From contig NZ_CVRM01000011.1 of assembly GCF_001258055.1 (NCBI RefSeq), positions 434,001 to 498,000 of the forward strand: 64,000 nt of DNA, given 5' to 3'. Origin of the DNA: Phaeobacter italicus. GTDB taxonomy: Bacteria; Pseudomonadota; Alphaproteobacteria; Rhodobacterales; Rhodobacteraceae. The notes beneath the pieces were generated by a model. That model saw only the letters and a list, made by a program, of their open reading frames with translations, made no database searches and was not told the DNA's origin. Position 1 is the first letter of the stretch. Each line of letters opens with the position of its first letter. This document shows positions 1 to 64,000 of this stretch, in pieces. The position numbers were made by a program, and so were the translations under genes.

Positions 1-644
1 CCCGTATCGAACGCCAGATCGAGCAGCGCACGCTCATGCTTTCTGGTGTCAGCCATGACCTGCGCACCCCGCTGACCAGAATGAAGCTGGGCCTTTCCAT
101 GCTGGAAGATGAAGAGGCTGAACCGTTGCGCCAGGACGTCGACGAGATGCAGGCGCTTCTTGATGCGTTTTTGGATTTCTCCCGCGGGGTGTCCACCAGC
201 GAGCCGGAAGCGGTGGATCCGCATGTGTTGGTCACAGTGGCGGTGGATGGCTGGCGTCGGCAGGGCAAGGACGTGATGCTGGGAGAGATGAGCGGAGAGG
301 GTGAGGTCATGCTGCGCAAGGCGGCGCTGCGCCGCGCAATCGAAAACCTGATCTCAAACGCCGTGCGCTACGGCTCGCGGGCGCGGGTGTCGGTGGCTTT
401 GACAGAGCGTTTCTTGCGGATCCGTGTGGAAGACGATGGGCCTGGTATCCCGGAGGCGGACCGAGCAGAGGCAATGCGCCCCTTCACCCGGCTCGATCCG
501 GCCCGCAATCAGGATCTGGGCAGCGGTGTTGGCCTTGGCCTTGCGATTGTCACTGACATTGCGCGGGCCCACGGCGGGATGCTGCGCCTTGGCAAGAGCG
601 AAGATCTGGGCGGGCTGCAGGCGGATATCGTGATCGGCATCTGA
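1..644 (+). CDS. Sensor histidine kinase, EnvZ-like, C-terminal part (5' end outside window)
   Basis: The reading frame is open from the first bases, so the gene begins upstream of the window; only the catalytic core is present. It has the phosphoacceptor H-box (SHDLRTPLTRMKLGL), an N-box (ENLISNAVRYG) and the ATP-binding G1 (VEDDGPGIP) and G2 (GVGLGLAIV) motifs in normal order. The sequence around the H-box resembles EnvZ-type kinases that pair with OmpR-type regulators. The sensor domain and membrane segments are not visible, so the stimulus cannot be inferred. It converges on the minus-strand gene ending at 676. A partner regulator gene would be expected upstream. Confidence 0.88.
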   Translation, partial: RIERQIEQRTLMLSGVSHDLRTPLTRMKLGLSMLEDEEAEPLRQDVDEMQALLDAFLDFSRGVSTSEPEAVDPHVLVTVAVDGWRRQGKDVMLGEMSGEGEVMLRKAALRRAIENLISNAVRYGSRARVSVALTERFLRIRVEDDGPGIPEADRAEAMRPFTRLDPARNQDLGSGVGLGLAIVTDIARAHGGMLRLGKSEDLGGLQADIVIGI

Positions 645-648
645 GACC

Positions 649-664
649 CGCCCCGATCAGGGCG
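649..664. terminator. Small inverted repeat between convergent genes
   Basis: CGCCC at 649-653 pairs with GGGCG at 660-664, between the kinase stop and the convergent oxidoreductase stop. The stem is only 5 bp and has no T-run, so it is a weak terminator candidate. Confidence 0.3.
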
Positions 665-675
665 TGACACAGAGA

Positions 676-1782
676 TCAGAGCAGTTCCGACATCTCCACG
701 ACCCTGTGTTCCTTGATCGAGATCTGAGCAGCCAGCCCCATCAGCACAGCCATACGACCGTCTTTAAGGGTGACCTCCGGGGTTGGGCGCGTGCCACGCA
801 CCAGTTCAAGAAACTTGCGGTGTTGATAGAAGGTCGAGCCGTTGTGATCGCCAGCCTCCAGAAGGTCAGGGTCGACCGGTACCTCGATCTCAACAGGGCC
901 ACGTGGCTCTCGCAGGGATGTCACAACCTTGGGCACAGGGGCAGCCCCCAGATGTTCGGGCCAAAATCGCCCGGGACCGGGTACAAACGCCTCGATCTTT
1001 CCTCTTGGGCCAATTGCCGTCACCTCTTCCTGATATTCTGCGCCTTCGGCAAACATGCAGAGTTCCAGCATGGCACGGGCGCCGCAGCTGAAGTCGACAA
1101 TCACATATCCATTGTCCAGGATGTCCGGCACGCCATCGCTATAGCGTTCATCCAGATGGTTGGCATCCTGACCGCCGCTGGCCATCACGCGCACGGGTTC
1201 CGATCCAAGCGTCAACCGCATGAGATCGAAGAAATGGCAGCATTTCTCTACGAAGGTGCCGCCGGATTTGGCGTCAAATCGGTTCCAGTCATCGACCTTC
1301 TCCAGAAACGGAAAGCGGTGTTCGCGCACGGTGAGCATCTTGATGCCGCCAGTCGCGTCAACAGCGTCACGCAAAAACGTCGCGATTGGCGGCATGTAGC
1401 GATATTCCATCGCAACCCAGACGGGCGCCGGATATGTGGTCTCAAACGCGGCCAGACGGGCACGGTCGTCGAGGCTGGTGAATAGCGGTTTTTCCACCAA
1501 CACTGGCAGTGGCCGGGTTCGGGCCAGCAGCTCCAGCTGTTCGAGATGCCGGAAATTGGGGCTGGCAATCAGGAGACAATCCAGATCCCCGATCTTCATC
1601 AGGTCTTCGATACTGTCGGTAAAGGTGGCATCCGGCGCAAACTGCGCTGAAATCTCACGCATGGCGGGATTGGGCTCGTAGATCGCGCCGACGCGTGTGT
1701 TGTCGAGCAGGGCGATATTTCGCAGATGCTCTTGGCCCATCATGCCGCAGCCGATGATCCCGTAGGTGATGGGGTCTGACAT
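676..1782 (-). CDS. Gfo/Idh/MocA family oxidoreductase; candidate NAD-dependent glycosidase
   Basis: This 368-aa protein has the N-terminal Rossmann NAD(P)-binding motif GIIGCGMMG and the dinucleotide-domain signature LVEKPLF typical of Gfo/Idh/MocA enzymes. The conserved central segment GGTFVEKCCHFFDLMRL is likely part of the active site. The start ATG is preceded by a strong AGGAGGAA ribosome site. It lies 8 bp downstream of a GntR regulator gene on the same strand and is divergent from a monooxygenase operon. Family members are sugar dehydrogenases, but some use transient NAD-dependent oxidation to cleave glycosides, including sulfoquinovosidases (GH188). In this context that is an attractive but unproven role. 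A plain sugar or polyol dehydrogenase is the alternative. Confidence 0.85.
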   Translation of the reverse strand: MSDPITYGIIGCGMMGQEHLRNIALLDNTRVGAIYEPNPAMREISAQFAPDATFTDSIEDLMKIGDLDCLLIASPNFRHLEQLELLARTRPLPVLVEKPLFTSLDDRARLAAFETTYPAPVWVAMEYRYMPPIATFLRDAVDATGGIKMLTVREHRFPFLEKVDDWNRFDAKSGGTFVEKCCHFFDLMRLTLGSEPVRVMASGGQDANHLDERYSDGVPDILDNGYVIVDFSCGARAMLELCMFAEGAEYQEEVTAIGPRGKIEAFVPGPGRFWPEHLGAAPVPKVVTSLREPRGPVEIEVPVDPDLLEAGDHNGSTFYQHRKFLELVRGTRPTPEVTLKDGRMAVLMGLAAQISIKEHRVVEMSELL

Positions 1783-1790
1783 GTTTCCTC

Positions 1791-2501
1791 CTAAGTCAGG
1801 CGCTGCACATAGAGTGCTTTGTCGGGGTCAAACCAGGTGCGCGAAAATTCCACCGGGGCAGAGACCTGCGCCCAGCTGAGCCGTTCGATATAGCCCACGG
1901 TGGTTCCGGCAGGTTTGGAAAAATGCGCTGGCGCCCAGTCCGGGACCGGGCCAAGCGATACCCTGTCTTCGGCACGGGTGATCCAGAAGCCGAGAGCCAT
2001 GCGGTAATATCTATAAAGAGAATCGGACAGCTGATCGGCCTTTACCTGACCTGCGTCGCGGTCCAGCCAGATTTCCTCTACCGCGATTATGACATCGTCA
2101 AGATAGCGCAAGCGACGGATTCTGGTGCCGGTCTCGGCAGTGCCAAAGGCCGGTAGATCCGCCGGTTTTGGGCATTCTTCTACAGATAGGATATCCGCGG
2201 TCGGCAGTCCGCCTCCGCTGTGTAGTTCAAGGCGGAACATGGAATAGATGCTTTGGGCGCTTTGGGTCGAGCGGATGTAGTTTCCGGACCCTTGGATGCG
2301 TTCCAGCATCCCCTGTTTTTCCATTTCTGCCAGTGACTTGCGCAGCGTTCTTACGGTTGTTCCATACTGTTGCGCCAGCTGGCGTTCCGGCGCGAGACGT
2401 TCGCCGTCAGCCAGGCGGCCAGAGGCGATTTCCCGGGTCAGGGCCTCGCTGATTTGGAGATAGAGAGGCAGGGCAGAGCCGGTGGCGCGGGTGTTTGGCA
2501 T
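1791..2501 (-). CDS. GntR family transcriptional regulator with UTRA ligand domain
   Basis: The protein has an N-terminal winged helix of the GntR type (LPLYLQISEALTREI, then a recognition region around QQYGTTVRTLRKSLAEM) and a C-terminal UTRA (HutC-like) effector domain. The chosen start gives a 236-aa protein beginning MPNTRATGS; an in-frame upstream start would add 23 residues that do not look like a regulator N-terminus. It forms an operon with the downstream oxidoreductase (8-bp gap). It is divergent from the monooxygenase/TRAP operon, so it is probably a local repressor released by a pathway sugar or intermediate. Confidence 0.9.
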   Translation of the reverse strand: MPNTRATGSALPLYLQISEALTREIASGRLADGERLAPERQLAQQYGTTVRTLRKSLAEMEKQGMLERIQGSGNYIRSTQSAQSIYSMFRLELHSGGGLPTADILSVEECPKPADLPAFGTAETGTRIRRLRYLDDVIIAVEEIWLDRDAGQVKADQLSDSLYRYYRMALGFWITRAEDRVSLGPVPDWAPAHFSKPAGTTVGYIERLSWAQVSAPVEFSRTWFDPDKALYVQRLT

Positions 2502-2529
2502 GGGGCTAATGGTCGCTGAAGTCAAAAAA

Positions 2530-2554
2530 TTGATACACCATTGATATACATCAA
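2530..2554. promoter_or_regulatory. Putative GntR operator in divergent promoter region
   Basis: TTGATATACATCAA at 2541-2554 is a perfect inverted repeat (TTGAT-N4-ATCAA), and another TTGAT half-site lies at 2530-2534. It sits between the divergent gntR and monooxygenase genes, where an autoregulated GntR/UTRA protein would bind. The assignment to that regulator is inferred from position and symmetry. Confidence 0.55.
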
Positions 2555-2602
2555 GGCGCAGGCTATGCAAGAGTTAAGTTGCGAAACGCGAGGGAGAGGT
2601 TG

Positions 2603-3757
2603 ATGAGCGTTGTTCCCATTACGTCGGCAGATCTTGACGCTGTGGAGGTGTCGTGGTTCGCGGCGCTTTGCTCGGACGATTATCAGTTTCTCGGCGTGCC
2701 AGATGGGGATCTGCGATCATCCTGGGCTCATTGCTCTGACATCGTGAAAGAGGCAGAGGCGCAGGGGTTTCGCAACATCCTGTGTCCGTCGTCCTATCAG
2801 GTGGGGCAGGATACGCTCAGCTTTGTTGCGGGCTGCGCGCCGATCACCAGCAAGATCAACATGTTGGCAGCGGTTCGCTGTGGTGAAATGCAGCCCATCA
2901 TGCTGGCGCGCACGCTGGCGACTCTGGATCACATGCTGGAGGGGCGTCTGACCGTCAACATCATCTCCTCTGATTTTCCGGGCGAGAAGGCCGACAGCGC
3001 GTTTCGCTATCAGCGGTCGCGCGAGGTTGTGGAAATTCTCAAGCAGGCCTGGACGCAGGATGAAATCAACCACGAGGGAGAAGTCTATTCCTTCAACGGG
3101 CTGACGACAGATCCGGCAAAACCCTATCAGACCGGTGGCCCGCTTTTGTATTTCGGTGGCTATTCCCCTTCGGCGCTGGATCTGTGCGGAGAGCATTGCG
3201 ACGTCTACCTGATGTGGCCGGAAAAGATGGAAGAGCTGGAAGGCCGGATGAAAGCGGTCCATGCCGTTGCAGAGCAATATGGACGAACGCTGGATTACGG
3301 TCTGCGGGTTCATATGATTGTGCGTGACACAGAGGCAGAGGCGAACGAATACGCTGAGTATATCGTCTCCAAACTGGACGAAGCACAGGGCAAGGCGATC
3401 CGCGACCGTGCCCTTGATGCCACCTCGCTTGGCGTTGCTCATCAGGCCAAGAACCGCGAAGTCGCGGATGAATACGGCTACATCGAACCACACCTCTGGA
3501 CCGGGGTTGGCCGGGCGCGTTCTGGCTGTGGGGCGGCACTGGTCGGGTCAACGGATCAGGTTATGTCAAAACTGGACGCATATCAGAAAATGGGGATCCG
3601 GGCCTTTGTGCTGTCAGGCTACCCGCATCTGGAAGAGGCGCGACATTTCGGGACACGGGTCATGCCGCATCTGAAAACCTGTTCGCTGCCGCATGAATAT
3701 GGCCGGGTGCCTGCAACGGTTCCGGCCACACCTCTCGGGAATGGAGTACGTCGTTGA
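2603..3757 (+). CDS. LLM-class FMN-dependent monooxygenase, SsuD-like (candidate sulfoquinovose monooxygenase)
   Basis: This 384-aa protein belongs to the bacterial luciferase-like family, close to alkanesulfonate monooxygenases: a TIM-barrel enzyme using reduced flavin and O2 to cleave C-S bonds. Family-type segments include MLAAVRCGEMQP, GRLTVNIIS and a C-terminal GYPHLEEARHFG. I chose the ATG at 2603 because AGGGAGAGG lies just upstream; a TTG eight codons earlier is less likely. Its stop overlaps the aldo/keto reductase start (TGATG), and a flavin reductase follows, so the FMNH2 supplier is encoded in the same operon. The trio matches the sulfo-SMO sulfoquinovose pathway, but other sulfonates are possible. 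Confidence 0.85.
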   Translation: MSVVPITSADLDAVEVSWFAALCSDDYQFLGVPDGDLRSSWAHCSDIVKEAEAQGFRNILCPSSYQVGQDTLSFVAGCAPITSKINMLAAVRCGEMQPIMLARTLATLDHMLEGRLTVNIISSDFPGEKADSAFRYQRSREVVEILKQAWTQDEINHEGEVYSFNGLTTDPAKPYQTGGPLLYFGGYSPSALDLCGEHCDVYLMWPEKMEELEGRMKAVHAVAEQYGRTLDYGLRVHMIVRDTEAEANEYAEYIVSKLDEAQGKAIRDRALDATSLGVAHQAKNREVADEYGYIEPHLWTGVGRARSGCGAALVGSTDQVMSKLDAYQKMGIRAFVLSGYPHLEEARHFGTRVMPHLKTCSLPHEYGRVPATVPATPLGNGVRR

Positions 3758-4647
3758 TGGAACGGATCGAAATCGCACCGGGCCTGAGCCTGAGCCGTTT
3801 GGTTTATGGAATGTGGCGTCTGGGAGACGATAGCGACACCTCGACCGCGCATGTCGAAGCCAAGATCAACGCCTGTCTTGAGCAGGGGATCACCACCTTT
3901 GATCAGGCTGACATCTATGGTGGCTATGCTGCTGAGGGCATTTTGGGACAGGCAATCAAGGCCAATCCGGCCCTGCGGGCGCAAATGGAAATCGTCACCA
4001 AATGCGACATCGTTGCGCCGATGGGACGCTATGCAGATAAGCGGGTCAAATACTACGACACCAGCCGGGCTCATATTTTGTCGTCAGTTGATACATCGCT
4101 TCAGGAAATGGCGGTGGACCATATTGACCTTTTGTTGATCCACCGGCCGGATCCATTGATGGATCACCGCGAAACCGGCGCGGTGCTGGACGAGGTTGTT
4201 GCCTCGGGCAAGGTGCGGGCGGTTGGTGTGTCGAATTTCCGCCCCTGGGACTGGGAATTGCTGCAGTCGGCAATGAAAACGCCACTTGCGACCAACCAGA
4301 TTGAGATTTCGCTCTCTGAAATCCGCCCGTTCACCAATGGAGATCTGGCATTTCATCAGCGCCAGGATCATCCCCTGATGGCCTGGTCACCGCTTGGTGG
4401 TGGTGGGCTGATGACCAGCAGCGGTGGCGTTGCCGATCGCCTAGACGCGATTGCCTCGCAGCAGGGGGTGGATAGAGCTGCGGTTGCGATTGCCTTTCTC
4501 CTGCGCCATCCGGCTCATATCTTGCCTGTTCTTGGGACGAACAACCTCGACCGGATCAAGCGGGCGTCGGATGCGCTGAAAGTCGATCTGGACCGCGAAA
4601 CTTGGTTCAGCCTCTACGAGGCTGCGCTTGGTCAGGAGGTTCCATGA
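3757..4647 (+). CDS. Aldo/keto reductase, SmoB/YdhF-like (candidate 6-dehydroglucose reductase)
   Basis: This 296-aa NADPH-dependent aldo/keto reductase has the catalytic tetrad in order: Asp49, Tyr54 (in DQADIYGGY), Lys82 (VTKCD) and His129 (LLLIHRPD). The C-terminal cofactor region VLGTNNLDRIKRA is also typical. From memory the protein resembles Agrobacterium SmoB, which reduces 6-dehydroglucose, the product of oxidative desulfonation of sulfoquinovose, to glucose; I could not align them here. The ATG overlaps the monooxygenase stop, and its own stop overlaps the flavin reductase start (ATGA), so the three genes are translationally coupled. Confidence 0.87.
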   Translation: MERIEIAPGLSLSRLVYGMWRLGDDSDTSTAHVEAKINACLEQGITTFDQADIYGGYAAEGILGQAIKANPALRAQMEIVTKCDIVAPMGRYADKRVKYYDTSRAHILSSVDTSLQEMAVDHIDLLLIHRPDPLMDHRETGAVLDEVVASGKVRAVGVSNFRPWDWELLQSAMKTPLATNQIEISLSEIRPFTNGDLAFHQRQDHPLMAWSPLGGGGLMTSSGGVADRLDAIASQQGVDRAAVAIAFLLRHPAHILPVLGTNNLDRIKRASDALKVDLDRETWFSLYEAALGQEVP

Positions 4648-5165
4648 TGGCTGCGAACACGGGTGCGGGCAAACAGAGCTTTGTCCCGGCGCCTGACAAC
4701 ACGCGACTGCTGCGCGATGCGTTTGGCCGCTTTGCGACAGGGGTGACCATCGTCACCGCTGCCTGTGACAAGGGGACGGTGGCCATCACCGCGAACAGTT
4801 TTTCCTCGGTCTCGCTTTCACCGCCATTGGTTTTATGGTCGCCAGACAAGACATCGCGGCGTTTCCCGTATTTTGAAACCGCTCAGCATTTTGCGATCCA
4901 TGTGCTGGCTGCGGATCAGGATGACCTGTGTTGGCAGGTGGCAAAAGATGCCTTTGGGCTGAACCAATTGGTTCTGGAGCGCAACACCGATGGCGTGCCG
5001 TTGCTGGACAACTGCCTGGCACGGTTCGAATGCACACGATCTGCGCTGCATGACGCCGGCGATCATATGATTGTTCTGGGCCATGTCGATCGCGCGACCA
5101 TGCGCGAAGGTGGCGATGCGCTGACATTCTACAACGGTCAAATGGGCCAGATCGCCGCCGAATGA
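4644..5165 (+). CDS. Flavin reductase (FMN-binding split-barrel), partner of the monooxygenase
   Basis: This 173-aa protein of the HpaC/SsuE-like flavin reductase domain family contains FGRFATGVTIVTA and the flavin-contacting NSFSSVSLSPPLV. It would reduce FMN with NAD(P)H and pass it to the SsuD-like enzyme two genes upstream. The start ATG at 4644 overlaps the preceding stop and follows a good AGGAGG; a longer frame from 4602 has no such site. About 160 bp separate it from the TRAP transporter genes. Confidence 0.88.
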   Translation: MMAANTGAGKQSFVPAPDNTRLLRDAFGRFATGVTIVTAACDKGTVAITANSFSSVSLSPPLVLWSPDKTSRRFPYFETAQHFAIHVLAADQDDLCWQVAKDAFGLNQLVLERNTDGVPLLDNCLARFECTRSALHDAGDHMIVLGHVDRATMREGGDALTFYNGQMGQIAAE

Positions 5166-5323
5166 CCCGCAGCCCGTTGGGACAAAGTACGACGCACCTG
5201 CGCCGCGCCGGGGAGGGCGGGGCCAGCAAGACAAAAGAGCCAAAAGGCCCATGAGCCAGACGCCGCAGGGCGAAATGTCAGAAGGGAGATGACATTGGGA
5301 GGAAACAATAGGGGGGCGCCGGG

Positions 5324-5914
5324 ATGACGGCGATCCTGTCTGTGCTGAACTTTCTGCGCCCGCTCAACACCGGCCTGCTTGCAGTCGGCCGTTGGGTGGG
5401 CGTTTTTGCCATTGGTCTCATGGTGGCGGCAATCCTGATCCAGGTGTTTTTCAGATATGTTCTGGGCAGCGCATTGCCTTGGCCGGACGAGGCGGCGCGG
5501 TTCTGCATGTTGTGGATGACGGGCCTGATGGCGCCCACCGCTTTTCGCAGCGGCGGGTTTGTTGCGATCGACGTGATGGACAACGTGCTGCGCGGGGCGG
5601 CCTTTCACCTGCTGCAGCTGGTTCTTTTGGCGATCTGCCTGGCGGTTCTGATCGTCGGGGTTCAGATCGGCTACAAGGAGGTGATGGGCCTTGGCGGGCG
5701 CTTTGCAACCGCCTCGCTTTATGTGCCGACATCGCTTGGTTTTGACGAATGGTACCGTGTTCCGCGCAGCTGGATGATGCTGTCGCTATTGGTTGGTGTT
5801 GCGCTGTTGATCCTCGTCAATGTTGAGCTGATCCTGGAACGCATCGTGCGGCTGTTTGGGCGGGGGGATCGCATCCCGCCGCGGCCCGGGCTGACCATGG
5901 GGGGCGCAGAATAA
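5324..5914 (+). CDS. TRAP transporter small permease subunit (DctQ-like)
   Basis: This 196-aa protein has four predicted hydrophobic segments and the DctQ-type pattern, with GRWVGVFAIGLMVAAI followed by QVFFRYVLGSALPWPDEAARF, in which the FRYV and WPDE motifs are characteristic. It would form the inner-membrane complex with the large subunit that follows, whose start codon overlaps its stop (TAATG). The upstream 158 bp contain no gene I can support. The substrate is inferred only from the neighbouring catabolic genes, most likely a sulfonated or other acidic sugar. Confidence 0.88.
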   Translation: MTAILSVLNFLRPLNTGLLAVGRWVGVFAIGLMVAAILIQVFFRYVLGSALPWPDEAARFCMLWMTGLMAPTAFRSGGFVAIDVMDNVLRGAAFHLLQLVLLAICLAVLIVGVQIGYKEVMGLGGRFATASLYVPTSLGFDEWYRVPRSWMMLSLLVGVALLILVNVELILERIVRLFGRGDRIPPRPGLTMGGAE

Positions 5915-7389
5915 TGCTGATCTGGTTCCTGCCGCTGTTCCTGTTTCTCTTGATGGTTGGCCTGCCGGTGTTCTTTTGCCTGTTGGCAGCCCCCGGAGCC
6001 CTGTTGTGGCTAAACGGTCAGGAACGGGATCTGACCCTGCTGTATCGCAATCTTTACAACGGGATGGACAGTTTTCCGCTCATGGCGATCCCGTTTTTCA
6101 TGCTGGCGGGTGAATTGATGAACCGCGGTGGTATCACCGTGCGCCTGGTTGAGTTTTCGCAGGCGCTGATGGGCCATCTGCGGGGGGGCTTGGCACAGGT
6201 GAATATCCTGTCGTCGATCCTGTTTGCAGGGCTGTCAGGTTCTGCTGTGGCGGATACCTCTGCCCTTGGCTCCATGCTGATCCCAGCGATGGAGAAGGAA
6301 GGCTACAGCCGTAAATTCGCCGCAGCAGTCACAGCGGCCAGTTCGGTGATCGGGCCGATTATCCCGCCCTCCGGCATCATGATCATCTACGCCTATGTCA
6401 TGGGCGAGAGTGTCGCTGCGCTGTTTCTTGCGGGGATCGTGCCGGGTATTCTGGTGGGCATAGGTCTGATGGTGATGGTGCGGATGATGGCGGATCGGTA
6501 TGAGCTGCCTGCCGCCCGGCGTGTGGTGTTTGACAAGGTGGAGATCGGCGCGGTTGAAGCGTGGTTCTCCTTTGCACTGGTGCGGCTGAACCTTGGTCTG
6601 TTGTTTTCCCAGTTTGTCCCACTCAGCGACAGCGCCGGTGCGCAGGGGGCATGGCTCAGCTTTCTGGGGGGGGTGCTGCTGGCACATGGTTTGATGCTGG
6701 GTTTGCGCCGTGTGGTCAGCGCAGACTTCCGCGTCGTGTGCAAGCGCGCGGTGGTGCCTTTGCAGACGCCCGTGCTGATCCTTGGTGGCATTCTGGCGGG
6801 AGTGTTCACCCCGACAGAGGCGGCCGCAGTCGCCGTGGCGTATGCGCTGTTGATCAGCTTTGGCATTCTTGGCTCCATGCGGCTGTCGGACCTGCCGGAG
6901 GTCTTTTCTCGGGCGGGGATCACCTCGGCTGTGGTCCTGCTGCTGGTTGGGGCCGCGATGTCGTTCAAAACCGTCGTGAGCCTCAGCCACGCGCCAGAAC
7001 AGCTGGCTGGGTTCATCCTGACCCTGTCTGAAAACCCGCTGATCCTGCTGTTTCTGATCAATCTGCTGTTGTTTGTGGTCGGGATGTTTCTGGATGCAGG
7101 GCCCGCAATCATCATCCTCGGCCCGATCCTTGGCCCGGTTTTCGAAGGGCTCGGGGTTGAGCCCGTGCATTTCGCCATCATCATGTGCGTGAACCTGACT
7201 GTGGGGCTCGCGACACCGCCGATGGGGCTGGTGTTGTTCGTTGCGGCCGCTGTGTCGCAAGAGCGCGTGACGACCATCGCCAAGGCCATCCTGCCGTTCC
7301 TTGCCATCGAAATCGCCGTGATCTTCCTGATCACCTTTGTGCCAGCGATTTCGCTGACGGTGCCGAAATTGACCGGGTTCCTGAACTAG
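5914..7389 (+). CDS. TRAP transporter large permease subunit (DctM-like)
   Basis: This 491-aa protein is almost entirely hydrophobic, with more than ten membrane segments. Family features include FPLMAIPFFMLAGELMNRGG near the N-terminus, GLSGSAVADTSALGSMLIPAM, ASSVIGPIIPPSGIMI and NLTVGLATPPMGLVLF near the C-terminus. It carries out sodium-driven solute import with the DctQ and DctP subunits. A charged central stretch (roughly residues 190-260) makes it longer than the usual 425-430 aa DctM. Expression is coupled to the small subunit. Confidence 0.92.
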   Translation: MLIWFLPLFLFLLMVGLPVFFCLLAAPGALLWLNGQERDLTLLYRNLYNGMDSFPLMAIPFFMLAGELMNRGGITVRLVEFSQALMGHLRGGLAQVNILSSILFAGLSGSAVADTSALGSMLIPAMEKEGYSRKFAAAVTAASSVIGPIIPPSGIMIIYAYVMGESVAALFLAGIVPGILVGIGLMVMVRMMADRYELPAARRVVFDKVEIGAVEAWFSFALVRLNLGLLFSQFVPLSDSAGAQGAWLSFLGGVLLAHGLMLGLRRVVSADFRVVCKRAVVPLQTPVLILGGILAGVFTPTEAAAVAVAYALLISFGILGSMRLSDLPEVFSRAGITSAVVLLLVGAAMSFKTVVSLSHAPEQLAGFILTLSENPLILLFLINLLLFVVGMFLDAGPAIIILGPILGPVFEGLGVEPVHFAIIMCVNLTVGLATPPMGLVLFVAAAVSQERVTTIAKAILPFLAIEIAVIFLITFVPAISLTVPKLTGFLN

Positions 7390-7445
7390 GGGCCTGACAG
7401 ATCAAGCGAATAAACCAGAATAAAAGAGCAACAGGAGGAGAAACG

Positions 7446-8504
7446 ATGCTCAGGAATTTGGTAAAGACGGTGGCCCTGTCGGCCCTGATGGCAGGAACTG
7501 CTCTGTCGGCATATGCCGCTGACTACACCATCCGTGCGACTGCAAACTCGAACGAAAACGACGAGGATTATGACGGTCTGGTCGTGTTCAAGAACTACGT
7601 CGAAGCCGCGTCAAACGGTGCGATCGAGGTTGAGCTGTTCATCGGTACGCAGCTTTGCTCCAACGGGGCGGAATGCCTTCAGGGCGTGGCGGATGGATCC
7701 ATCGACGTCTATATCTCCACATCTGGCGGCGCCTCTGGCCTGTTCCCATATGTGCAGGTTCTCGATCTGCCTTATCTGATGGCGGATGACCGGATTGCAG
7801 AACATGTTCTGTCGGGCGATTTCACCCGCCAGATGCGCAAGATGGCGTTGGAGGATTCCGGTGATGCCATCCGCCTGATGACGATTGGCAACACCGGCGG
7901 CTGGCGCAACTTTGCCAACACGAAACGCCGCGTCGCAGAGCCGTCTGACATGGAAGGCCTGAAAATCCGGACCGTTGTCGCCGATCTTCCGCAGGAACTG
8001 GTGAAGGCCCTTGGTGCGTCGCCGACGCCGATCCCGTGGCCAGAGCTGTTCACCTCCTTCCAGACCGGTGTGGTTGAGGGCTCCAAAAACGGAATTACCG
8101 ACATCATGGGGATGAAGTTCCCGGATGCTGGTCTGCAATATGTGACCCTTGATGGGCACGCCTACATGGGGGCGCTGTGGTGGATGTCGAACCAGACATT
8201 CATGAACATGCCCGAAGACATGCGCCAGGTTGTTGTTGACGGCTTCTATGCCTTGCAGCAGGCAACCTTTGCCTCGCCCAAGCGCAAGTCGATCCAGGCC
8301 TATGAGGATTTTGTTGCAGGGGGTGGCGATCTCTATGTTCCGACACCCGAACAGAAGGCGGCCTTCAAAACCGCAGCGGAGCCGGTCTATGACTGGTTCA
8401 AGTCGAACGTGACCCGCGGGGATGAGATCTTTACCGCACTGACCGACGCGGTCGCAGAAGCTGAGGCAGACGTCAGCGCAGCCCGCGCAGCGGACCTGAA
8501 CTGA
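7446..8504 (+). CDS. TRAP transporter substrate-binding protein (DctP family)
   Basis: This 352-aa periplasmic protein has a Sec signal peptide (basic MLRNLVK, hydrophobic core, cleavage near SAYA-AD). DctP-type motifs follow: LFIGTQLCSNGAECLQGVADG, LKIRTVVADLPQELVKALG and the signature PIPWPELFTSFQTGVVEG. It captures the ligand and delivers it to the DctQM permease. A strong AGGAGGAG precedes the ATG, consistent with high expression. A stem-loop terminator follows at once, so this is the last gene of the monooxygenase/TRAP operon. Confidence 0.92.
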   Translation: MLRNLVKTVALSALMAGTALSAYAADYTIRATANSNENDEDYDGLVVFKNYVEAASNGAIEVELFIGTQLCSNGAECLQGVADGSIDVYISTSGGASGLFPYVQVLDLPYLMADDRIAEHVLSGDFTRQMRKMALEDSGDAIRLMTIGNTGGWRNFANTKRRVAEPSDMEGLKIRTVVADLPQELVKALGASPTPIPWPELFTSFQTGVVEGSKNGITDIMGMKFPDAGLQYVTLDGHAYMGALWWMSNQTFMNMPEDMRQVVVDGFYALQQATFASPKRKSIQAYEDFVAGGGDLYVPTPEQKAAFKTAAEPVYDWFKSNVTRGDEIFTALTDAVAEAEADVSAARAADLN

Positions 8505-8517
8505 GCCAAACCAAAGG

Positions 8518-8550
8518 AAACGGCGCGGGGATCACCTCGCGCCGTTTTCT
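8518..8550 (+). terminator. Rho-independent terminator after TRAP operon
   Basis: AAACGGCGCG (8518-8527) pairs with CGCGCCGTTT (8538-8547), giving a 10-bp stem with a 10-nt loop followed by TCTCTTTT. Confidence 0.85.
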
Positions 8551-8592
8551 CTTTTGGTTTCCTGCAGCATGTGTCCGACCAATGCTGAGCGC

Positions 8593-9084
8593 TCAGCGGA
8601 ACGGGTACATCCAGACCTTGTAATCTTCGACAAGAACATGCGCTTTCTCAATCTCGTCCTGCGTCATTTTCTTCACCACTTCCTCAAGGCTGATGGCGGC
8701 ATCGGGGTCTCCTCCGATGGCCGAAAGCGTGTACCACATATACGCGCGGACAAGATCGGGGGCAGGCATGCCGCGGCCGATCTCATAGTACCAACCGATG
8801 CCAGACTGGGCGCCGGGGTGTCCTTTCATCGCAGACCGAAGATACCACTCAAAGGCGCGCTGGTCGTCTCGCTCAACGCCAAGCCCCATGGCATACATCA
8901 CACCAATCAGCTCTTCGGCGTCGGCATTCCCGGACCGGGCCGCAGGCCAGAGCGCGGCTCTGGCCTCCTCAAACTGGCCTGCTTCCATCAGATCGCGCGC
9001 CGCTTCAATTTCGGCCAGGGCAGGCAGGGGCGTACACAGCGACATCATCGCAGCGGTGGCCAGTTTCAGCAGGTGTTGGCGCAT
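8593..9084 (-). CDS. Secreted Sel1-repeat (tetratricopeptide-like) protein
   Basis: This 163-aa protein has a signal peptide (MRQHLLKLATAAMM... cleaved near PALA-EI). It then has Sel1-like repeats, seen as GNADAEELIGVMYAMGLGV, DDQRAFEWYLRSAMKGHPGA and GIGWYYEIGRGMPAPD. Sel1 repeats usually mediate protein-protein contacts; no enzymatic residues are visible. The ATG follows GAAGGGAA. Its start region faces, and may overlap, the start of the divergent di-haem peroxidase, suggesting they share a control region. Confidence 0.82.
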   Translation of the reverse strand: MRQHLLKLATAAMMSLCTPLPALAEIEAARDLMEAGQFEEARAALWPAARSGNADAEELIGVMYAMGLGVERDDQRAFEWYLRSAMKGHPGAQSGIGWYYEIGRGMPAPDLVRAYMWYTLSAIGGDPDAAISLEEVVKKMTQDEIEKAHVLVEDYKVWMYPFR

Positions 9085-10452
9085 CTCATTTCCCTTCGTT
9101 GTGCCTTGGCGTCGGGGGCGGTTGCCACCGGTCTGGCGGCGGGTGCCTCTTTTGCGGACGGCGCAGAACCGGTTGTCACCCGCCCTGGGTTTCCCGCCCC
9201 GCTGCGGGCGCGTGATTTTATGCCCACCAATCCAGCCAAGGCCGAGTTGGGGCGGCTGCTATTTTACGACAAGATCCTGTCTGGGAACAGAAACATCAGC
9301 TGCGGAACCTGTCATAATCCGAGGTTTGGCACCTCTGATGGTCTCTCGCTGGGCCTCGGTGAGGGGGCATCTGGGCTGGGGCAGGAACGGCGCTCGGGTG
9401 AGGGCGTCGACCGGATACAGAAACGCATTCCGCGAAACGCTCCGGCGCTTTGGAACCTTGGCGCGACGTCGATTGCCGTCTTGATGCACGATGGCCGCAT
9501 CAGCCGCGATCCGATCTATGGCAACGGCTTTAACACCCCGGCCGAGGAATGGTTGCCGCAGGGGCTGCAATCGGTTCTGGCGGCGCAGGCATTGTTTCCG
9601 ATGACCAGCGGCTTTGAAATGGCGGGCAATGTGGGAGAGAACGAAGTCATCGGAGCCGTCAGGGACCGGATCGATCTTGGCTGGCCAATCATCGCCAAAC
9701 GTGTGCGTGCAGTGCCGGATTATGGGCAGGCGTTTGTTGAAGCATTTGACCACGTAACCACAGCAGAGCAGGTGCAGATCACCGACATAGCAGAGGCGCT
9801 GGCCCATTTCATGGTGCAAGACTTTACCTCGTTCGACAGCCCGTTTGACGCATTTCTGGCCGGAGATCAGGCCGCGCTCTCACCCTTGCAGCGAAGGGGC
9901 GCCGATTTGTTTTTCGGCTCGGCGGGCTGCAGCGGCTGCCATGCGGGGGCTCTGTTGTCGGATCAGAAATTTCATGCACTTGGATTGCCTGCGTTTGGCC
10001 CAGGTCGCGCACGCCGGTTTGATCCCTATGCGCGGGATGTGGGCCGCATGGGCGAGAGTGATGATCTCGCAGACGCCTATCGGTTCAGAACCCCGATGCT
10101 GCGCAACGTCGAATTGACCGGGCCTTATGGTCACAATGGGGCCTATTCCACGCTTGAGCGAATGGTGCGCCATCATCTTGACCCGGAAGAGGGCAGGGCA
10201 TCCTGGACACCGGCTGATCTGACATTGCCGCAGGTGGACTGGCTTGCGCCGATTGATTTTGTCATCCAGAGCGACCGTCTGGAAATGGCGCGGCAGGCGC
10301 GCACCCGCGATATCTATCTGCGCAATGACCTGAGCGATGACGACATCGACGCATTGGTCAGCTTTTTGACGTCCCTGACGGGAAAGGCCGCCCGAGAGCA
10401 GCGTTCGCGTGTTCCGGACAGCGTGCCCAGCGGTTTGCCTGTTGATCGTTAG
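9073..10452 (+). CDS. Di-haem cytochrome c peroxidase / MauG family protein
   Basis: Two CxxCH haem-binding motifs are present, C77-GT-CH and C286-SG-CH in the numbering used here, with a conserved MHDGR segment between them and FMTSGF-type spacing (seen as FPMTSGFEMAGN). The family either reduces H2O2 in the periplasm or acts as MauG-like oxidases. The start is uncertain: no ATG with a ribosome site precedes the mature domain. GTG at 9073 gives a plausible signal peptide ending ASFA-DG but overlaps the start codon of the divergent gene; TTG at 9106 is the alternative. The protein is about 450 aa, longer than a minimal peroxidase. Confidence 0.85.
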   Translation: MLAHLISLRCALASGAVATGLAAGASFADGAEPVVTRPGFPAPLRARDFMPTNPAKAELGRLLFYDKILSGNRNISCGTCHNPRFGTSDGLSLGLGEGASGLGQERRSGEGVDRIQKRIPRNAPALWNLGATSIAVLMHDGRISRDPIYGNGFNTPAEEWLPQGLQSVLAAQALFPMTSGFEMAGNVGENEVIGAVRDRIDLGWPIIAKRVRAVPDYGQAFVEAFDHVTTAEQVQITDIAEALAHFMVQDFTSFDSPFDAFLAGDQAALSPLQRRGADLFFGSAGCSGCHAGALLSDQKFHALGLPAFGPGRARRFDPYARDVGRMGESDDLADAYRFRTPMLRNVELTGPYGHNGAYSTLERMVRHHLDPEEGRASWTPADLTLPQVDWLAPIDFVIQSDRLEMARQARTRDIYLRNDLSDDDIDALVSFLTSLTGKAAREQRSRVPDSVPSGLPVDR

Positions 10453-10462
10453 TTGAAAAAGA

Positions 10463-10489
10463 CGCGGGACCATCTGAGATGATCCCGCG
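10463..10489. terminator. Stem-loop between convergent peroxidase and iolB
   Basis: CGCGGGA (10463-10469) pairs with TCCCGCG (10483-10489), with an internal CATCT/AGATG extension. It lies between two convergent stops and could terminate both; the T-tract is poor. Confidence 0.6.
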
Positions 10490-10519
10490 CCCGTCATTTT
10501 GTACCGCTTTGCGCGGATC

Positions 10520-11329
10520 TCACTTTGCGTCGCGTTCCATGATCCATTCCACCTCAGGCGCTGCCACAAAACGCCATTTGCGCAAGGGGCCGGCCATCAC
10601 GTTGAGATAGTACATCTCAAACCCGTAAGGCGCGCCGCAGGGGTGATGACCGCGCGGAACAAGGACGACATCGCCATCTGCCACAGCCATGGTTTCATCC
10701 AACTGCCCGTCATCGGTGTAGACGCGCTGAATACCAAAGCCATTGGCCGGATTGAGCCGGTGATAATAGGTCTCTTCCAGATAGGTGATCCGGGGGTAGT
10801 CGTCTTCGTCATGGCGATGGCTGGGAAAGGAGGACCAATGACCTGCGGGGGTAAAGACCTCTGTCACCAACAGGCTGTCACAATAGTCTTCGGCTTCCAT
10901 CGCGATATTGTTGATGTACCGCGTATTTGTGCCTTTGCCACGCTCTGTCAGGGTGATGCCGTCAGGGCCGATTCGGCGTGCGTCGTGCCCGCCCTTGCCC
11001 GGGGCTGAACAGACGGCAATGGTGCAGTCCGTCGTCGCCTCAGCGGTCCAGTCACTGCCATTGGGCAGATAGAGACAATGCGGCGGCGTCTTTTCAAAGA
11101 CGTTCATCCGGTCGCCAAGCTCGCCCCAATCCTGACCTGCGCCAGTGATGTTTGCCTTGCCTTCGACCATGACCAGAATGACCTCACGGTCGCCAGTCAC
11201 ATCGGCCGCGGTTTCGCCCGCCCGCAAACGGTGCAGCGCAAAACCGACATAACGCCAACCTGCGCTTTCCGGGGTGATGCGATGCACTTCGCCGTGGGTG
11301 CCAAAGGGTTTTCTGAGCAGATCGCTCAT
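10520..11329 (-). CDS. iolB: 5-deoxy-glucuronate isomerase IolB
   Basis: This 269-aa cupin-fold enzyme converts 5-deoxy-D-glucuronate to 2-deoxy-5-keto-D-gluconate in myo-inositol catabolism. Family-typical segments include GHWSSFPSHRHDEDDYPRIT (metal-binding His and Asp residues), ETYYHRLNPANGFG and VVLVPRGHHPCGAPYG. It is the last gene of a minus-strand iol operon, 28 bp after iolE, and is followed by a stem-loop. Length and motifs are complete. Confidence 0.95.
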   Translation of the reverse strand: MSDLLRKPFGTHGEVHRITPESAGWRYVGFALHRLRAGETAADVTGDREVILVMVEGKANITGAGQDWGELGDRMNVFEKTPPHCLYLPNGSDWTAEATTDCTIAVCSAPGKGGHDARRIGPDGITLTERGKGTNTRYINNIAMEAEDYCDSLLVTEVFTPAGHWSSFPSHRHDEDDYPRITYLEETYYHRLNPANGFGIQRVYTDDGQLDETMAVADGDVVLVPRGHHPCGAPYGFEMYYLNVMAGPLRKWRFVAAPEVEWIMERDAK

Positions 11330-11357
11330 GGCTTTGCCTCCTGTGTTTTGAGGTGCA

Positions 11358-12263
11358 TCATGCCTCTACGGTCAGGCCGTAGCGGGTGCACAGATCGCGG
11401 ATCGTTTCATAGCCCAGTTTGGACGCCTCATATGGGGCGACCTTTGCGGGATCCTGTTCAGCCTCAACCACGATCCAGCCAGCATAGTCCATCTTGGCCA
11501 GTTTTTCCGTGACAGCCGCAAAGTCAATGGAACCCTCGGCATCGCCCGGGACGGTAAAGGCACCTGCGATGACGGCATCCAAGAAGGACCAGTTTTCAGC
11601 CCGCGCCTGCGAGGCGATGTTGGCGCGCAGATCCTTGTAATGGACGTGGTGAATCCGGTCGCCCCATTTGTCCAACGTCCCCAACAGATCACCGCCGCCA
11701 AAGACCAGATGACCTGTATCATAAAGCAGCGTGACCTCGGGGCTGCTGGCCTCCATCAGCCAGTCGATGTCCTGTTGATCCTCGATAAAGGCGCCCATGT
11801 GGTGATGATAGGCAAGCGGCAGGCCCTTGTCCGTCATCCATTTGGCGATCTCCGACAGTTTGGCGGCATAGCCGTGCACGTCGTCACGGCTCAGCTTGGG
11901 GCGGTTGTTGACCGGTGTGCCCTGATCGCCCTGAACGGTGTTTGAGCATTCGGCATAGACCAGACAAGGCGCGCCAAGGGCTGCAAATTGCTCCACCTGT
12001 TCCTGAATGGCGGCCTTTTCGGTGGCGACATCATTGACCAAAAGATTGCCAGAGCACCAACCGCCACACAGGGCAATGTCATACTCGTTCAAGTATTTGC
12101 GCAGGCCTTCGGTGTCTTGCGGCATACGGCGGCCGCGCTCAACGCCGGTGTAGCCGATGTCGCGTGCCTCGCTCAGGGCCTGTTCCATTGTGTAGGCTGC
12201 GGTCAGGTCCGGCAGGTCGTCGTTCTGCCAGGCGATGGGGGAGATACCAATCTTGACGCTCAT
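11358..12263 (-). CDS. iolE: myo-inosose-2 dehydratase IolE
   Basis: This 301-aa xylose isomerase-like TIM-barrel protein dehydrates 2-keto-myo-inositol to the diketone that IolD hydrolyses. Diagnostic segments are IGISPIAWQNDDLPDL at the N-terminus, GYTGVERGRRMP, YHHHMGAF and ALLYDTGHLVF-like LLYDTGHLVFGGGD, followed by HVHYKDLR; His, Asp and Glu residues in these segments bind the metal. About 100 bp separate it from iolD upstream; no terminator is evident there, so it is probably still in the iol operon. Confidence 0.95.
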   Translation of the reverse strand: MSVKIGISPIAWQNDDLPDLTAAYTMEQALSEARDIGYTGVERGRRMPQDTEGLRKYLNEYDIALCGGWCSGNLLVNDVATEKAAIQEQVEQFAALGAPCLVYAECSNTVQGDQGTPVNNRPKLSRDDVHGYAAKLSEIAKWMTDKGLPLAYHHHMGAFIEDQQDIDWLMEASSPEVTLLYDTGHLVFGGGDLLGTLDKWGDRIHHVHYKDLRANIASQARAENWSFLDAVIAGAFTVPGDAEGSIDFAAVTEKLAKMDYAGWIVVEAEQDPAKVAPYEASKLGYETIRDLCTRYGLTVEA

Positions 12264-12365
12264 GGTCGTGGTCTTTCTGTTGTGACGCGGCTCAACGCGC
12301 CAATGTCTGTTGTCTTGATACTTCGGTCCCCCGCGTCGCGCAGGTCAGCGACACGGGGTGGGCGC

Positions 12366-14195
12366 TCAATTCAAGGCGCGGGCTTTGATCTGTTTTTCGT
12401 ACTCCGCCCGCTTGGCGCGGACCTCTTCGCGCGCCGAGACCTCGGGCACTGCGACGTCCCACCAGAACCCACCATCCGGGGTGGAGGGGTAGGGATCTGT
12501 ATCGATCACGATCACAAACGGACCTTTTGCCGATTTCGATCGCTGCAGCGCGTCTTCAAGTTCCGCGATCGAAGAGACGTGAACCGACGCAGCCCCCATA
12601 GAGGCGGCATGGGCGGCGAAGTCGATATTGGCTGGGTTCACGTGATAGCTGTGATCCAGCAGGTTGTTGAACTCGGCTCCGCCGGTGCCCATTTGCAGCC
12701 GGTTGATACAGCCATAACCCCGATTGTCGGTGATCACGACAGTCATATCGATGCCGAGCATGGCTGCGGTGGCCAATTCGGAGTTGGCCATCATGTAGCT
12801 GCCATCGCCGATCATGCAGATCACCTCGCGGTCAGGCTGGGCCATCTTGATGCCCATGGCGCCTGCGATTTCATATCCCATGCAGGAATAGCCGTACTCC
12901 ATGTGGTAGGCACCGGGGCGGGGGGCCTTCCAGAGTTTATGCAGCTCTCCCGGCATGGTGCCCGCAGCGCACATGACGACCGTGTCGGGGCCGGAACTGC
13001 GCTGGACTGCGCCGATCACATGCTGGTCGCTTGGCGACTGAATGTCGTCTCGCGGGGCGGCGGTCAGAGGGTCGACGGCCGCGAACCATGCTTCCTTCAG
13101 GGCTGAAGGCGGCGCTTCTGCGCAATGGTCGCCAAGCGCCTCGCTCAGCTGTTCCAACCCGATCAGCGCATCACAGCACAGTGGTTCTGCGCCGTGCTTC
13201 ATCGCATCATATGCGGCCACATTGAGCGAGATGAGTTTGCGAGCAGGGTTCTGAAACAGGTTCCAGGATCCCGTGGTGAAATCCTGAAAGCGGGTCCCAA
13301 CGCCCAGCACCACATCCGCATCCGTGCAGATCTCGTTTGCCGACCCGGCGCCGGTTACACCAACGGGGCCCAGGTTCAGAGGATGGTCCCAGGCAAGGGC
13401 GGATTTGCCGGCTTGGCTCTCCACCACAGGGATCTGATGCGTTTCGGCAAAGGCGCGCAGTGCATCGCAGGCACCTGAATAATGCGCCCCGCCACCGGCG
13501 ACGATCACGGGTTTCTTCGCTGCCCTGATCAACTCTGCCGCATGTGCAAGTTCTCGGGCATCCGGGAGAGCCCGGCGAATGTACCACGTGCGCGGCTCAA
13601 AAAACGCCTCGGGCCAGTCGTAGGCCTCGGCCTGAACGTCCTGACAGAACGCCAGTGTCACCGGGCCACAGTCGGCAGGGTCCGTCATCGTGCGAAAGGC
13701 GCGCGGCAAGGCAGTCAGCAGCTGCTCTGGTCGGGTGATCCGGTCGAAATAACGGCTAACCGGTTTAAAGCAGTCATTGGCGCTGATGGTGCCGTCGTTG
13801 AAATTCTCGACCTGCTGCAACACGGGGTCCGGGCCGCGCCCTGCAAAGACATCACCGGGGATCAGCAGCAGGGGGAGGCGATTGACATGGGCAAGGGCGG
13901 CAGCCGTGACCATGTTGGTCGCGCCAGGCCCGATTGACGAGGTCACAGCCATGGCACGTTTGCGGCCGGATTGTTTGGCATAGGCGATGGCCGCATGGGC
14001 CATGGTTTGCTCATTGTGACCACGATAGGTGCGAAAGCTCTCGCGTTCAGCATAGAGCGCTTCGCCCAGGCCAGCGACGTTGCCATGACCAAAGATGGCC
14101 CAGATGCCGTCAAGGAACGGCACGCCATCTTCGTTCAGCTGCGCCGCCAGATAGCGAACCATGGCCTGTGCGGCGGTCAGTCGGATCATTGTCAT
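12366..14195 (-). CDS. iolD: 3D-(3,5/4)-trihydroxycyclohexane-1,2-dione hydrolase IolD
   Basis: This 609-aa thiamine diphosphate enzyme opens the inositol ring to give 5-deoxyglucuronate. The ThDP/Mg motif GDGSYMMAN...ITDN is present near residues 445-475, and the N-terminal PYR domain carries the usual GHGNVAGLGEAL and GPGATNMVTAAA segments. The ATG at 14195 overlaps the iolC stop (TGATG), so the two are coupled; a TTG one codon earlier is not needed. Length is normal for IolD. Confidence 0.95.
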   Translation of the reverse strand: MTMIRLTAAQAMVRYLAAQLNEDGVPFLDGIWAIFGHGNVAGLGEALYAERESFRTYRGHNEQTMAHAAIAYAKQSGRKRAMAVTSSIGPGATNMVTAAALAHVNRLPLLLIPGDVFAGRGPDPVLQQVENFNDGTISANDCFKPVSRYFDRITRPEQLLTALPRAFRTMTDPADCGPVTLAFCQDVQAEAYDWPEAFFEPRTWYIRRALPDARELAHAAELIRAAKKPVIVAGGGAHYSGACDALRAFAETHQIPVVESQAGKSALAWDHPLNLGPVGVTGAGSANEICTDADVVLGVGTRFQDFTTGSWNLFQNPARKLISLNVAAYDAMKHGAEPLCCDALIGLEQLSEALGDHCAEAPPSALKEAWFAAVDPLTAAPRDDIQSPSDQHVIGAVQRSSGPDTVVMCAAGTMPGELHKLWKAPRPGAYHMEYGYSCMGYEIAGAMGIKMAQPDREVICMIGDGSYMMANSELATAAMLGIDMTVVITDNRGYGCINRLQMGTGGAEFNNLLDHSYHVNPANIDFAAHAASMGAASVHVSSIAELEDALQRSKSAKGPFVIVIDTDPYPSTPDGGFWWDVAVPEVSAREEVRAKRAEYEKQIKARALN

Positions 14196-16120
14196 CAAAC
14201 GGCTCCCTGTGCTTTTTGTTTTTGAACGCTATCACGCGCGTCGCCCCAAATGTCGCAGAGGCGTGCGTAGTTCTCTGTCATCCGGCTCACGGCCTCACGA
14301 TCGTCCAGCTTGCCTGCAAACCAGTCCCGTGCCACCTGGCCAAAGATGGTCCGACCCACGGCAAAGCCTTTGACCAGCGGGAAGCGTGTTGCAAGGGCAA
14401 AGCTCTCGCGCAGATCGTCTTCCGGGGCGTCCAGCCCGAGAACCACGATGCCGCGTGTCCGCTTGTCATTGCGTTCGATCGCCTCACAGCTTGCAGCCCA
14501 GGCCGCTTCGGTGCGGAAGGGTTCCAGCTTCCACCAATCGGGATAAATCCCGGCATCATAGATGCGCTGGATCACGGTTGGGGTGGTTGTGTCATCAACC
14601 GCACCCACCTTGGAGGGGATGACCTCCAGCAGGAACTCCAGCCCGTTTCGACGACAGGATTGGAACAGGCGACGGACGGTCGAGAGGTGATCCTCCCACA
14701 TGGCATCATCATCGTCCGGGTGCGGAAAACACAGGCATTTCACAACGTGATTCGTAGGCCATTCCTTCAACCCGCCGCAGTCTTCTCCGACCTGCGGCTC
14801 CAACCGCAAGGGGCGCGAGCCCGGCCATTCCACCGGACGTCCGATCCAAAGACCCTGGTCTGCAGCTGCATGGAGCGCGCGGGTGCCGACACGACCGTCG
14901 CACAGAATGCCGTGGCCCCCGCGCCCGGCGGCCTGCGCAACTGCAGCTTCCAGACACAGCTCTTTGAAGGCGCTGATCTTTTCGGGCGTCGCGCCCTCCA
15001 TCTCTTCCATCTGACTGCGATGATCAAACGCAAAGACGCGGATGTCGTCCCAGTCCAGTTTGCGGGTGGTTGACCAGTGGATCTGCTCCAGTGCCTGGTC
15101 TTTGCGCAGGGCCTTTTCCTGGATCCCACGGTCGAGGAAGAACAGCAGTTCCTCCCAGCTTGGATAGGCCGGGGTGCAGCCGTGGCGGCTGACAGCAAAC
15201 GCACCGCAGGCGTTGGCGTATTTCAGCGACGTGGGCCAGTCTTCGTTGTCGAGCCAACCCTTGAGAAGACCGGACATGAAGCCATCACCAGCGCCGAGGA
15301 CATTGAACACCTCGATGGGAAAGCCGGGGCCGGTCTGCCCATCATTCAGGCTGTCGGGAATATCACCAACAAAGGCAGCCGCCCCGTCTGCACCGCGTTT
15401 GCAGACCAGCACCGCGCCGGATACGGCGCGCACCGCGCGCAGCGCAGCAATGGTGTCTGTGGTTCCGCCTGCGATGTGGAATTCTTCCTCCGTGCCGACG
15501 ATCAGATCGAACAGATGCAATGTCGACTGGAGCTTTGCTGTCACGGCATCCGAGGCGATGAAACGGTTTTCGCCATCTCCGTGCCCGGACAGCCCCCAAA
15601 GGTTGGGGCGAAAATCGATATCGAGCGCGGTTTGTGCGCCGTGTTTGCGCGCCAGTTCCAGCGCTTTGAGAACCGCGGCTTCGGTGCGTGGGTTGCTCAG
15701 ATGGGTGCCGGTTGCCACAACGGCCCGGGCGCGGGCGATGAATGCCTCATCCACGTCGTCAACACTCAGCGCCATATCGGCACAGTTTTCGCGGTAGAAA
15801 ATCAGCGGAAACTGTTCTTCATCCCGAATGCCCAAAAGCACAAGCGCGGTCAGGCGGTCGGGATCGGTGAGGACGCCCGTGACGTCCACACCTTCCTTGA
15901 TCAGTTCTTCACGCAGGAAACGGCCCATGTGCTCATCCCCGACCTTGGTCAGCAAGGCAGAGCGCAAGCCGAGCCGAGCCGTTCCTGTGGCCATATTGGT
16001 GGGTGAGCCGCCGACATATTTTTCGAACGAGCGCATGTCCTCAAGCCGACCGCCAATCTGTGCTCCGTACAGGTCCACAGAGGAGCGACCGATCGTGATG
16101 AGATCAAGATCTTTTGTCAT
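14195..16120 (-). CDS. iolC: 5-dehydro-2-deoxygluconokinase IolC fused to DUF2090 (aldolase-like) domain
   Basis: This 641-aa two-domain protein has an N-terminal PfkB kinase (about residues 1-325: GRSSVDLYGAQIGGRLED, VGGSPTNMATG, catalytic NVLGAGDGF with its Asp). It phosphorylates 2-deoxy-5-keto-gluconate. The C-terminal half (about 335-630: VFAFDHRSQMEEM, GLWIGRPVEWPGSRPL, GLDAPEDDLRESF) is the DUF2090 domain. Its aldolase-like fold suggests it performs the IolJ step, cleaving the phosphorylated product, and no separate iolJ is seen here. It overlaps both neighbours by single bases. Confidence 0.93.
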   Translation of the reverse strand: MTKDLDLITIGRSSVDLYGAQIGGRLEDMRSFEKYVGGSPTNMATGTARLGLRSALLTKVGDEHMGRFLREELIKEGVDVTGVLTDPDRLTALVLLGIRDEEQFPLIFYRENCADMALSVDDVDEAFIARARAVVATGTHLSNPRTEAAVLKALELARKHGAQTALDIDFRPNLWGLSGHGDGENRFIASDAVTAKLQSTLHLFDLIVGTEEEFHIAGGTTDTIAALRAVRAVSGAVLVCKRGADGAAAFVGDIPDSLNDGQTGPGFPIEVFNVLGAGDGFMSGLLKGWLDNEDWPTSLKYANACGAFAVSRHGCTPAYPSWEELLFFLDRGIQEKALRKDQALEQIHWSTTRKLDWDDIRVFAFDHRSQMEEMEGATPEKISAFKELCLEAAVAQAAGRGGHGILCDGRVGTRALHAAADQGLWIGRPVEWPGSRPLRLEPQVGEDCGGLKEWPTNHVVKCLCFPHPDDDDAMWEDHLSTVRRLFQSCRRNGLEFLLEVIPSKVGAVDDTTTPTVIQRIYDAGIYPDWWKLEPFRTEAAWAASCEAIERNDKRTRGIVVLGLDAPEDDLRESFALATRFPLVKGFAVGRTIFGQVARDWFAGKLDDREAVSRMTENYARLCDIWGDARDSVQKQKAQGAV

Positions 16121-16941
16121 CAGACAGTTCCTTCCAGAGAACCTTCAAGCTGGGCCAATTCCTGACCACCTGCCATCAGATCCTGCAGTTCTTCGGGGGT
16201 AATATCGCCGCGCGTGGCAGTGCCAAGCGTCTGACCGCGGTTAAGCACGGTGAAACGATCGCCAACTGCCAGCGCGTGGCGGACGTTGTGTGAGATAAAG
16301 ACGACCCCGACGCCCTGTTTGCGCACCCGGTCGATGGTGGCCAGAACATTGGAGGTCTGGCGCACGCCAAGTGCAGAGGTCGGCTCGTCCAGGATCAGCA
16401 CTCGCGCGCCAAAGTATACGGCACGTGCGATGGCAACCGTTTGGCGTTCGCCACCGGACAATGTGCCAACCGCCTGGTCGGGGCCACGCAGGTTGATGCC
16501 CATCTTGCGCATTTCCTCGACGGCGGTCTCGTTCATCTTTTCGACGTCCATCCGCCGGAAGGGTCTGCGCCCCTTCACCGGCTCGCGGCCCATGAAGAAG
16601 TTACGCGTGACGCTCATCAGGGGGATCATTGCAAGATCCTGGAAAACCGTAGCGATCCCGGCCTCCATCGCGTCACGTGGGCTGGTGAAGTTCATCGGCT
16701 TGCCGTCGATGGTGATTTCACCCTTGGTTGGTTGATGAACGCCCGACATCGTTTTGATAAATGTCGATTTTCCGGCGCCGTTATCGCCCAGCAGGCAGTG
16801 GCATTCTCCGGGCCTTACGTCAAAGCTGACGCCAGCCAGGGCGATGATGTTGCCAAAGTGCTTTTCGATGTTTTTCATCTGGATGATCGGCTTGGCTTCG
16901 CGCTGCGGATCACCGTGGTGGAATGTCGTGTCCTGGGTCAT
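16120..16941 (-). CDS. ABC transporter ATP-binding protein for inositol/sugar uptake
   Basis: This 273-aa ATPase has Walker [10 protein letters not shown], the Q-loop in ATVFQDL, signature LSGGERQ, Walker [13 protein letters not shown] and switch His in FISHNVRHA. It contains a single ATPase domain, unlike the duplicated RbsA type, and so resembles FrcA-like subunits that act as homodimers. It lies between the permease (1-bp gap) and iolC (1-base overlap), inside the inositol operon, so myo-inositol is the likely substrate. Confidence 0.93.
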
Positions 16942-16942
16942 A

Positions 16943-18058
16943 TCAACGCTCCCCCGTCACGCGCTTGCGGATATAGTTGTTGAACAGAACCGCGATCAGC
17001 AGCATGCCGCCAAGGAAGATCTGGAACCAGTCCTGGTCAAAGTCGGTGTAGGTCAGCCCGATGGTCACCATGCCAAAGATGATGGCGCCAAAGAATGCCC
17101 CGATCGCCGAGCCGTAGCCCCCGGTAAGGAGACAGCCGCCGATAACCGCCGCGATGATGGCTTCGAACTCTTTCATGAACCCGCGGCGGGCGTCGGTCGA
17201 CCCTGCATCCATCACGGTGATGATGGCAACCAATGCGGCACAGATCGCTGTCACCATGAAGAGCGAGATCTTGACCTTTCGCACCGGAACACCGGAATTT
17301 GCAGCGGCGTTGCGGTCCCCGCCTGATGCAAACACCCAGTTGCCTTGCGGTGTGCGCAGCAAAACGTAGGTGGCAACCAGCGACAGCGCGATGAACCACA
17401 GGATTTCGACCGGAATTCCGGGCACCTTGGGGGTGCCGTTCTTGAAGGTGTCGATCAGGCCAATTTCTGCCAGCGCGACGAAAATCGGACCGAAGGCATC
17501 GCCGGAAAAGAAGGGCGCGAGCCAGTCGTCCTGAACTGCGTCACGGACGCCTCGCAGCTGGGTAGAGCCGCCCGACGCAAGTTTCAGACCAACAAGCGAC
17601 GCGCCACGCAGGACGAAGAGAAACGCCAAGGTCACGATAAAGGAGGGCAGGCCGGTGCGCAGGACGATCATGCCATTCATTGCGCCAAGACCAGCCGCCA
17701 CCGCCATGGTCAGCGGGATCGCCACAATAAGGGGCAGGCCAAAGGTGACGACACTTGCGCCAAAAATGAGACCTGCAAAAGCCACCATGGAGCCGATGGA
17801 GAGGTCAAACTCCCCCCCGATCATCAGCATGGCGGCGCCGATCGCGAGGATGCCCAGCTGGGCTGCGGGGGTCATGAAGTTCATGATGCCAGACAGCGTG
17901 AACATGGCGCTGTCGGCGGTGATCAGGAAGAAGGCGGTTACCAGGATAACCCCGGCGATTGCACCCAGTTCGGGCCGCTTCATCAGCCGCGCTCCCAGGC
18001 CTTCTTGTTTTAGACGTTCGTCTTGGACGGTTTGGGCCATGTTGGCCATCTCAGGCAC
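16943..18058 (-). CDS. ABC transporter permease (ribose/inositol type)
   Basis: This 371-aa BPD_transp_2 family permease has about nine to ten hydrophobic segments. Typical segments include [13 protein letters not shown], where the conserved GxxDLS motif identifies sugar permeases of the RbsC class, and [21 protein letters not shown], the cytoplasmic coupling region that contacts the ATPase. It is 81 bp downstream of the binding-protein gene and 1 bp before the ATPase gene. Confidence 0.93.
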
Positions 18059-18139
18059 TCCCTTCAGACAAAGAGAGGCCGTGGCGCGGCAGAATGCGCC
18101 ACGGCCCCCTGAATGGATTAAACGTTTTGCGAAAAAGGC

Positions 18140-19066
18140 TTAGCGGATGCCTTCAGCGCTCAGCTCAACCACTTGGGACGCTTTGTCCGCGGTGATCAGG
18201 TTCGGGCCGGAAGGCACGTTGCCGCCGGGGATCAGGCCATAGCTTGCGTTCAGCGCCAGGAAGGAGACCGGCAGGTAACCTTGCAGGAACTGCTGCTGGT
18301 CGATTGCGAAGGCGGCTTCGCCCTTGGAGACGCTTTCGAGGAAGTTTGCGGAGAGGTCAAAGGTCGCAACATTGACTTCCCCGGTCCGGCCAACCGATGC
18401 AACCGCACGGATTGCAGGCTCACCAACCAGCGACGCGCCAAGACCCATCACGGTGTCGATGTCGGGGTTGGATTCCAGAGCGGCTTTCACCTTTGCTTCG
18501 ACTTCTGCGGGGTCGTTTTGCGTCGGGATCACGTCAACGGACCCGCCAAAACCGTCAGAGAAACCCTGGCAGCGCAGGTCGAGCGCAACGTTGCCGACCT
18601 CCTGGTTCACACAGATGCCAACGGTGCCACCCATAGAGGCCAGTTTCTCGCCCGCGGCCTTGCCGGCGGTGTATTCGTCCTGACCAACATGCAGCAGCGC
18701 GCCAAGCTCTTTGGACACGTCAGAGCCGGAGTTCATGGAAATCACGGGAATACCTGCCTCGACCGCGCGCTTGATGGACGGTGCCAGTGCGTCGGCGTCA
18801 GGGATGGACACGACCAGCCCATCGGGCTCTTGGTTCACAGCTGCGTCGATCAGCTGGCTCATCTGAACCATGTCAAAGGTCTCGGGCGAACGGAAATCAA
18901 CGTTCGCACCGGTGTGTTCTGCCGCCTTGTCGACGCCGTTTTTGACAACCGACCAGAACGGGTCGTTAGCCTGGCCGTGGGCGACAACAATGATGTCCTG
19001 CGCCATTGCGGGTGCTGCCAATGCGAGTGTTGCGGCAACAGCCGCTGTTTTAACCAAAGTCTTCAA
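18140..19066 (-). CDS. Periplasmic sugar-binding protein, probably for myo-inositol
   Basis: This 308-aa type I periplasmic binding protein has a signal peptide (MKTLVKTAAVAATLALA, cleavage AMA-QD) and the usual AHGQANDPFWSVVKNGVDKA and PDGLVVSIPDADAL segments. The start codon is TTG, supported by GGAGGAA immediately upstream; no ATG in that region fits. It heads the minus-strand operon that runs through iolB. An operator copy lies about 125 bp upstream of the start. Confidence 0.92.
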   Translation of the reverse strand: MKTLVKTAAVAATLALAAPAMAQDIIVVAHGQANDPFWSVVKNGVDKAAEHTGANVDFRSPETFDMVQMSQLIDAAVNQEPDGLVVSIPDADALAPSIKRAVEAGIPVISMNSGSDVSKELGALLHVGQDEYTAGKAAGEKLASMGGTVGICVNQEVGNVALDLRCQGFSDGFGGSVDVIPTQNDPAEVEAKVKAALESNPDIDTVMGLGASLVGEPAIRAVASVGRTGEVNVATFDLSANFLESVSKGEAAFAIDQQQFLQGYLPVSFLALNASYGLIPGGNVPSGPNLITADKASQVVELSAEGIR

Positions 19067-19190
19067 TTCTTCCTCCCATATGTGTTGGCCATACGTCTGG
19101 CCATCAGGTCCGTAGCGACAAATCTTGGCTACGGTGCCCCTCTCTTTTCGGCCTTCAGCCGAGGGGTGGATCCGTCTCGAATCGCAACCG

Positions 19191-19206
19191 TGGAAAATTT
19201 ATTCCA
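19191..19206. promoter_or_regulatory. IolR-type operator, copy 1 (TGGAA-N6-TTCCA)
   Basis: TGGAA at 19191-19195 and TTCCA at 19202-19206 form a perfect inverted repeat with a 6-bp AT-rich spacer. It is upstream of the inositol binding-protein gene. RpiR-like IolR of Sinorhizobium is reported to recognise GGAA-N6-TTCC, which both copies here match. Confidence 0.75.
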
Positions 19207-19223
19207 TTTTTGAAAAGGCTGAG

Positions 19224-20054
19224 TCAAGTTGCCTTCCGCTTTTCTGCGGTCAGAACGGAGAGCGCCGTGGTGAGGGTGAGGGAGGCGTTGAGGGAACGGA
19301 AGCCCGCGACCTCGTGTTCGCGCACAACAAGGGTTTCGGTCGCGAATTCGAAGAGGGGGCATTTTTCTGAATCGGTCAGCCCAAAGACCGTCGCCCCACG
19401 TTCGGCTGCGATCCGGGCATCGTTGATCGTGGTCTGCGAAAAGGGGGCGAAAGTCACTGCAAGCATGGCGTCTTCGGGGCTGACCAGGTGGTGATTGCTC
19501 AGGTGGCCCACGTGGGTGTGCAGATGCGTGGGCACGTCCAGGTTTTCCAGAAGATAAGCCATGTTGCTGACCACGGCAAACGCCCGTCTCGCACCGATCA
19601 GGTGAACAATTCTGGCTTGGGACAGGCCCTCTGCTACCTTTATAAGGCCATCATTTGCAACGGAATTTCCAAGAGAGATGAGCGATTTCTGTCCAGCTTC
19701 GGCGAAATCGGCGAGCAGTTGACCGCTGCTGTGGTCCTGATCGGATCGCAGTGTGGCAAGCCGTTCCTCGTAGTCGGGGCGAAAACTGGTGTACTGCTCG
19801 CGAAAAAGGGCCTGCATATCGGAATAGCCGCCAAAGCCGAAGACCTGACAGAAGCGCATGTAGACAGAGGGCGCAACGCCCGCTGCCTTGGCCATATCGG
19901 AGACAGTCGAGACGGCAACAAGGTGGAGATTGCGGCGGGTGAATGTGGCGCATTGATCCATCCGCTTCGGCAGGGTTCCGATGATTTCATCCAGCCGGTT
20001 AATCGCGGCAGTGATGGTTGCTGGCGGCTGCGCTTGCTGGTCATTTTCTGTCAC
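19224..20054 (-). CDS. iolR: MurR/RpiR family transcriptional regulator, probable IolR repressor
   Basis: This 276-aa regulator has an N-terminal RpiR helix-turn-helix (VSTVSDMAKAAGVAPSVYMRFCQVFGF) and a C-terminal SIS sugar-phosphate binding domain (ARIVHLIGARRAFAVVSNMAYLLENL). The start is GTG, preceded by AGAGGA. It sits between the minus-strand inositol transport/iol operon and a plus-strand dehydrogenase operon. An identical-type operator flanks each side, which argues that it represses both and probably itself, with release by an inositol catabolite. Confidence 0.9.
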   Translation of the reverse strand: MTENDQQAQPPATITAAINRLDEIIGTLPKRMDQCATFTRRNLHLVAVSTVSDMAKAAGVAPSVYMRFCQVFGFGGYSDMQALFREQYTSFRPDYEERLATLRSDQDHSSGQLLADFAEAGQKSLISLGNSVANDGLIKVAEGLSQARIVHLIGARRAFAVVSNMAYLLENLDVPTHLHTHVGHLSNHHLVSPEDAMLAVTFAPFSQTTINDARIAAERGATVFGLTDSEKCPLFEFATETLVVREHEVAGFRSLNASLTLTTALSVLTAEKRKAT

Positions 20055-20103
20055 GGGCTGTCCTCTTGCTTGACAGGCTTAGTTTAATCGCTCATCACCA
20101 AAA

Positions 20104-20121
20104 ATGGAACAAAAATTCCAT
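20104..20121. promoter_or_regulatory. IolR-type operator, copy 2 (ATGGAA-N6-TTCCAT)
   Basis: ATGGAA at 20104-20109 and TTCCAT at 20116-20121 are perfectly symmetric around CAAAAA. The site is in the divergent region between iolR and the plus-strand dehydrogenase pair, 13 bp before the GTG start at 20135, a position suited to repression. Confidence 0.78.
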
Positions 20122-20134
20122 ATGGGAGGGAGTT

Positions 20135-21250
20135 GTGATTCTACGCCTTGGTCTGATTGGTACCGGATTTATGGGCAAGGCCCACGCGCTTGCCTATCGC
20201 GCGGCTGGCGCAGTTTTTGGGGATCTGCCAGAGGTGCAGCTGTCCGTCCTCTGCGATACACCAGCTGCAAGTGCGCAGAAATACGCACGACAGTTCGGTT
20301 TTGCCCGCCCCACTGATGACTGGCGCGCGCTGGTGGCATCCCCTGACGTTGACATTGTTTCGATCACCACGCCAAACGGCCTACACAAGGAGATGGCGCT
20401 GGCGGCGATTGCGGCTGGCAAACATGTCCATTGTGAAAAACCCATGGCGTTGACGATTGAAGACGCCGAAGAGATGGAAGCCGCCGCGCGGACAGCCGGC
20501 GTTCATACGATGGTGGGATACAACTACATCCACAATCCAGCGGTGGGACATGCGCGCAAGCTGATCGCGGATGGTGTCATCGGCACCCCGGTCCATTTCC
20601 GGGGATGGGTGGATGAGGACTATCAAGCCGACCCGAATTTGCCCTGGACCTGGCGGGCGCGACGCGCGGATGCGGGGCTGGGCACGCTGGGGGATCTCGG
20701 CTGCCATCTGGTGTCGATGTCGCAAGTCCTGATGGGTGAAATTGACAGCCTCATCGCGGACACTCAGATCATTCACAAAACCCGCTCCATGCCTGATGGC
20801 TCTGGTCATGGTACGGTTGAAAACGAAGATACCGCTTCGGCCATCCTGCGCTACAAAAACGGTGCACAGGGGACGATGTGTACCTCGCGCTCTGCCTGGG
20901 GGCGCAAGAACAAGCTGGATTGGGAAGTCCACGGCACAAAGGGGATGATCACCTTCAGCCAGGAACGACTGAATGAGCTGCAGCTTTTCACCAATGAAGG
21001 CCCGCGGGCCGAGCAGGGGTTCCGCACGATCCTGACGGGCGCCGATCACCCGCCCTATGCCGCCTTTTGTCCTGCGCCGGGCCACCAGCTGGGGTTTGGC
21101 GATCTAAAGACCATCGAGGTTGCAAATTTCCTGCGCGCTGTTGCGGCCGGACAGGAAACATATCCGAATTTCACGGACGCGCTTGCCATTGAGCGTGTCA
21201 TTCATGCAATCGACACATCCGCCCGTGACGGCGCACGTGTATCCCTCTGA
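20135..21250 (+). CDS. Gfo/Idh/MocA family oxidoreductase of the inositol locus
   Basis: This 371-aa protein starts with the NAD-binding motif LGLIGTGFMGKAHA and has HCEKPMALTIEDAEEM (catalytic-domain EKP lysine) and GDLGCHLV (active-site His). The start is GTG at 20135 after GGGAGGGA; an earlier in-frame ATG would run through the operator and regulator start. Its place beside iolG under an IolR-type operator suggests oxidation of another inositol isomer such as scyllo-inositol, or a derived sugar. The exact substrate cannot be read from sequence. Confidence 0.87.
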   Translation: MILRLGLIGTGFMGKAHALAYRAAGAVFGDLPEVQLSVLCDTPAASAQKYARQFGFARPTDDWRALVASPDVDIVSITTPNGLHKEMALAAIAAGKHVHCEKPMALTIEDAEEMEAAARTAGVHTMVGYNYIHNPAVGHARKLIADGVIGTPVHFRGWVDEDYQADPNLPWTWRARRADAGLGTLGDLGCHLVSMSQVLMGEIDSLIADTQIIHKTRSMPDGSGHGTVENEDTASAILRYKNGAQGTMCTSRSAWGRKNKLDWEVHGTKGMITFSQERLNELQLFTNEGPRAEQGFRTILTGADHPPYAAFCPAPGHQLGFGDLKTIEVANFLRAVAAGQETYPNFTDALAIERVIHAIDTSARDGARVSL

Positions 21251-21270
21251 GTTCCTTGAAAGGACAAATC

Positions 21271-22272
21271 ATGAAAGTTGCTCTCTTTGGTGCGGGGCGC
21301 ATTGGCAAGGTCCATGCCGCATCTATCAAAATCGACCCGCGCTCCGAGCTCGTCGCGGTGACCGATGTCATGACCGAAGCCGCCGAGGCGCTTGCAGCGG
21401 AATACGGGATCAAGGCCTGTTCTGCCGACGAAATCCTAGCAGACAGCAGCATCGACGCTATCTTGATTGCATCCTCCACAAACACGCATTCCGATCTGAT
21501 CGAGGCAGGTGTTAAGGCGGGCAAGGCGATTTTCTGTGAAAAGCCGATCGATCTGTCACTGGAGCGGGCGCATCAGGTCCTCAAGATCGCGGCCAGCCAT
21601 GACAAGCCGATGATGATGGGCTTCAACCGTCGTTTTGATCCGAACTTCATGGCGCTCAAGGCGGCGCTTGAGGCGGGCGAAATCGGCAAGTGGGAAATGC
21701 TGGCCGTTACCTCCTATGACCCCGCGCCACCTCCGGTGAGCTACATCAAGGTCTCTGGCGGCCTTTATCGGGACATGATGATCCACGATTTCGACATGTG
21801 CTCTTATCTCTTCGGGATGCCCAAGAGCGTCATGGCTCACGGCTCGTGCCTTGTTGATCCGCAGATTGGTGAAGCAGGCGACATCGACACGGCGGTCGTT
21901 GTTCTGACGTATGAAGATGGCCGGATTGCAACCATCCGCAACTCGCGCCGTGCGCCTTATGGCTATGACCAGAGAGTTGAGGTGCTGGGATCTGACGGGA
22001 CGCTTGCGGCCGAAAATGAGCTGGAAAACACCGTTGTGAAATCCACCACCTCCGGCGTTACCTCAGCCAAGCCGGTCTATTTCTTCCTCGAACGCTACAT
22101 GCGGGCCTACGGCATTGAATGGTCTGCCTTTGTCGACGCCGTTGTGGACGGAAAGTCGGTCCCCGCAGGCATTCAGGACGGCGTGAATGCGCTTGCCCTT
22201 GCTGAGGCTGCAAATCAGTCGCTGCAGTCTGGCCGTCCGGTGGATGTCACGGCAGAGCTGACAGGCGCCTGA
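21271..22272 (+). CDS. iolG: Inositol 2-dehydrogenase IolG
   Basis: This 333-aa NAD-dependent Gfo/Idh/MocA enzyme oxidises myo-inositol to 2-keto-myo-inositol, the first step of the pathway encoded on the opposite strand. Motifs are VALFGAGRIGKVHA (Rossmann), FCEKPIDLSLE (catalytic Lys) and GGLYRDMMIHDFDM (catalytic Asp and His), characteristic of IolG. The ATG at 21271 follows AAAGGA, 20 bp after the preceding gene. A good terminator follows. Confidence 0.92.
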   Translation: MKVALFGAGRIGKVHAASIKIDPRSELVAVTDVMTEAAEALAAEYGIKACSADEILADSSIDAILIASSTNTHSDLIEAGVKAGKAIFCEKPIDLSLERAHQVLKIAASHDKPMMMGFNRRFDPNFMALKAALEAGEIGKWEMLAVTSYDPAPPPVSYIKVSGGLYRDMMIHDFDMCSYLFGMPKSVMAHGSCLVDPQIGEAGDIDTAVVVLTYEDGRIATIRNSRRAPYGYDQRVEVLGSDGTLAAENELENTVVKSTTSGVTSAKPVYFFLERYMRAYGIEWSAFVDAVVDGKSVPAGIQDGVNALALAEAANQSLQSGRPVDVTAELTGA

Positions 22273-22322
22273 TCGCCCGATTGAGCGGCGTAGCAGCCGT
22301 TTGAGTGAGCTAACAAAACTGT

Positions 22323-22353
22323 GGGTCAGGTGGGTAACTGCCTGACCCTTTTT
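22323..22353 (+). terminator. Rho-independent terminator after iolG
   Basis: GGGTCAGG (22323-22330) pairs with CCTGACCC (22341-22348), followed by TTTTT. Confidence 0.88.
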
Positions 22354-22432
22354 CGTGTCAAGGGCCAGAGGTGGACCGCCACGACGATCTGTCGCGACTG
22401 CAGCGCGATGGCGGGAGGGGGATGTGATGAAA

Positions 22433-22508
22433 TGGTAGGCCCGGCAGGATTCGAACCTGCAACCAAAGCGTTATGAGCGCTCTGCTCTAACCGTTGAGCT
22501 ACAGGCCC
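22433..22508 (-). tRNA. tRNA with CAU anticodon, probably tRNA-Ile2 (lysidine type)
   Basis: Read on the minus strand this is a 76-nt tRNA with acceptor GGGCCTG pairing with the 3' CGGGCCT, D-arm GCTC/GAGC, anticodon loop CTCATAA, T-arm with GGTTCGAATCC, and an encoded CCA end. The CAU anticodon could mean elongator Met or Ile2. The TTGGTTG variable region and the GAGCAG stem pattern resemble tRNA-Ile2, whose C34 is modified to lysidine by TilS. I therefore prefer Ile2, less certainly than the tRNA call itself. Confidence 0.92.
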
Positions 22509-22770
22509 GCCACGGTTTGGTTATGTAATCGCGGCGAAGAGGTCAAGCCGAGATCGCGCCAGACGGGTCTTCTTTCCCCAAGGGGAAACAGGCGCTTTGC
22601 CCTCTTGCCTAACGCAACGGATGCTGTTGCCCGATCATGGGGCGGTTTCCCAGCACGCCGCGGTGAAAATGCGGACTGTCGGCCACGTCTGGGCATGTGG
22701 CAGATTCCCCTGTTTCTTTCTTCCCTGCCTTGCGCTAAAGGCTGCGCAACGTCTTTGAAGGAGCACTGAG

Positions 22771-23817
22771 ATGACCAGCGGCAAGAACGGTTTGACCTAC
22801 GCAGACGCGGGGGTGGATATTGATGCAGGCAACGCTTTGGTGGATCGCATCAAACCCGCCGCGAAACGGACCAACCGTTCTGGCGTGATGAGCGGGCTGG
22901 GTGGTTTTGGCGCGCTGTTCGATCTGAAGGACGCCGGATACAACGATCCCATCCTGGTCGGCGCAACGGACGGTGTTGGCACCAAGCTGCGCATCGCCAT
23001 CGACACCGGTGTCGTGGACGGTGTGGGCATCGATCTGGTTGCGATGTGTGTCAACGATCTGGTTTGCCAAGGCGCAGAACCGCTGTTCTTCCTCGACTAT
23101 TTCGCAACTGGAAAGCTGGAAACAGAAACGGCTGCCCGCATCATCGAAGGCATCGCCGAGGGCTGCGTGCGCTCCGGCTGCGCGCTGATCGGTGGTGAGA
23201 CGGCTGAAATGCCGGGCATGTACCCCAAGGGCGATTTTGACCTCGCAGGCTTTGCCGTCGGCGCAATGGAGCGCGGCACTGCGCTGCCTGCTGATGTGCA
23301 GGAGGGGGATGTTCTTCTGGGGCTCGCTTCTGACGGGGTTCATTCCAACGGGTATTCTTTGGTGCGCAAGCTGGTTGAGGTTTCTGGCCTTGGCTGGGAC
23401 GCAGACTGCCCATTCGGCGAGGGCACATTGGGGGAGGCGCTCCTGACGCCAACCCGGCTTTACGTCAAACAGTGCCTTGCAGCGGTGCGGGCAGGGGGCG
23501 TGCATGCGCTGGCCCATATCACCGGCGGCGGTCTGACCGAAAACCTGCCTCGTGTGCTGCCCGAAGATCTGGGCGCGGACATTGACCTGAACGCCTGGGA
23601 GCTGCCGCCCGTCTTCAAATGGATGGCTGAAACCGGCGGTATCGCCGAGGCGGAGATGCTGAAGACCTTCAACTGCGGCATTGGCATGATCCTGTCCATT
23701 TCTGCAGAGCGCGCAGATGAACTGGTTCAGGTGCTGGAAGCCGAGGGCGAAACAGTCTCGCGTCTGGGCACTGTGACGGCTGGTGCGGGGATGCGCTACT
23801 CGGGCAAGCTGCTGTGA
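22771..23817 (+). CDS. purM: Phosphoribosylformylglycinamidine cyclo-ligase PurM
   Basis: This 348-aa AIR synthetase performs the fifth step of purine synthesis (ATP-dependent ring closure of FGAM). Typical segments are [57 protein letters not shown] and [14 protein letters not shown]. The ATG follows GAAGGAG. Its stop overlaps the purN GTG start, so purM and purN are translationally coupled. Confidence 0.97.
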
Positions 23818-24410
23818 GCCACAAGCGCGTCGCGATTTTGATTTCGGGCGGCGGCTCCAATATGGTGTCGCTGGTCGAGAGCATGACCGGCGATCATCCA
23901 GCGCGGCCCTGTCTTGTGTTGTCGAACATTGCCAGTGCTGGCGGGCTGACAAAAGCTGCCGCAGCTGGCATCCCGACCGCTGTGGTGGATCACAAACCCT
24001 TCGGCAAGGACCGCGCGGCGTTTGAGGCAGAGTTGGTCAAACCGATCCTTGACGCTGGCGCCGACATCGTTTGCCTCGCCGGTTTCATGCGCGTGCTGAC
24101 AGACGGTTTCGTGTCGCAGTTTCAGGGGCGGATGCTGAATATTCATCCCTCGCTGTTGCCCAAGTACACAGGTCTGAACACCCATGCACGGGCGCTGGAG
24201 GCAGGTGATCGCCAGCATGGCTGTACCGTTCACGAGGTCACGGCCGTTCTGGATGACGGACCGATCCTGGGGCAGGCGCGCGTGGATGTAGCAGCGGATG
24301 ATACGCCCGAAACCCTGGCGGCCAAGGTGTTGGTGGAGGAGCACAAACTCTACCCCGCGGTGCTGCGCCGCTATGCGGCAGGGGATCGCACCCCTGTAAT
24401 TCTCGGCTAA
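23814..24410 (+). CDS. purN: Phosphoribosylglycinamide formyltransferase PurN
   Basis: This 198-aa GAR transformylase uses 10-formyl-THF. The N-terminus [12 protein letters not shown], the catalytic [10 protein letters not shown] and [16 protein letters not shown] (active-site Asn and His), and [15 protein letters not shown] (catalytic Asp) are all present. It starts with GTG, sharing four bases with the end of purM. Length is normal. Confidence 0.96.
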
Positions 24411-24422
24411 ATGTCACACAAG

Positions 24423-24451
24423 GGCGTCAGCTGCATCCCGCAGCTGGCGCC
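24423..24451 (+). terminator. Stem-loop after purN
   Basis: GGCGTCAGCTGC (24423-24434) pairs with GCAGCTGGCGCC (24440-24451) over 12 bp with one G-T pair and a 5-nt loop. No T-run follows, so termination strength is doubtful. Confidence 0.5.
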
Positions 24452-24524
24452 CAATTGCATTGCGCAAGGCGAGCGCGTATCACCGATGCATATGATGACC
24501 TGAATATCTGGATATCTTCGCTTT

Positions 24525-25682
24525 ATGAAAACGATCACGACCACCGATGAATTGGAAACCTTCTGTCAGGAGGCCGCCCAGCACCCATATGTGACGGTGG
24601 ACACGGAGTTTCTCCGCGAACGCACGTATTTTTCCAAACTCTGTCTCGTCCAGCTGGCCTATCCCGGCAAAGATAACGAAAACGCTGTCCTGGTGGACCC
24701 GCTGGCGGATGGCCTGTCACTTGAGCCGCTTTATGCGCTGTTTCGAAACGAGTCCGTGGTCAAGGTCTTTCATGCCGCCCGCCAGGATCTGGAAATCTTC
24801 TGGGTTGATGCGCAGGTCTTTCCGACGCCGCTGTTTGACACGCAGGTCGCTGCGATGGTCTGCGGCTTTGGCGAGCAGGTCGGATATGAGACGCTGGTGC
24901 GCAAGATCGTGAAGCAGGGCTTGGACAAGACCTCTCGCTTTACGGACTGGTCACGCCGCCCGCTGAGCGATGCGCAGAAAACCTATGCGCTGGCGGATGT
25001 GACCCATCTGCGGCAGATTTACGAACATCTCGCAGCTGAACTCAAGCGGACGGAGCGGTCTCATTGGGTGGCGGAGGAACTGCAGGTTCTGACCGATCCT
25101 GCCACATATGAAATCAATCCCCGCGATGCCTGGCGTCGGGTCAAGACGCGTACCAATTCCGGCAAGTTTCTCGCCGTTGTGCGCGAGCTGGCAGCCTTTC
25201 GCGAAACCTATGCCAAAACAAACAACGTGCCCCGTAACCGGGTTTTCAAGGACGATGCACTGGTTGAGCTTGCCTCGACCAAACCACGCTCAGCGTCAGA
25301 TCTGGGCAATTCACGGCTCCTGCTGAGAGAGGCGCGCAAGGGCGCGATTGCCGATGGCATCCTTGAGGCCATCGCAAAAGGCGTTGCGTGCCGGGCAAGT
25401 GATCTGCCGCAGGTCGATAAAAGCCGCGAAAAGATGCAGGTAAATCCCGCACTTGCAGATCTGCTGCGGGTTCTGTTGAAGGCCAAGACCGAAGCCTCTG
25501 GTGTTGCCGCAAAACTGATCGCGCCGAGCGCGGATCTGGATGCGATTGCAGCGGGTCAGCGCAATGTTCCTGCCCTTAATGGATGGCGCCTTGAGGTGTT
25601 TGGCGCAGATGCGCTTCGCCTGTGCAACGGCGAGATTGCGCTGGCAGCCAAGGGCCAATCGGTAAAGGTTGTCACGCTCTGA
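24525..25682 (+). CDS. rnd: Ribonuclease D
   Basis: This 385-aa 3'-5' exonuclease of the DEDD family takes part in tRNA 3' processing. Exo I VDTEFLRERTY (Asp, Glu), Exo II FHAARQDLEIF (Asp) and Exo III DVTHLRQIYEHL with the preceding TDWSRRPLS carry the catalytic acidic residues and Tyr. An HRDC domain follows (REARKGAIADGILEAIAKG region). A strong bidirectional terminator lies just downstream. Confidence 0.94.
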   Translation: MKTITTTDELETFCQEAAQHPYVTVDTEFLRERTYFSKLCLVQLAYPGKDNENAVLVDPLADGLSLEPLYALFRNESVVKVFHAARQDLEIFWVDAQVFPTPLFDTQVAAMVCGFGEQVGYETLVRKIVKQGLDKTSRFTDWSRRPLSDAQKTYALADVTHLRQIYEHLAAELKRTERSHWVAEELQVLTDPATYEINPRDAWRRVKTRTNSGKFLAVVRELAAFRETYAKTNNVPRNRVFKDDALVELASTKPRSASDLGNSRLLLREARKGAIADGILEAIAKGVACRASDLPQVDKSREKMQVNPALADLLRVLLKAKTEASGVAAKLIAPSADLDAIAAGQRNVPALNGWRLEVFGADALRLCNGEIALAAKGQSVKVVTL

Positions 25683-25700
25683 CAGCCCATCATCGGGCTC

Positions 25701-25740
25701 AAACGAAAAAAGGCGCCGCAACGGGCGCCTTTTTTCGTTT
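25701..25740. terminator. Bidirectional terminator between rnd and lipoprotein gene
   Basis: AAACGAAAAAAGGCGCC (25701-25717) and GGCGCCTTTTTTCGTTT (25724-25740) form a 17-bp stem with A- and T-tracts on the two sides, serving both convergent genes. Confidence 0.93.
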
Positions 25741-25754
25741 CAGGTCGGGGTCCC

Positions 25755-26279
25755 TCAGCGGCGGCTTTCCCTTGCGTTCTGCTCGGCAACGACACGGATG
25801 CTGCGCACACCGGCCAGCTGCTGACGGCTCAGGCTGACAGCGGCCCGGAGGGTGCGGGTGCGATCACTGCCGACAGGCGTTCTATACCCGGGATAGATGG
25901 CGCGGAACGTGAAATCCAGTGTCGCGTCCTTGGTCCGTTCATCGCGGTCAGCCTCGTCCAGGCGCAGCTCAACCCCGTAGGCGCCCTGACGTGCAGCGAT
26001 CCCGGTGGCATAAACGATGGCCCCTGTTGGCGTCCGCTCCACGCGCATGTCGCTTACGCTTTGGACCAGAACGGTCTGGTCAACGGCCTCGGGGCGGGCA
26101 AAGACACTGACCCGGTCTTTTTGCGGGATCAGCGGGTTAACCGGTGCGCTGCTGTCCTCAACCACTTCGACCTCATCCGATCCACCGAACCAGTTCAGTG
26201 GGTTGACGCGCGAGTCGCGAAAGCCACAGCCAGACAGTGCCACGGCCCCGATCAGGAGGACTGCGATTGATCTTTGCAT
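25755..26279 (-). CDS. Predicted outer-membrane lipoprotein of unknown function
   Basis: This 174-aa protein has a lipoprotein signal (MQRSIAVLLIGAVALSGC with lipobox LSGC). The mature part has an acidic linker (DEVEVVEDSS), then RVNPLNW- and VNPLIPQKDRVSVF-type segments and an Arg-rich C-terminus. I recognise the general pattern of a conserved alphaproteobacterial lipoprotein but no function. It is transcribed divergently from sufE with a 135-bp shared upstream region. Confidence 0.78.
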   Translation of the reverse strand: MQRSIAVLLIGAVALSGCGFRDSRVNPLNWFGGSDEVEVVEDSSAPVNPLIPQKDRVSVFARPEAVDQTVLVQSVSDMRVERTPTGAIVYATGIAARQGAYGVELRLDEADRDERTKDATLDFTFRAIYPGYRTPVGSDRTRTLRAAVSLSRQQLAGVRSIRVVAEQNARESRR

Positions 26280-26414
26280 GATGGTTCACCCGTTCAATAT
26301 GTCCACGCTAGTGCTACCCGATTGCAGACCACTTGAAAAGCTGTTGAAAAGCCATTGTTTGCGGCTTAGGTCCACCTGTGTCGCCGGGCAGAAACGAAAT
26401 GAGGAAAAACCGTC

Positions 26415-26825
26415 ATGGCCAGTGCAGCCTTTGAAGAGATTGTCGAGGATTTCGAGTTTCTCGAGGATTGGGAAGATCGCTATCGCCACGTGATCGAACA
26501 GGGCAAGGCGATGGCGCCTCTGGATGATGCGTTGAAGGTGCCGGCCACCAAGGTGGATGGTTGCGCCAGCCAGGTTTGGCTGCACCCGACCATCGAAAAC
26601 GGCGTGTTCCACTTTGATGGCGAAAGCGATGCGATGATCGTTCGGGGCCTGATCGCGGTGTTGCGCGCGCTTTACAACGGGCTGAGCGTCGCAGAGGTGC
26701 TGCAGGTGGATGCGCGGGCAGAGATGGGGCGCCTTGGCCTGAATGAACACCTGTCTGCGCAACGCTCAAATGGGCTGACCGCGATGGTGCAGCGCATTCG
26801 CGAAACCGCCGCTGCAGCCGCCTAA
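26415..26825 (+). CDS. sufE: Cysteine desulfuration protein SufE
   Basis: This 136-aa sulfur acceptor for SufS in Fe-S cluster assembly contains FEEIVEDFEFLEDWEDRY at the N-terminus and VDGCASQVWL, whose Cys accepts the persulfide. The rest (GLIAVLRALYNGLSVAEV) matches the family. No other suf genes are adjacent. Its stop overlaps by four bases the stop of the convergent WYL regulator gene. Confidence 0.95.
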   Translation: MASAAFEEIVEDFEFLEDWEDRYRHVIEQGKAMAPLDDALKVPATKVDGCASQVWLHPTIENGVFHFDGESDAMIVRGLIAVLRALYNGLSVAEVLQVDARAEMGRLGLNEHLSAQRSNGLTAMVQRIRETAAAAA

Positions 26826-27568
26826 CCCCCTGATCCCGGGGACCAGCTGCAACTGTATTGGTCATTCTCGGCCAGCCAGGCTTCTTCACGGGCGCGCAAT
26901 TTTGCTATGAACTCCCGCAGGAGTGTCACCCGGCGAGGGCGAAAGCTCTCGTCGGTATTTTTGTATCCGTCGATGCGGGTGACGTGAAAGCTGCGAAAAT
27001 CCTGTCGTTTGCAGCACCAGGCAAGCAGCATGACACTGCGATCATAATATGACAGGGCAAGCGGATAGATCCGCCGTTCGGTTCGTGCGTCTTTCAGGTC
27101 GCGGTAGCCGATGTCCAGCGCCTCTTCGGCCCACATGGCTTCTCGCAAGAGGGTCATGTCAATTGTGGGTGTGGCGGGCGTGTTAAACCGCTGGACCAGA
27201 TTGACCGCATGCATGGCCTGTCGCTGCTGGCGTTCGGGAAGGGTGGCGAGGATCTTGACCAGGGCATCATTGGCGGCTTGCGCGAGATCTGCATCGCCAC
27301 GCTGGTTTACATCCGCCAGACCAAGCGTCAGCGCCTCCAGTTCGATCTGGGTAAAGGTCTGCGGGGGCAATGCGGGATCTTCGACCATTGTATAGCCAAG
27401 ACCTGCCTCGCCCTCGATCCGGGCACCTGCTGCGCGCAGGCTGTCGATGTCACGATAAATCGTGCGTTCAGAGACCTCCATCGCGGCGGCAAGCCGCGCG
27501 GCCGTCACGGGCGGTCTGAGGCCCCGGATAAGGTGCAGAAGACGAAAGAGGCGGTCTGTTTTGGCCAT
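26822..27568 (-). CDS. YafY-family transcriptional regulator (HTH and WYL domain)
   Basis: This 248-aa protein has an N-terminal winged helix (TAARLAAAMEVSERTIYRDIDSLRAAG, a clear DeoR-like recognition helix). The C-terminal half, with DIGYRDLKDARTERRIYPL and RSVMLLAWCCKRQDFRSF, corresponds to a WYL effector domain. It ends with a Cys-containing tail (QYSCSWSPGSGG). It is divergent from a glutathione transferase gene with about 95 bp between, so it may control that gene. Confidence 0.88.
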   Translation of the reverse strand: MAKTDRLFRLLHLIRGLRPPVTAARLAAAMEVSERTIYRDIDSLRAAGARIEGEAGLGYTMVEDPALPPQTFTQIELEALTLGLADVNQRGDADLAQAANDALVKILATLPERQQRQAMHAVNLVQRFNTPATPTIDMTLLREAMWAEEALDIGYRDLKDARTERRIYPLALSYYDRSVMLLAWCCKRQDFRSFHVTRIDGYKNTDESFRPRRVTLLREFIAKLRAREEAWLAENDQYSCSWSPGSGG

Positions 27569-27663
27569 GGCTTTCTATCGCAGATCCATCCTGACAGGAA
27601 TTGGCAGGAGCCTAGCCACATAAGCCGATCATCAGCAACAGCGAAGTTTGAAAGGTCATTGAT

Positions 27664-28293
27664 ATGCCAACGCTTTACCACTCTCCCAACAGCCGGTCCT
27701 CCCGTGTGATCGCACAGCTCATGCTCATGAAAAAGCTGGACGCGGTCGAGATTGTAACCGTCGATGTGCCCCGCCATGACGGCGCCGGTCGCCGTGACCC
27801 GCGCAACCCCCATCCCGAAGGCAAGGTGCCCTATCTTGTCACCGATGAAGGGCAGGGCATCCGCGAGAGCGCGGCGATCATGATGTATCTGGATGAACTC
27901 TTTGGACAGCCGTTCAGCCCGCAGATCGGCACGCCTGATCGGGGCCGCTATCTCAGCTGGATGGCCTACTCCGGTGGGGTGCTGGAACCGGTTCTGGTGG
28001 CGGCCTTTTCCGGTCTGGATCACGCCGCATTCAAGAGCACGTTCCGCAGCATGGAAGAGGTCTGCACAGCGCTGGAGACAGCGCTGGAGGGGGGCTGCTT
28101 TCTCTTGGGTGATGCGCTCTGCGTTGCGGATATTCTGCTGGCATCGCCTTTCCAGTGGGCGCCGCACCTGATGCCGGACAGCCCTGCGATCAAGGCTTGG
28201 GTGAAACGGGTCGATGAGCGTCTTGATGGTGACGCAATCGCGGCGTTCGAGGCCGAGGCAATGAAAGAGCTGAGCGCGCTGGAAGACGCCTGA
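27664..28293 (+). CDS. Glutathione S-transferase family protein
   Basis: This 209-aa protein has an N-terminal thioredoxin-like domain (LYHSPNSRSSRV with the likely catalytic Ser/Tyr, then HPEGKVPYLV with the cis-Pro and RESAAIMMYL that binds the glutathione gamma-Glu). The all-helical C-terminal domain contains ALCVADILLASPF. Substrate is unknown. It lies divergent to a WYL regulator that may control it. Confidence 0.9.
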   Translation: MPTLYHSPNSRSSRVIAQLMLMKKLDAVEIVTVDVPRHDGAGRRDPRNPHPEGKVPYLVTDEGQGIRESAAIMMYLDELFGQPFSPQIGTPDRGRYLSWMAYSGGVLEPVLVAAFSGLDHAAFKSTFRSMEEVCTALETALEGGCFLLGDALCVADILLASPFQWAPHLMPDSPAIKAWVKRVDERLDGDAIAAFEAEAMKELSALEDA

Positions 28294-28326
28294 AGCGCGA
28301 CGGCAAAAAAAGGGGGGTGTGCGGGA

Positions 28327-29049
28327 TCAGTCCCGCGCGCCGCCACCCCACTGCAACATCGCCCCCTCAAGGTCGCCATAGCCGGTGTGGCGATGCTCAA
28401 ACGCCAGCCCCATCCGGTCGGCGCAGTCTTTCGCCTTGGCAAGAAGATCAGCGTCGGTGATCTGTGACTGGTAGACCAGCTTGGTGTAATTCCCGAACAC
28501 CATGTCCCGCAGTTCCGGATGCTTATCGAGGCCCATTGGTCGCCAGACAAAGGCATCAAACTGTTTCACCAGGAAATCGGTCAGGTAAAAGGCGGTGATT
28601 TCGCCCTCATCGGTGTGGCGGGCAAAGGTCTCGTTGCCTTCAAAGAAGGAATAGCAATGCGGCCCTGCGATCATCTCGACACCAAGCTCCGCGCATTTGC
28701 GCTCCAGCACTCCGCCGGTCCCGCAGTCGGCGTAGACCACATGAATGGTGTCGTAGGTCATGCGATGTTTCGCGACAGCCCCTTCGACAGCATCGACAAT
28801 CTGTTCAGGATAAAGGTGCAGTTTCGCAGGCAGGCAGGTCAGGTCGATGTGATCCAGTTGATTTGCATCCTTGATGGCAAGGATTTCACGGGCAAGCGCC
28901 CCACAGGCAATCAACAGGATACGGCCGGTCTTTTTCTCCGGGGCTGCCAGACCCCGTTCGGTGAGGGAGCTTTCCTCAAGCGAACGCCCTGAGGGCGGTT
29001 GGAACGCCGCCCGCTCAGTCAGGCGGGCGGCGCGTCCTTTGCGTGCCAA
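28327..29049 (-). CDS. DUF1638 protein associated with the corrinoid protein
   Basis: This 240-aa protein contains a DUF1638 domain (GRILLIACGALAREILA, VVYADCGTGGVL, MIAGPHCYSFFEG). Conserved Cys and His residues in these segments could bind a metal or cofactor. It begins with TTG one base after the corrinoid gene stop, so the two are co-translated; the first 40 residues are poorly conserved in character and the true start could be later. DUF1638 genes are commonly found beside corrinoid methyltransferase genes, but its biochemical role is not known to me. A role in loading or maintaining the corrinoid is inference. Confidence 0.82.
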   Translation of the reverse strand: MARKGRAARLTERAAFQPPSGRSLEESSLTERGLAAPEKKTGRILLIACGALAREILAIKDANQLDHIDLTCLPAKLHLYPEQIVDAVEGAVAKHRMTYDTIHVVYADCGTGGVLERKCAELGVEMIAGPHCYSFFEGNETFARHTDEGEITAFYLTDFLVKQFDAFVWRPMGLDKHPELRDMVFGNYTKLVYQSQITDADLLAKAKDCADRMGLAFEHRHTGYGDLEGAMLQWGGGARD

Positions 29050-29050
29050 A

Positions 29051-29752
29051 TCAGGCGCTCATCTGGTTGTGCTTGCGCGAAACAAAGTCCTTGGCCATTT
29101 CAACTGCAACGGCGGCATCACGGCAGTAGCCGTCAGCACCGATTGCCTTGCCAAACTCTTCGTTGAGCGGCGCGCCGCCAACCAGAACGATGTAGTCATC
29201 GCGCTTGCCTTGCTCGACCATCGTGTCGATCACGACCTTCATGTAGGGCATGGTGGTGGTCAGCAGAGCAGACATGCCGAGGATGTCGGGCTTGTGCTCT
29301 TCAAGCGCTTCCAGGTAGTTTTCAACCGGGTTGTTGATGCCGATGTCGACCACCTCAAAGCCTGCGCCTTCCATCATCATGGATACCAGGTTCTTGCCGA
29401 TGTCGTGGATGTCGCCCTTGACGGTGCCAATGACCATGGAGCCCATGCGCGGCGCACCGGTTTCAGCCAGCAGCGGCTTCAGGATCGCCATGCCGCCCTT
29501 CATCGCGTTTGCCGCAAGCAGCACTTCGGGGACGAACAGGATGCCGTCACGGAAGTCGGCGCCAACGATGGTCATACCGCCAACCAGTGCTTCGGTCAGG
29601 ATCTTGTAGGGGGCCCAGCCGCGCTCCAGAAGGATGTTCACACCTTCTTCGATTTCTTCTTTGAGACCATCGTAGAGGTCATCAAACATCTGCTGAACGA
29701 GTTCTTCGTCGTTCAGTTCTGCCAGGATGATGTCATCTGCGTCGTCCGACAT
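29051..29752 (-). CDS. Cobalamin-binding corrinoid protein, likely methionine synthase subunit
   Basis: This 233-aa protein contains a helical cap (VNILLERGWAPYKIL) and a Rossmann B12-binding domain. The DxHxxG motif (D114, H116, G119 in KGDIHDIGKN) supplies the cobalt-ligating His, and the downstream SALLTTTMPYMK and VLVGGAPLN segments complete the B12 site. It matches methyl-carrying corrinoid proteins (MtaC/MtbC-like and the B12 module of MetH). The ATG at 29752 follows AAGGAA. With a stand-alone homocysteine methyltransferase 1.5 kb away, it is most simply the B12 subunit of a split MetH; service to a methylamine methyltransferase is the alternative. Confidence 0.88.
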   Translation of the reverse strand: MSDDADDIILAELNDEELVQQMFDDLYDGLKEEIEEGVNILLERGWAPYKILTEALVGGMTIVGADFRDGILFVPEVLLAANAMKGGMAILKPLLAETGAPRMGSMVIGTVKGDIHDIGKNLVSMMMEGAGFEVVDIGINNPVENYLEALEEHKPDILGMSALLTTTMPYMKVVIDTMVEQGKRDDYIVLVGGAPLNEEFGKAIGADGYCRDAAVAVEMAKDFVSRKHNQMSA

Positions 29753-29957
29753 GGGCGTATTCCTTACTAGGCGGGGGAGTCTCCCCGGCGTGGCATCTTT
29801 TTTCCGTATTGGTCCAGATTGTCGCAAGGTGACTGCATTATTTGCGACATTGCCAAGTTCCGAACCGACCTATAGGCGCAAAACTAGCGGATTAATAATG
29901 AAGATTTCGCATGCAGATGTTCGGTTCTGCTTGTTTGTTCTTTATTTGTTCTCCCGC

Positions 29958-31070
29958 ATGTCCCATATAGACACCATGACCGAGTTTTCCGACCAATCCC
30001 CCCTGCGTCGCAAAGCGCGCGCCAGTCTCAGCAATGCGGCAGGCCGCTTTGATTTGCAGCGCGCGGCTGTTGATGACGGTTGGTCAAACACGACAGATTC
30101 GGACGAGCGGGAGGTCCCGAAGATCGAAACCGACATCCGTTTTGAGCAGGCCCGTAGCCTGATCAACTACAACAAATCCCCGGATCTGCCCTTTGACAGG
30201 TCAATTAACACCTACAGGGGGTGTGAACACGGGTGCATCTATTGCTTTGCGAGACCCACACATGCCTACCTCGGCCTTTCGCCGGGACTTGATTTCGAAA
30301 CCCGGCTGATTGCGCGGCCCAACGCAGCAGAGGTCTTGCGACACGAGCTGTCGTCGCCGCGCTACAAGGTTGCGACGCTGGCGATAGGGACCAATACCGA
30401 TCCCTATCAGCCCTGCGAACGGGATCTGAAGCTGACGCGGGATTGCCTTCAGGTTCTGTCAGAGTTCGCCCATCCGGTTGCCATCGTAACCAAGGGCGCG
30501 CTGGTGGAGCGGGATATCGACATCCTTGCGCCAATGGCCGCGCGGGATTTGGTGCGTGTCGGGATTTCCGTCACCACGCTTGACCCTGACCTGTCGCGAC
30601 GGATGGAGCCCCGCGCGCCGTCTCCTGCACGGCGTCTGGCTGCCATCCGCAGACTGCGGGACGCCGGTATACCCGTGCGCATCATGTGTTCGCCCTTGGT
30701 GCCGGGGCTCACCGATCATGAGCTTGAGGCGATGCTGGCAGCTGGGGCTGAGGTCGGGGCGGATGCCGCAAGTTGGATCATGCTGCGCCTGCCGCGCGAG
30801 GTGTCAACGCTCTGGCAGGAATGGCTGGCCGAACATGCCCCTTTGCGCGCGGAAAAGGTCATGAACAGGCTTCGGGAAATGCACGGTGGACGGGACTATG
30901 ACCCGCGCTGGGGGCAGCGGATGCGGGGCGAGGGGCCCTATGCCGATGTGATCTCCAACCGGTTCAAGGCGGCGTGCAAGCGTCTGGGGCTCAATCAGCG
31001 TTCGGAGCCTCTGCGCAGTGATCTGTTTGCCCGCCCGCCGCAGGCTGGCGATCAGTTGGCATTGTTCTGA
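29958..31070 (+). CDS. PA0069-family radical SAM protein
   Basis: This roughly 370-aa protein has the radical SAM cysteine motif CEHGCIYC within YRGCEHGCIYCFARPTHAYL. It also has LAIGTNTDPYQPCERDLKLT and VTLDPDLSRRMEPRAPSP, typical of the PA0069/SplB-like family. The start may be 29958 (MSHIDT) or 29976 (MTEFSD); neither has a strong ribosome site. The reaction is unknown. It is divergent from the corrinoid gene, with about 200 bp between starts, and converges on the homocysteine methyltransferase gene. Confidence 0.88.
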   Translation: MSHIDTMTEFSDQSPLRRKARASLSNAAGRFDLQRAAVDDGWSNTTDSDEREVPKIETDIRFEQARSLINYNKSPDLPFDRSINTYRGCEHGCIYCFARPTHAYLGLSPGLDFETRLIARPNAAEVLRHELSSPRYKVATLAIGTNTDPYQPCERDLKLTRDCLQVLSEFAHPVAIVTKGALVERDIDILAPMAARDLVRVGISVTTLDPDLSRRMEPRAPSPARRLAAIRRLRDAGIPVRIMCSPLVPGLTDHELEAMLAAGAEVGADAASWIMLRLPREVSTLWQEWLAEHAPLRAEKVMNRLREMHGGRDYDPRWGQRMRGEGPYADVISNRFKAACKRLGLNQRSEPLRSDLFARPPQAGDQLALF

Positions 31071-31115
31071 ACGGGAGCGGATTTTCGCGTCCGTCACGCG
31101 CCCGCGCAGCAAAAA

Positions 31116-31163
31116 GGCCCGCAGACACAGCGCGGCATTTGTGCCGACGTGCCTCTGCGGGCC
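31116..31163. terminator. Stem-loop between convergent radical SAM and methyltransferase genes
   Basis: GGCCCGCAGA (31116-31125) pairs with TCTGCGGGCC (31154-31163). The loop is long (28 nt) but contains further pairing; AAAAA on the left flank gives a U-tract for the minus-strand transcript. Confidence 0.7.
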
Positions 31164-31209
31164 CTTGGGCTTTGGGTGTGGGCCTGTTGGCCCGTCAGTT
31201 CAGCGCCGA

Positions 31210-32232
31210 TTATGCGCGGCGGCGTCCGCGTCCGCGACGACGCTCACCACCGGCGCTGGCATCGTCACCGGTGCCATCACTGTCGGACGAAAACGGGCCG
31301 AGAACCGAAACGATCTGATCGAGGGTTGGGGCATCTCCCCGCGAGCGGGTATCCAGTGCCTCGCGCATGGCGCGCAGGTGTTCCGGCATGGTGCCACAGC
31401 AGCCGCCAATGATCTTGGCGCCACAGTCGCGGGCCATTGCTGCGTATTCGCCCATCAGTTCCGGCGTGCCGTCATAGTGGATGTGGCCGTCGACATACTT
31501 GGGGATGCCCGCGTTGCCCTTGGAGATGATTGGCCGGGTTGTGCCCTGTGCGGCAAACCCAAGCACGGTGCGCAGGATATCCGAAGCGCCAGTGCCGCAG
31601 TTGGCACCATATGCAAGCGGCGCCGGGTCGAAATCCTCGACCAGCTTGGCCATATCAGCAGAGGTCACGCCCATCATGGTGCGCCCGGCGGTGTCAAAGC
31701 TCATGGTGCCGCACCAGGGCATATCCGCCAGCTTGAACGCCTCTGCGGCGGCGCGGAATTCTTCTGGTGCAGAAATCGTTTCGAGCCACAGCACGTCAAC
31801 ACCGCCCTCTTTCAGGGCTTCGGCCTGTTCGTGGAACATTTCAACGGCGAGAGCATGGCTCAGCTCTCCCACCGGTTCCATGATTTCCCCGGTCGGACCG
31901 ACAGAGCCCGCCACCGCGATCTTGCGCTCTGCGCGATCTGCGACATTGCGGCCAAGCTCGGCCCCCGCCATGTTCAGCTCGCGCACACGGCGCTGTGCGT
32001 CGTGCAGCTTCAGGCGGGCAGCGGTGCCACCAAAGGTGTTGGTCAGGAACAGATCGCTGCCTGCATCAACAGAGCCCTGATACAGTGCTTCGATCTTTTT
32101 GGGTTCGTCTACGTTCCACAGTTCCGGCGCGTCGCCAGACTGCAGACCCATGTTGAACAGGTTGGTGCCGGTGGCACCATCAGCCAGCAGCGCGTCCTTG
32201 CTTTCGAGCAGGGTGATGAAAGTGTTGGTCAT
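31210..32232 (-). CDS. Homocysteine S-methyltransferase (split MetH / BHMT-like)
   Basis: This 340-aa protein is a homocysteine-binding TIM barrel with the three zinc ligands in place: Cys212 (GANCGTG) and Cys278-Cys279 (GGCCGT). The N-terminus LLADGATGTNLFNMGL and FLTNTFGGT are typical of the MetH N-terminal module and betaine-homocysteine methyltransferases. It lacks the folate, B12 and reactivation domains of full MetH, and a separate B12 protein is encoded nearby, so it likely methylates homocysteine using methyl-cobalamin on that partner. Betaine as direct donor is the alternative. It ends in an unusual Arg-rich tail. Confidence 0.87.
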   Translation of the reverse strand: MTNTFITLLESKDALLADGATGTNLFNMGLQSGDAPELWNVDEPKKIEALYQGSVDAGSDLFLTNTFGGTAARLKLHDAQRRVRELNMAGAELGRNVADRAERKIAVAGSVGPTGEIMEPVGELSHALAVEMFHEQAEALKEGGVDVLWLETISAPEEFRAAAEAFKLADMPWCGTMSFDTAGRTMMGVTSADMAKLVEDFDPAPLAYGANCGTGASDILRTVLGFAAQGTTRPIISKGNAGIPKYVDGHIHYDGTPELMGEYAAMARDCGAKIIGGCCGTMPEHLRAMREALDTRSRGDAPTLDQIVSVLGPFSSDSDGTGDDASAGGERRRGRGRRRA

Positions 32233-32295
32233 GATCTCGTCCTGTCAACGGGGGCGGCGGCGGATCCGCCGGAAAATGGAGAATGGTTCGGTCTT

Positions 32296-34296
32296 TCATG
32301 CCCTGCGGGAGAGGGCAAATGCATTTTCTTCAAGTTCATTATGAGGCGGCTGCGAGATCGTCTGTTCCACGCCGCTGGAGGGCAGGTTTGCGACATATGC
32401 GGCTGCGGCCTCCCACGTCATGTCGGCGAGATCCTCTTGGCTGAGGGCCTGCTGCTGCGAAATGCTGGCGGGGGGTGTCCGGATTGGCTCGGGCCAATGC
32501 ACCAGGCGGATCAGATCGGCCAGCGCCAGTGCCATCTGGGTCCAATTGGGGGCAGCGGCATAGCGCGGCTCCCAGGTGGGGGCAAAGCTCTCTTTGAAGC
32601 GGCGCAGGCCCTTGTCGAAATGCCGTGCCAGCAGGTGATCGGGAACCGCAGCAAGCGACAGGCGAGGGATGGCGCGTGCAGCCGCATCGGTCAAGGCAGC
32701 CCGGATCAGGGCGTGGCCAGTGCCATCAGGGGCGTCGGGGCGCAGGCGAACAAGATCCAGACACCATTCCTCAGCGGCGGCATGAAAGCTCATGAAGCCG
32801 ACGATCTCGTCGTCCTGCCAGGCAAGAAACACCTCCTGGCGCTGAAGATAGCCGGGCTCAAACCGGCCCATTGTCGTGCCCCTGGCCCGTCCGTGCCGTG
32901 CGCGCCAGGCTGCATCAACGTGGCTCATCTGCTCAAGTGGCAGCGCATCGGAGGCGGGCAGAACAACAACGCCCGCTTTTTCGGCCTGACGCAGCTTGCG
33001 ACGCAGTTGGCGCAGGCGCGGGCCTTGATCCTGAAAACGGTTCGGGCTCAGCACGGCCTCGCTTGCGATGCGCAGAACACGCCAACCAGCCCTGCGGGTG
33101 GCCTGAGCACAGACTGCGTCACATTTATAAAGGCACGCTGCGCTGTTGCGCGATCTGGCGTGGTGACGCAGCCCATCGAGGGTTTCGCTGATCCGGCCAG
33201 AGATCGGGCCAAAAAGGGCAATGCTCGCCTGTGTTGTATCCAGAACGGCCAGTTGGTTCAGGCCAAAGGCATGGATCCGGCCACCGTTCTGGGCGATGAC
33301 CTGGGTTTCCGCGCAGGTTCGGTGATGGGGCAGGTGGGCCGCGTCGCGAATGTCGTGCCCCAGTTCATCAACAGACCCCTCTTTCGAAAAGGCGCGCGGG
33401 AACAGGAGTGTGGCCCCTGCAACGCAGGCGGGCAGCGCATAGTAGATGAGGCGAAAGGCCACGATCGCTGCGATGATGTCAGCCCCTGCTGTGGTCGGCA
33501 AAAGAGCGCAGAGCGCCAGCTCAAACGCGCCTGCACCGCCCGGCGCTGATGAAAGCAACGCCACGCCAAGCGCAATGAAATAGGCTGGCAGCAGCGCCGT
33601 CAGGGCGATCTCGCTTCCAGCTGGAAGAAGAAGCCACAGCGCAGTGCCCGCGGCGGTCACGTCAATCAGCGCCCACCCCGCAAATGCAAGCTGCGCGGTG
33701 AGCGAGGGCCAGCGCAAAGCTACCGGCCCCATTCGCATCACCGGAAAAACGGCACTCAGGACCAGACCCGTTGCCAGTGCGGCCAACATCAGTGTGCCAA
33801 TCAGGCGCATTTGGGAGGTGTCACCAACCATCACGAGCGCCGTCGCGCAAATCGCCGCCAACGCCAGCATGAAACTGACAGATACCATCGCCGTCAGGCG
33901 TGTTGCGGTCACGGGGCCAAGCCCCGGCATCAGGCGCCAACGCGCAAAGGCTCCGGTGATCAACCCGAACCCGATGGTCTGGGACAAGGCAATAGCTGCC
34001 ATTCCCGCCCGTCGCGCCCCGCGTCCATTCAGCCCGGTTTGCAGATGCCTGTGGGCAACGCTGTCATAGCGGCCAAGCGCCCAGAAACTGATTGCCGTGG
34101 CGATCAAAGCGCCAAGCCATTGATGCAGGGAAAACGCGCCCAAGGTCGCGCCGAGCTCGGCAAGATCGGGCAGGGCGACGGTGCGCTGCAGGATGTCGAG
34201 GCAGGCAATGGTGACTACCAGCGGCAGCAGAATGCGGATAAACTGTGGTACGTGCCAACGCGCATGTCGCGCGCGGCTGAGCCGAGTGAGTGGCAT
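32296..34296 (-). CDS. MprF-like membrane protein with DUF2156 aminoacyl-transferase domain
   Basis: This 666-aa protein has an N-terminal half with about eight hydrophobic segments, similar to the flippase part of MprF (for example SSAPGGAGAFELALCALLP, a characteristic loop). The C-terminal half is a GNAT-like DUF2156 domain (GRARGTTMGRFEPGYL, VGFMSFHAAAEEWCLDLVR). MprF proteins transfer Lys or Ala from tRNA to phosphatidylglycerol and flip the product, altering surface charge. The ATG at 34296 is supported by AGGGACA. Whether lipid aminoacylation is the activity here is not certain. Confidence 0.85.
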   Translation of the reverse strand: MPLTRLSRARHARWHVPQFIRILLPLVVTIACLDILQRTVALPDLAELGATLGAFSLHQWLGALIATAISFWALGRYDSVAHRHLQTGLNGRGARRAGMAAIALSQTIGFGLITGAFARWRLMPGLGPVTATRLTAMVSVSFMLALAAICATALVMVGDTSQMRLIGTLMLAALATGLVLSAVFPVMRMGPVALRWPSLTAQLAFAGWALIDVTAAGTALWLLLPAGSEIALTALLPAYFIALGVALLSSAPGGAGAFELALCALLPTTAGADIIAAIVAFRLIYYALPACVAGATLLFPRAFSKEGSVDELGHDIRDAAHLPHHRTCAETQVIAQNGGRIHAFGLNQLAVLDTTQASIALFGPISGRISETLDGLRHHARSRNSAACLYKCDAVCAQATRRAGWRVLRIASEAVLSPNRFQDQGPRLRQLRRKLRQAEKAGVVVLPASDALPLEQMSHVDAAWRARHGRARGTTMGRFEPGYLQRQEVFLAWQDDEIVGFMSFHAAAEEWCLDLVRLRPDAPDGTGHALIRAALTDAAARAIPRLSLAAVPDHLLARHFDKGLRRFKESFAPTWEPRYAAAPNWTQMALALADLIRLVHWPEPIRTPPASISQQQALSQEDLADMTWEAAAAYVANLPSSGVEQTISQPPHNELEENAFALSRRA

Positions 34297-34440
34297 GACT
34301 GTCCCTGGGCACAATTGGTTATAGCCAAAAGCTATAGTCCAGGGAGATTGTTACAGTGTTAACTGCGTAAACTGCGCGCAAATCCAGCCGCAAATCCGTC
34401 CAGAATGCGCGCAGCCACCCAAGGTGGTCTTGGCTGGTCC

Positions 34441-34758
34441 TCAGTCGAGGGCGTTCAGGATCTGCGCCTTGGCCTCAAGCAGCAGCTCTGCCCGTTTTGC
34501 GCGCACGTCGGCGTCACTGGCCTTGCCCTCCAGATCGCTGTTGACCTTGCGAAGCACATCCTCAAAGCCGGCTTCCTCAAAATCGGCCTTCACAACCTCC
34601 TGGGCATAGCTTTCGGCGTCTGCCCCGGATTTGCCCAGCAGATCCGCCGCCCAAAGGCCCAGCAACCTGTTGCATCGGGCCTCGGCCTTGAACTGCATTT
34701 CCTCATCATGTGCGAATTTGTTCTCGAACGCCTGTTCGCGATTGTCAAATGTGGTCAT
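34441..34758 (-). CDS. F1-ATPase inhibitory zeta subunit (DUF1476)
   Basis: This 105-aa helical protein (MTTFDNREQAFENKFAHDEE, then RCNRLLGLWAADLLG and KADFEEAGFEDVLRKV) matches the DUF1476 family. That family was identified as the zeta subunit that inhibits ATP hydrolysis by the alphaproteobacterial F1-ATPase through its N-terminal segment. The ATG at 34758 follows GGGAGGGG, better than an upstream in-frame start. It stands alone on the minus strand, divergent from purC. Confidence 0.92.
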   Translation of the reverse strand: MTTFDNREQAFENKFAHDEEMQFKAEARCNRLLGLWAADLLGKSGADAESYAQEVVKADFEEAGFEDVLRKVNSDLEGKASDADVRAKRAELLLEAKAQILNALD

Positions 34759-34996
34759 AACCCCTCCCACAATACAGATGAAAACACTTACCTTTCAAAT
34801 ATGTGCACGCGCTGGCCCTGCTGCAAGGAAAACCGCCTTCCTTCCTGTCAAAGCGCCAGCAGAAAGGGGGCGGGTGGGGTGAACCACCTGCATTGATGCG
34901 AGAATGTGGCAGCAACCTTGCGGCAACGCCTCCCTTGCCTTATGAGGGCGGCAGATCGCGGGATCAGATTCCCGCTCTTTTCCCGAAAGGCTCTGC

Positions 34997-35758
34997 ATGG
35001 CACGTCGCAAGAAGATCTACGAAGGCAAGGCAAAGACGCTTTACGAAGGGCCTGAACCAGGCACTATCGTGCAGTATTTCAAAGACGATGCCACAGCATT
35101 CAACGCGGAAAAGCACGATGTGATCGAGGGCAAAGGCGTTCTCAACAACATCCTGAGTGAATTCTTCATGCAGGGTCTGGGCCAGATCGGCGTACCGACC
35201 CATTTCCTTAAGCGGCTGAACATGCGCGAACAGCTGGTGCGCAGCTGCGAGATCATCCCGCTTGAGGTCATCGTGCGCAACTATGCCGCAGGCTCCATCT
35301 GCAAGCGTCTTGGTCTGGAAGAGGGCACCCAGCTGCCGCGCCCGATCGTCGAATATTGCTACAAGGACGATGCGCTTGGCGATCCGCTGGTCACCGAAGA
35401 GCATATCGCCGCCTTTGGCTGGGCCAGCCAGCAGGACATGGACGACATCCTGAGCCTCGCGCTGCGCGTCAATGATTTCATGTCCGGCGTGATGCTGGCT
35501 GTCGGCATCAAGCTGGTGGACTTCAAGATCGAGATCGGCCGCATCTATGATGGCGATTTCCAGCGACTGGTTGTTGCTGACGAAATCAGCCCCGACAGCT
35601 GCCGCCTGTGGGATCTGAAGACCGGCCAGAAGCTCGACAAGGATGTGTTCCGCCGTGATCTTGGCAGCCTGACCGACGCCTATACCGAAGTCGCGCGGCG
35701 TCTGGGTGTGATGCCCAACAATCCGCCCGCGCCCGGCAAGCCGACGCTGGTGAACTGA
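34997..35758 (+). CDS. purC: SAICAR synthetase PurC
   Basis: This 253-aa phosphoribosylaminoimidazole-succinocarboxamide synthase shows [19 protein letters not shown], the ATP-binding [25 protein letters not shown] and [11 protein letters not shown]. It ligates aspartate to CAIR in purine synthesis. A GAAAGG site precedes the ATG. It is the first of a local purC-purS-purQ group, with hairpins between purC and purS that may tune expression downstream. Confidence 0.97.
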
Positions 35759-35774
35759 TTTAGAACTGCCCAAG

Positions 35775-35840
35775 ATCCCGCCCTGACGAGGGGCGGGATT
35801 TTGACTATCTGTCCAACGAAAAGGCCCGATGCCGGGCTTT
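35775..35840 (+). terminator. Two tandem hairpins between purC and purS
   Basis: ATCCCGCCC (35775-35783) pairs with GGGCGGGAT (35791-35799), followed by TTTTG. A second hairpin, AAGGCCCG/CGGGCTTT, spans 35821-35840. The first looks like a terminator or attenuator; the second sits 26 bp before the purS start. Confidence 0.72.
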
Positions 35841-35866
35841 GTCATCGAAACCTGAGGGAAAACACG

Positions 35867-36097
35867 ATGAAGGCACGTGTGCATGTGATGCTGAAAAACG
35901 GAGTTCTGGATCCGCAGGGCGAGGCGGTCCGCCACGCGCTTGGCGCTCTTGGCTTTGACAAGGTGGGCGGCGTGCGCCAGGGCAAGGTGATCGATCTGGA
36001 TCTGGCCGACGACGCAACCGAGGCGGATGTTGCCGAGATGTGCGAAAAGCTGCTCGCCAACACCGTGATCGAATCCTACAGCATCGAGATGCAGTGA
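35867..36097 (+). CDS. purS: Phosphoribosylformylglycinamidine synthase subunit PurS
   Basis: This 76-aa protein has [37 protein letters not shown] and [11 protein letters not shown], the complete PurS pattern. PurS bridges PurL and PurQ in the three-part FGAM synthase of alphaproteobacteria. The ATG at 35867 gives the correct length; the frame is open further upstream but without homology. The stop overlaps the purQ start (TGATG). purL is not in the window. Confidence 0.95.
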
Positions 36098-36765
36098 TGA
36101 AGGCGGCTGTAGTTGTCTTTCCCGGTTCGAACTGTGACCGCGATCTTGCGGTTGCGTTTGAACAGGCGGGCTGTGAGGTGTCGATGGTCTGGCACAAGGA
36201 CAGTGCCCTTCCCGAAGGTGTCGATATTGTCGGCGTGCCCGGTGGTTTTTCCTACGGTGATTATCTGCGCTGCGGTGCCATCGCGGCCCAGTCGCCGATT
36301 TGCAAGGCCGTGGTAGAGCACACCAATCGCGGTGGATATGCCATCGGTGTCTGCAATGGGTTTCAGATCCTGACAGAGACCGGCGTTCTGCCAGGGGCGC
36401 TGTTGCGCAATGCGGGTCTGAAGTACATCTGCCGCACGGTTGATCTGCAGGTGGCGACATCGAACAGCGTCTTCACCGAAGGGTACAAGGCCGGTGACGT
36501 GATTGGCGTGCCGATTGCCCACCACGACGGCAACTACTTTGCCGACGCGGAAACCGTTGCGATGCTGGAAGATCAGGATCGCGTGGCCTTCCGCTATGTG
36601 GACAACCCGAACGGATCCATTGCCGATATCGCAGGCATCCTGTCCGAAAACCGCCGTGTGCTTGGCATGATGCCTCACCCGGAACGCGCCGCTGACGAAG
36701 GTCACGGCGGCACCGACGGGGCGGCAGTCTTCCGCGCATTGGCAGGGCTCGTCACTGCTGCGTGA
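36097..36765 (+). CDS. purQ: Phosphoribosylformylglycinamidine synthase glutaminase PurQ
   Basis: This 222-aa class I glutamine amidotransferase opens with [14 protein letters not shown]. The nucleophile is in [12 protein letters not shown] (Cys), and the His-Glu pair lies in [11 protein letters not shown] near the C-terminus. It supplies ammonia to PurL. It is translationally coupled to purS by a one-base overlap. Confidence 0.96.
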
Positions 36766-36802
36766 CTTGTGGACGCGCAGCGGGTTGCGTTAGGTTTTGA
36801 CC

Positions 36803-38572
36803 ATGACTGCTGCGCGTGACGCATCTTCCGGACCGGATAAGAACCGCTCCCGCACGACCTCGTGGCGGGTGCGCTTTGCGTTGCTGCTGTTGATGGTGGT
36901 GGCTGCGGTGACTGTTTGGGTCACGAACCGCGCGCTGACCCACCGTTTTACCGAAAGCACCCGCAACCGCGCCGAGCTGCGCCTGGCGCTTTATTCCGGC
37001 AACCTGGTCAGCGAACTGGGGCGCCATGCGATCGTCCCACAGCTTCTGGCGCGCGATCAGGCGCTGATTGCGGCGCTGCAATCCAACGACTTTTCGCTGT
37101 CCACGCAGCGGCTGATCTCCTTTGTAGAGGAAATCGGGGCCGCATCCATCATGCTGATGGCAAGCGACGGGCGCACCGTGGCGGCGACCGATCGCAACCG
37201 TCTGGGAGAGACCCACCGCAACGCCGCCTATTTCGTGGATGCGCTTCGGGCCAAATCCACCGTGTTTTCTGTTATAGAACGCGAGGTTGGCGGCTATCGC
37301 TTTACCTACTCGCGGCGTATCGTCGACACCTCGGGGGTGTTGGGCGTGATCGTGGTCGAGGTGGACCTGCAAAAGTTCGAACGGGCTTGGGCAGGGATCT
37401 CCGACGCAGTCATGGTGACCGACAGCACCGGCACCATCATCTTGTCGACGGAATCCCGTTGGCGGGGGCTGGCAGAGAAGGACGCACTCGAACTGCAGCC
37501 GCCGGTTGGGGCCATCCAGCGGGCCATCCGCGCCACAACCGACTGGACCGCGCTGCCCGCGGATGCCTACCTGCAGGGCGAAGCCGTGATGCGGCTGGAG
37601 TCACGTATTCCCTTTCAGGGTTGGCGGCTCACGTCGTTTACCACCTACGCCTCGATCAGAGAGCGGGTGAACACTGTTCTGGCGCTCGAAATCATGGGAT
37701 TCGCCATTCTTCTGGCGCTGGCTTTCTATGCGCTTAGCCGACGCACGGCGTTGCGCATGGCATTGTTTCAGCGCGAGTCGGCAGAGCTTCGCGTATTGAA
37801 CGCCCGCCTGCAGCGGGAAATCGCCGAGCGTGAGCGCATGCAGGAGACACTTGCGGTGGCCGAACAAAGCCTCGCGCAGAGCTCGAAACTGGCCGCTCTG
37901 GGGGAGATGTCCGCCGCCGTCAGCCACGAGCTGAACCAGCCGCTGGCCGCGATGAAAACCTATCTGGCGGGCGCGCGACTTCTGCTCAATCGCAACCGCC
38001 CCGAAGAGGCGCTCGCCTCCTTTGGCCGGATTGATGATCTGATCGAACGGATGGGGGCGATTACGCGCCAGCTGAAGTCCTATGCCCGCAAGGGCGGCGA
38101 TGCGTTCAGCCCGGTAAACATGGGGGATGCGCTGGCTTCGAGCCTGTCGATGATGGAGCCACAGCTTCGGCAGCGCCACGTCAAGATCACCCGAACGCTG
38201 CCCGAACAGCCGGTCTATGTGATGGGCGACAGGATGCGGATCGAACAGGTGATGGTGAACCTCTTGCGCAACGCGCTAGATGCTACCAAATCAGTGGATG
38301 ACCCAGAGGTCGAAGTCCTGCTGGCCGCAGGGGAAACCGCGACCTTGTCCGTGCGCGACAATGGGGTGGGCATCAAGGAATTCGAGAGCCTTTTCGAACC
38401 TTTCTACACCACCAAGCAGCCCGGAGACGGTGTCGGTTTGGGGCTTGCCATCTCTTCGGGTATCGTAAACGACCTAGGCGGTCGGCTCACCGCCCGCAAC
38501 GGGCAGAACGGTGGGGCCGTTTTTGAAATGCAATTGCCGATCCTTGTGGATGGCATCGAGGCCGCAGAATAG
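36803..38572 (+). CDS. dctB: C4-dicarboxylate sensor histidine kinase DctB
   Basis: This 589-aa membrane kinase has a transmembrane segment near residues 27-45 (FALLLLMVVAAVTVWVT), a periplasmic double-PAS-type sensor region, and a second membrane segment near 290-312. A coiled-coil linker follows (LRVLNARLQREIAERERMQ), then the H-box SAAVSHELNQPLAAMKTYL and ATP-binding RDNGVGIKE and DGVGLGLAISSG. The H-box and architecture are those of DctB, which senses succinate, malate or fumarate. ATG at 36803 is chosen over an upstream TTG. It is 29 bp upstream of dctD. Confidence 0.9.
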   Translation: MTAARDASSGPDKNRSRTTSWRVRFALLLLMVVAAVTVWVTNRALTHRFTESTRNRAELRLALYSGNLVSELGRHAIVPQLLARDQALIAALQSNDFSLSTQRLISFVEEIGAASIMLMASDGRTVAATDRNRLGETHRNAAYFVDALRAKSTVFSVIEREVGGYRFTYSRRIVDTSGVLGVIVVEVDLQKFERAWAGISDAVMVTDSTGTIILSTESRWRGLAEKDALELQPPVGAIQRAIRATTDWTALPADAYLQGEAVMRLESRIPFQGWRLTSFTTYASIRERVNTVLALEIMGFAILLALAFYALSRRTALRMALFQRESAELRVLNARLQREIAERERMQETLAVAEQSLAQSSKLAALGEMSAAVSHELNQPLAAMKTYLAGARLLLNRNRPEEALASFGRIDDLIERMGAITRQLKSYARKGGDAFSPVNMGDALASSLSMMEPQLRQRHVKITRTLPEQPVYVMGDRMRIEQVMVNLLRNALDATKSVDDPEVEVLLAAGETATLSVRDNGVGIKEFESLFEPFYTTKQPGDGVGLGLAISSGIVNDLGGRLTARNGQNGGAVFEMQLPILVDGIEAAE

Positions 38573-38601
38573 CGCGGCGTCACGTGATGGAGGGCACGCG
38601 A

Positions 38602-39939
38602 ATGGCACAGGCCATGAAAATCGCGATCGTCGATGATGAACAGGATATGCGCCAGTCGATCAGCCAGTGGCTGGCACTGTCGGGCTATGACACGGAAACC
38701 TTTGCCAGCGCCGAGGATGCCCTCAAGGTGCTCGGGCCGGATTATCCGGGTATCGTGATCTCTGATATCAAGATGCCGGGCATGGATGGCATGCAGTTCC
38801 TCAAAAAGCTGATGGGCAGCGACAGTGCATTGCCTGTCATCATGATCACCGGCCACGGTGACGTGCCGATGGCGGTTGAGGCGATGCGCGTTGGCGCCTT
38901 TGACTTCTTGGAAAAACCCTTCAATCCCGACCGCATGTCTGAACTGGCCAAGCGCGCAACCGGCGCACGCCGTCTGACGCTCGACAACCGGGTGTTGCGT
39001 CGCGAATTGTCGGATGGCAGCACCATCATGAAAAAGCTCATCGGGTCCAGCCCGGTGATGGAGCGGCTGCGCGAGGATATTCTTGATCTGGGTCAGGCCG
39101 ACGGCCATGTGCTGATCGACGGCGAGACCGGCACCGGCAAGACGCTGGTTGCCCATGCGCTGCACGCGGTCGGCAGCCGGGCGGGCAAGAAATTCGTCCT
39201 GGTTTCCTGTGCTGCGCTGGAAGAGGATGCGCTCTCCAAACGGCTCTTTGGGCCGATGCTGCCGGAAGACAGCATGCTGCCTGCGATCGAAGAGGCCCGT
39301 GGTGGTACCCTTGTGCTGGAAGACGTCGAGGCATTGAGCGAGCCACTGCAGGCAAAGCTTTTGAGCGTCATCAACGAGCAGGGCATCCCCGGCGAGACCC
39401 GCATCATCGCCATCTCGAACCTTCAGGAGGCAGGCAAGACCTGCGAGGATGTTCTGCGGCCGGATCTGTTTTACCGGCTTGCGGCCCTGCGGATCACCGT
39501 GCCGCCGCTGCGCCAGCGTGGCGAGGATATTCTGACGCTGTTCACCCGGCTGTCCGAGCAGTTCTCTGAAGAATACGGCTGTGATGCACCCCAGGTCAGC
39601 GCCCAGGAAGCGGCCCAGCTGTTGCAGGCGCCCTGGCCGGGCAATGTCCGCCAGCTGATCAACATTGCAGAACGCGCTGTCCTGCAGTCGCGTCGCGGCT
39701 CTGGCACGATCGCGTCCCTTCTGATGTCCGATCATGAAGAAATGCAGCCCGTGATGACAACCGAGGGCAAGCCGCTCAAGGAATATGTCGAAGCCTTCGA
39801 GCGGATGCTGATCGACAACACCATGCGCCGTCACAAGGGCTCTATCGCCAGTGTGATGGAAGAGCTGTGCCTGCCGCGGCGGACGTTGAACGAAAAAATG
39901 GCCAAATATGGCCTGCAGCGCTCTGATTACTTGTCTTGA
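38602..39939 (+). CDS. dctD: DctD-like response regulator with AAA+ domain lacking GAFTGA
   Basis: This 445-aa regulator has a receiver domain with phosphoacceptor Asp55 (IVISDIKMPGMDG), a sigma-54-type AAA+ domain with Walker A GETGTGKT (174-181), and a Fis-like C-terminal helix-turn-helix (ASVMEELCLPRRTLNEKM). Between LFG (215-217) and GGTLVLEDVE (234-243) there are only 16 residues, and the GAFTGA loop that contacts sigma-54 is absent. The Walker B reads LVLEDVEA rather than LFLDEI. The start follows GGAGGG. It may act without sigma-54, as reported for Rhodobacter NtrC. No transporter gene is adjacent. Confidence 0.88.
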   Translation: MAQAMKIAIVDDEQDMRQSISQWLALSGYDTETFASAEDALKVLGPDYPGIVISDIKMPGMDGMQFLKKLMGSDSALPVIMITGHGDVPMAVEAMRVGAFDFLEKPFNPDRMSELAKRATGARRLTLDNRVLRRELSDGSTIMKKLIGSSPVMERLREDILDLGQADGHVLIDGETGTGKTLVAHALHAVGSRAGKKFVLVSCAALEEDALSKRLFGPMLPEDSMLPAIEEARGGTLVLEDVEALSEPLQAKLLSVINEQGIPGETRIIAISNLQEAGKTCEDVLRPDLFYRLAALRITVPPLRQRGEDILTLFTRLSEQFSEEYGCDAPQVSAQEAAQLLQAPWPGNVRQLINIAERAVLQSRRGSGTIASLLMSDHEEMQPVMTTEGKPLKEYVEAFERMLIDNTMRRHKGSIASVMEELCLPRRTLNEKMAKYGLQRSDYLS

Positions 39940-39944
39940 TCGAA

Positions 39945-39985
39945 CATTTTCGGGCCACACAGTTGTCTGTTGTGGCCCGAAAATG
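39945..39985 (+). terminator. 15-bp inverted repeat after dctD
   Basis: CATTTTCGGGCCACA (39945-39959) and TGTGGCCCGAAAATG (39971-39985) are perfectly complementary with an 11-nt loop, starting six bases after the dctD stop. There is no long T-run outside the stem, but the position suits a terminator. Confidence 0.7.
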
Positions 39986-40545
39986 GCGCTTAGGCTGTTC
40001 CAAAAGCTGCGCGGCAAGGGAGCCAGAGAGCGCAGCCTGTCGAATTTTAACGAAAAATTACCCAGTTCACGGCAAAACCGTTCGGAATACACTTTCGCAA
40101 CGGCCCTGTGACGAATGACCATTGTCATTACCTATCCACAGGTCTTATGCTGCAGAAATGGGGACAAGTCCGTCGTGACCGGGCCCCACATCATGAGATT
40201 CGCTGCTTTTGCTTTTGTCCGGCCAGATCCGAGAAAGCAAAGACAGACCGATTGGCCCCGCAATTTCCGGGGCAGCTTACCTCCTGCTGGGCACGTCCCC
40301 GCAGGCATATAATCAGGGCAGGGCGCGGATATTCCCACCTGTCGGAGAAGAAACGCGATGACGCGCGCGAGCGAGAACAGCAGACAGGCAGGAGGGCCGG
40401 AGCACAGTTCCGGGGCTAACCGCTGTACTGACATGTCCCTTCGTGCGCCAGTTCACATCGCCCAGACAAGTCACCACCCCAATCGTTCACGTCCGCCCGG
40501 TAACGGGCCAGATGCGCGCGTGCGCGGTAGGTGCACCAAGGAAAC
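39986..40545 (+). promoter_or_regulatory. Gene-free region with probable rne promoter and long 5' leader
   Basis: No convincing gene is present in this 560-bp stretch. TTGTCA (40122-40127) and TTATGC (40145-40150) with a 17-bp spacer form a plausible promoter. This gives RNase E mRNA a leader of about 390 nt. Long rne leaders allow RNase E to regulate its own mRNA in other proteobacteria; that function is inferred here. Confidence 0.5.
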
Positions 40546-43500
40546 ATGGCAAAGAAGATGCTTATTGATGCCACCCACGCGGAGGAAACCCGCGTCGTGG
40601 TGGTCGATGGAAACAAGGTCGAGGAATTTGACTTTGAGTCCGAAAACAAGCGCCAGCTCGCTGGCAACATTTATCTCGCAAAAGTAACCCGCGTCGAACC
40701 CTCGCTGCAGGCGGCTTTTGTGGACTATGGCGGTAACCGCCATGGCTTCCTCGCGTTTTCCGAGATCCATCCGGATTACTACCAGATCCCCGTCGCGGAC
40801 CGTGAGGCCCTGATGGAGGAAGAGCGCGCCTATGCCGAAGCGATGCGCGCACGTGACGAGGAAGAGGAAACCAAACCCAAGCGCTCCTCGCGGTCCCGTC
40901 GCAGCCGCACCAAGGCCGCAGAGGTCAAATCTGCAGATGTGGTGGAAACCAAGGACGTCACGCCCGAAGGCGACGATCCGACCACCGCAGAGCCCGCCGC
41001 AGCAATCGCTGGGATGGAGACCATCGATCTGACCTCTGATGGGACGGACGAGGTTGAAAAACTGGCAGCTGAGGCTGAAGCGCCAGTTCAGGCACAAGAG
41101 TCCGATGCAGCCGCAGAGGATGCAACCGTTGCGGCCGATCCAGAGACCGCAGCAGAGGCCCCCGTGGTCGAGGAAGCCGTCAAAGATGCCTCCGACGCGC
41201 CTGAGGTCCAGGACGCAGAGACAGCTGTCGAAGCGGCGGCAGATGACGCGGCAGAAGATGGCGCTGCAGATGACATCACCGCAGCGGACGGCTCTGACGA
41301 CGACGTAAAGGCCGACGACGAAGAGGCCGCTGATGGCGACGTGTCCCGCGCCGCAGATGCGACCTCCAAGGACGAGAACATCGAATCCGTCGCGGATGAA
41401 GATGACAGCGAAGACATTCGTCCGCCGCGCAAACCACGTCCGCGCCGCTACAAGATCCAGGAAGTGATCAAGGTCCGCCAGGTTCTGCTGGTTCAGGTCG
41501 TCAAGGAAGAGCGCGGCAACAAAGGCGCCGCTCTCACCACATATCTGTCGCTGGCTGGTCGTTACTGCGTCCTGATGCCGAACACCGCACGCGGTGGCGG
41601 TATCTCTCGCAAGATCACCAATGCTGCAGACCGCAAGAAGCTGAAGGAAATCGCCACTGAGTTGGACGTGCCGACAGGTGCGGGCCTGATCGTGCGCACC
41701 GCCGGTGCCAAGCGCACCAAGTCCGAGATCAAGCGTGATTACGAATACCTCCAGCGCCTGTGGGAACAGATCCGCGAGCTGACGCTGAAGTCCATCGCGC
41801 CTGCCAAGATCTACGAAGAGGGCGACCTGATCAAACGCTCCATCCGCGATCTCTATAGTCGCGAGATTGACGAGGTTCTGGTTGAGGGCGAGCGCGGTTA
41901 CCGCATCGCCAAGGACTTCATGAAAATGATCATGCCGTCCCACGCAAAGAACGTGAAAAACTACCAGGACCAGCTGCCGCTGTTTGCCCGCTATCAGGTG
42001 GAAACCTATCTCGGTGGCATGTTCAACCCGACCGTGCAGCTGAAATCCGGTGGCTACATCGTGATCGGTGTGACCGAGGCGCTGGTGGCAATCGACGTGA
42101 ACTCCGGTCGTGCCACCAAGGAAGGCTCGATCGAAGAAACCGCGCTCAAGACCAACCTTGAGGCCGCCGAAGAGGTGGCGCGCCAGCTGCGTTTGCGTGA
42201 CCTTGCAGGTCTGATCGTCATCGATTTCATCGACATGGACGAGCGCAAGAACAACGCTGCCGTCGAAAAGCGGATGAAAGACAAGCTGAAGACCGACCGC
42301 GCCCGCATTCAGGTGGGCCGCATCTCGGGCTTTGGTCTGATGGAAATGTCCCGTCAGCGTCTGCGCCCCGGCATGATCGAGGCCACCACCGCACCATGCC
42401 CGCATTGCCACGGCACCGGTCTGATCCGCTCGGATGACTCGCTTGCGCTGTCGATCCTGCGCCAGATCGAAGAGGAAGGCACACGCCGCCGCTCGCGCGA
42501 GGTGCTGGTCCGCTGCCCGGTTTCTATCGCGAACTACCTGATGAACCAGAAACGCGAGCATATCGCCCAGATTGAAGCCCGTTACGGCCTGTCCGTGCGG
42601 ATCGAAGGCGACGCGCATCTGGTGAGCCCGGACTTCACCCTTGAGAAGTTCAAAACCGCGTCCCGCGTGGTGCCGGTTGCCACGGCGCCCGTCGTTTCTG
42701 TCGATACATCCATCATGGATCAGGTTGACGCTGACGAGGCGGAAGAGGCGGAAGCCGCAGAGGCAAGTGAGGCAGAGGCTGCAGAGGTCGCAGTCGAGGC
42801 CGAGGGCGAAGGGGAGACCAAACCCAAACGCAAGCGCCGTCGTCGTCGTCGTCGGAAATCTTCTTCCGGTGAAGGGGATGAAAACGCAGCGCAGTCTGCA
42901 GAGGGCGACGCAGAGGCGCAAGCTGACGCAGAGGCCGCAGACGGCAAAGATGCCGATGCCGCTCAGGATGATGCCGCAGAGGCAGACGCAGCCGAGGCAA
43001 AGACCGCTGACGCGGAAGACGGTGAAGGTGAAAAGAAGAAACGCACCCGAACCCGCACCCGCTCGCGCAGCCGCAAGAAGAAATCGGATGAGGTCGCCGC
43101 AGACGCATCCGAGGACACTGCTGCAGCTGACGCGCCGAAGACGGACGATGAGCCGAAGGAAGCTGAGACTGCTGAGGTTGCGGCCGCGGCGGAGGTCAAG
43201 GACGACGCTGCCGATGCACCTGCAGAAGCCGTAGCTGAGCCCACGCCAGAGGCAGATGCACCGGCAGAGGACGCCGCTGCACCGGAGGCGGCACCGCTGA
43301 ATGGCGCGGCTGCTCCAGCTGAGGTCGCAGAAGTTGCAGAGGCGCCCGAAGCTGCCGCCCCCGAGGCCGCAGAAGCCCCCGAGGCAGAGAGCGCCAGCCC
43401 CGAGGTTGCGGACATCAAGGCCGAGGAAACCCTCGCCGAAGAGGTCAGCCCGGTCGAGGTTGCGGTCGAAACATCAGAGCCAGCATTGGCCGAGGCAGAG

Positions 43501-43560
43501 CCGGAACCGGCCTCTCCGCCCAAGCCGAAAAAACGCGGCTGGTGGTCAATCGGTAGCTGA
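40546..43560 (+). CDS. rne: Ribonuclease E with large acidic insert
   Basis: This 1004-aa endoribonuclease is the core of the RNA degradosome. The S1 domain begins at KVTRVEPSLQAAFVDYGGNRHGF but is interrupted around residues 100-300 by an Ala/Asp/Glu-rich insert before resuming at RPRRYKIQEVIK. Catalytic Asp517 (VAIDVNSG) and Asp560 (IVIDFIDMD) are 43 residues apart, as in E. coli, and the Zn-link is CPHCHGTG. The C-terminal third is low-complexity acidic sequence with basic RNA-binding patches (KRKRRRRRRRK, RTRTRSRSRKKK) and a terminal KKRGWWSIGS. ATG follows AAGGA. Confidence 0.96.
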   Translation: MAKKMLIDATHAEETRVVVVDGNKVEEFDFESENKRQLAGNIYLAKVTRVEPSLQAAFVDYGGNRHGFLAFSEIHPDYYQIPVADREALMEEERAYAEAMRARDEEEETKPKRSSRSRRSRTKAAEVKSADVVETKDVTPEGDDPTTAEPAAAIAGMETIDLTSDGTDEVEKLAAEAEAPVQAQESDAAAEDATVAADPETAAEAPVVEEAVKDASDAPEVQDAETAVEAAADDAAEDGAADDITAADGSDDDVKADDEEAADGDVSRAADATSKDENIESVADEDDSEDIRPPRKPRPRRYKIQEVIKVRQVLLVQVVKEERGNKGAALTTYLSLAGRYCVLMPNTARGGGISRKITNAADRKKLKEIATELDVPTGAGLIVRTAGAKRTKSEIKRDYEYLQRLWEQIRELTLKSIAPAKIYEEGDLIKRSIRDLYSREIDEVLVEGERGYRIAKDFMKMIMPSHAKNVKNYQDQLPLFARYQVETYLGGMFNPTVQLKSGGYIVIGVTEALVAIDVNSGRATKEGSIEETALKTNLEAAEEVARQLRLRDLAGLIVIDFIDMDERKNNAAVEKRMKDKLKTDRARIQVGRISGFGLMEMSRQRLRPGMIEATTAPCPHCHGTGLIRSDDSLALSILRQIEEEGTRRRSREVLVRCPVSIANYLMNQKREHIAQIEARYGLSVRIEGDAHLVSPDFTLEKFKTASRVVPVATAPVVSVDTSIMDQVDADEAEEAEAAEASEAEAAEVAVEAEGEGETKPKRKRRRRRRRKSSSGEGDENAAQSAEGDAEAQADAEAADGKDADAAQDDAAEADAAEAKTADAEDGEGEKKKRTRTRTRSRSRKKKSDEVAADASEDTAAADAPKTDDEPKEAETAEVAAAAEVKDDAADAPAEAVAEPTPEADAPAEDAAAPEAAPLNGAAAPAEVAEVAEAPEAAAPEAAEAPEAESASPEVADIKAEETLAEEVSPVEVAVETSEPALAEAEPEPASPPKPKKRGWWSIGS

Positions 43561-43573
43561 TATCAATTCGAAG

Positions 43574-43605
43574 AAGGCGGGCTCAGGGCTCGCCTTTTTC
43601 TTTTT
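43574..43605 (+). terminator. Rho-independent terminator after rne
   Basis: AAGGCGGGC (43574-43582) pairs with GCTCGCCTT (43588-43596, one G-T pair), followed by TTTCTTTTT. Confidence 0.88.
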
Positions 43606-43627
43606 CACCCCCTCAACTGGAGAACAC

Positions 43628-44038
43628 ATGACGCAACAGCCTGCTGTCGACACCCTGCTTCTGAACGAACTCATCGCCTGCGAAACCTCCGTCTGGGAGG
43701 CGTTGGTCAAAGGTGACGCTGCTGCGGACCTGGCCGCATTGCATCCGGATTTCCTTGGTGTTTACCCATCGGGTTTTGCTGGTCGGGCCGACCACGCCGC
43801 GCAATTGGCTGGCGGGCCATCGGTATCGACGTATCGGATCGAACAGCCCCGCATTTTGCGGATTGCTCCGGACTGTGTGCTGCTTGCCTACAAGGCGCAG
43901 TATACCCGTGTCGGGACCGATGAGCCCGCAGCGATGTATGTCAGTTCGATCTGGCAGCGCGGCACGTCAGGCTGGCTCAATATCTTCAGCCAGGACTGCG
44001 AGGCATTGCCGGACGGGGCGGAAAATCCACTTCCCTGA
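43628..44038 (+). CDS. NTF2-like (DUF4440/SnoaL-type) protein
   Basis: This 136-aa protein has the pattern of a DUF4440-like NTF2 fold: helix LLLNELIACETSVWEALVKGD, then ALHPDFLGVYPSG, and a beta-rich end with MYVSSIWQRGTSGWLNIFSQD. Such proteins bind small ligands or act as enzymes of varied type. The ATG follows a GGAG. No catalytic function can be assigned; it stands alone after the rne terminator. Confidence 0.75.
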   Translation: MTQQPAVDTLLLNELIACETSVWEALVKGDAAADLAALHPDFLGVYPSGFAGRADHAAQLAGGPSVSTYRIEQPRILRIAPDCVLLAYKAQYTRVGTDEPAAMYVSSIWQRGTSGWLNIFSQDCEALPDGAENPLP

Positions 44039-44112
44039 ATGCGGGTCACAGTGCCGGTTTCGTGATCATCCGTGTGACCGGCGCGGTGTTGCAGGTGCGG
44101 GGGAAAGCCTGC

Positions 44113-44346
44113 TCAGCCGCCTTTGCGGATCAGATAGACTTGATGAGCGGAATTGTCGCGGATCTCGACCAGCTCGTGACCGGCTTCCTGACAGAAGTGC
44201 GGGATATCCACGACCGCCGCCGGATCATCGGCGTGGACCTCAAGAATGCTGCCAGTTGTCAATGGTTTCAGCCGCTTGCGCGCCTTGAGGACGGGCAGGG
44301 GGCACAGCAGGCCAATGGCGTCTAGGGTCTCAGTCGTATCAGTCAT
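44113..44346 (-). CDS. TusA-family sulfurtransferase
   Basis: This 77-aa protein contains LDAIGLLCPLPVLKARKRL, the CPxP motif whose Cys carries persulfide in TusA/SirA proteins. DDPAAVVDIPHFC and AGHELVEI follow. The family moves sulfur for tRNA thiolation, molybdenum cofactor or other pathways. The start at 44346 gives a standard length; in-frame codons upstream would add 12 residues. It is divergent from ccdA, a thiol-redox gene. Confidence 0.87.
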   Translation of the reverse strand: MTDTTETLDAIGLLCPLPVLKARKRLKPLTTGSILEVHADDPAAVVDIPHFCQEAGHELVEIRDNSAHQVYLIRKGG

Positions 44347-44439
44347 ACCTTGCAGATAAGGCGGTTGTTTCATCCTGTCCACAAGGATGTGACCTGCGCC
44401 CCCCGTGACCTTTGCCTAGGCGTGGTCTAAGTAGTCTGC

Positions 44440-45192
44440 ATGTTTGGTATTGAAATCATCGACGCAGGTTTGATCCCTGCCATGCTCGTGGCGCTGACCG
44501 CTGGATTGATCAGCTTTCTGTCGCCCTGTGTGCTGCCAATTGTGCCGCCGTATCTCGCCTATATGAGCGGGGTGTCTCTGGGTGAAATCCAAGGCACAGC
44601 CGCCGCCCGGCGCAAGGCAATCGTGGCAGCGTTGTTCTTTGTCATGGGGCTTTCGACCGTGTTCCTGCTGTTGGGGTTCACGGCGTCGGCCTTTGGGGCG
44701 TTTGTCCTGCAAAATCAGGAGTTGTTTGCACAAATCGCCGGCGTGGTCGTGATTGTCTTCGGCCTGCATTTCCTGTCGGTGTTCCGTATTCCCATCCTCG
44801 ACCGCGAGGCCCGAATGGATGCCGGCCAATCCGGTGGCTCGGCGGTCGGGGCCTATATTCTTGGTCTGGCCTTTGCCTTTGGCTGGACGCCGTGCATCGG
44901 CCCGCAGCTGGGGGCGATCTTGTCAATCGCGGCGACAGAGGCCTCTGTGACGCGCGGTACGGTCCTGCTTGGTGTCTATGCGCTTGGTCTTGGCGTGCCA
45001 TTTCTTTTGGCCGCGATGTTCCTCAACCGCTCTATGGTGGTGATGAACCGGATCAAGCCCTACATGGGCATCATCGAGAAGGCGATGGGTGCGCTGTTGA
45101 TCTTTGTGGGTCTGATGCTGGTGACAGGGTTGTTCTCGACCTTCTCGTTCTGGCTGCTGGAGACATTCCCGGCGTTGGCTGCCCTCGGCTGA
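44440..45192 (+). CDS. ccdA: Cytochrome c biogenesis protein CcdA
   Basis: This 250-aa membrane protein has six predicted segments. The two conserved redox Cys are in SFLSPCVLPIVPPYLAYMSG and FGWTPCIGPQLGAILSIA. It transfers electrons from cytoplasmic thioredoxin to periplasmic thiol proteins needed for cytochrome c maturation. A strong terminator follows. Confidence 0.95.
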   Translation: MFGIEIIDAGLIPAMLVALTAGLISFLSPCVLPIVPPYLAYMSGVSLGEIQGTAAARRKAIVAALFFVMGLSTVFLLLGFTASAFGAFVLQNQELFAQIAGVVVIVFGLHFLSVFRIPILDREARMDAGQSGGSAVGAYILGLAFAFGWTPCIGPQLGAILSIAATEASVTRGTVLLGVYALGLGVPFLLAAMFLNRSMVVMNRIKPYMGIIEKAMGALLIFVGLMLVTGLFSTFSFWLLETFPALAALG

Positions 45193-45216
45193 TTTGGCGT
45201 GACATCCGAAAGATGA

Positions 45217-45248
45217 AAGCCCCGCCCGGCAAATGCCCGGCGGGGCTT
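45217..45248 (+). terminator. Terminator after ccdA
   Basis: AAGCCCCGCC (45217-45226) pairs with GGCGGGGCTT (45239-45248); the loop also contains GGC/GCC pairing. A short T-rich stretch follows. Confidence 0.82.
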
Positions 45249-45313
45249 ACTCTTTGTGGGTGCCTTGGCTAAGCTGCGAAGGACAGCATCATCAAGAACA
45301 GGTCGGGCAGGCC

Positions 45314-46633
45314 GTGACCCAGAACAGCGATCGTGATCCAGCGACAGGCACAGCACAACAAGGGCAAATTGAACCCGCAAGACCCGTGCGGCGGCGCAAG
45401 ATGTTCTATATCCCCGGCTATGATCCCATCCATCCGCGTCGCTACCGCGAGCTGTACCGAAGCGAAGGGGCTGCCCAGGCTGCAATCAGCGGCTATGAAA
45501 TCGCGCTGAACGCCAAATCCGCAGATGGCGTGGCCACGGACGACGGTCCCCGATACGGCTGGAAGGTGGAGGCCACCATCGATGATCTGCACACCACCAC
45601 CGATGTTGAGGTTCTGGTTTGGTCCGACATCGTGCGTGGCTCTATGGCGCCGTCGATTGCGCAGACCTACTGGCAGCTGATCCGAACCGCTTGGATCTAC
45701 ATCTCAACCGGAACGCTGAGACGTTTGATGTGGCTGCGCAAGGGGCCCGTGATTGCGGCGCTTTACCCCGTTGGGGTCTTGATCCTGCAGGCGGTTCTGG
45801 CGTTTCTTGTCGCGCTGCTTATTGCGCGCAGCGGGCAGGCAGCGGTGGCGCGCATCAGCGACACCAGCTGGGTCGCTGCGGCGGCACAGCTGGTGTTCTG
45901 GGGGATTGGCCTTGGGCTGGGCGTTGCGCTGCTGCGGTGGTTTCGACGGATGGATGGCAAGATCTATGCCTATTATCTCATGCATGACTACGCCCATTCC
46001 GCGGCCCTGTCGGGGGCCTATGCACCCGAACTGGAAGAGAGGATTGCCCGTTTCGCAGGGGACATCGCGGTTGCGCTCAATGATCCGCAATATGACGAGG
46101 TGCTGGTGGTAGGTCATTCCTCTGGTGCGCACGTCGGAGTGAGTGTGCTGGCGGATGTTCTGCGCATTGGCACCCGCAGCGGTCATGCCGCGCTTGGGTT
46201 CCTCAGCCTTGGGCAGGTGGTGCCGATGGTGTCCTTTCTGCCGCACGCCACGCGTCTGCGCCGGGATCTGCGCGATCTGTCGCGGCGCAGGGATCTGACC
46301 TGGGTTGATGTGTCTGCGCCCGGTGACGGCTGTTCCTTTGCCCTTTGTGATCCGGTTGCAGTCAGCGGGGTGGCAGACGGGGCCACCCAGGGGCCATTGG
46401 TCATCTCTGCGGCCTTTAGCCAGACGCTGAGCCCAGAGCGGTGGGCCGAGCTGCGCTGGCGGTTTTTCCGCCTGCATTTCCAGTATCTCTGCGCCTTTGA
46501 TGCCCCAGGAGATTACGATTATTTTCAGATCACCGCAGGTCCGCGCAGCTTGCAGGATCGGTATGAGGGGCGGGCGCCATCGCGCTCCCGTATTGATGTG
46601 ACGGCGTCGAAATACACCTCGGTCGAGCCATGA
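45314..46633 (+). CDS. Membrane-associated alpha/beta-hydrolase-like protein of unknown function
   Basis: This 439-aa protein has two hydrophobic segments near residues 145-175 and 190-215, followed by a soluble region with a nucleophile-elbow motif GHSSGAH (Ser269). The N-terminal FYIPGYDPIHPRRYRELYR segment is family-like. A later conserved Asp/His pair would be needed for hydrolysis but I cannot assign it firmly. GTG at 45314 is the likely start. The stop overlaps the P450 ATG (ATGA), so the two proteins are co-produced. Lipase or esterase activity is inferred only from the motif. Confidence 0.72.
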   Translation: MTQNSDRDPATGTAQQGQIEPARPVRRRKMFYIPGYDPIHPRRYRELYRSEGAAQAAISGYEIALNAKSADGVATDDGPRYGWKVEATIDDLHTTTDVEVLVWSDIVRGSMAPSIAQTYWQLIRTAWIYISTGTLRRLMWLRKGPVIAALYPVGVLILQAVLAFLVALLIARSGQAAVARISDTSWVAAAAQLVFWGIGLGLGVALLRWFRRMDGKIYAYYLMHDYAHSAALSGAYAPELEERIARFAGDIAVALNDPQYDEVLVVGHSSGAHVGVSVLADVLRIGTRSGHAALGFLSLGQVVPMVSFLPHATRLRRDLRDLSRRRDLTWVDVSAPGDGCSFALCDPVAVSGVADGATQGPLVISAAFSQTLSPERWAELRWRFFRLHFQYLCAFDAPGDYDYFQITAGPRSLQDRYEGRAPSRSRIDVTASKYTSVEP

Positions 46634-48093
46634 CAGCGCCCGCGCCCCAACGACACCCACTGCCGCCCTGTGATGCTCCGGCGCCAGACCCGGCGGTTGG
46701 TGTCGCCTGTCCGCACCTGTCCAAGGCAACCAACACCGCCCCGCCCAAGCCGGAGCCACGACCCGACCGCGTGTCGCTTTGGCGCTACCTCCGCCTGTTT
46801 CGCGCCGATCTTTTGTCGGCGCAGCCCGCTCGGCTCTACCGGGCCTGGATGGCAGAGTTTCGCACGCCCTTCTTCAGGTCCTTTTTGGTCAATCAGCCCG
46901 ATCTCATTGATCGGGTGTTGAAGACTGAAGCCGAGACATTTCCGAAATCCGACAGGGTGAGCGAGGGTCTGCGGCCGCTGTTGGGGAACTCTGTATTCCT
47001 GACCAATGGCGCGCAGTGGAAGCGTCAGCGCCGCATCATCGATCCCGCGTTTGAAGGCGGACGGCTGCGCGACAGTTATCCGTCGATCCATGCGGCCGCC
47101 GAAGCCACCGTTGCGCGTCTGGCGTCCCTGGATCCAAGGCAACCGGTCGAGATCGAGGCAGAGGCCTCCCATGCTGCCGCCGATGTGATCTTTCGCACGC
47201 TGTTTTCCATCCCGATCGAGGACCAACTGGCGCAAGAGGTTTTTCACAGCTTCCGCGCCTATCAGCAGGACCAACCGATCCTCAATCTTGCGGCCTTCCT
47301 GCGACTGCCGCGTTGGTTCCCCCGATTTCACCGGCGCAGAAGCCGCGAACATGCGCGCCATATCCGTGGCTTGATCACAGCCCTCACCGAAGAAAGGCAA
47401 CGGCAAATCGCAGAAGGTTGCGCGCCCCGGGATCTGGCGACCAAGATCATGACCACGCCCGACCCCCAAACCGGGCAGTGCTTTTCAGCTGACGAAATGG
47501 TGGATCAGGTCGCGATCTTTTTCCTCGCAGGCCACGAAACCAGCGCCTCTGCCCTGGCCTGGGCGCTTTTCCTTCTGGCCTGCGCGCCTGACTGGCAGGA
47601 GGCCGTGGCAGAAGAGGCCCGGGGCGCCGATCTGAGCGAGTTTGCAGCGATGTCCTCGCTAAGGATCAGCCGGGATGTGTTCCGCGAGGCGCTGCGGCTG
47701 TATCCGCCGGTGCCGATGATGGTGCGCGAGGCGGCAGAGCCCCGGACATTCCGCAACAGAAAGGTCCCCAAAGGCGCGCAGATTGTTCTCAGCCCGTGGC
47801 ACCTGCACCGTCACGAACGCCTGTGGAGCGATCCAGATGGCTTTGATCCCGGTCGCTGGCAGACAGAAAATGGCAAAAGCTGTCAGCGCAGCGCCTACAT
47901 GCCTTTTTCTGCGGGTCCCAGGGTTTGCACCGGTGCCGGGTTTGCCATGGTTGAAGGGGTGCTGATGCTGTCGATGATCCTGCGGCAGTTTCGGATCTCA
48001 CCGGTTCCGGGCAAAACACCTGTCCCAGCGGCGCATCTGACAGTGCGGTCGAAAAACGGGATCTGGCTGCAGCTGACGCGGCGCGAGCCGTGA
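46630..48093 (+). CDS. Cytochrome P450
   Basis: This 487-aa P450 has the I-helix oxygen motif AGHETS, the K-helix ExxR (EALR), the PERF-like FDPGRW region and the haem loop FSAGPRVCTGAGFA with Cys433. It is longer at the N-terminus than typical bacterial P450s, with a Pro/Ala-rich stretch before RYLRLFRADLLSAQPARLY. No ferredoxin or reductase gene is adjacent, so redox partners come from elsewhere. Substrate is unknown; coupling to the upstream hydrolase-like gene suggests a shared lipid or ester pathway. Confidence 0.93.
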   Translation: MTAPAPQRHPLPPCDAPAPDPAVGVACPHLSKATNTAPPKPEPRPDRVSLWRYLRLFRADLLSAQPARLYRAWMAEFRTPFFRSFLVNQPDLIDRVLKTEAETFPKSDRVSEGLRPLLGNSVFLTNGAQWKRQRRIIDPAFEGGRLRDSYPSIHAAAEATVARLASLDPRQPVEIEAEASHAAADVIFRTLFSIPIEDQLAQEVFHSFRAYQQDQPILNLAAFLRLPRWFPRFHRRRSREHARHIRGLITALTEERQRQIAEGCAPRDLATKIMTTPDPQTGQCFSADEMVDQVAIFFLAGHETSASALAWALFLLACAPDWQEAVAEEARGADLSEFAAMSSLRISRDVFREALRLYPPVPMMVREAAEPRTFRNRKVPKGAQIVLSPWHLHRHERLWSDPDGFDPGRWQTENGKSCQRSAYMPFSAGPRVCTGAGFAMVEGVLMLSMILRQFRISPVPGKTPVPAAHLTVRSKNGIWLQLTRREP

Positions 48094-48295
48094 ACATTCG
48101 GAAACGTCATCCAAGACATTCGCAGCACTGGATGATGGGCGCAGCCTCCCGATTGCAGCCATGATGATTTGGCCCGCGTATGGACTGAATGAAACCCCCG
48201 GTGTTTCAACTCGCGCCGAAAACAGCCGCACCAATACGCCATCGGGGATAACGGGGGGCGGGGTTTCGGCATGGCAATGCGACGCCGAAGTCCGA

Positions 48296-48514
48296 TCAAC
48301 GTGACCTTAAGCGCCGCAGCACATGCAGCCGTATGGCAGAGGCCAGCCCGCAATCAACCCCGCGTGTTTCATCGATCTCCGCCGCAAGGTCGTTTATGGC
48401 GCGCCCGTCGGCTGCCGCAATCTCGCGAAACGCGTCCCAGAACTCGTCCTCCAGCGAAACAGAGGTCCGATGCCCCCGCAAGGTGAGCGAATGTTTGCGT
48501 GGCCTTTGGCTCAT
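48296..48514 (-). CDS. Ribbon-helix-helix domain small protein
   Basis: This 72-aa basic protein resembles the RHH_4 family (KHSLTLRGHRTSVSLEDEFW, then AFREIAAADGRAINDLAAEI). In that family a short beta-strand (TSVSL) precedes two helices in an Arc-like fold, so DNA binding is plausible. It lies 5 bp downstream of a DUF4169 gene, a common pairing in Rhodobacteraceae. No target is known. Confidence 0.8.
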   Translation of the reverse strand: MSQRPRKHSLTLRGHRTSVSLEDEFWDAFREIAAADGRAINDLAAEIDETRGVDCGLASAIRLHVLRRLRSR

Positions 48515-48519
48515 CCTGA

Positions 48520-48696
48520 TCAGTCGTCGCGCTTGTGGCTGTCGAGGCGCCGACTGTCCTGGTCCTGCACCGCCTTGTCGCGCTGTTTCTCTGCCTTGGT
48601 GCGACCGAATTTTACCGCATTGCGATCGGCCTGAACCTTCTTGTCGGTCCGGGCCTTGGATTTGCGAAATTGGTTGAGGTTCACGATGTCTGCCAT
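48520..48696 (-). CDS. DUF4169 small basic protein
   Basis: This 58-aa protein, MADIVNLNQFRKSKARTDKK in the first 20 residues, is highly charged with QADRNAVKFGRTKAEK and a C-terminal SHKRDD. It matches the DUF4169 family by its NLNQFRK start and the FGRTKAE segment. The ATG at 48696 gives the family length. Function is unknown; it is co-transcribed with the RHH protein. Confidence 0.8.
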   Translation of the reverse strand: MADIVNLNQFRKSKARTDKKVQADRNAVKFGRTKAEKQRDKAVQDQDSRRLDSHKRDD

Positions 48697-48741
48697 TGTG
48701 CCAGAATACTCTGCTCGCAGCGGATTACCAGTGACCAAAGA

Positions 48742-48772
48742 AAACGCGCCCGGACGAGGGCCGGGCGCGTTT
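48742..48772 (-). terminator. Terminator after fumC
   Basis: AAACGCGCCCGG (48742-48753) pairs with CCGGGCGCGTTT (48761-48772), a 12-bp stem. It lies between fumC and the DUF4169 gene on the minus strand. Confidence 0.85.
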
Positions 48773-48798
48773 GTCATGTCTGTCTGCTTGGCGCAGGA

Positions 48799-50193
48799 TC
48801 AGTCCTTGGGGCCGATCATCTGTTCCGGGCGAACCACGGCGTCAAACGTCGCCTCGTCCACAAAACCCAGTGCAATCGCTTCTTCTTTCAGCGTGGTGCC
48901 GTTCTTGTGGGCGGTCTTGGCGACCTTGGTGGCGTTGTCATAACCGATGGTGGGCGCCAGCGCGGTGACCAGCATCAGGCTTTCCTTCATCAGCTTGTCG
49001 ATGCGCGGCTCGTTGGCTTGGATGCCGTTCAGCATCCGCTCGGTAAAGCTGTCCGCCGCATCACCCAACAGCTGGATCGACTGCAGCAGGTTGTAGGACA
49101 TCATCGGGTTGTAGACGTTCAGCTCAAAATGACCCTGCGAGCCTGCGAACTTGATCGCCGCGTCGTTGCCCATGACGTGGGCGGCTACCTGGGTCAGCGC
49201 CTCTGCCTGGGTCGGGTTCACCTTGCCCGGCATGATCGAAGAGCCCGGTTCGTTTTCCGGCAGGATCAGCTCACCCAGACCAGAGCGGGGGCCAGAGCCG
49301 AGGAAACGGATGTCGTTGGCGATCTTGTAGCAACTGCCCGCAATGGTCGCGAGCGCGCCGGACAGGAACACCATTGCGTCATGCGCGGCCAGTGCTTCGA
49401 ACTTATTGGGTGCGGTGACAAAGGGCAGGCCGGTGATCTCGGCCATGTTGGCGGCCACGGTCTCTCCCCAGCCTTTCTGGGTATTCAGGCCAGTGCCGAC
49501 AGCGGTGCCGCCCTGTGCCAGCTCATAGATGCCGGGCATCGCCGCCTCGACCCGCGCCAGACCCTGACGGATCTGATGGGCGTAGCCGCCGAATTCCTGG
49601 CCGAGCGTCAGCGGGGTCGCGTCCTGCGTGTGGGTGCGGCCGATCTTGATGATGTCCTTGAACTCTTCCGCCTTGGCTTCCAGCCCTTCGGCCAGCTTGG
49701 TCAGTCCGGGCACCAGCACGTCGCGCACGGACATCGCGGTGGCGATATGCATGGCGGTCGGGAAGGTGTCGTTGGACGACTGGCCCATGTTGCAGTGATC
49801 GTTCGGGTGCACCGGATCCTTGGAGCCAATGACACCTCCGAGGATCTCGATGGCGCGGTTGGCGATCACCTCGTTGGAGTTCATGTTGGACTGGGTGCCA
49901 GAACCCGTCTGCCACACCACCAGCGGGAAGTTGTCGTCAAACTTGCCTGCAACCACCTCGCTTGCTGCCTGAATGACCGCATCCGCGATCTTGGCGTCCA
50001 GCTTGCCCGACGCCTTGTTGGCCATGGCGCAGGCCTGCTTGATCACGCCAAGCGCGCGCACGATGGCCACCGGCTGCTTTTCCCAGCCGATCGGGAAATT
50101 CATGATCGAGCGTTGGGTCTGGGCACCCCAGTATTTGTCTGCGGGAACTTCAAGCGGGCCGAAGCTGTCGGTTTCGGTGCGGGTTGCGGACAT
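48799..50193 (-). CDS. fumC: Fumarate hydratase class II FumC
   Basis: This 464-aa iron-independent fumarase of the TCA cycle shows [35 protein letters not shown], the catalytic region [18 protein letters not shown] and the superfamily signature [15 protein letters not shown]. The ATG at 50193 follows GGAGAGA; the frame stays open upstream but without homology. Length is typical for class II. Confidence 0.97.
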
Positions 50194-50411
50194 GTCTGTC
50201 TCTCCGTCTGATACTATAACCAGTGACTGAATGTATGCGTCGGTATGCCGTCTAACCGTTGCGGGCTGCGGTGGCAATTGCGCAGTTGCGCGCAGCATAG
50301 TCATTCCGGCTGGCGGGTACAGGCCCAATAGGCCATGACCCATTGCACAGCGCCAAAAGAAGCTTAGATTACCCAACATCGAGCCACTTAAATCCGGACC
50401 GTCACGAGGAC

Positions 50412-51011
50412 ATGCCCTTGAGCCTATTGCGATCTCTGAAAATGCCGCAGATTTCTGCACCGCTGCGCCGCAGTCTTGGTGGCTTTGCTGCGGTGCTGGC
50501 GCTGGTTGCAGTGCAGGCCGGCTCGCTTTGTGCCGCAGAGGTGGAGCCTTTCTTTGGCCAATACCGTGGCTCGCTTGTGGTGCCAAAGGCGGACGGCACC
50601 CGCGAGCGGCGCGATGCGGCTGTGAAGATCGGCCCGGTCGAGGATAATGAGGATGGGTTCTACGTGCAGTGGACCACCACCTCGATCAAACCTGACGGGC
50701 GTCGCAAAGCCAAATCCTATGCCATCGAGTTCACGCCAACAGGGCGCGATGACATTTTCGCCGCAGCGATGAAGCGCAACGTGTTTGGCCATACCGTGCA
50801 GCTCGACCCGATGAAGGGGGAACCCTATGTCTGGGGACGGATCGTGGGCGATACTTTGACGGTGTTTTCGATGTTTGTCGGCCCGAATGGCGACTATGAA
50901 ATCCAGCAGTATGACCGGACGCTGGCGGATGGCGGCTTGGAGCTGGTTTATTCGTCCCACCGCAACGGCTTCCCGTTGAAGCGTTTGAAAACCTTCCTGG
51001 AGCGGCAGTAA
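50412..51011 (+). CDS. Secreted protein of unknown function
   Basis: This 199-aa protein has a signal peptide (basic residues, then [20 protein letters not shown], cleavage near CAA-EV). The mature part is predicted beta-rich with [29 protein letters not shown] and [21 protein letters not shown] do not recognise the family. CGAGGA precedes the ATG. It is divergent from fumC, with about 220 bp between that hold no gene. Confidence 0.7.
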
Positions 51012-51150
51012 ATCAGCAGATAAACCATTTTTTTGCAAATGGTTGGGGTCTGATTTTCATGTTGTTCTTCTTGGATGAAAACGGTGTGCCAATGCGCCGT
51101 TCCCGCCCGTTTTTGGCCAGCCACTCTCGCTCTTGATCGCGCATGGTCCG

Positions 51151-51185
51151 CAAAAAAAACGCCCCACCTATCTGGCAGGGCGTTT
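51151..51185 (-). terminator. Terminator after sspB
   Basis: On the minus strand, AAACGCCC and GGGCGTTT form the stem (plus-strand 51178-51185 and 51157-51164), followed by a run of T residues (AAAAAAA on the plus strand). Confidence 0.85.
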
Positions 51186-51207
51186 GATGGAATTGCAGCT
51201 GATCGGC

Positions 51208-51684
51208 TTACTTGCGGAAGCTGTCGAGAGAGACAACATCTGCCTCTTTCTTTTCTGCAGTATCTTCCTGCACCTCGATCTCGATGTCATCATCCAGCCC
51301 GTCTTCGGCAACATCGTCCATGTCGTCATCATCGGGCGATTCAAAGCGCAGGCCAAATTCGACCGATGGATCAACAAAGGTCTTGATCGCGTCGTAAGGG
51401 ATATAAAGAGGCTCGGGCGCGTCGCCAAAGTTCAGCGTGATGGCAAACCCGTCTTCGCCCACATTCAGGTTGTCGAACCAATGCTGCATCACAACAGTCA
51501 TTTCGCCGGGATAGCGATCAGACAGCCAATCCGCCAATTCGGCGTCCGGGTGGGATGTGTCAAAGGTGATGAAGAAATGGTGGTTGCCGGGCAGACCATC
51601 CTTGGCCACGCCCTCCAGAACCGAGCGGATCAGCCCACGCATGGCTGAATGCATCAGATTTCCATAGTCAATTTCGCGGGACAT
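51208..51684 (-). CDS. sspB: ClpXP adaptor SspB (alphaproteobacterial type)
   Basis: This 158-aa protein has a substrate-binding domain (IDYGNLMHSAMRGLIRSVLE, HHFFITFDTSHPDAEL, YPGEMTVVMQHWFDNL) and a long acidic linker (DDDDMDDVAEDGLDDDIEIE). It ends in the ClpX-docking tail VVSLDSFRK. SspB delivers ssrA-tagged proteins to ClpXP; the tmRNA gene that encodes the tag is 2.3 kb away in this window. Confidence 0.92.
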   Translation of the reverse strand: MSREIDYGNLMHSAMRGLIRSVLEGVAKDGLPGNHHFFITFDTSHPDAELADWLSDRYPGEMTVVMQHWFDNLNVGEDGFAITLNFGDAPEPLYIPYDAIKTFVDPSVEFGLRFESPDDDDMDDVAEDGLDDDIEIEVQEDTAEKKEADVVSLDSFRK

Positions 51685-51798
51685 TCCGATACCCTTGTTC
51701 GATTTGCTTCAGAATACGGATTTCTGGGGGAAACTAAAGAGCCGCTCCGCAAGCTTTCGTAAATTATTTGGGACGTTTGCGTCGCAGGCTGGCGGTGT

Positions 51799-53112
51799 TT
51801 AAACGATGTGCGACACCGCAACGCCAAGGGTGGCCATGACCGGCAGGATAAGGCTCAGCCGCCCGCGGCAGATCACCCAAACGGCAGGCGCAATCAGCAC
51901 CAGCATCAGCGCCGCAACATCGAGGCTGGCAATTTGCGGATGGGGCAGGGCCAGCCATGCGCTCTCACTCGCTGTGATCTCGCGGAAAATCACATGCATC
52001 AGAAACCATGCAGACAGGTTGAGGATCACCCCGACCACCGCAGCGGTGATGGCTCTGAGCGCGGCACCAAGGCGTGGATGGTTGGTGATCCGCTCGACAT
52101 GTGGAGCGGCGGCAAAGATCCATAGAAAACATGGCACGAAGGTCGCCCAAAGGGCCACAACACCGGCCGCAAGTGCCATCCAGACACCGGCCGCCAGCGC
52201 ACCGGCCAGCATGGCAACAAACTGCGTGACAAGAATCAGCGGACCCGGGGTTGTTTCGGCAAGGCCAAGCGCATCAATCATCTGGCCTGTGTCGATCCAG
52301 CCGAAATCGTCGACAACAGTTTGGGACATATAGGCGAGAACGGCATAGGCTCCGCCAAAGGTGACCACTGCCAGTTTGGCAAAGAACCAGCCGATATCGG
52401 CAAGAATCTGTGGCCCGGCAATGCTGAGCGCGGCCAGCGGCATCAGCCATAGCGCACCCCACAGCGCGATCGGGCGCAATGTGATGGCCGGGTCTTTCAA
52501 GGGCGCGGTCTTTACCGCGGCCTGTTCCACTGGGGCACTGCCGTGCAGAGCAAAGGCGCCAATCAGACCGGCGGTCAGAACCACCAATGGAAATGGCAGG
52601 CCAAAGACGAACAGGGCCGCAAATCCAAGCCCCGCAAGCGCCAGATCAAATGGGCCCTTCAGGGCCTTCTTCCGCAGTCGAATAAGGGCCTGGAAAACGA
52701 TCACGACAACAGCGGCCTTGATGCCCAGAAATCCATCCTGAACAATAGGTTGCGCGCCATAGCTGACATATAGGAATACCAGCGCTGCAATCACCGCCGC
52801 ACCGGGAAGGACAAACAGAAGCCCGCCGATCAATCCGCCGGGAACGCCGCGCAGACGCCAGCCTGCGTAGGTTGCAAGCTGCATCGCCTCAGGGCCCGGC
52901 AGCATCATGCAAAACGACAGGGCCCGCAGGAACTGGTCCTCGCTCAGCCAGGGGCGGTCTTCCACCAGTTCCTTGTGCATCAACGCAATTTGCGCCGCAG
53001 GCCCGCCAAAGGACAGAACACCGATCCGGCCAAAGACCTGAAAAAGCTCTCTCAATGACGGATGGGTCGTCGCCTCTGCGTTGGAGCGTGGAGAAGGGGA
53101 ATGCTGTGTCAT
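51799..53112 (-). CDS. chrA: Chromate transporter ChrA (long form)
   Basis: This 437-aa membrane protein has two homologous CHR domains. The first has FGRIGVLSFGGPAAQIALMH and FCMMLPGPEAMQLATYAGW; the second has KLAVVTFGGAYAVLAYMSQ and GLAETTPGPLILVTQFVA. The duplicated GGP/GGA and PGP motifs are diagnostic. The family exports chromate by antiport. It starts about 100 bp from the stop of the neighbouring NTF2-like gene. Confidence 0.93.
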   Translation of the reverse strand: MTQHSPSPRSNAEATTHPSLRELFQVFGRIGVLSFGGPAAQIALMHKELVEDRPWLSEDQFLRALSFCMMLPGPEAMQLATYAGWRLRGVPGGLIGGLLFVLPGAAVIAALVFLYVSYGAQPIVQDGFLGIKAAVVVIVFQALIRLRKKALKGPFDLALAGLGFAALFVFGLPFPLVVLTAGLIGAFALHGSAPVEQAAVKTAPLKDPAITLRPIALWGALWLMPLAALSIAGPQILADIGWFFAKLAVVTFGGAYAVLAYMSQTVVDDFGWIDTGQMIDALGLAETTPGPLILVTQFVAMLAGALAAGVWMALAAGVVALWATFVPCFLWIFAAAPHVERITNHPRLGAALRAITAAVVGVILNLSAWFLMHVIFREITASESAWLALPHPQIASLDVAALMLVLIAPAVWVICRGRLSLILPVMATLGVAVSHIV

Positions 53113-53211
53113 GGCAAAATCATGGAGCTACCTGCGTTCGTCACAGCCATAACATCCGCACAGCCCAGAACCAGCGGGAAAGCGACGGAATCTGAGAAAA
53201 GACCGTTTGCC

Positions 53212-53709
53212 TCAGGTGCGTTGCGCAGGTGTTTGGGCGCGCTCGTCGTCGGGGCTGCTGCCGGATTTGCCAGCATCGCTTGCCCAGATCAGCCGCTCGC
53301 CTGTCATGCAGATCGGCAGGCATTCCGGTGGCAACTGGCCCAGTTGCTCCAGCATGGTCACATAATCAAAGTTCGACAGAAAATCGCGGATCTGACCATC
53401 TTTGAATTCAACAACCAAAACGCCGAAATAGTCCAGCGGCCCTGCGCCGCCAAACCCGGTCCCGGTGACATGGATGCGCACACAGCTCAGGTTGCCATCG
53501 TCAAGCCCATGGGTCTTTTCCAGTTCCAGCCCGGTCAGGCGGGCCTTCAGTGTCATGACGACTTCGGCATAGTCCTCGGCTGCGGTGACAGCGCCATGCA
53601 GCGGGCCTTTCATATTCAAATCAGGATGAAACATCGGCTCGATCAGCTCAGTTCGACCATTGATCCAGACGTCATGGAACCAGGTGTAAAGGCGTTCGTG
53701 GTTTTTCAT
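53212..53709 (-). CDS. SnoaL/NTF2-like protein
   Basis: This 165-aa protein has the ester-cyclase-like NTF2 pattern (LYTWFHDVWINGRTELIEPM, FHPDLNMKGPLHGA, then GVLVVEFKDGQIRDFLSNFD and MLEQLGQLPPECL). The His and Asp residues in these segments are those often seen in SnoaL-like proteins. Substrate is unknown. It is the last gene before the tmRNA locus on the same strand. Confidence 0.78.
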   Translation of the reverse strand: MKNHERLYTWFHDVWINGRTELIEPMFHPDLNMKGPLHGAVTAAEDYAEVVMTLKARLTGLELEKTHGLDDGNLSCVRIHVTGTGFGGAGPLDYFGVLVVEFKDGQIRDFLSNFDYVTMLEQLGQLPPECLPICMTGERLIWASDAGKSGSSPDDERAQTPAQRT

Positions 53710-53954
53710 GCAACCTTGACCGATGTGCTAGAGCGTTCACGGAAAACTGAACCACAGAGTTTACGAAAAATTCAACGTAAAATTTGCGCTGAACTGCGGA
53801 ATGTCGCAGGTCGCGGTTGGGACGTATCTGGATCCGTCAACTGACCCCAATGAAGCGACGGCAGCACTTCATGCGAGGGGGTGCAGAATTTGGCCTTTGG
53901 CGCAGGGGGTATGCCCGGTCACGTCGAATGGCCGCAAGAATTCATGGTTGGAGA
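53710..53954. other. Gene-free gap between NTF2-like gene and tmRNA
   Basis: I see no gene, repeat or convincing terminator in these 245 bp. It presumably holds the promoter of the minus-strand NTF2-like gene and the trailer of the tmRNA. Confidence 0.5.
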
Positions 53955-54293
53955 GGGGAAGTGCAGGTTTCTGTTGCCAGGTACCTGCGAACCCCGCCTA
54001 ACGCGGCTAGGCGCTAGGGCTTAAAGTCGGTTCGACTCGGACTGCTTACGCAGCCAGAGCAACCGGAGCACGATTGTCGTTTGCAATTGTACTGTTTTCG
54101 CCGGTAACGGTGGCAGACAGCCGAGACAAAGCTAACCCCTTTAGACGTTCGTCGATCCTATTTCGGCCCCCAGAACCTGAAAATACCCCCAAACGAAGGA
54201 TACCCCAGTGGTGTTATGGTGGAGCCGCCGGGTACCGCCCCCGGGTCCGATCCGCTTATTACGAGCGCGTTTATGTCCATAGTCCCGAAGGAC
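53955..54293 (-). ncRNA. ssrA: Two-piece (circularly permuted) tmRNA, SsrA
   Basis: On the minus strand an acceptor piece runs from about 54293 to a CCA end at 54217 (CGGCTCC-A-CCA, T-stem CCGGG/CCCGG). A spacer of about 46 nt (54216-54171) is presumably removed. The coding piece begins GGGGCCG at 54170, which pairs with CGGCTCC, followed by ATAGGATCGACG. The tag reading frame at 54084-54046 encodes ANDNRAPVALAA and a stop. Pseudoknot-like stems follow down to about 53960. This permuted order is characteristic of alphaproteobacteria. The 3' boundary is approximate. Confidence 0.93.
54046..54084 (-). other. tmRNA tag reading frame (ANDNRAPVALAA)
   Basis: Thirteen codons, GCA resume codon to TAA, encode ANDNRAPVALAA. 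The final ALAA is the ClpXP degron and the AND start binds SspB, whose gene is also in this window. Confidence 0.93.
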
Positions 54294-54299
54294 AGCTCT

Positions 54300-54327
54300 T
54301 ATATAGGCGGCAAACGGCTGCTTGCAA
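54300..54327 (-). promoter_or_regulatory. ssrA promoter
   Basis: On the minus strand TTGCAA (54327-54322) and TATATA (54305-54300) are separated by 16 bp. This places the start near 54293, just at the 5' end of the acceptor piece. Confidence 0.75.
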
Positions 54328-54407
54328 AGGGGGGCAGAGGGAAATCCTGCAGGAAATTCTGTTGCTTTCCTGCGCATTATGACGCCCGCAATCAATGCAT
54401 CCTGACC

Positions 54408-55136
54408 CTAGCGTTTGGCGCGCGCGGCAAAGACATCCGCAGCCAGTTTGCGGGTTTCGTCTTCCAGCGCGCTCAGCCCCTGAACCGCATCAGGCCCATC
54501 GCCCGCTTCGATTGCGTCAGCGATCCGCGTGTGCAGCGCTAGAATGATCTGCCGGTCACGGGCGGTAAAGGTGATCATGTTCATCAGCGGCTGCATCGCT
54601 TCAACCGCGCCTGCAAGCTGATAGGACAGAACCGGATTGCCCGCCCCGTCGACCAGCGCCCTGTGAAAGGCCACATCAGACGCGCAGAATGCCTCATCCG
54701 TCAGACCGGGCTGGCCCTGGCGAAAGATCTCTGCGCGCATGGTTGCTAGCTGGTCGGCGCTGCGGCGGGTGGCCGAAAGGGGCGCACAGGCCCGCTCCAG
54801 CGCATAGCGCGCTTCGCAGGCCGTGTCGAAACTCACGGCGTTCATGCTGAGCAGCAGGGTAGAGGTGGTGATCTGCTGGGAATAGGCATCTTCGTAGTTC
54901 AGACGGTTCACAAAGGCACCGCCTGTCGCCCCCCGCTGAGTCCGGATCAGCGACTGCGCAGCAAGCCGTTTCAACGCCTCGCGCACAGTGGGGCGCGAAA
55001 CCTGAAACTGTTCGGACAACTCCGCCTCGGACGGCAGACGCTCATCCACGATCAGATCCCCGGCCACAATGGCATCGCGAATGGCCTGCGCAATTTGCGC
55101 CGACAGGTCGGCTGCGCTGTTGGGGTCAAGTTTCAT
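54408..55136 (-). CDS. FadR-type GntR regulator (FCD domain)
   Basis: This 242-aa regulator has an N-terminal winged helix (DERLPSEAELSEQFQVSRPTVREALKRLAAQ) and a C-terminal FCD domain (AFCASDVAFHRALVDGAGN, with the metal-binding Asp/His pattern continuing to LALHTRIADAIEAGD). The ATG at 55136 is preferred; an upstream in-frame start adds nine residues and nearly reaches the operator. It is divergent from the DUF2182-DUF1326-dmdA-acuI operon, with a symmetric operator between, so it likely controls DMSP demethylation genes. Confidence 0.9.
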   Translation of the reverse strand: MKLDPNSAADLSAQIAQAIRDAIVAGDLIVDERLPSEAELSEQFQVSRPTVREALKRLAAQSLIRTQRGATGGAFVNRLNYEDAYSQQITTSTLLLSMNAVSFDTACEARYALERACAPLSATRRSADQLATMRAEIFRQGQPGLTDEAFCASDVAFHRALVDGAGNPVLSYQLAGAVEAMQPLMNMITFTARDRQIILALHTRIADAIEAGDGPDAVQGLSALEDETRKLAADVFAARAKR

Positions 55137-55164
55137 TTCGGGGCTCCGGCTGCAAGAAATCATT

Positions 55165-55188
55165 TGTCAGACATTTAAAAGTCTGACA
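55165..55188. promoter_or_regulatory. Operator TGTCAGAC-N8-GTCTGACA
   Basis: TGTCAGAC (55165-55172) and GTCTGACA (55181-55188) form a perfect inverted repeat with an AT-only core save for flanks, in the 140-bp region between the FadR-type gene and the divergent operon. Binding by that regulator is inferred. Confidence 0.75.
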
Positions 55189-55278
55189 TTTGATTCATAG
55201 GGGTTGAGTCGTAAGATTGGCAAGCAACTCCTGCACTCGACGCATGAACGCAACCCATCCGAGCAAGGGGCGCCCGCA

Positions 55279-56049
55279 ATGAAAGCTGTCCTGACCCAAA
55301 AGATCCGCATGATGCAGGGCTGGCATTGGCTGGGCCTTTTTGCCGTGATCCTGGGGGCCTGGATCGTGCTGTATTTGATGGCGGTGCCTGCGGATCTGCG
55401 CGAGGCGGGCCAGATCTATGGCGCAGATTTCTGGCGGGACCTGTGCACGATGACCCCGGATGCGGCGGGCTATCTGCGGATGGTTCTGATGTGGTCCTTG
55501 ATGTCGGCTGCAATGATGGCGCCGACCGCACTGCCAGCTTTCGCGACCTATGATGACCTCAGCCACGCCGCGCCGGATACCCGGTTTGGTGATCTGGTTG
55601 GTGGGTATCTGCTAGTTTGGGGTGGGTTTTCCATCGTCGCGGCCGCGCTGCAGATGCTGTTGTTTCAGCTGGGGCTGATTTCTGCGTTCGGCGACAGCCT
55701 CTCTGCAGGGCTCAGCGCGGCACTGCTGCTGATTGCGGGGCTTTATCAGTTTTCCAGCGCCAAGGAGGCCTGCCTCAGCAAATGCCGCCGTCCGCTGGTC
55801 TTTTTCATGCAGCACTGGGACGAGGGGGCCTTTCGCAATGGTGTGCGGCTGGGATTGGTATGTCTTGGGTGTTGCTGGGCGCTGATGCTGCTGGCCTTTG
55901 TCGGCGGGGTCATGAACGTCGCTTTCATGGGGCTCGCAACCCTCATCATGGTTTTTGAAAAACTGCCCGATCTGGGCCGGTACCTGACACGACCTCTGGG
56001 CGTGCTGCTTCTGGGCTGGTCCGTGTGGATCGGGCTCACACTTATCTGA
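55279..56049 (+). CDS. DUF2182 integral membrane protein, first gene of the dmdA operon
   Basis: This 256-aa protein has about six hydrophobic segments. Family features are MVLMWSLMSAAMMAPTALPA (Met-rich helix), LIAGLYQFSSAKEACLSKCR (a Cys pair) and GLVCLGCCWALMLLAFVGG (CxxCC-like). DUF2182 members are described only as predicted metal-binding membrane proteins. ATG at 55279 removes an unlikely hydrophilic extension. It is 21 bp upstream of a DUF1326 gene, with which it is often paired, and heads the operon continuing to dmdA and acuI. Its role is unknown; metal or thiol handling is a guess from the Met/Cys content. Confidence 0.85.
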   Translation: MKAVLTQKIRMMQGWHWLGLFAVILGAWIVLYLMAVPADLREAGQIYGADFWRDLCTMTPDAAGYLRMVLMWSLMSAAMMAPTALPAFATYDDLSHAAPDTRFGDLVGGYLLVWGGFSIVAAALQMLLFQLGLISAFGDSLSAGLSAALLLIAGLYQFSSAKEACLSKCRRPLVFFMQHWDEGAFRNGVRLGLVCLGCCWALMLLAFVGGVMNVAFMGLATLIMVFEKLPDLGRYLTRPLGVLLLGWSVWIGLTLI

Positions 56050-56070
56050 GATTACTAAGGGAGAGAAAAA

Positions 56071-56703
56071 ATGGCTTTGGATGCTGCGGTCGGGACGGTT
56101 CCCTGGACCATCAAGGGGGAGCTGATCCTCAATTGTAACTGTACTGTCTTCTGCCCCTGTGTGGTGTCGCTGGGTCAGCACCCGCCGACCGAGGGCCACT
56201 GTCAGGCCTGGGCCGGTGTGCGCATCGACGAGGGGCAATATGGGGACGAAGATCTGTCAGGTCTGAACGTCGGCCTGTTCCTGGAAATTCCGGGCAACAT
56301 GGGGCGCGGCAACTGGAAAGCTGCGGCGTTCATTGATGATCGTGCCTCTGACGCAGCCTATGACGGCCTGGTCAACATCTTCTCCGGGGCCGCACGCGGC
56401 ACCACGGGTCTGTTTTCGCTCCTGGTGAGCGAATTCCTCGGCGCAGAGCGGGCACCGGTTGTCTTTGAAACCGAAGGTAAGGAACGCCGTCTCATGGTCG
56501 GCAAAAAGATCCAGGGCGCGGTTGTTCCGGTTGAGGGCAAGGATGGCAAGGACATTGTCGTCACCAACACCGAATACTGGATGGGCCCCGACATCACCGT
56601 TGCCAAGGCAACCAAGGGCCGCGTGCGCGCCTTTGGCCGTGTCTGGGATTTTGAAAACCGTTCAGCTGAAATCTGCCAGATCGACTGGCACGGTCCACGC
56701 TGA
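56071..56703 (+). CDS. DUF1326 Cys-rich protein
   Basis: This 210-aa protein without a signal peptide carries an N-terminal cysteine cluster, Cys22, 24, 28, 30 and 44 (LILNCNCTVFCPCVV then EGHCQAW), which could bind a metal. The remainder is predicted beta-rich (GLFLEIPGNMGRGNWKAAAF). DUF1326 has no established function. It sits between DUF2182 (21 bp) and dmdA (69 bp) on one transcript. The ATG follows GGGAGAG. Confidence 0.85.
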   Translation: MALDAAVGTVPWTIKGELILNCNCTVFCPCVVSLGQHPPTEGHCQAWAGVRIDEGQYGDEDLSGLNVGLFLEIPGNMGRGNWKAAAFIDDRASDAAYDGLVNIFSGAARGTTGLFSLLVSEFLGAERAPVVFETEGKERRLMVGKKIQGAVVPVEGKDGKDIVVTNTEYWMGPDITVAKATKGRVRAFGRVWDFENRSAEICQIDWHGPR

Positions 56704-56772
56704 TCTTGGGGCAGGCGGCGGGTGGGACCGCCGCCGTATCGCCCCGGCTGCGCCTGGTAGGGAGGAATTGCC

Positions 56773-57876
56773 ATGGCCTTGATCGCACCATCCCGCCGCC
56801 TGCGTCGCACACCGTTTTCGGACGGGGTCGAGGCCGCAGGCGTCAAAGGATACACCGTCTACAACCGGATGCTGCTGCCCACCGTCTTTGAAAGCGTCGA
56901 GGCAGATTATCACCATCTCAAGCGTCACGTTCAGGTCTGGGATGTCTCTTGCGAGCGCCAGGTCGAGCTGCGTGGCCCGGATGCGGCCCGTCTGATGCAG
57001 ATGCTGACACCGCGCGATCTGCGCGGCATGACGGCGGGCCAGTGTTTCTATGTCCCCATCGTCGATGAAACCGGGGGAATGCTGAATGATCCTGTGGCGG
57101 TCAAACTGTCAGAGGACCGCTGGTGGATCTCGATTGCAGACAGCGACCTGCTGCTTTGGGTCAAGGGGATCGCAAATGGCTGGCGGCTGGATGTTCTGGT
57201 GGATGAGCCGGATGTGTCACCTCTGGCAATTCAAGGCCCAAAAGCAGACGATCTGATGGCGCGCCTGTTCGGTGAGGACATTCGATCCCTGCGGTTCTTT
57301 CGCTTTGGCATCTACCAGTTCGAGGGCCGCGACCTGGTGATCGCGCGCTCTGGTTACTCCAAACAGGGCGGCTACGAGATCTACCTGGAGGGCAGCGATA
57401 TGGGTATGCCCTTGTGGAACCGGCTTTTTGAGCTGGGCGCAGATCTTGAGGTGCGGGCAGGCTGCCCCAATCTCATTGAGCGGATCGAAGGTGGCTTGCT
57501 GAGCTACGGCAACGACATGACCGACGATAACACCCCGCATGAATGCGGTCTGGGCAAGTTCTGCAACACCCACACCGCAATCGGCTGCATCGGTCGCGAT
57601 GCGCTGTTGCGGGTCGCTAAGGAAGGCCCGGTTCAGCAGATCCGCCCCATCGCGATCAAAGGCGATGCCGTGGGTCCCTGTGACCGGCTGTGGCCTGTCT
57701 TCGCAAACGGGCGCAAGGTGGGGCAGGTGTCCTCAGCGGCGTGGTCGCCCGATTTCAACACCAACGTGGCCATTGGCATGGTCCGCATGACGCACTGGGA
57801 TGCGGGCACCGCGCTGGAGGTGGAAACACCGGACGGCATGCGCGCCGCGACAGTGCAGGAAAAATTCTGGATTTAA
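56773..57876 (+). CDS. dmdA: DMSP demethylase DmdA
   Basis: This 367-aa folate-dependent enzyme of the glycine-cleavage T-protein family moves a methyl group from DMSP to tetrahydrofolate, leaving methylmercaptopropionate. The N-terminal PSRRLRRTPFSDGVEAAGVK and YTVYNRMLLPTVFES, then HVQVWDVSCERQVEL and RSGYSKQGGYEIYLEGSDMG, match DmdA from marine roseobacters rather than ordinary GcvT. The following acuI gene supports this. GGGAGGAA precedes the ATG. Confidence 0.94.
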   Translation: MALIAPSRRLRRTPFSDGVEAAGVKGYTVYNRMLLPTVFESVEADYHHLKRHVQVWDVSCERQVELRGPDAARLMQMLTPRDLRGMTAGQCFYVPIVDETGGMLNDPVAVKLSEDRWWISIADSDLLLWVKGIANGWRLDVLVDEPDVSPLAIQGPKADDLMARLFGEDIRSLRFFRFGIYQFEGRDLVIARSGYSKQGGYEIYLEGSDMGMPLWNRLFELGADLEVRAGCPNLIERIEGGLLSYGNDMTDDNTPHECGLGKFCNTHTAIGCIGRDALLRVAKEGPVQQIRPIAIKGDAVGPCDRLWPVFANGRKVGQVSSAAWSPDFNTNVAIGMVRMTHWDAGTALEVETPDGMRAATVQEKFWI

Positions 57877-57888
57877 GGGAGAGACGAC

Positions 57889-58881
57889 ATGTTCAATGCA
57901 TTGGTCGTGAACAAGGATGAAGAAAGCGGCAAGACTTCTGCCGCGGTGGAACAGATCAGCCTCGATCAGCTGCCCGACGGCGAGGTGACGGTGGCGGTGG
58001 ACTATTCCACCGTGAACTACAAGGACGGGCTGTGCATCGGGCCGGGCGGTGGTCTGGTGCGCAAATACCCCCACGTGCCCGGCATCGATTTTGCCGGTAC
58101 GGTAGAGACGTCCTCTGATGAGCGTTACAAGCCGGGCGACAAGGTTGTCCTGACCGGCTGGCGCGTCGGCGAAGCTCATTGGGGCGGCTATTCCCAAAAG
58201 GCCAACGTGCGCGCCGACTGGCTGGTGCCGCTGCCCGAGGGGCTTGATACCCGTCAGGCAATGGCGGTGGGCACGGCCGGTTTTACCGCAATGCTGGCCG
58301 TGATGGCGCTGGAAGATCACGGGCTGGTTCCGGGGCACGGTCCGGTTCTGGTAACGGGTGCTGCGGGGGGCGTGGGTTCGGTTGCGACCGCCATCCTGGC
58401 CAACCTCGGCTATGAGGTTGCGGCCGTCACCGGCCGACCGGAAACAGCCGACTATCTGAAATCCCTCGGCGCGACCCAGATCGTCGCCCGGGAAGAGATC
58501 AACGAGACGGTCAAACGCCCGCTGGAAAGCGAAACCTGGGCAGGCTGCATTGATGCGGTGGGCGGCGATATGCTCGCACGGGTTCTCGGCCAGATGAAAT
58601 ATGGCGCCTCGGTTTCTGCGGTCGGTCTGGCCGGTGGTGCCGGACTGCCAGCCACGGTCATTCCGTTCCTGCTGCGAGGGGTGAACCTCCTTGGGATCGA
58701 CAGCGTAATGCAGCCCTATGACAATCGCCTGCGGGCCTGGCAGCGCATCGCCAAGGATCTGCCGATGGACAAACTGGAGGCGATGGTTCAGCCCGCAACC
58801 CTGTCGGATCTGCCGCAACTGGGCAAGGACATCCTGAAAGGCCAGGTCAAGGGCCGCGTTGTGGTCGACGTGAACGCCTGA
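57889..58881 (+). CDS. acuI: Acryloyl-CoA reductase AcuI
   Basis: This 330-aa NADPH-dependent medium-chain reductase has DYSTVNYKDGLCIGPGGG, PGIDFAGTVETSSD and the nucleotide site VTGAAGGVGSVATAIL, all standard for AcuI (YhdH type). It detoxifies acryloyl-CoA formed from DMSP breakdown to propionyl-CoA. It follows dmdA by 12 bp, the usual roseobacter arrangement, and is followed by a terminator. Confidence 0.95.
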   Translation: MFNALVVNKDEESGKTSAAVEQISLDQLPDGEVTVAVDYSTVNYKDGLCIGPGGGLVRKYPHVPGIDFAGTVETSSDERYKPGDKVVLTGWRVGEAHWGGYSQKANVRADWLVPLPEGLDTRQAMAVGTAGFTAMLAVMALEDHGLVPGHGPVLVTGAAGGVGSVATAILANLGYEVAAVTGRPETADYLKSLGATQIVAREEINETVKRPLESETWAGCIDAVGGDMLARVLGQMKYGASVSAVGLAGGAGLPATVIPFLLRGVNLLGIDSVMQPYDNRLRAWQRIAKDLPMDKLEAMVQPATLSDLPQLGKDILKGQVKGRVVVDVNA

Positions 58882-58906
58882 GCCGCCGGGCCGATGTGAC
58901 AGTCTT

Positions 58907-58937
58907 GAAAATGCGCGCAGGTTTTGCGCGCATTTTC
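58907..58937 (+). terminator. Terminator after acuI
   Basis: GAAAATGCGCGC (58907-58918) pairs with GCGCGCATTTTC (58926-58937); the stem ends in a T-tract (TTTTCTGTTT). Confidence 0.9.
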
Positions 58938-59097
58938 TGTTTCAACAGGGTCAGTTTTATCTGCTAGCGCGCTGAAAAGACGCAACTAACGCGGGGCATC
59001 CGGATCGGTTCCAGAAAAAATTTCACTTCGGCGGGAACCTGCGCAGCTTTCACTTGTTGGGTTTGTGGACGTTCACAATAACAAGACTGGAACGCGT

Positions 59098-60744
59098 ATG
59101 ACTGATGAAACGAACAATCAGGGCATCCCGACCCCGGACGGAAGCGCTGATGTAATCGAGACCGACTATGAAATCGGTCAGGACAACCTTGAGGGCTCGG
59201 TTGGGCCCATCGGGTTCGACATCCACAATCCTGTATTCATGATCTCCGGCATCGCCGTGATGATGTTTGTATTCTACGCATTGGTGCTGCCAGAGCAGGC
59301 TGATGCGTTGTTTGGCTGGCTGCGCGGCACCGTGACCAGCAGTTTCGACTGGTTCTTCCTAAGCGCTGGCAACATCTTTGTGCTGTTCTGCTTTGCGCTG
59401 ATCGTAACGCCCTGGGGCAGTGTGCGCCTTGGCGGGGACGAGGCCGAACCCGACTACAACTACCTGGGCTGGTTTGCGATGCTGTTTGCGGCAGGCATGG
59501 GCATCGGGCTGATGTTTTACGGCGTCAGCGAACCGATGAGCCACTATTCCACCGCGATGGGTGGCATCAGCGTTGGTGAGGATGGCGTCAGAACCGACTG
59601 GGCGCCGCTTGGCGCAGCTGCTGGCGATCAGGCAGAGGCGGTGCGCCTTGGCATGGCGGCGACGATCTATCACTGGGGCCTGCACCCTTGGGCGATCTAT
59701 GCAATCGTGGCGCTGTCTCTGGCGCTGTTTTCCTACAATAAGGGCCTGCCGCTGACCATTCGCTCTGCCTTTTACCCGATCTTCGGCGAACGTGTCTGGG
59801 GCTGGACCGGCCATGTCATCGACATCGTGGCGGTGTTTGCGACCCTCTTTGGTCTGGCGACCTCTCTTGGGTTTGGCGCGACACAGGCCAATGCGGGTCT
59901 GAACGAGCTGTTCGGCGTGCCACTCGGCTCGACAACCGAAGTGGTCCTGATCTCGGCCATCACCGCTGTTGCTTTGGTTTCGGTTGTCCGGGGCCTTGAT
60001 GGCGGGGTGAAGGTGCTGAGCGAGCTGAACATGGGGCTTGCTTTTCTGCTGTTGCTGTTCGTGCTCCTTGTTGGGCCGACGCTGCTGATCCTCAGCGGAT
60101 TTGTCGACAGCCTGGTGGCCTATGTGCAGTATCTGCCGGCCCTTTCCATGCCTTTCGGCCGCGAAGACGTGAACTTCAGCCAGGGCTGGACCGCGTTCTA
60201 CTGGGCGTGGTGGATCAGCTGGTCGCCGTTTGTGGGTATGTTTATCGCCCGTGTCAGCCGTGGCCGCACCGTCCGTGAGTTCGTGATCTGCGTTCTGCTG
60301 ATCCCCAGCCTGGTCTGTGTTCTGTGGATGAGCGTCTTTGGCGGCACCGCGATCCATCAGGTGATCGCAGACGGCTACACCGGTGCGCAGGATGCCGCGC
60401 TTGAGCTGAAACTGTTCAAGATGCTGGGCGAGCTGCCCCTGGCGTCCTTGACCTCCTTTGTCGGGATCGTCCTGGTGGTTGTGTTCTTTGTCACCTCATC
60501 GGACTCCGGCTCGCTGGTGATCGATACGATCACCGCCGGGGGCAAGGTCGATGCACCGATGCCCCAGCGCGTGTTCTGGTGCGTGTTCGAAGGGGCCGTT
60601 GCGATCGTGCTGCTTTTGGGTGGCGGTCTGGCCGCCTTGCAGGCGATGGTGATTTCAACCGGACTGTTGTTCACTATTGTGCTGCTCTTGATGTGCTGGG
60701 CCATCGCGCGCGGCCTGCAGGGAGAGCGCGACCAGATGCGCTGA
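59098..60744 (+). CDS. BCCT-family transporter (betaine/DMSP-type)
   Basis: This 548-aa protein has twelve predicted membrane segments and the BCCT signatures WFAMLFAAGMGIGLMFYGV and FYWAWWISWSPFVGMFIARV. The conserved Trp residues form the ammonium- or sulfonium-binding box. These transporters take up glycine betaine, choline, carnitine or DMSP by sodium or proton symport. ATG at 59098 is chosen; a GTG 11 codons upstream is in frame. Its place after the DMSP operon makes DMSP a reasonable substrate, but this is inferred. Confidence 0.93.
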   Translation: MTDETNNQGIPTPDGSADVIETDYEIGQDNLEGSVGPIGFDIHNPVFMISGIAVMMFVFYALVLPEQADALFGWLRGTVTSSFDWFFLSAGNIFVLFCFALIVTPWGSVRLGGDEAEPDYNYLGWFAMLFAAGMGIGLMFYGVSEPMSHYSTAMGGISVGEDGVRTDWAPLGAAAGDQAEAVRLGMAATIYHWGLHPWAIYAIVALSLALFSYNKGLPLTIRSAFYPIFGERVWGWTGHVIDIVAVFATLFGLATSLGFGATQANAGLNELFGVPLGSTTEVVLISAITAVALVSVVRGLDGGVKVLSELNMGLAFLLLLFVLLVGPTLLILSGFVDSLVAYVQYLPALSMPFGREDVNFSQGWTAFYWAWWISWSPFVGMFIARVSRGRTVREFVICVLLIPSLVCVLWMSVFGGTAIHQVIADGYTGAQDAALELKLFKMLGELPLASLTSFVGIVLVVVFFVTSSDSGSLVIDTITAGGKVDAPMPQRVFWCVFEGAVAIVLLLGGGLAALQAMVISTGLLFTIVLLLMCWAIARGLQGERDQMR

Positions 60745-60767
60745 ATCTGCCAGCCATTTTGAAAATC

Positions 60768-60802
60768 AACGCCTCGCACCAAACGGTGCGGGGCGTTTTT
60801 GT
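60768..60802 (+). terminator. Rho-independent terminator after BCCT gene
   Basis: AACGCCTCGCACC (60768-60780) pairs with GGTGCGGGGCGTT (60785-60797, one mismatch-like G-T), followed by TTTGT. Confidence 0.9.
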
Positions 60803-60908
60803 CTGAACGGGGTGGCCCGGCGTTAGATCGGGCCAAACGTCACCTCAGTCCTTGACCTGCATGGGGAAGGGCTGCACTGATTTTCTCAGCAAAATGAATG
60901 GAGTGATC

Positions 60909-62132
60909 ATGGCCCTCGATATCGACTTTGTCCGCAGTCAGTTCCCGGCATTCCGCGCCGACAGCCTTCGGGGCCAGGCCTTCTTTGAAAACGCGGGGGG
61001 CTCTTACACCTGCCAGCCTGTGATCGACCGGCTCAATCGCTACTATGTCGAACGCAAGGTCCAGCCCTATGCGCCCTATGCCGCCTCCCAACTGGCGGGC
61101 GCCGAAATGGACGAGGCGCGCAGCCGCCTTGCCGCGATCATGGGGGTTGCCACCGAAGAGCTGAGCTTTGGCCCCTCCACAACCCAGAACACCTATGTTC
61201 TGGCGCAGGCGTTTCGTCAGTTCATGAAACCGGGTGAGGCGATCATCGTCACCAATCAGGACCACGAAGCCAACACCGGCCCCTGGCGTCGCCTTGCAGA
61301 CGAGGGGATCGAGATCCGCGAATGGGCGATCAACCCGCAGACCGGTCATCTTGACACCGCCGATCTTGAGACCCTCTTGGATGAAAACGTCCGCCTCGTC
61401 TGTTTTCCGCATTGCTCCAACGTCGTGGGAGAGCTGAACCCGGTCACGGAAATCACCGCGCTGGCCCATGCTGCCGGGGCTTTTGTCTGTGTGGATGGGG
61501 TTTCATATGCGCCCCACGGCCTGCCCAACGTGGGAGAGCTGGGTCCGGATATCTATCTGTTTTCAGCCTACAAGACCTATGGACCGCATCAGGGCATCAT
61601 GGTGATCCGGCGCGAATTGGGCGCGCTGTTGCCCAATCAGGCGCATTACTTCAACGCCGACGTTCTCTACAAACGCTTTACCCCAGCCGGACCCGACCAC
61701 GCGCAGATTGCTGCAAGCGCGGGCATGGCTGATTACATCTCGGCGCTGGCTCATCATCACGGCGGGCCAGAGACCGAAGGCGCAGAGCAGGGCGCCTTTG
61801 TTCATGATCTCATGCGCGCCCATGAGGTCGCGCTGCTGCAACCGCTTCTGGATATGGTGAAGGACCGCAACGATGTGCGCCTTCTTGGTCCAACGGATGC
61901 GCAGAGGCGCGCGCCAACCGTTGCGCTCTCGCTCAACCGCGCGGGCGCAGAGGTCGCAGCCGAGCTGTCACAGCACGGCATCATGGCAGGCGGCGGTGAT
62001 TTCTACGCGGTACGTGCGCTCAAGGCGATGGGTGTGGATACGGACAAAGGTGTGCTGCGGTTGAGTTTCACACATTATACCTCTGAAAAGGAGGTGACAC
62101 AGTTGATGGAGGCCCTAGATCGCGTGTTGTAA
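60909..62132 (+). CDS. Class V aminotransferase, cysteine desulfurase-like
   Basis: This 407-aa PLP enzyme of the NifS/CsdA superfamily has FFENAGGSYTCQPV near the N-terminus, THE-type NQDHEANTGPW, VCVDGVSYAPHG (PLP-binding Asp) and YLFSAYKTYGPHQG with the PLP Lys. It resembles the subgroup annotated as cysteine desulfurase-like protein, which lacks an evident role in Fe-S assembly. ATG at 60909 follows a GGAG; upstream residues look unrelated. The substrate is unknown; sulfur metabolism is possible given the neighbours. Confidence 0.87.
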   Translation: MALDIDFVRSQFPAFRADSLRGQAFFENAGGSYTCQPVIDRLNRYYVERKVQPYAPYAASQLAGAEMDEARSRLAAIMGVATEELSFGPSTTQNTYVLAQAFRQFMKPGEAIIVTNQDHEANTGPWRRLADEGIEIREWAINPQTGHLDTADLETLLDENVRLVCFPHCSNVVGELNPVTEITALAHAAGAFVCVDGVSYAPHGLPNVGELGPDIYLFSAYKTYGPHQGIMVIRRELGALLPNQAHYFNADVLYKRFTPAGPDHAQIAASAGMADYISALAHHHGGPETEGAEQGAFVHDLMRAHEVALLQPLLDMVKDRNDVRLLGPTDAQRRAPTVALSLNRAGAEVAAELSQHGIMAGGGDFYAVRALKAMGVDTDKGVLRLSFTHYTSEKEVTQLMEALDRVL

Positions 62133-62163
62133 ACACGTGTGAACAAGGGACCTTGACCGCTCC

Positions 62164-63600
62164 ATGACTGATGGAATTCCGGCAAATGCGCCGGTGATCT
62201 GGTGGATCAGGCGCGATTTGCGCCTGTCCGACAACGCAGCCCTGACCGCCGCCGTCGACAGCGGCGCGCCGGTGCTGCCGGTGTTCATCTTTGACAGCCA
62301 GGATGAAGATCTCGGCGCTGCCCCACGGTTTCGTCTGGGGCTCGGGCTTGAACACCTGGCGCAGCGGCTGGAGAGGCTGGGCAGTCGGCTGATCCTGCGG
62401 CGCGGCTCGGCGCTTCAGGTGTTGCAGGATCTGCTGAAAGAGACGGGCGCGCAGGCCGTTCACTGGACCCGCGCCTATGATCCGGCCAGCCGGGCGCGCG
62501 ACACGCTGATTAAAGAAACCTTAAAATCCCAAGGTGTTGCAGCGCATTCTTACAGTGGAAATCTCCTGTTTGAACCCTGGACTGTGGAAACCAAGACGGG
62601 GGGGATGTACCGTGTCTATACCCCGTTCTGGCGCGCGGTGCGGGGCCGTGATGTGCCGGGTCTCTTGGTGGCACCCGGGACGATCCCCGCGCCAGAGCAG
62701 TGGCCAAACTCCGACCAGCTGGACACATGGAAATTGGCCGCTGCCATGCGCCGGGGCGCGCCTGTGCTGGCGGCCCATTGCCGGGTCGGGGAAGAGGCGG
62801 CGCAGGACCGGCTGGATGAATTTATCGAAACCGGCATCGCCCGCTATCAGGATCTGCGCGATCTGCCCGCCGTGGATGGCACATCTGGTCTGTCGGAAAA
62901 TCTCGCCTGGGGAGAGATCAGCCCGCAACGCATGTGGCACCGAGGGGCAGAGGCAATGGCGCAGGGCGCTGCGGGGGCGGAAACCTTCCTCAAGGAGGTG
63001 GTCTGGCGCGAGTTTGCCTATCACCTCATGTTCCACACCCCCCATATCCTGACCAAGAGCTGGCGCGAGGAATGGCAGTCCTTTGCGTGGTCAGAGAACG
63101 AAGACACCCCAGAGGTGCTGGCCTGGAAACAGGGGCGCACTGGCTACCGCTTTGTCGACGCCGCGATGCGTGAGCTGTATGTGACCGGCAAGATGCATAA
63201 CCGGGCACGCATGATCGTTGCGAGCTTTCTGACCAAACACATGCTCACCCATTGGCGGATCGGCCAGAAGTGGTTTGAGCATTGCCTTGTGGATTGGGAT
63301 CCGGCCTCCAATGCGATGGGCTGGCAGTGGGTGGCAGGCTCCGGGCCGGACGCCGCGCCTTTTTTTCGGGTTTTCAACCCGGATGGCCAATTGGACAAAT
63401 TCGACCCCAAGGGGCGCTATCAGGCGCAATGGATCGCCGAAGGAAACCCCAAACCGCCAGACACGGCGCGCGCCTTTTTCACGGCTTGCCCCAAATCCTG
63501 GCAGCTCTCTGCGGATATGGCCCGCCCCCGGCCCATCCTTGATCTTAAGGCCGGGCGCGAGCGCGCTCTGGAGGCTTATCACAACCGCGACAAAGGGTAG
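62164..63600 (+). CDS. phrB: Deoxyribodipyrimidine photolyase
   Basis: This 478-aa flavoprotein repairs UV-induced cyclobutane pyrimidine dimers using blue light. It has an antenna domain (VIWWIRRDLRLSDNAAL) and the FAD domain with WREFAYHLM, TGYRFVDAAMRELYVTG and MIVASFLTKHMLTHWRIG. The signature DPASNAMGWQWVAGSGPDAA is fully present. Length is standard for class I CPD photolyases. Confidence 0.96.
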   Translation: MTDGIPANAPVIWWIRRDLRLSDNAALTAAVDSGAPVLPVFIFDSQDEDLGAAPRFRLGLGLEHLAQRLERLGSRLILRRGSALQVLQDLLKETGAQAVHWTRAYDPASRARDTLIKETLKSQGVAAHSYSGNLLFEPWTVETKTGGMYRVYTPFWRAVRGRDVPGLLVAPGTIPAPEQWPNSDQLDTWKLAAAMRRGAPVLAAHCRVGEEAAQDRLDEFIETGIARYQDLRDLPAVDGTSGLSENLAWGEISPQRMWHRGAEAMAQGAAGAETFLKEVVWREFAYHLMFHTPHILTKSWREEWQSFAWSENEDTPEVLAWKQGRTGYRFVDAAMRELYVTGKMHNRARMIVASFLTKHMLTHWRIGQKWFEHCLVDWDPASNAMGWQWVAGSGPDAAPFFRVFNPDGQLDKFDPKGRYQAQWIAEGNPKPPDTARAFFTACPKSWQLSADMARPRPILDLKAGRERALEAYHNRDKG

Positions 63601-63712
63601 GGCGGCCAGCCCGACCCCATCGGCGTTTCCGACAGATCCCTTGCCAGAAACGCCTGATTTGGCCTAGCCTTTTTCAAATCTTGTCATTTGAAGGGAAAGG
63701 GGGTCGCGCCAC

Positions 63713-64000
63713 ATGCTGCTCACAACGACCGAAGGACAGAGCAACCTGCCGCGCTATTTCGCGGCCATCTTTGAGCGGCTGCAGGCGCTGGAGGTGGGGC
63801 AGCTGGACATCAAGCTTTCGGATGGGCGGGTGTTTCGGGTTGTGGGGCGCGAACCCGGACCTGCGGCAGATCTGATCATTCACAACGATGACAGCTTTAC
63901 CCGGCTGATCCGCGAGGGGGATCTGGGGTTCTCGGATGCGTATCTCGAAGGGTGGTGGAGCACATCGGATCTGCAGGATTTCATGGATCTGGTGCATCTG
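63713..64000 (+). CDS. Cyclopropane-fatty-acyl-phospholipid synthase-like protein, N-terminal part
   Basis: Only the first 96 codons lie in the window. LREG-type segment IREGDLGFSDAYLEGWWSTS followed by DLQDFMDLV matches the N-terminal region of SAM-dependent cyclopropane fatty acid synthases. The frame is open to the window end. The catalytic methyltransferase domain is outside, so the call is provisional. Confidence 0.8.
   Translation, partial: MLLTTTEGQSNLPRYFAAIFERLQALEVGQLDIKLSDGRVFRVVGREPGPAADLIIHNDDSFTRLIREGDLGFSDAYLEGWWSTSDLQDFMDLVHL

Follow-up and report, generated by a model that had tools for sequence, protein, structure and literature searches.

A divergent module of eight genes at positions 676–8504 of the 64,000-nt stretch of DNA analysed here (the window), recognized from its open reading frames and domain matches, raises the question of which sulfonate its enzymes consume and by what route that compound enters the cell. 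From sequence comparison, we consider it very probable that the locus serves the sulfo-SMO (oxidative desulfonation) pathway for sulfoquinovose (SQ), a common sulfur sugar of plants and algae, and its glycosides, with import by a TRAP system and glycoside cleavage by a GH188 enzyme. The enzyme combination is already known, and the importer is the less documented part.

The original prediction placed a monooxygenase, an aldo/keto reductase, and a flavin reductase in one translationally coupled operon. All the genes it named were recovered where it had put them, and coupling is plausible for smoC and smoB and for smoB and smoA, which are joined by one-base stop/start overlaps; the same applies to dctQ and dctM. 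A gap of 158 bases lies between smoA and dctQ.

The probable desulfonation enzymes

The product of 2603–3757 (plus strand) was assigned by homology and phylogeny as a SmoC-type FMN-dependent sulfoquinovose monooxygenase of the luciferase family. It matched 7olf with 692 bits and 7oh2 with 685 bits, as against about 178 bits for SsuD/MsuD, and its identity was 75.5% to both 7olf and 7oh2, which we take to be SmoC structures, and 33–34% to SsuD/MsuD. In a tree of 28 rows (the window, 12 of the 80 best-matching loci described below, 11 plasmid rows, and 4 solved chains), it grouped with 7olf and 7oh2 in a clade of 20 rows (support 96/97), within which its exact position was not settled. The four SsuD/MsuD rows formed a separate group with support of 100/100, subject to a long-branch warning among the outgroups. 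The original prediction would have been undermined by a monooxygenase that grouped with unrelated families; the enzyme instead fell on the SmoC side, distinct from SsuD. It is the only such monooxygenase in the genome that carries the window, where the one other match was partial, with 31% identity.

In the same cluster, the product of 3757–4647 (plus strand) is by homology a SmoB-type 6-dehydroglucose reductase of the aldo/keto reductase type. Its score of 414 bits (64.7% identity) to 7bby, presumably a SmoB structure, bore out the predicted resemblance to SmoB, and a YdhF-type reductase was rejected at 207–208 bits. The motifs FDQADIYGG, VTKCD, and LLIHRP in this protein presumably represent the AKR tetrad. 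The product of 4647–5165 (plus strand) is a PF01613 flavin reductase, and its family and its position directly 3' of smoB mark it as SmoA-type. Candidates for all three enzymes that the original prediction expected of the SMO route (flavin reductase, monooxygenase, and 6-dehydroglucose reductase) are present. Among titles searched, none tied 7olf, 7oh2, 7bby, 7bc1, or 8zn9 to SmoC, SmoB, or GH188. None of the four enzymes reached an equivalog cut-off in NCBIfam, and no model named SmoA, SmoB, SmoC, or GH188 was among the matches.

By analogy with the published reactions of their homologues, SmoA would supply reduced flavin, SmoC would use O2 to split SQ into sulfite and 6-dehydroglucose, and SmoB would reduce 6-dehydroglucose to glucose. 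As for the sulfite, no PF03601 exporter was found in the genome that carries the window; such an exporter, whose cargo might conceivably be sulfite, occurs in 17 of the best 80 loci. A DmsC-family match in the same genome is, we assume, a possible SoeC.

A GH188 sulfoquinovosidase homologue

On the minus strand, 676–1782 encodes a Gfo/Idh/MocA-fold protein that matched 8zn9 (507 bits, 63.8% identity), 8qc2 (359 bits, 49.9%), and 8qc3 (352 bits), after which the next member of the fold dropped to 64 bits. PMC11465081 credits the GH188 structure 8QC2 to Kaur et al. 2023. The SQ contacts of ArSqgA given in the accessible text of PMC10755693, namely K107, Y136, R166, L170, K172, E189, H193, and H321, correspond to K98, Y127, R156, L160, K162, E179, H183, and H313 in the window protein; the numbering of the 8qc2 chain was matched to that of the paper by hand, with an offset of 13. 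All eight residues were invariant in 35 of 35 aligned rows, comprising the window, 25 chosen sulfo-SMO loci, eight sulfo-EMP-like loci, and the locus L104 (the last two are described below). By homology and active-site residues, the protein is a GH188-family NAD+-dependent sulfoquinovosidase homologue of the SqgA type. Despite the iol genes downstream, the reading as an ordinary inositol dehydrogenase was rejected, given the GH188 match and a score of 86.8 bits where the cut-off is 355. The N-terminus enters the Rossmann fold at once and shows no signal peptide by eye. The enzyme would act in the cytoplasm and cleave the glycoside via transient C3 oxidation with NAD+, a mechanism published for homologues and proposed here from homology and residues.

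The protein shares its fold, about 50% identity, and all eight SQ contacts with the GH188 SqgA enzymes (ArSqgA and FlSqgA; 8QC2). It differs from them in that its gene is linked to sulfo-SMO genes, whereas SqgA is linked to sulfo-EMP, and in that 8zn9 is closer (64%). A second close GH188 was not found in the genome that carries the window (two further matches had 24% and 27% identity), nor was a GH31 sulfoquinovosidase, as judged by PF01055. The sulfoquinovosidase of Agrobacterium belongs to GH31. The original prediction had a Gfo/Idh/MocA enzyme standing in for the sulfoquinovosidase; the place was right, but by homology and residues the protein itself is the sulfoquinovosidase, of family GH188.

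Like the sulfo-SMO (sulfo-ASMO) systems of Agrobacterium and Novosphingobium, the locus has SmoA, SmoB, and SmoC type genes in one operon. In place of the SQ-glycerol ABC transporter and sulfoquinovosidase described for Agrobacterium in the accessible part of PMC9594981, it has TRAP and GH188 genes. The GH188 and sulfo-SMO combination is shared with Roseobacter-clade clusters, and the accessible text of Kaur et al. 2023 (PMC10755693) calls GH188 near-universal in the sulfo-SMO clusters of marine Roseobacter bacteria. Because that combination is published, the enzyme core is a known system. The "distinct marine version" of the original prediction had thus been published before for the Roseobacter clade, except for its TRAP importer, of which the accessible literature gave no description.

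Conservation of the module and its control region

From a scan of genome contigs that gave at least 552 relatives, the best 80 loci were analysed. All counts out of 80 refer to these closest ones, whose genomes belong mostly to Roseobacter-type bacteria and Roseibium and include metagenome assemblies. All eight genes were present in 62 of the 80. TRAP genes occurred in 65 and were complete in 62; the other three had the enzymes and regulator with a partial TRAP system (L034 and L061, at contig ends, and L043). Twelve loci had the enzymes and regulator without TRAP, and three lacked both GH188 and TRAP (L045, L070, and L078). In 77 of the 80, no more than 4.5 kb separated the GH188 gene from smoC. 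The same eight-gene order was found in five annotated plasmid copies, from Ruegeria TM1040, Rhizobium SL42, Roseivivax, Salipiger, and Paracoccus. Given these copies and the 62 complete loci, the gene order is not due to chance.

Among the 15 TRAP-less loci of the best 80, eight carried, behind smoA, one type of ABC solute-binding protein and ATPase, and none of the 80 had both importers. The L060 copy serves as the reference for this ABC importer, its genes having been scanned individually with Pfam, and the remaining seven were recognized by tblastn from L060; for one of the loci, L072, the ORF list held no intact reading frame for the ABC binding protein. Seven of the 80 loci (L026, L040, L045, L049, L052, L070, and L078) had neither TRAP nor the L060-type ABC binding protein, and an unrelated-looking ABC ATPase is present in L078.

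A GntR/UTRA transcriptional regulator, recognized by domain match, is encoded at 1791–2501 (minus strand). We moved its start from 2570, which the ORF caller had chosen and which crosses the intergenic region, to about 2501, where there is an ATG; this start is our choice. The protein probably regulates the module locally. An operator-like block, TTGATACACCATTGATATACATCAA, which stood out by its conservation, occupies 2530–2554 in the intergenic region that separates gntR from the divergently oriented smoC. Of the best 80 loci, 78 (all but L025 and L061) had the pattern TTGATNCACNATTGAT in the 300 bp upstream of smoC; the 1,582,041 bp of the 80 loci, from which the pattern itself was drawn, contained no other copy on either strand. 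The pattern also preceded smoC in the five annotated plasmid loci, and it was missing from L092 and L096, the two loci with a more distant monooxygenase that were checked. In the whole genome that carries the window, TTGATATACATCAA had one exact match and one match with a single mismatch. Since the best 80 loci themselves supplied the pattern and orthologous genes have a common ancestry, the recurrence of TTGATNCACNATTGAT is conservation and not proof of binding. From its position, the block at 2530–2554 is probably bound by the GntR protein, which a sulfosugar ligand would release.

The TRAP importer and its linkage to SQ genes

Behind smoA, conserved domain matches identified the TRAP small permease DctQ (5324–5914), the large permease DctM (5914–7389; 491 aa, with 429 or 491 aa in five annotated relatives), and the solute-binding protein DctP (7446–8504), whose start looks like a signal peptide by eye, all on the plus strand. 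The module thus holds every subunit of a SiaPQM-type TRAP system. R154 and R175 of DctP aligned with Arg127 and Arg147 of SiaP (from an alignment with residues counted by hand) and were kept across the aligned rows. The system differs from SiaPQM in its linkage to SQ genes. The best solved relative of DctP scored only 121 bits. In the accessible text of PMC4646407, the Arg147 equivalent is present in 96.8% of DctP-type proteins and rarely holds a sulfonate. Because it is so widespread, this residue is compatible with a sulfonate ligand but not specific for one.

Genomic linkage was examined in 120 genomes of the family, with SmoC called at E ≤1e-120 and the window-type DctP, which gave a single match per genome, at E ≤1e-110. 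SmoC was present in 47 genomes, DctP in 42, and both in 31 (Fisher one-sided p 1.4e-8, a guide only, as the species are related). In 30 of these 31, the listed positions put DctP within about 5 kb of SmoC, and in the remaining one (G102) the two are on separate contigs; 16 of the 47 SmoC genomes lacked this DctP. For all 11 DctP loci without SmoC, we examined the stretch fetched. Eight of them (L100, L101, L103, and L106 to L110) carried GH188 with 44–51% identity to that of the window and, close by, genes for a PfkB kinase and an SQ-isomerase-like protein; a LacD-type aldolase was found in seven of the eight, not in L107. L100, whose own genes were scanned, also had a DeoR regulator and a 2-hydroxyacid dehydrogenase. 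The isomerase model SftI gave 279 bits in L100 and 285 bits in L107, both below the cut-off of 700, so we call these eight loci sulfo-EMP-like by inference. L104 had the GH188, smoB, smoA, and TRAP genes of the sulfo-SMO module without smoC, and alone among the 11 it had TTGATNCACNATTGAT. In the last two (L102 and L105, from genomes G014 and G048), no GH188, SmoC, or SmoB was found in the stretch fetched, and L105 had a SmoA-like flavin reductase. With 31 SmoC genomes, eight sulfo-EMP-like loci, and one sulfo-SMO module minus smoC, 40 of the 42 DctP genomes carry SQ genes.

In a DctP tree of 37 rows (the window, 25 chosen sulfo-SMO rows, and the 11 SmoC-less rows), across which 131 positions including Cys71 and Cys77 were invariant, the eight sulfo-EMP-like rows required 5 label changes, at least 3 of them forced by well-supported branches. 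The two kinds of row are thus interleaved, which indicates that the TRAP cassette switched partner more than once. Taken together, these data suggest that the TRAP system tracks SQ catabolism and not one enzyme set, which supports an exchangeable TRAP importer for SQ or SQ glycosides. DctP is likely a binder of SQ or an SQ glycoside, and DctPQM would import SQ and/or sulfoquinovosyl glycerol.

Alternative readings and relation to published work

We lean towards seeing the TRAP system as a dedicated SQ or SQ-glycoside importer of Roseobacter-type marine bacteria. As a portable cassette that can be exchanged for an ABC importer, it would have been combined several times with two SQ pathways, the sulfo-SMO route and a sulfo-EMP-like one linked to GH188; MauG-like di-haem and Sel1-repeat proteins often accompany it. 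The enzymes could belong to sulfo-SMO while SQ enters by some other route and the TRAP system carries different cargo, such as a sugar acid or a short organosulfonate. The accessible text of PMC4646407 gives organic acids as the usual ligands of TRAP binding proteins, and the SmoC genomes without this DctP, the two DctP genomes without nearby SQ genes, and the seven of the best 80 loci with neither importer fit that view. It nevertheless seems unlikely to us, since the same DctP adjoins two different SQ gene sets that are interleaved in its tree, and an ABC importer takes its place in eight of the best 80 loci, never with both.

Other substrates for the enzymes are less probable still. Distant homologues (about 50% identity) adjoin other sugar genes, so that the superfamily may span several sulfosugars and the locus might serve another one, such as sulfofucose or a sulfosugar acid; we regard this as improbable, because the GH188 contact residues match the SQ complex and the published sulfofucose pathway, in the accessible text of PMC12421959, uses ED-type enzymes and ABC importers. 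Least credible is an SsuD-like monooxygenase that scavenges sulfur from alkanesulfonates or another small sulfonate. Alkanesulfonate monooxygenase belongs to the same superfamily and was the top NCBIfam match, but its 237.6 bits lie below the cut-off of 518.2, identity to SsuD (1nqk) is 34.4% against 75.5% to 7olf, and the SsuD rows form their own clade, on which grounds an SsuD-type enzyme was rejected; in addition, the gene shares an operon with a SmoB-type gene and diverges from a GH188 gene.

For the favoured SQ importer, we looked for precedent. The words TRAP and transporter are absent from the main text of PMC10755693, the accessible part of that paper, and TRAP genes may be drawn in its Figures 5c and S17 or supplement. 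In the accessible text of five other sulfoquinovose papers (PMC11659671, PMC11968277, PMC6278857, PMC12133307, and PMC12421959), "trap" occurs as a verb or in the sense of trapping, trap columns, or ion traps. Judged from listings, literature pairing sulfoquinovose with TRAP transporters concerned gut taurine degraders and a haloarchaeon. A TRAP importer for SQ may be new, or it may already be in literature beyond that surveyed (Liu 2023, Sharma 2022, Ma 2025).

SQ production amounts to about 10 billion tons a year, according to the accessible text of PMC10755693, and Roseobacter-type bacteria are described in the accessible literature as being among its consumers. If the TRAP assignment is true, an ion gradient would take the place of ATP in their SQ uptake. 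The importer is the part that merits experiment, and DctP is a ready test object. Its occurrence beside two SQ gene sets would provide a pathway-independent marker of SQ uptake in marine genomes.

Genes adjoining the TRAP importer

Next to the TRAP genes of the sulfo-SMO module, the window carries a Sel1-repeat gene (8593-9084, minus strand) and a gene for a MauG-like di-haem cytochrome c peroxidase (about 9190-10452, plus strand). Both follow the TRAP genes in 53 of 80 sulfo-SMO loci, the best 80 of at least 552 relatives, and in one of five plasmid copies (L086), and they were located near the TRAP genes in seven of 11 SmoC-less loci (L100, L101, L102, L103, L107, L108, and L110). Among 120 family genomes, a close MauG subgroup (at least 51% identity, the cut being placed at a gap visible in the results themselves) was present in 29, 27 of which had the window-type DctP (Fisher p = 5e-14), though the two genes were sometimes apart within the same genome. 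A second MauG group of 43-50% identity was widespread.

Just downstream, at 10520-14198, lie the inositol catabolism genes for IolB (called by Pfam), IolE, and IolD (both called by reading); in Ruegeria TM1040, iolG and a 5-deoxy-glucuronate isomerase gene are likewise downstream of its module copy. The DctM protein (5914-7389) has 491 amino acids, as in some relatives, while others have 429. The additional residues of the longer form look like an insertion; the end points of alignments place them past approximately residue 219.

Related loci without SmoC or with distant SmoC homologues

In L104 (7389-10839, genome G040), the module consists of the operator, GntR, GH188, smoB, smoA, and TRAP genes; smoC is absent between the operator and smoB, and a search for SmoC elsewhere in this genome at E 1e-120 found none. 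Monooxygenases with about 50% identity to SmoC are encoded in Rhizobium WSM4643 (L096, 8010-9068), beside L-arabinonate/sugar ABC genes, and on an Emticicia plasmid (L093, 6489-7664), where genes for a GH95 glycosidase and a symporter lie nearby; the substrates of these monooxygenases are perhaps other sulfosugars.

Same-family genomes without SmoC contain clusters of TRAP, GH188, an SQ-isomerase-like protein, a PfkB kinase, and a LacD-type aldolase (L100, L101, L103, L106, L108, L109, and L110), with no aldolase found in the otherwise similar L107. These clusters likely represent a sulfo-EMP-like route that has the TRAP importer in common with the sulfo-SMO loci.
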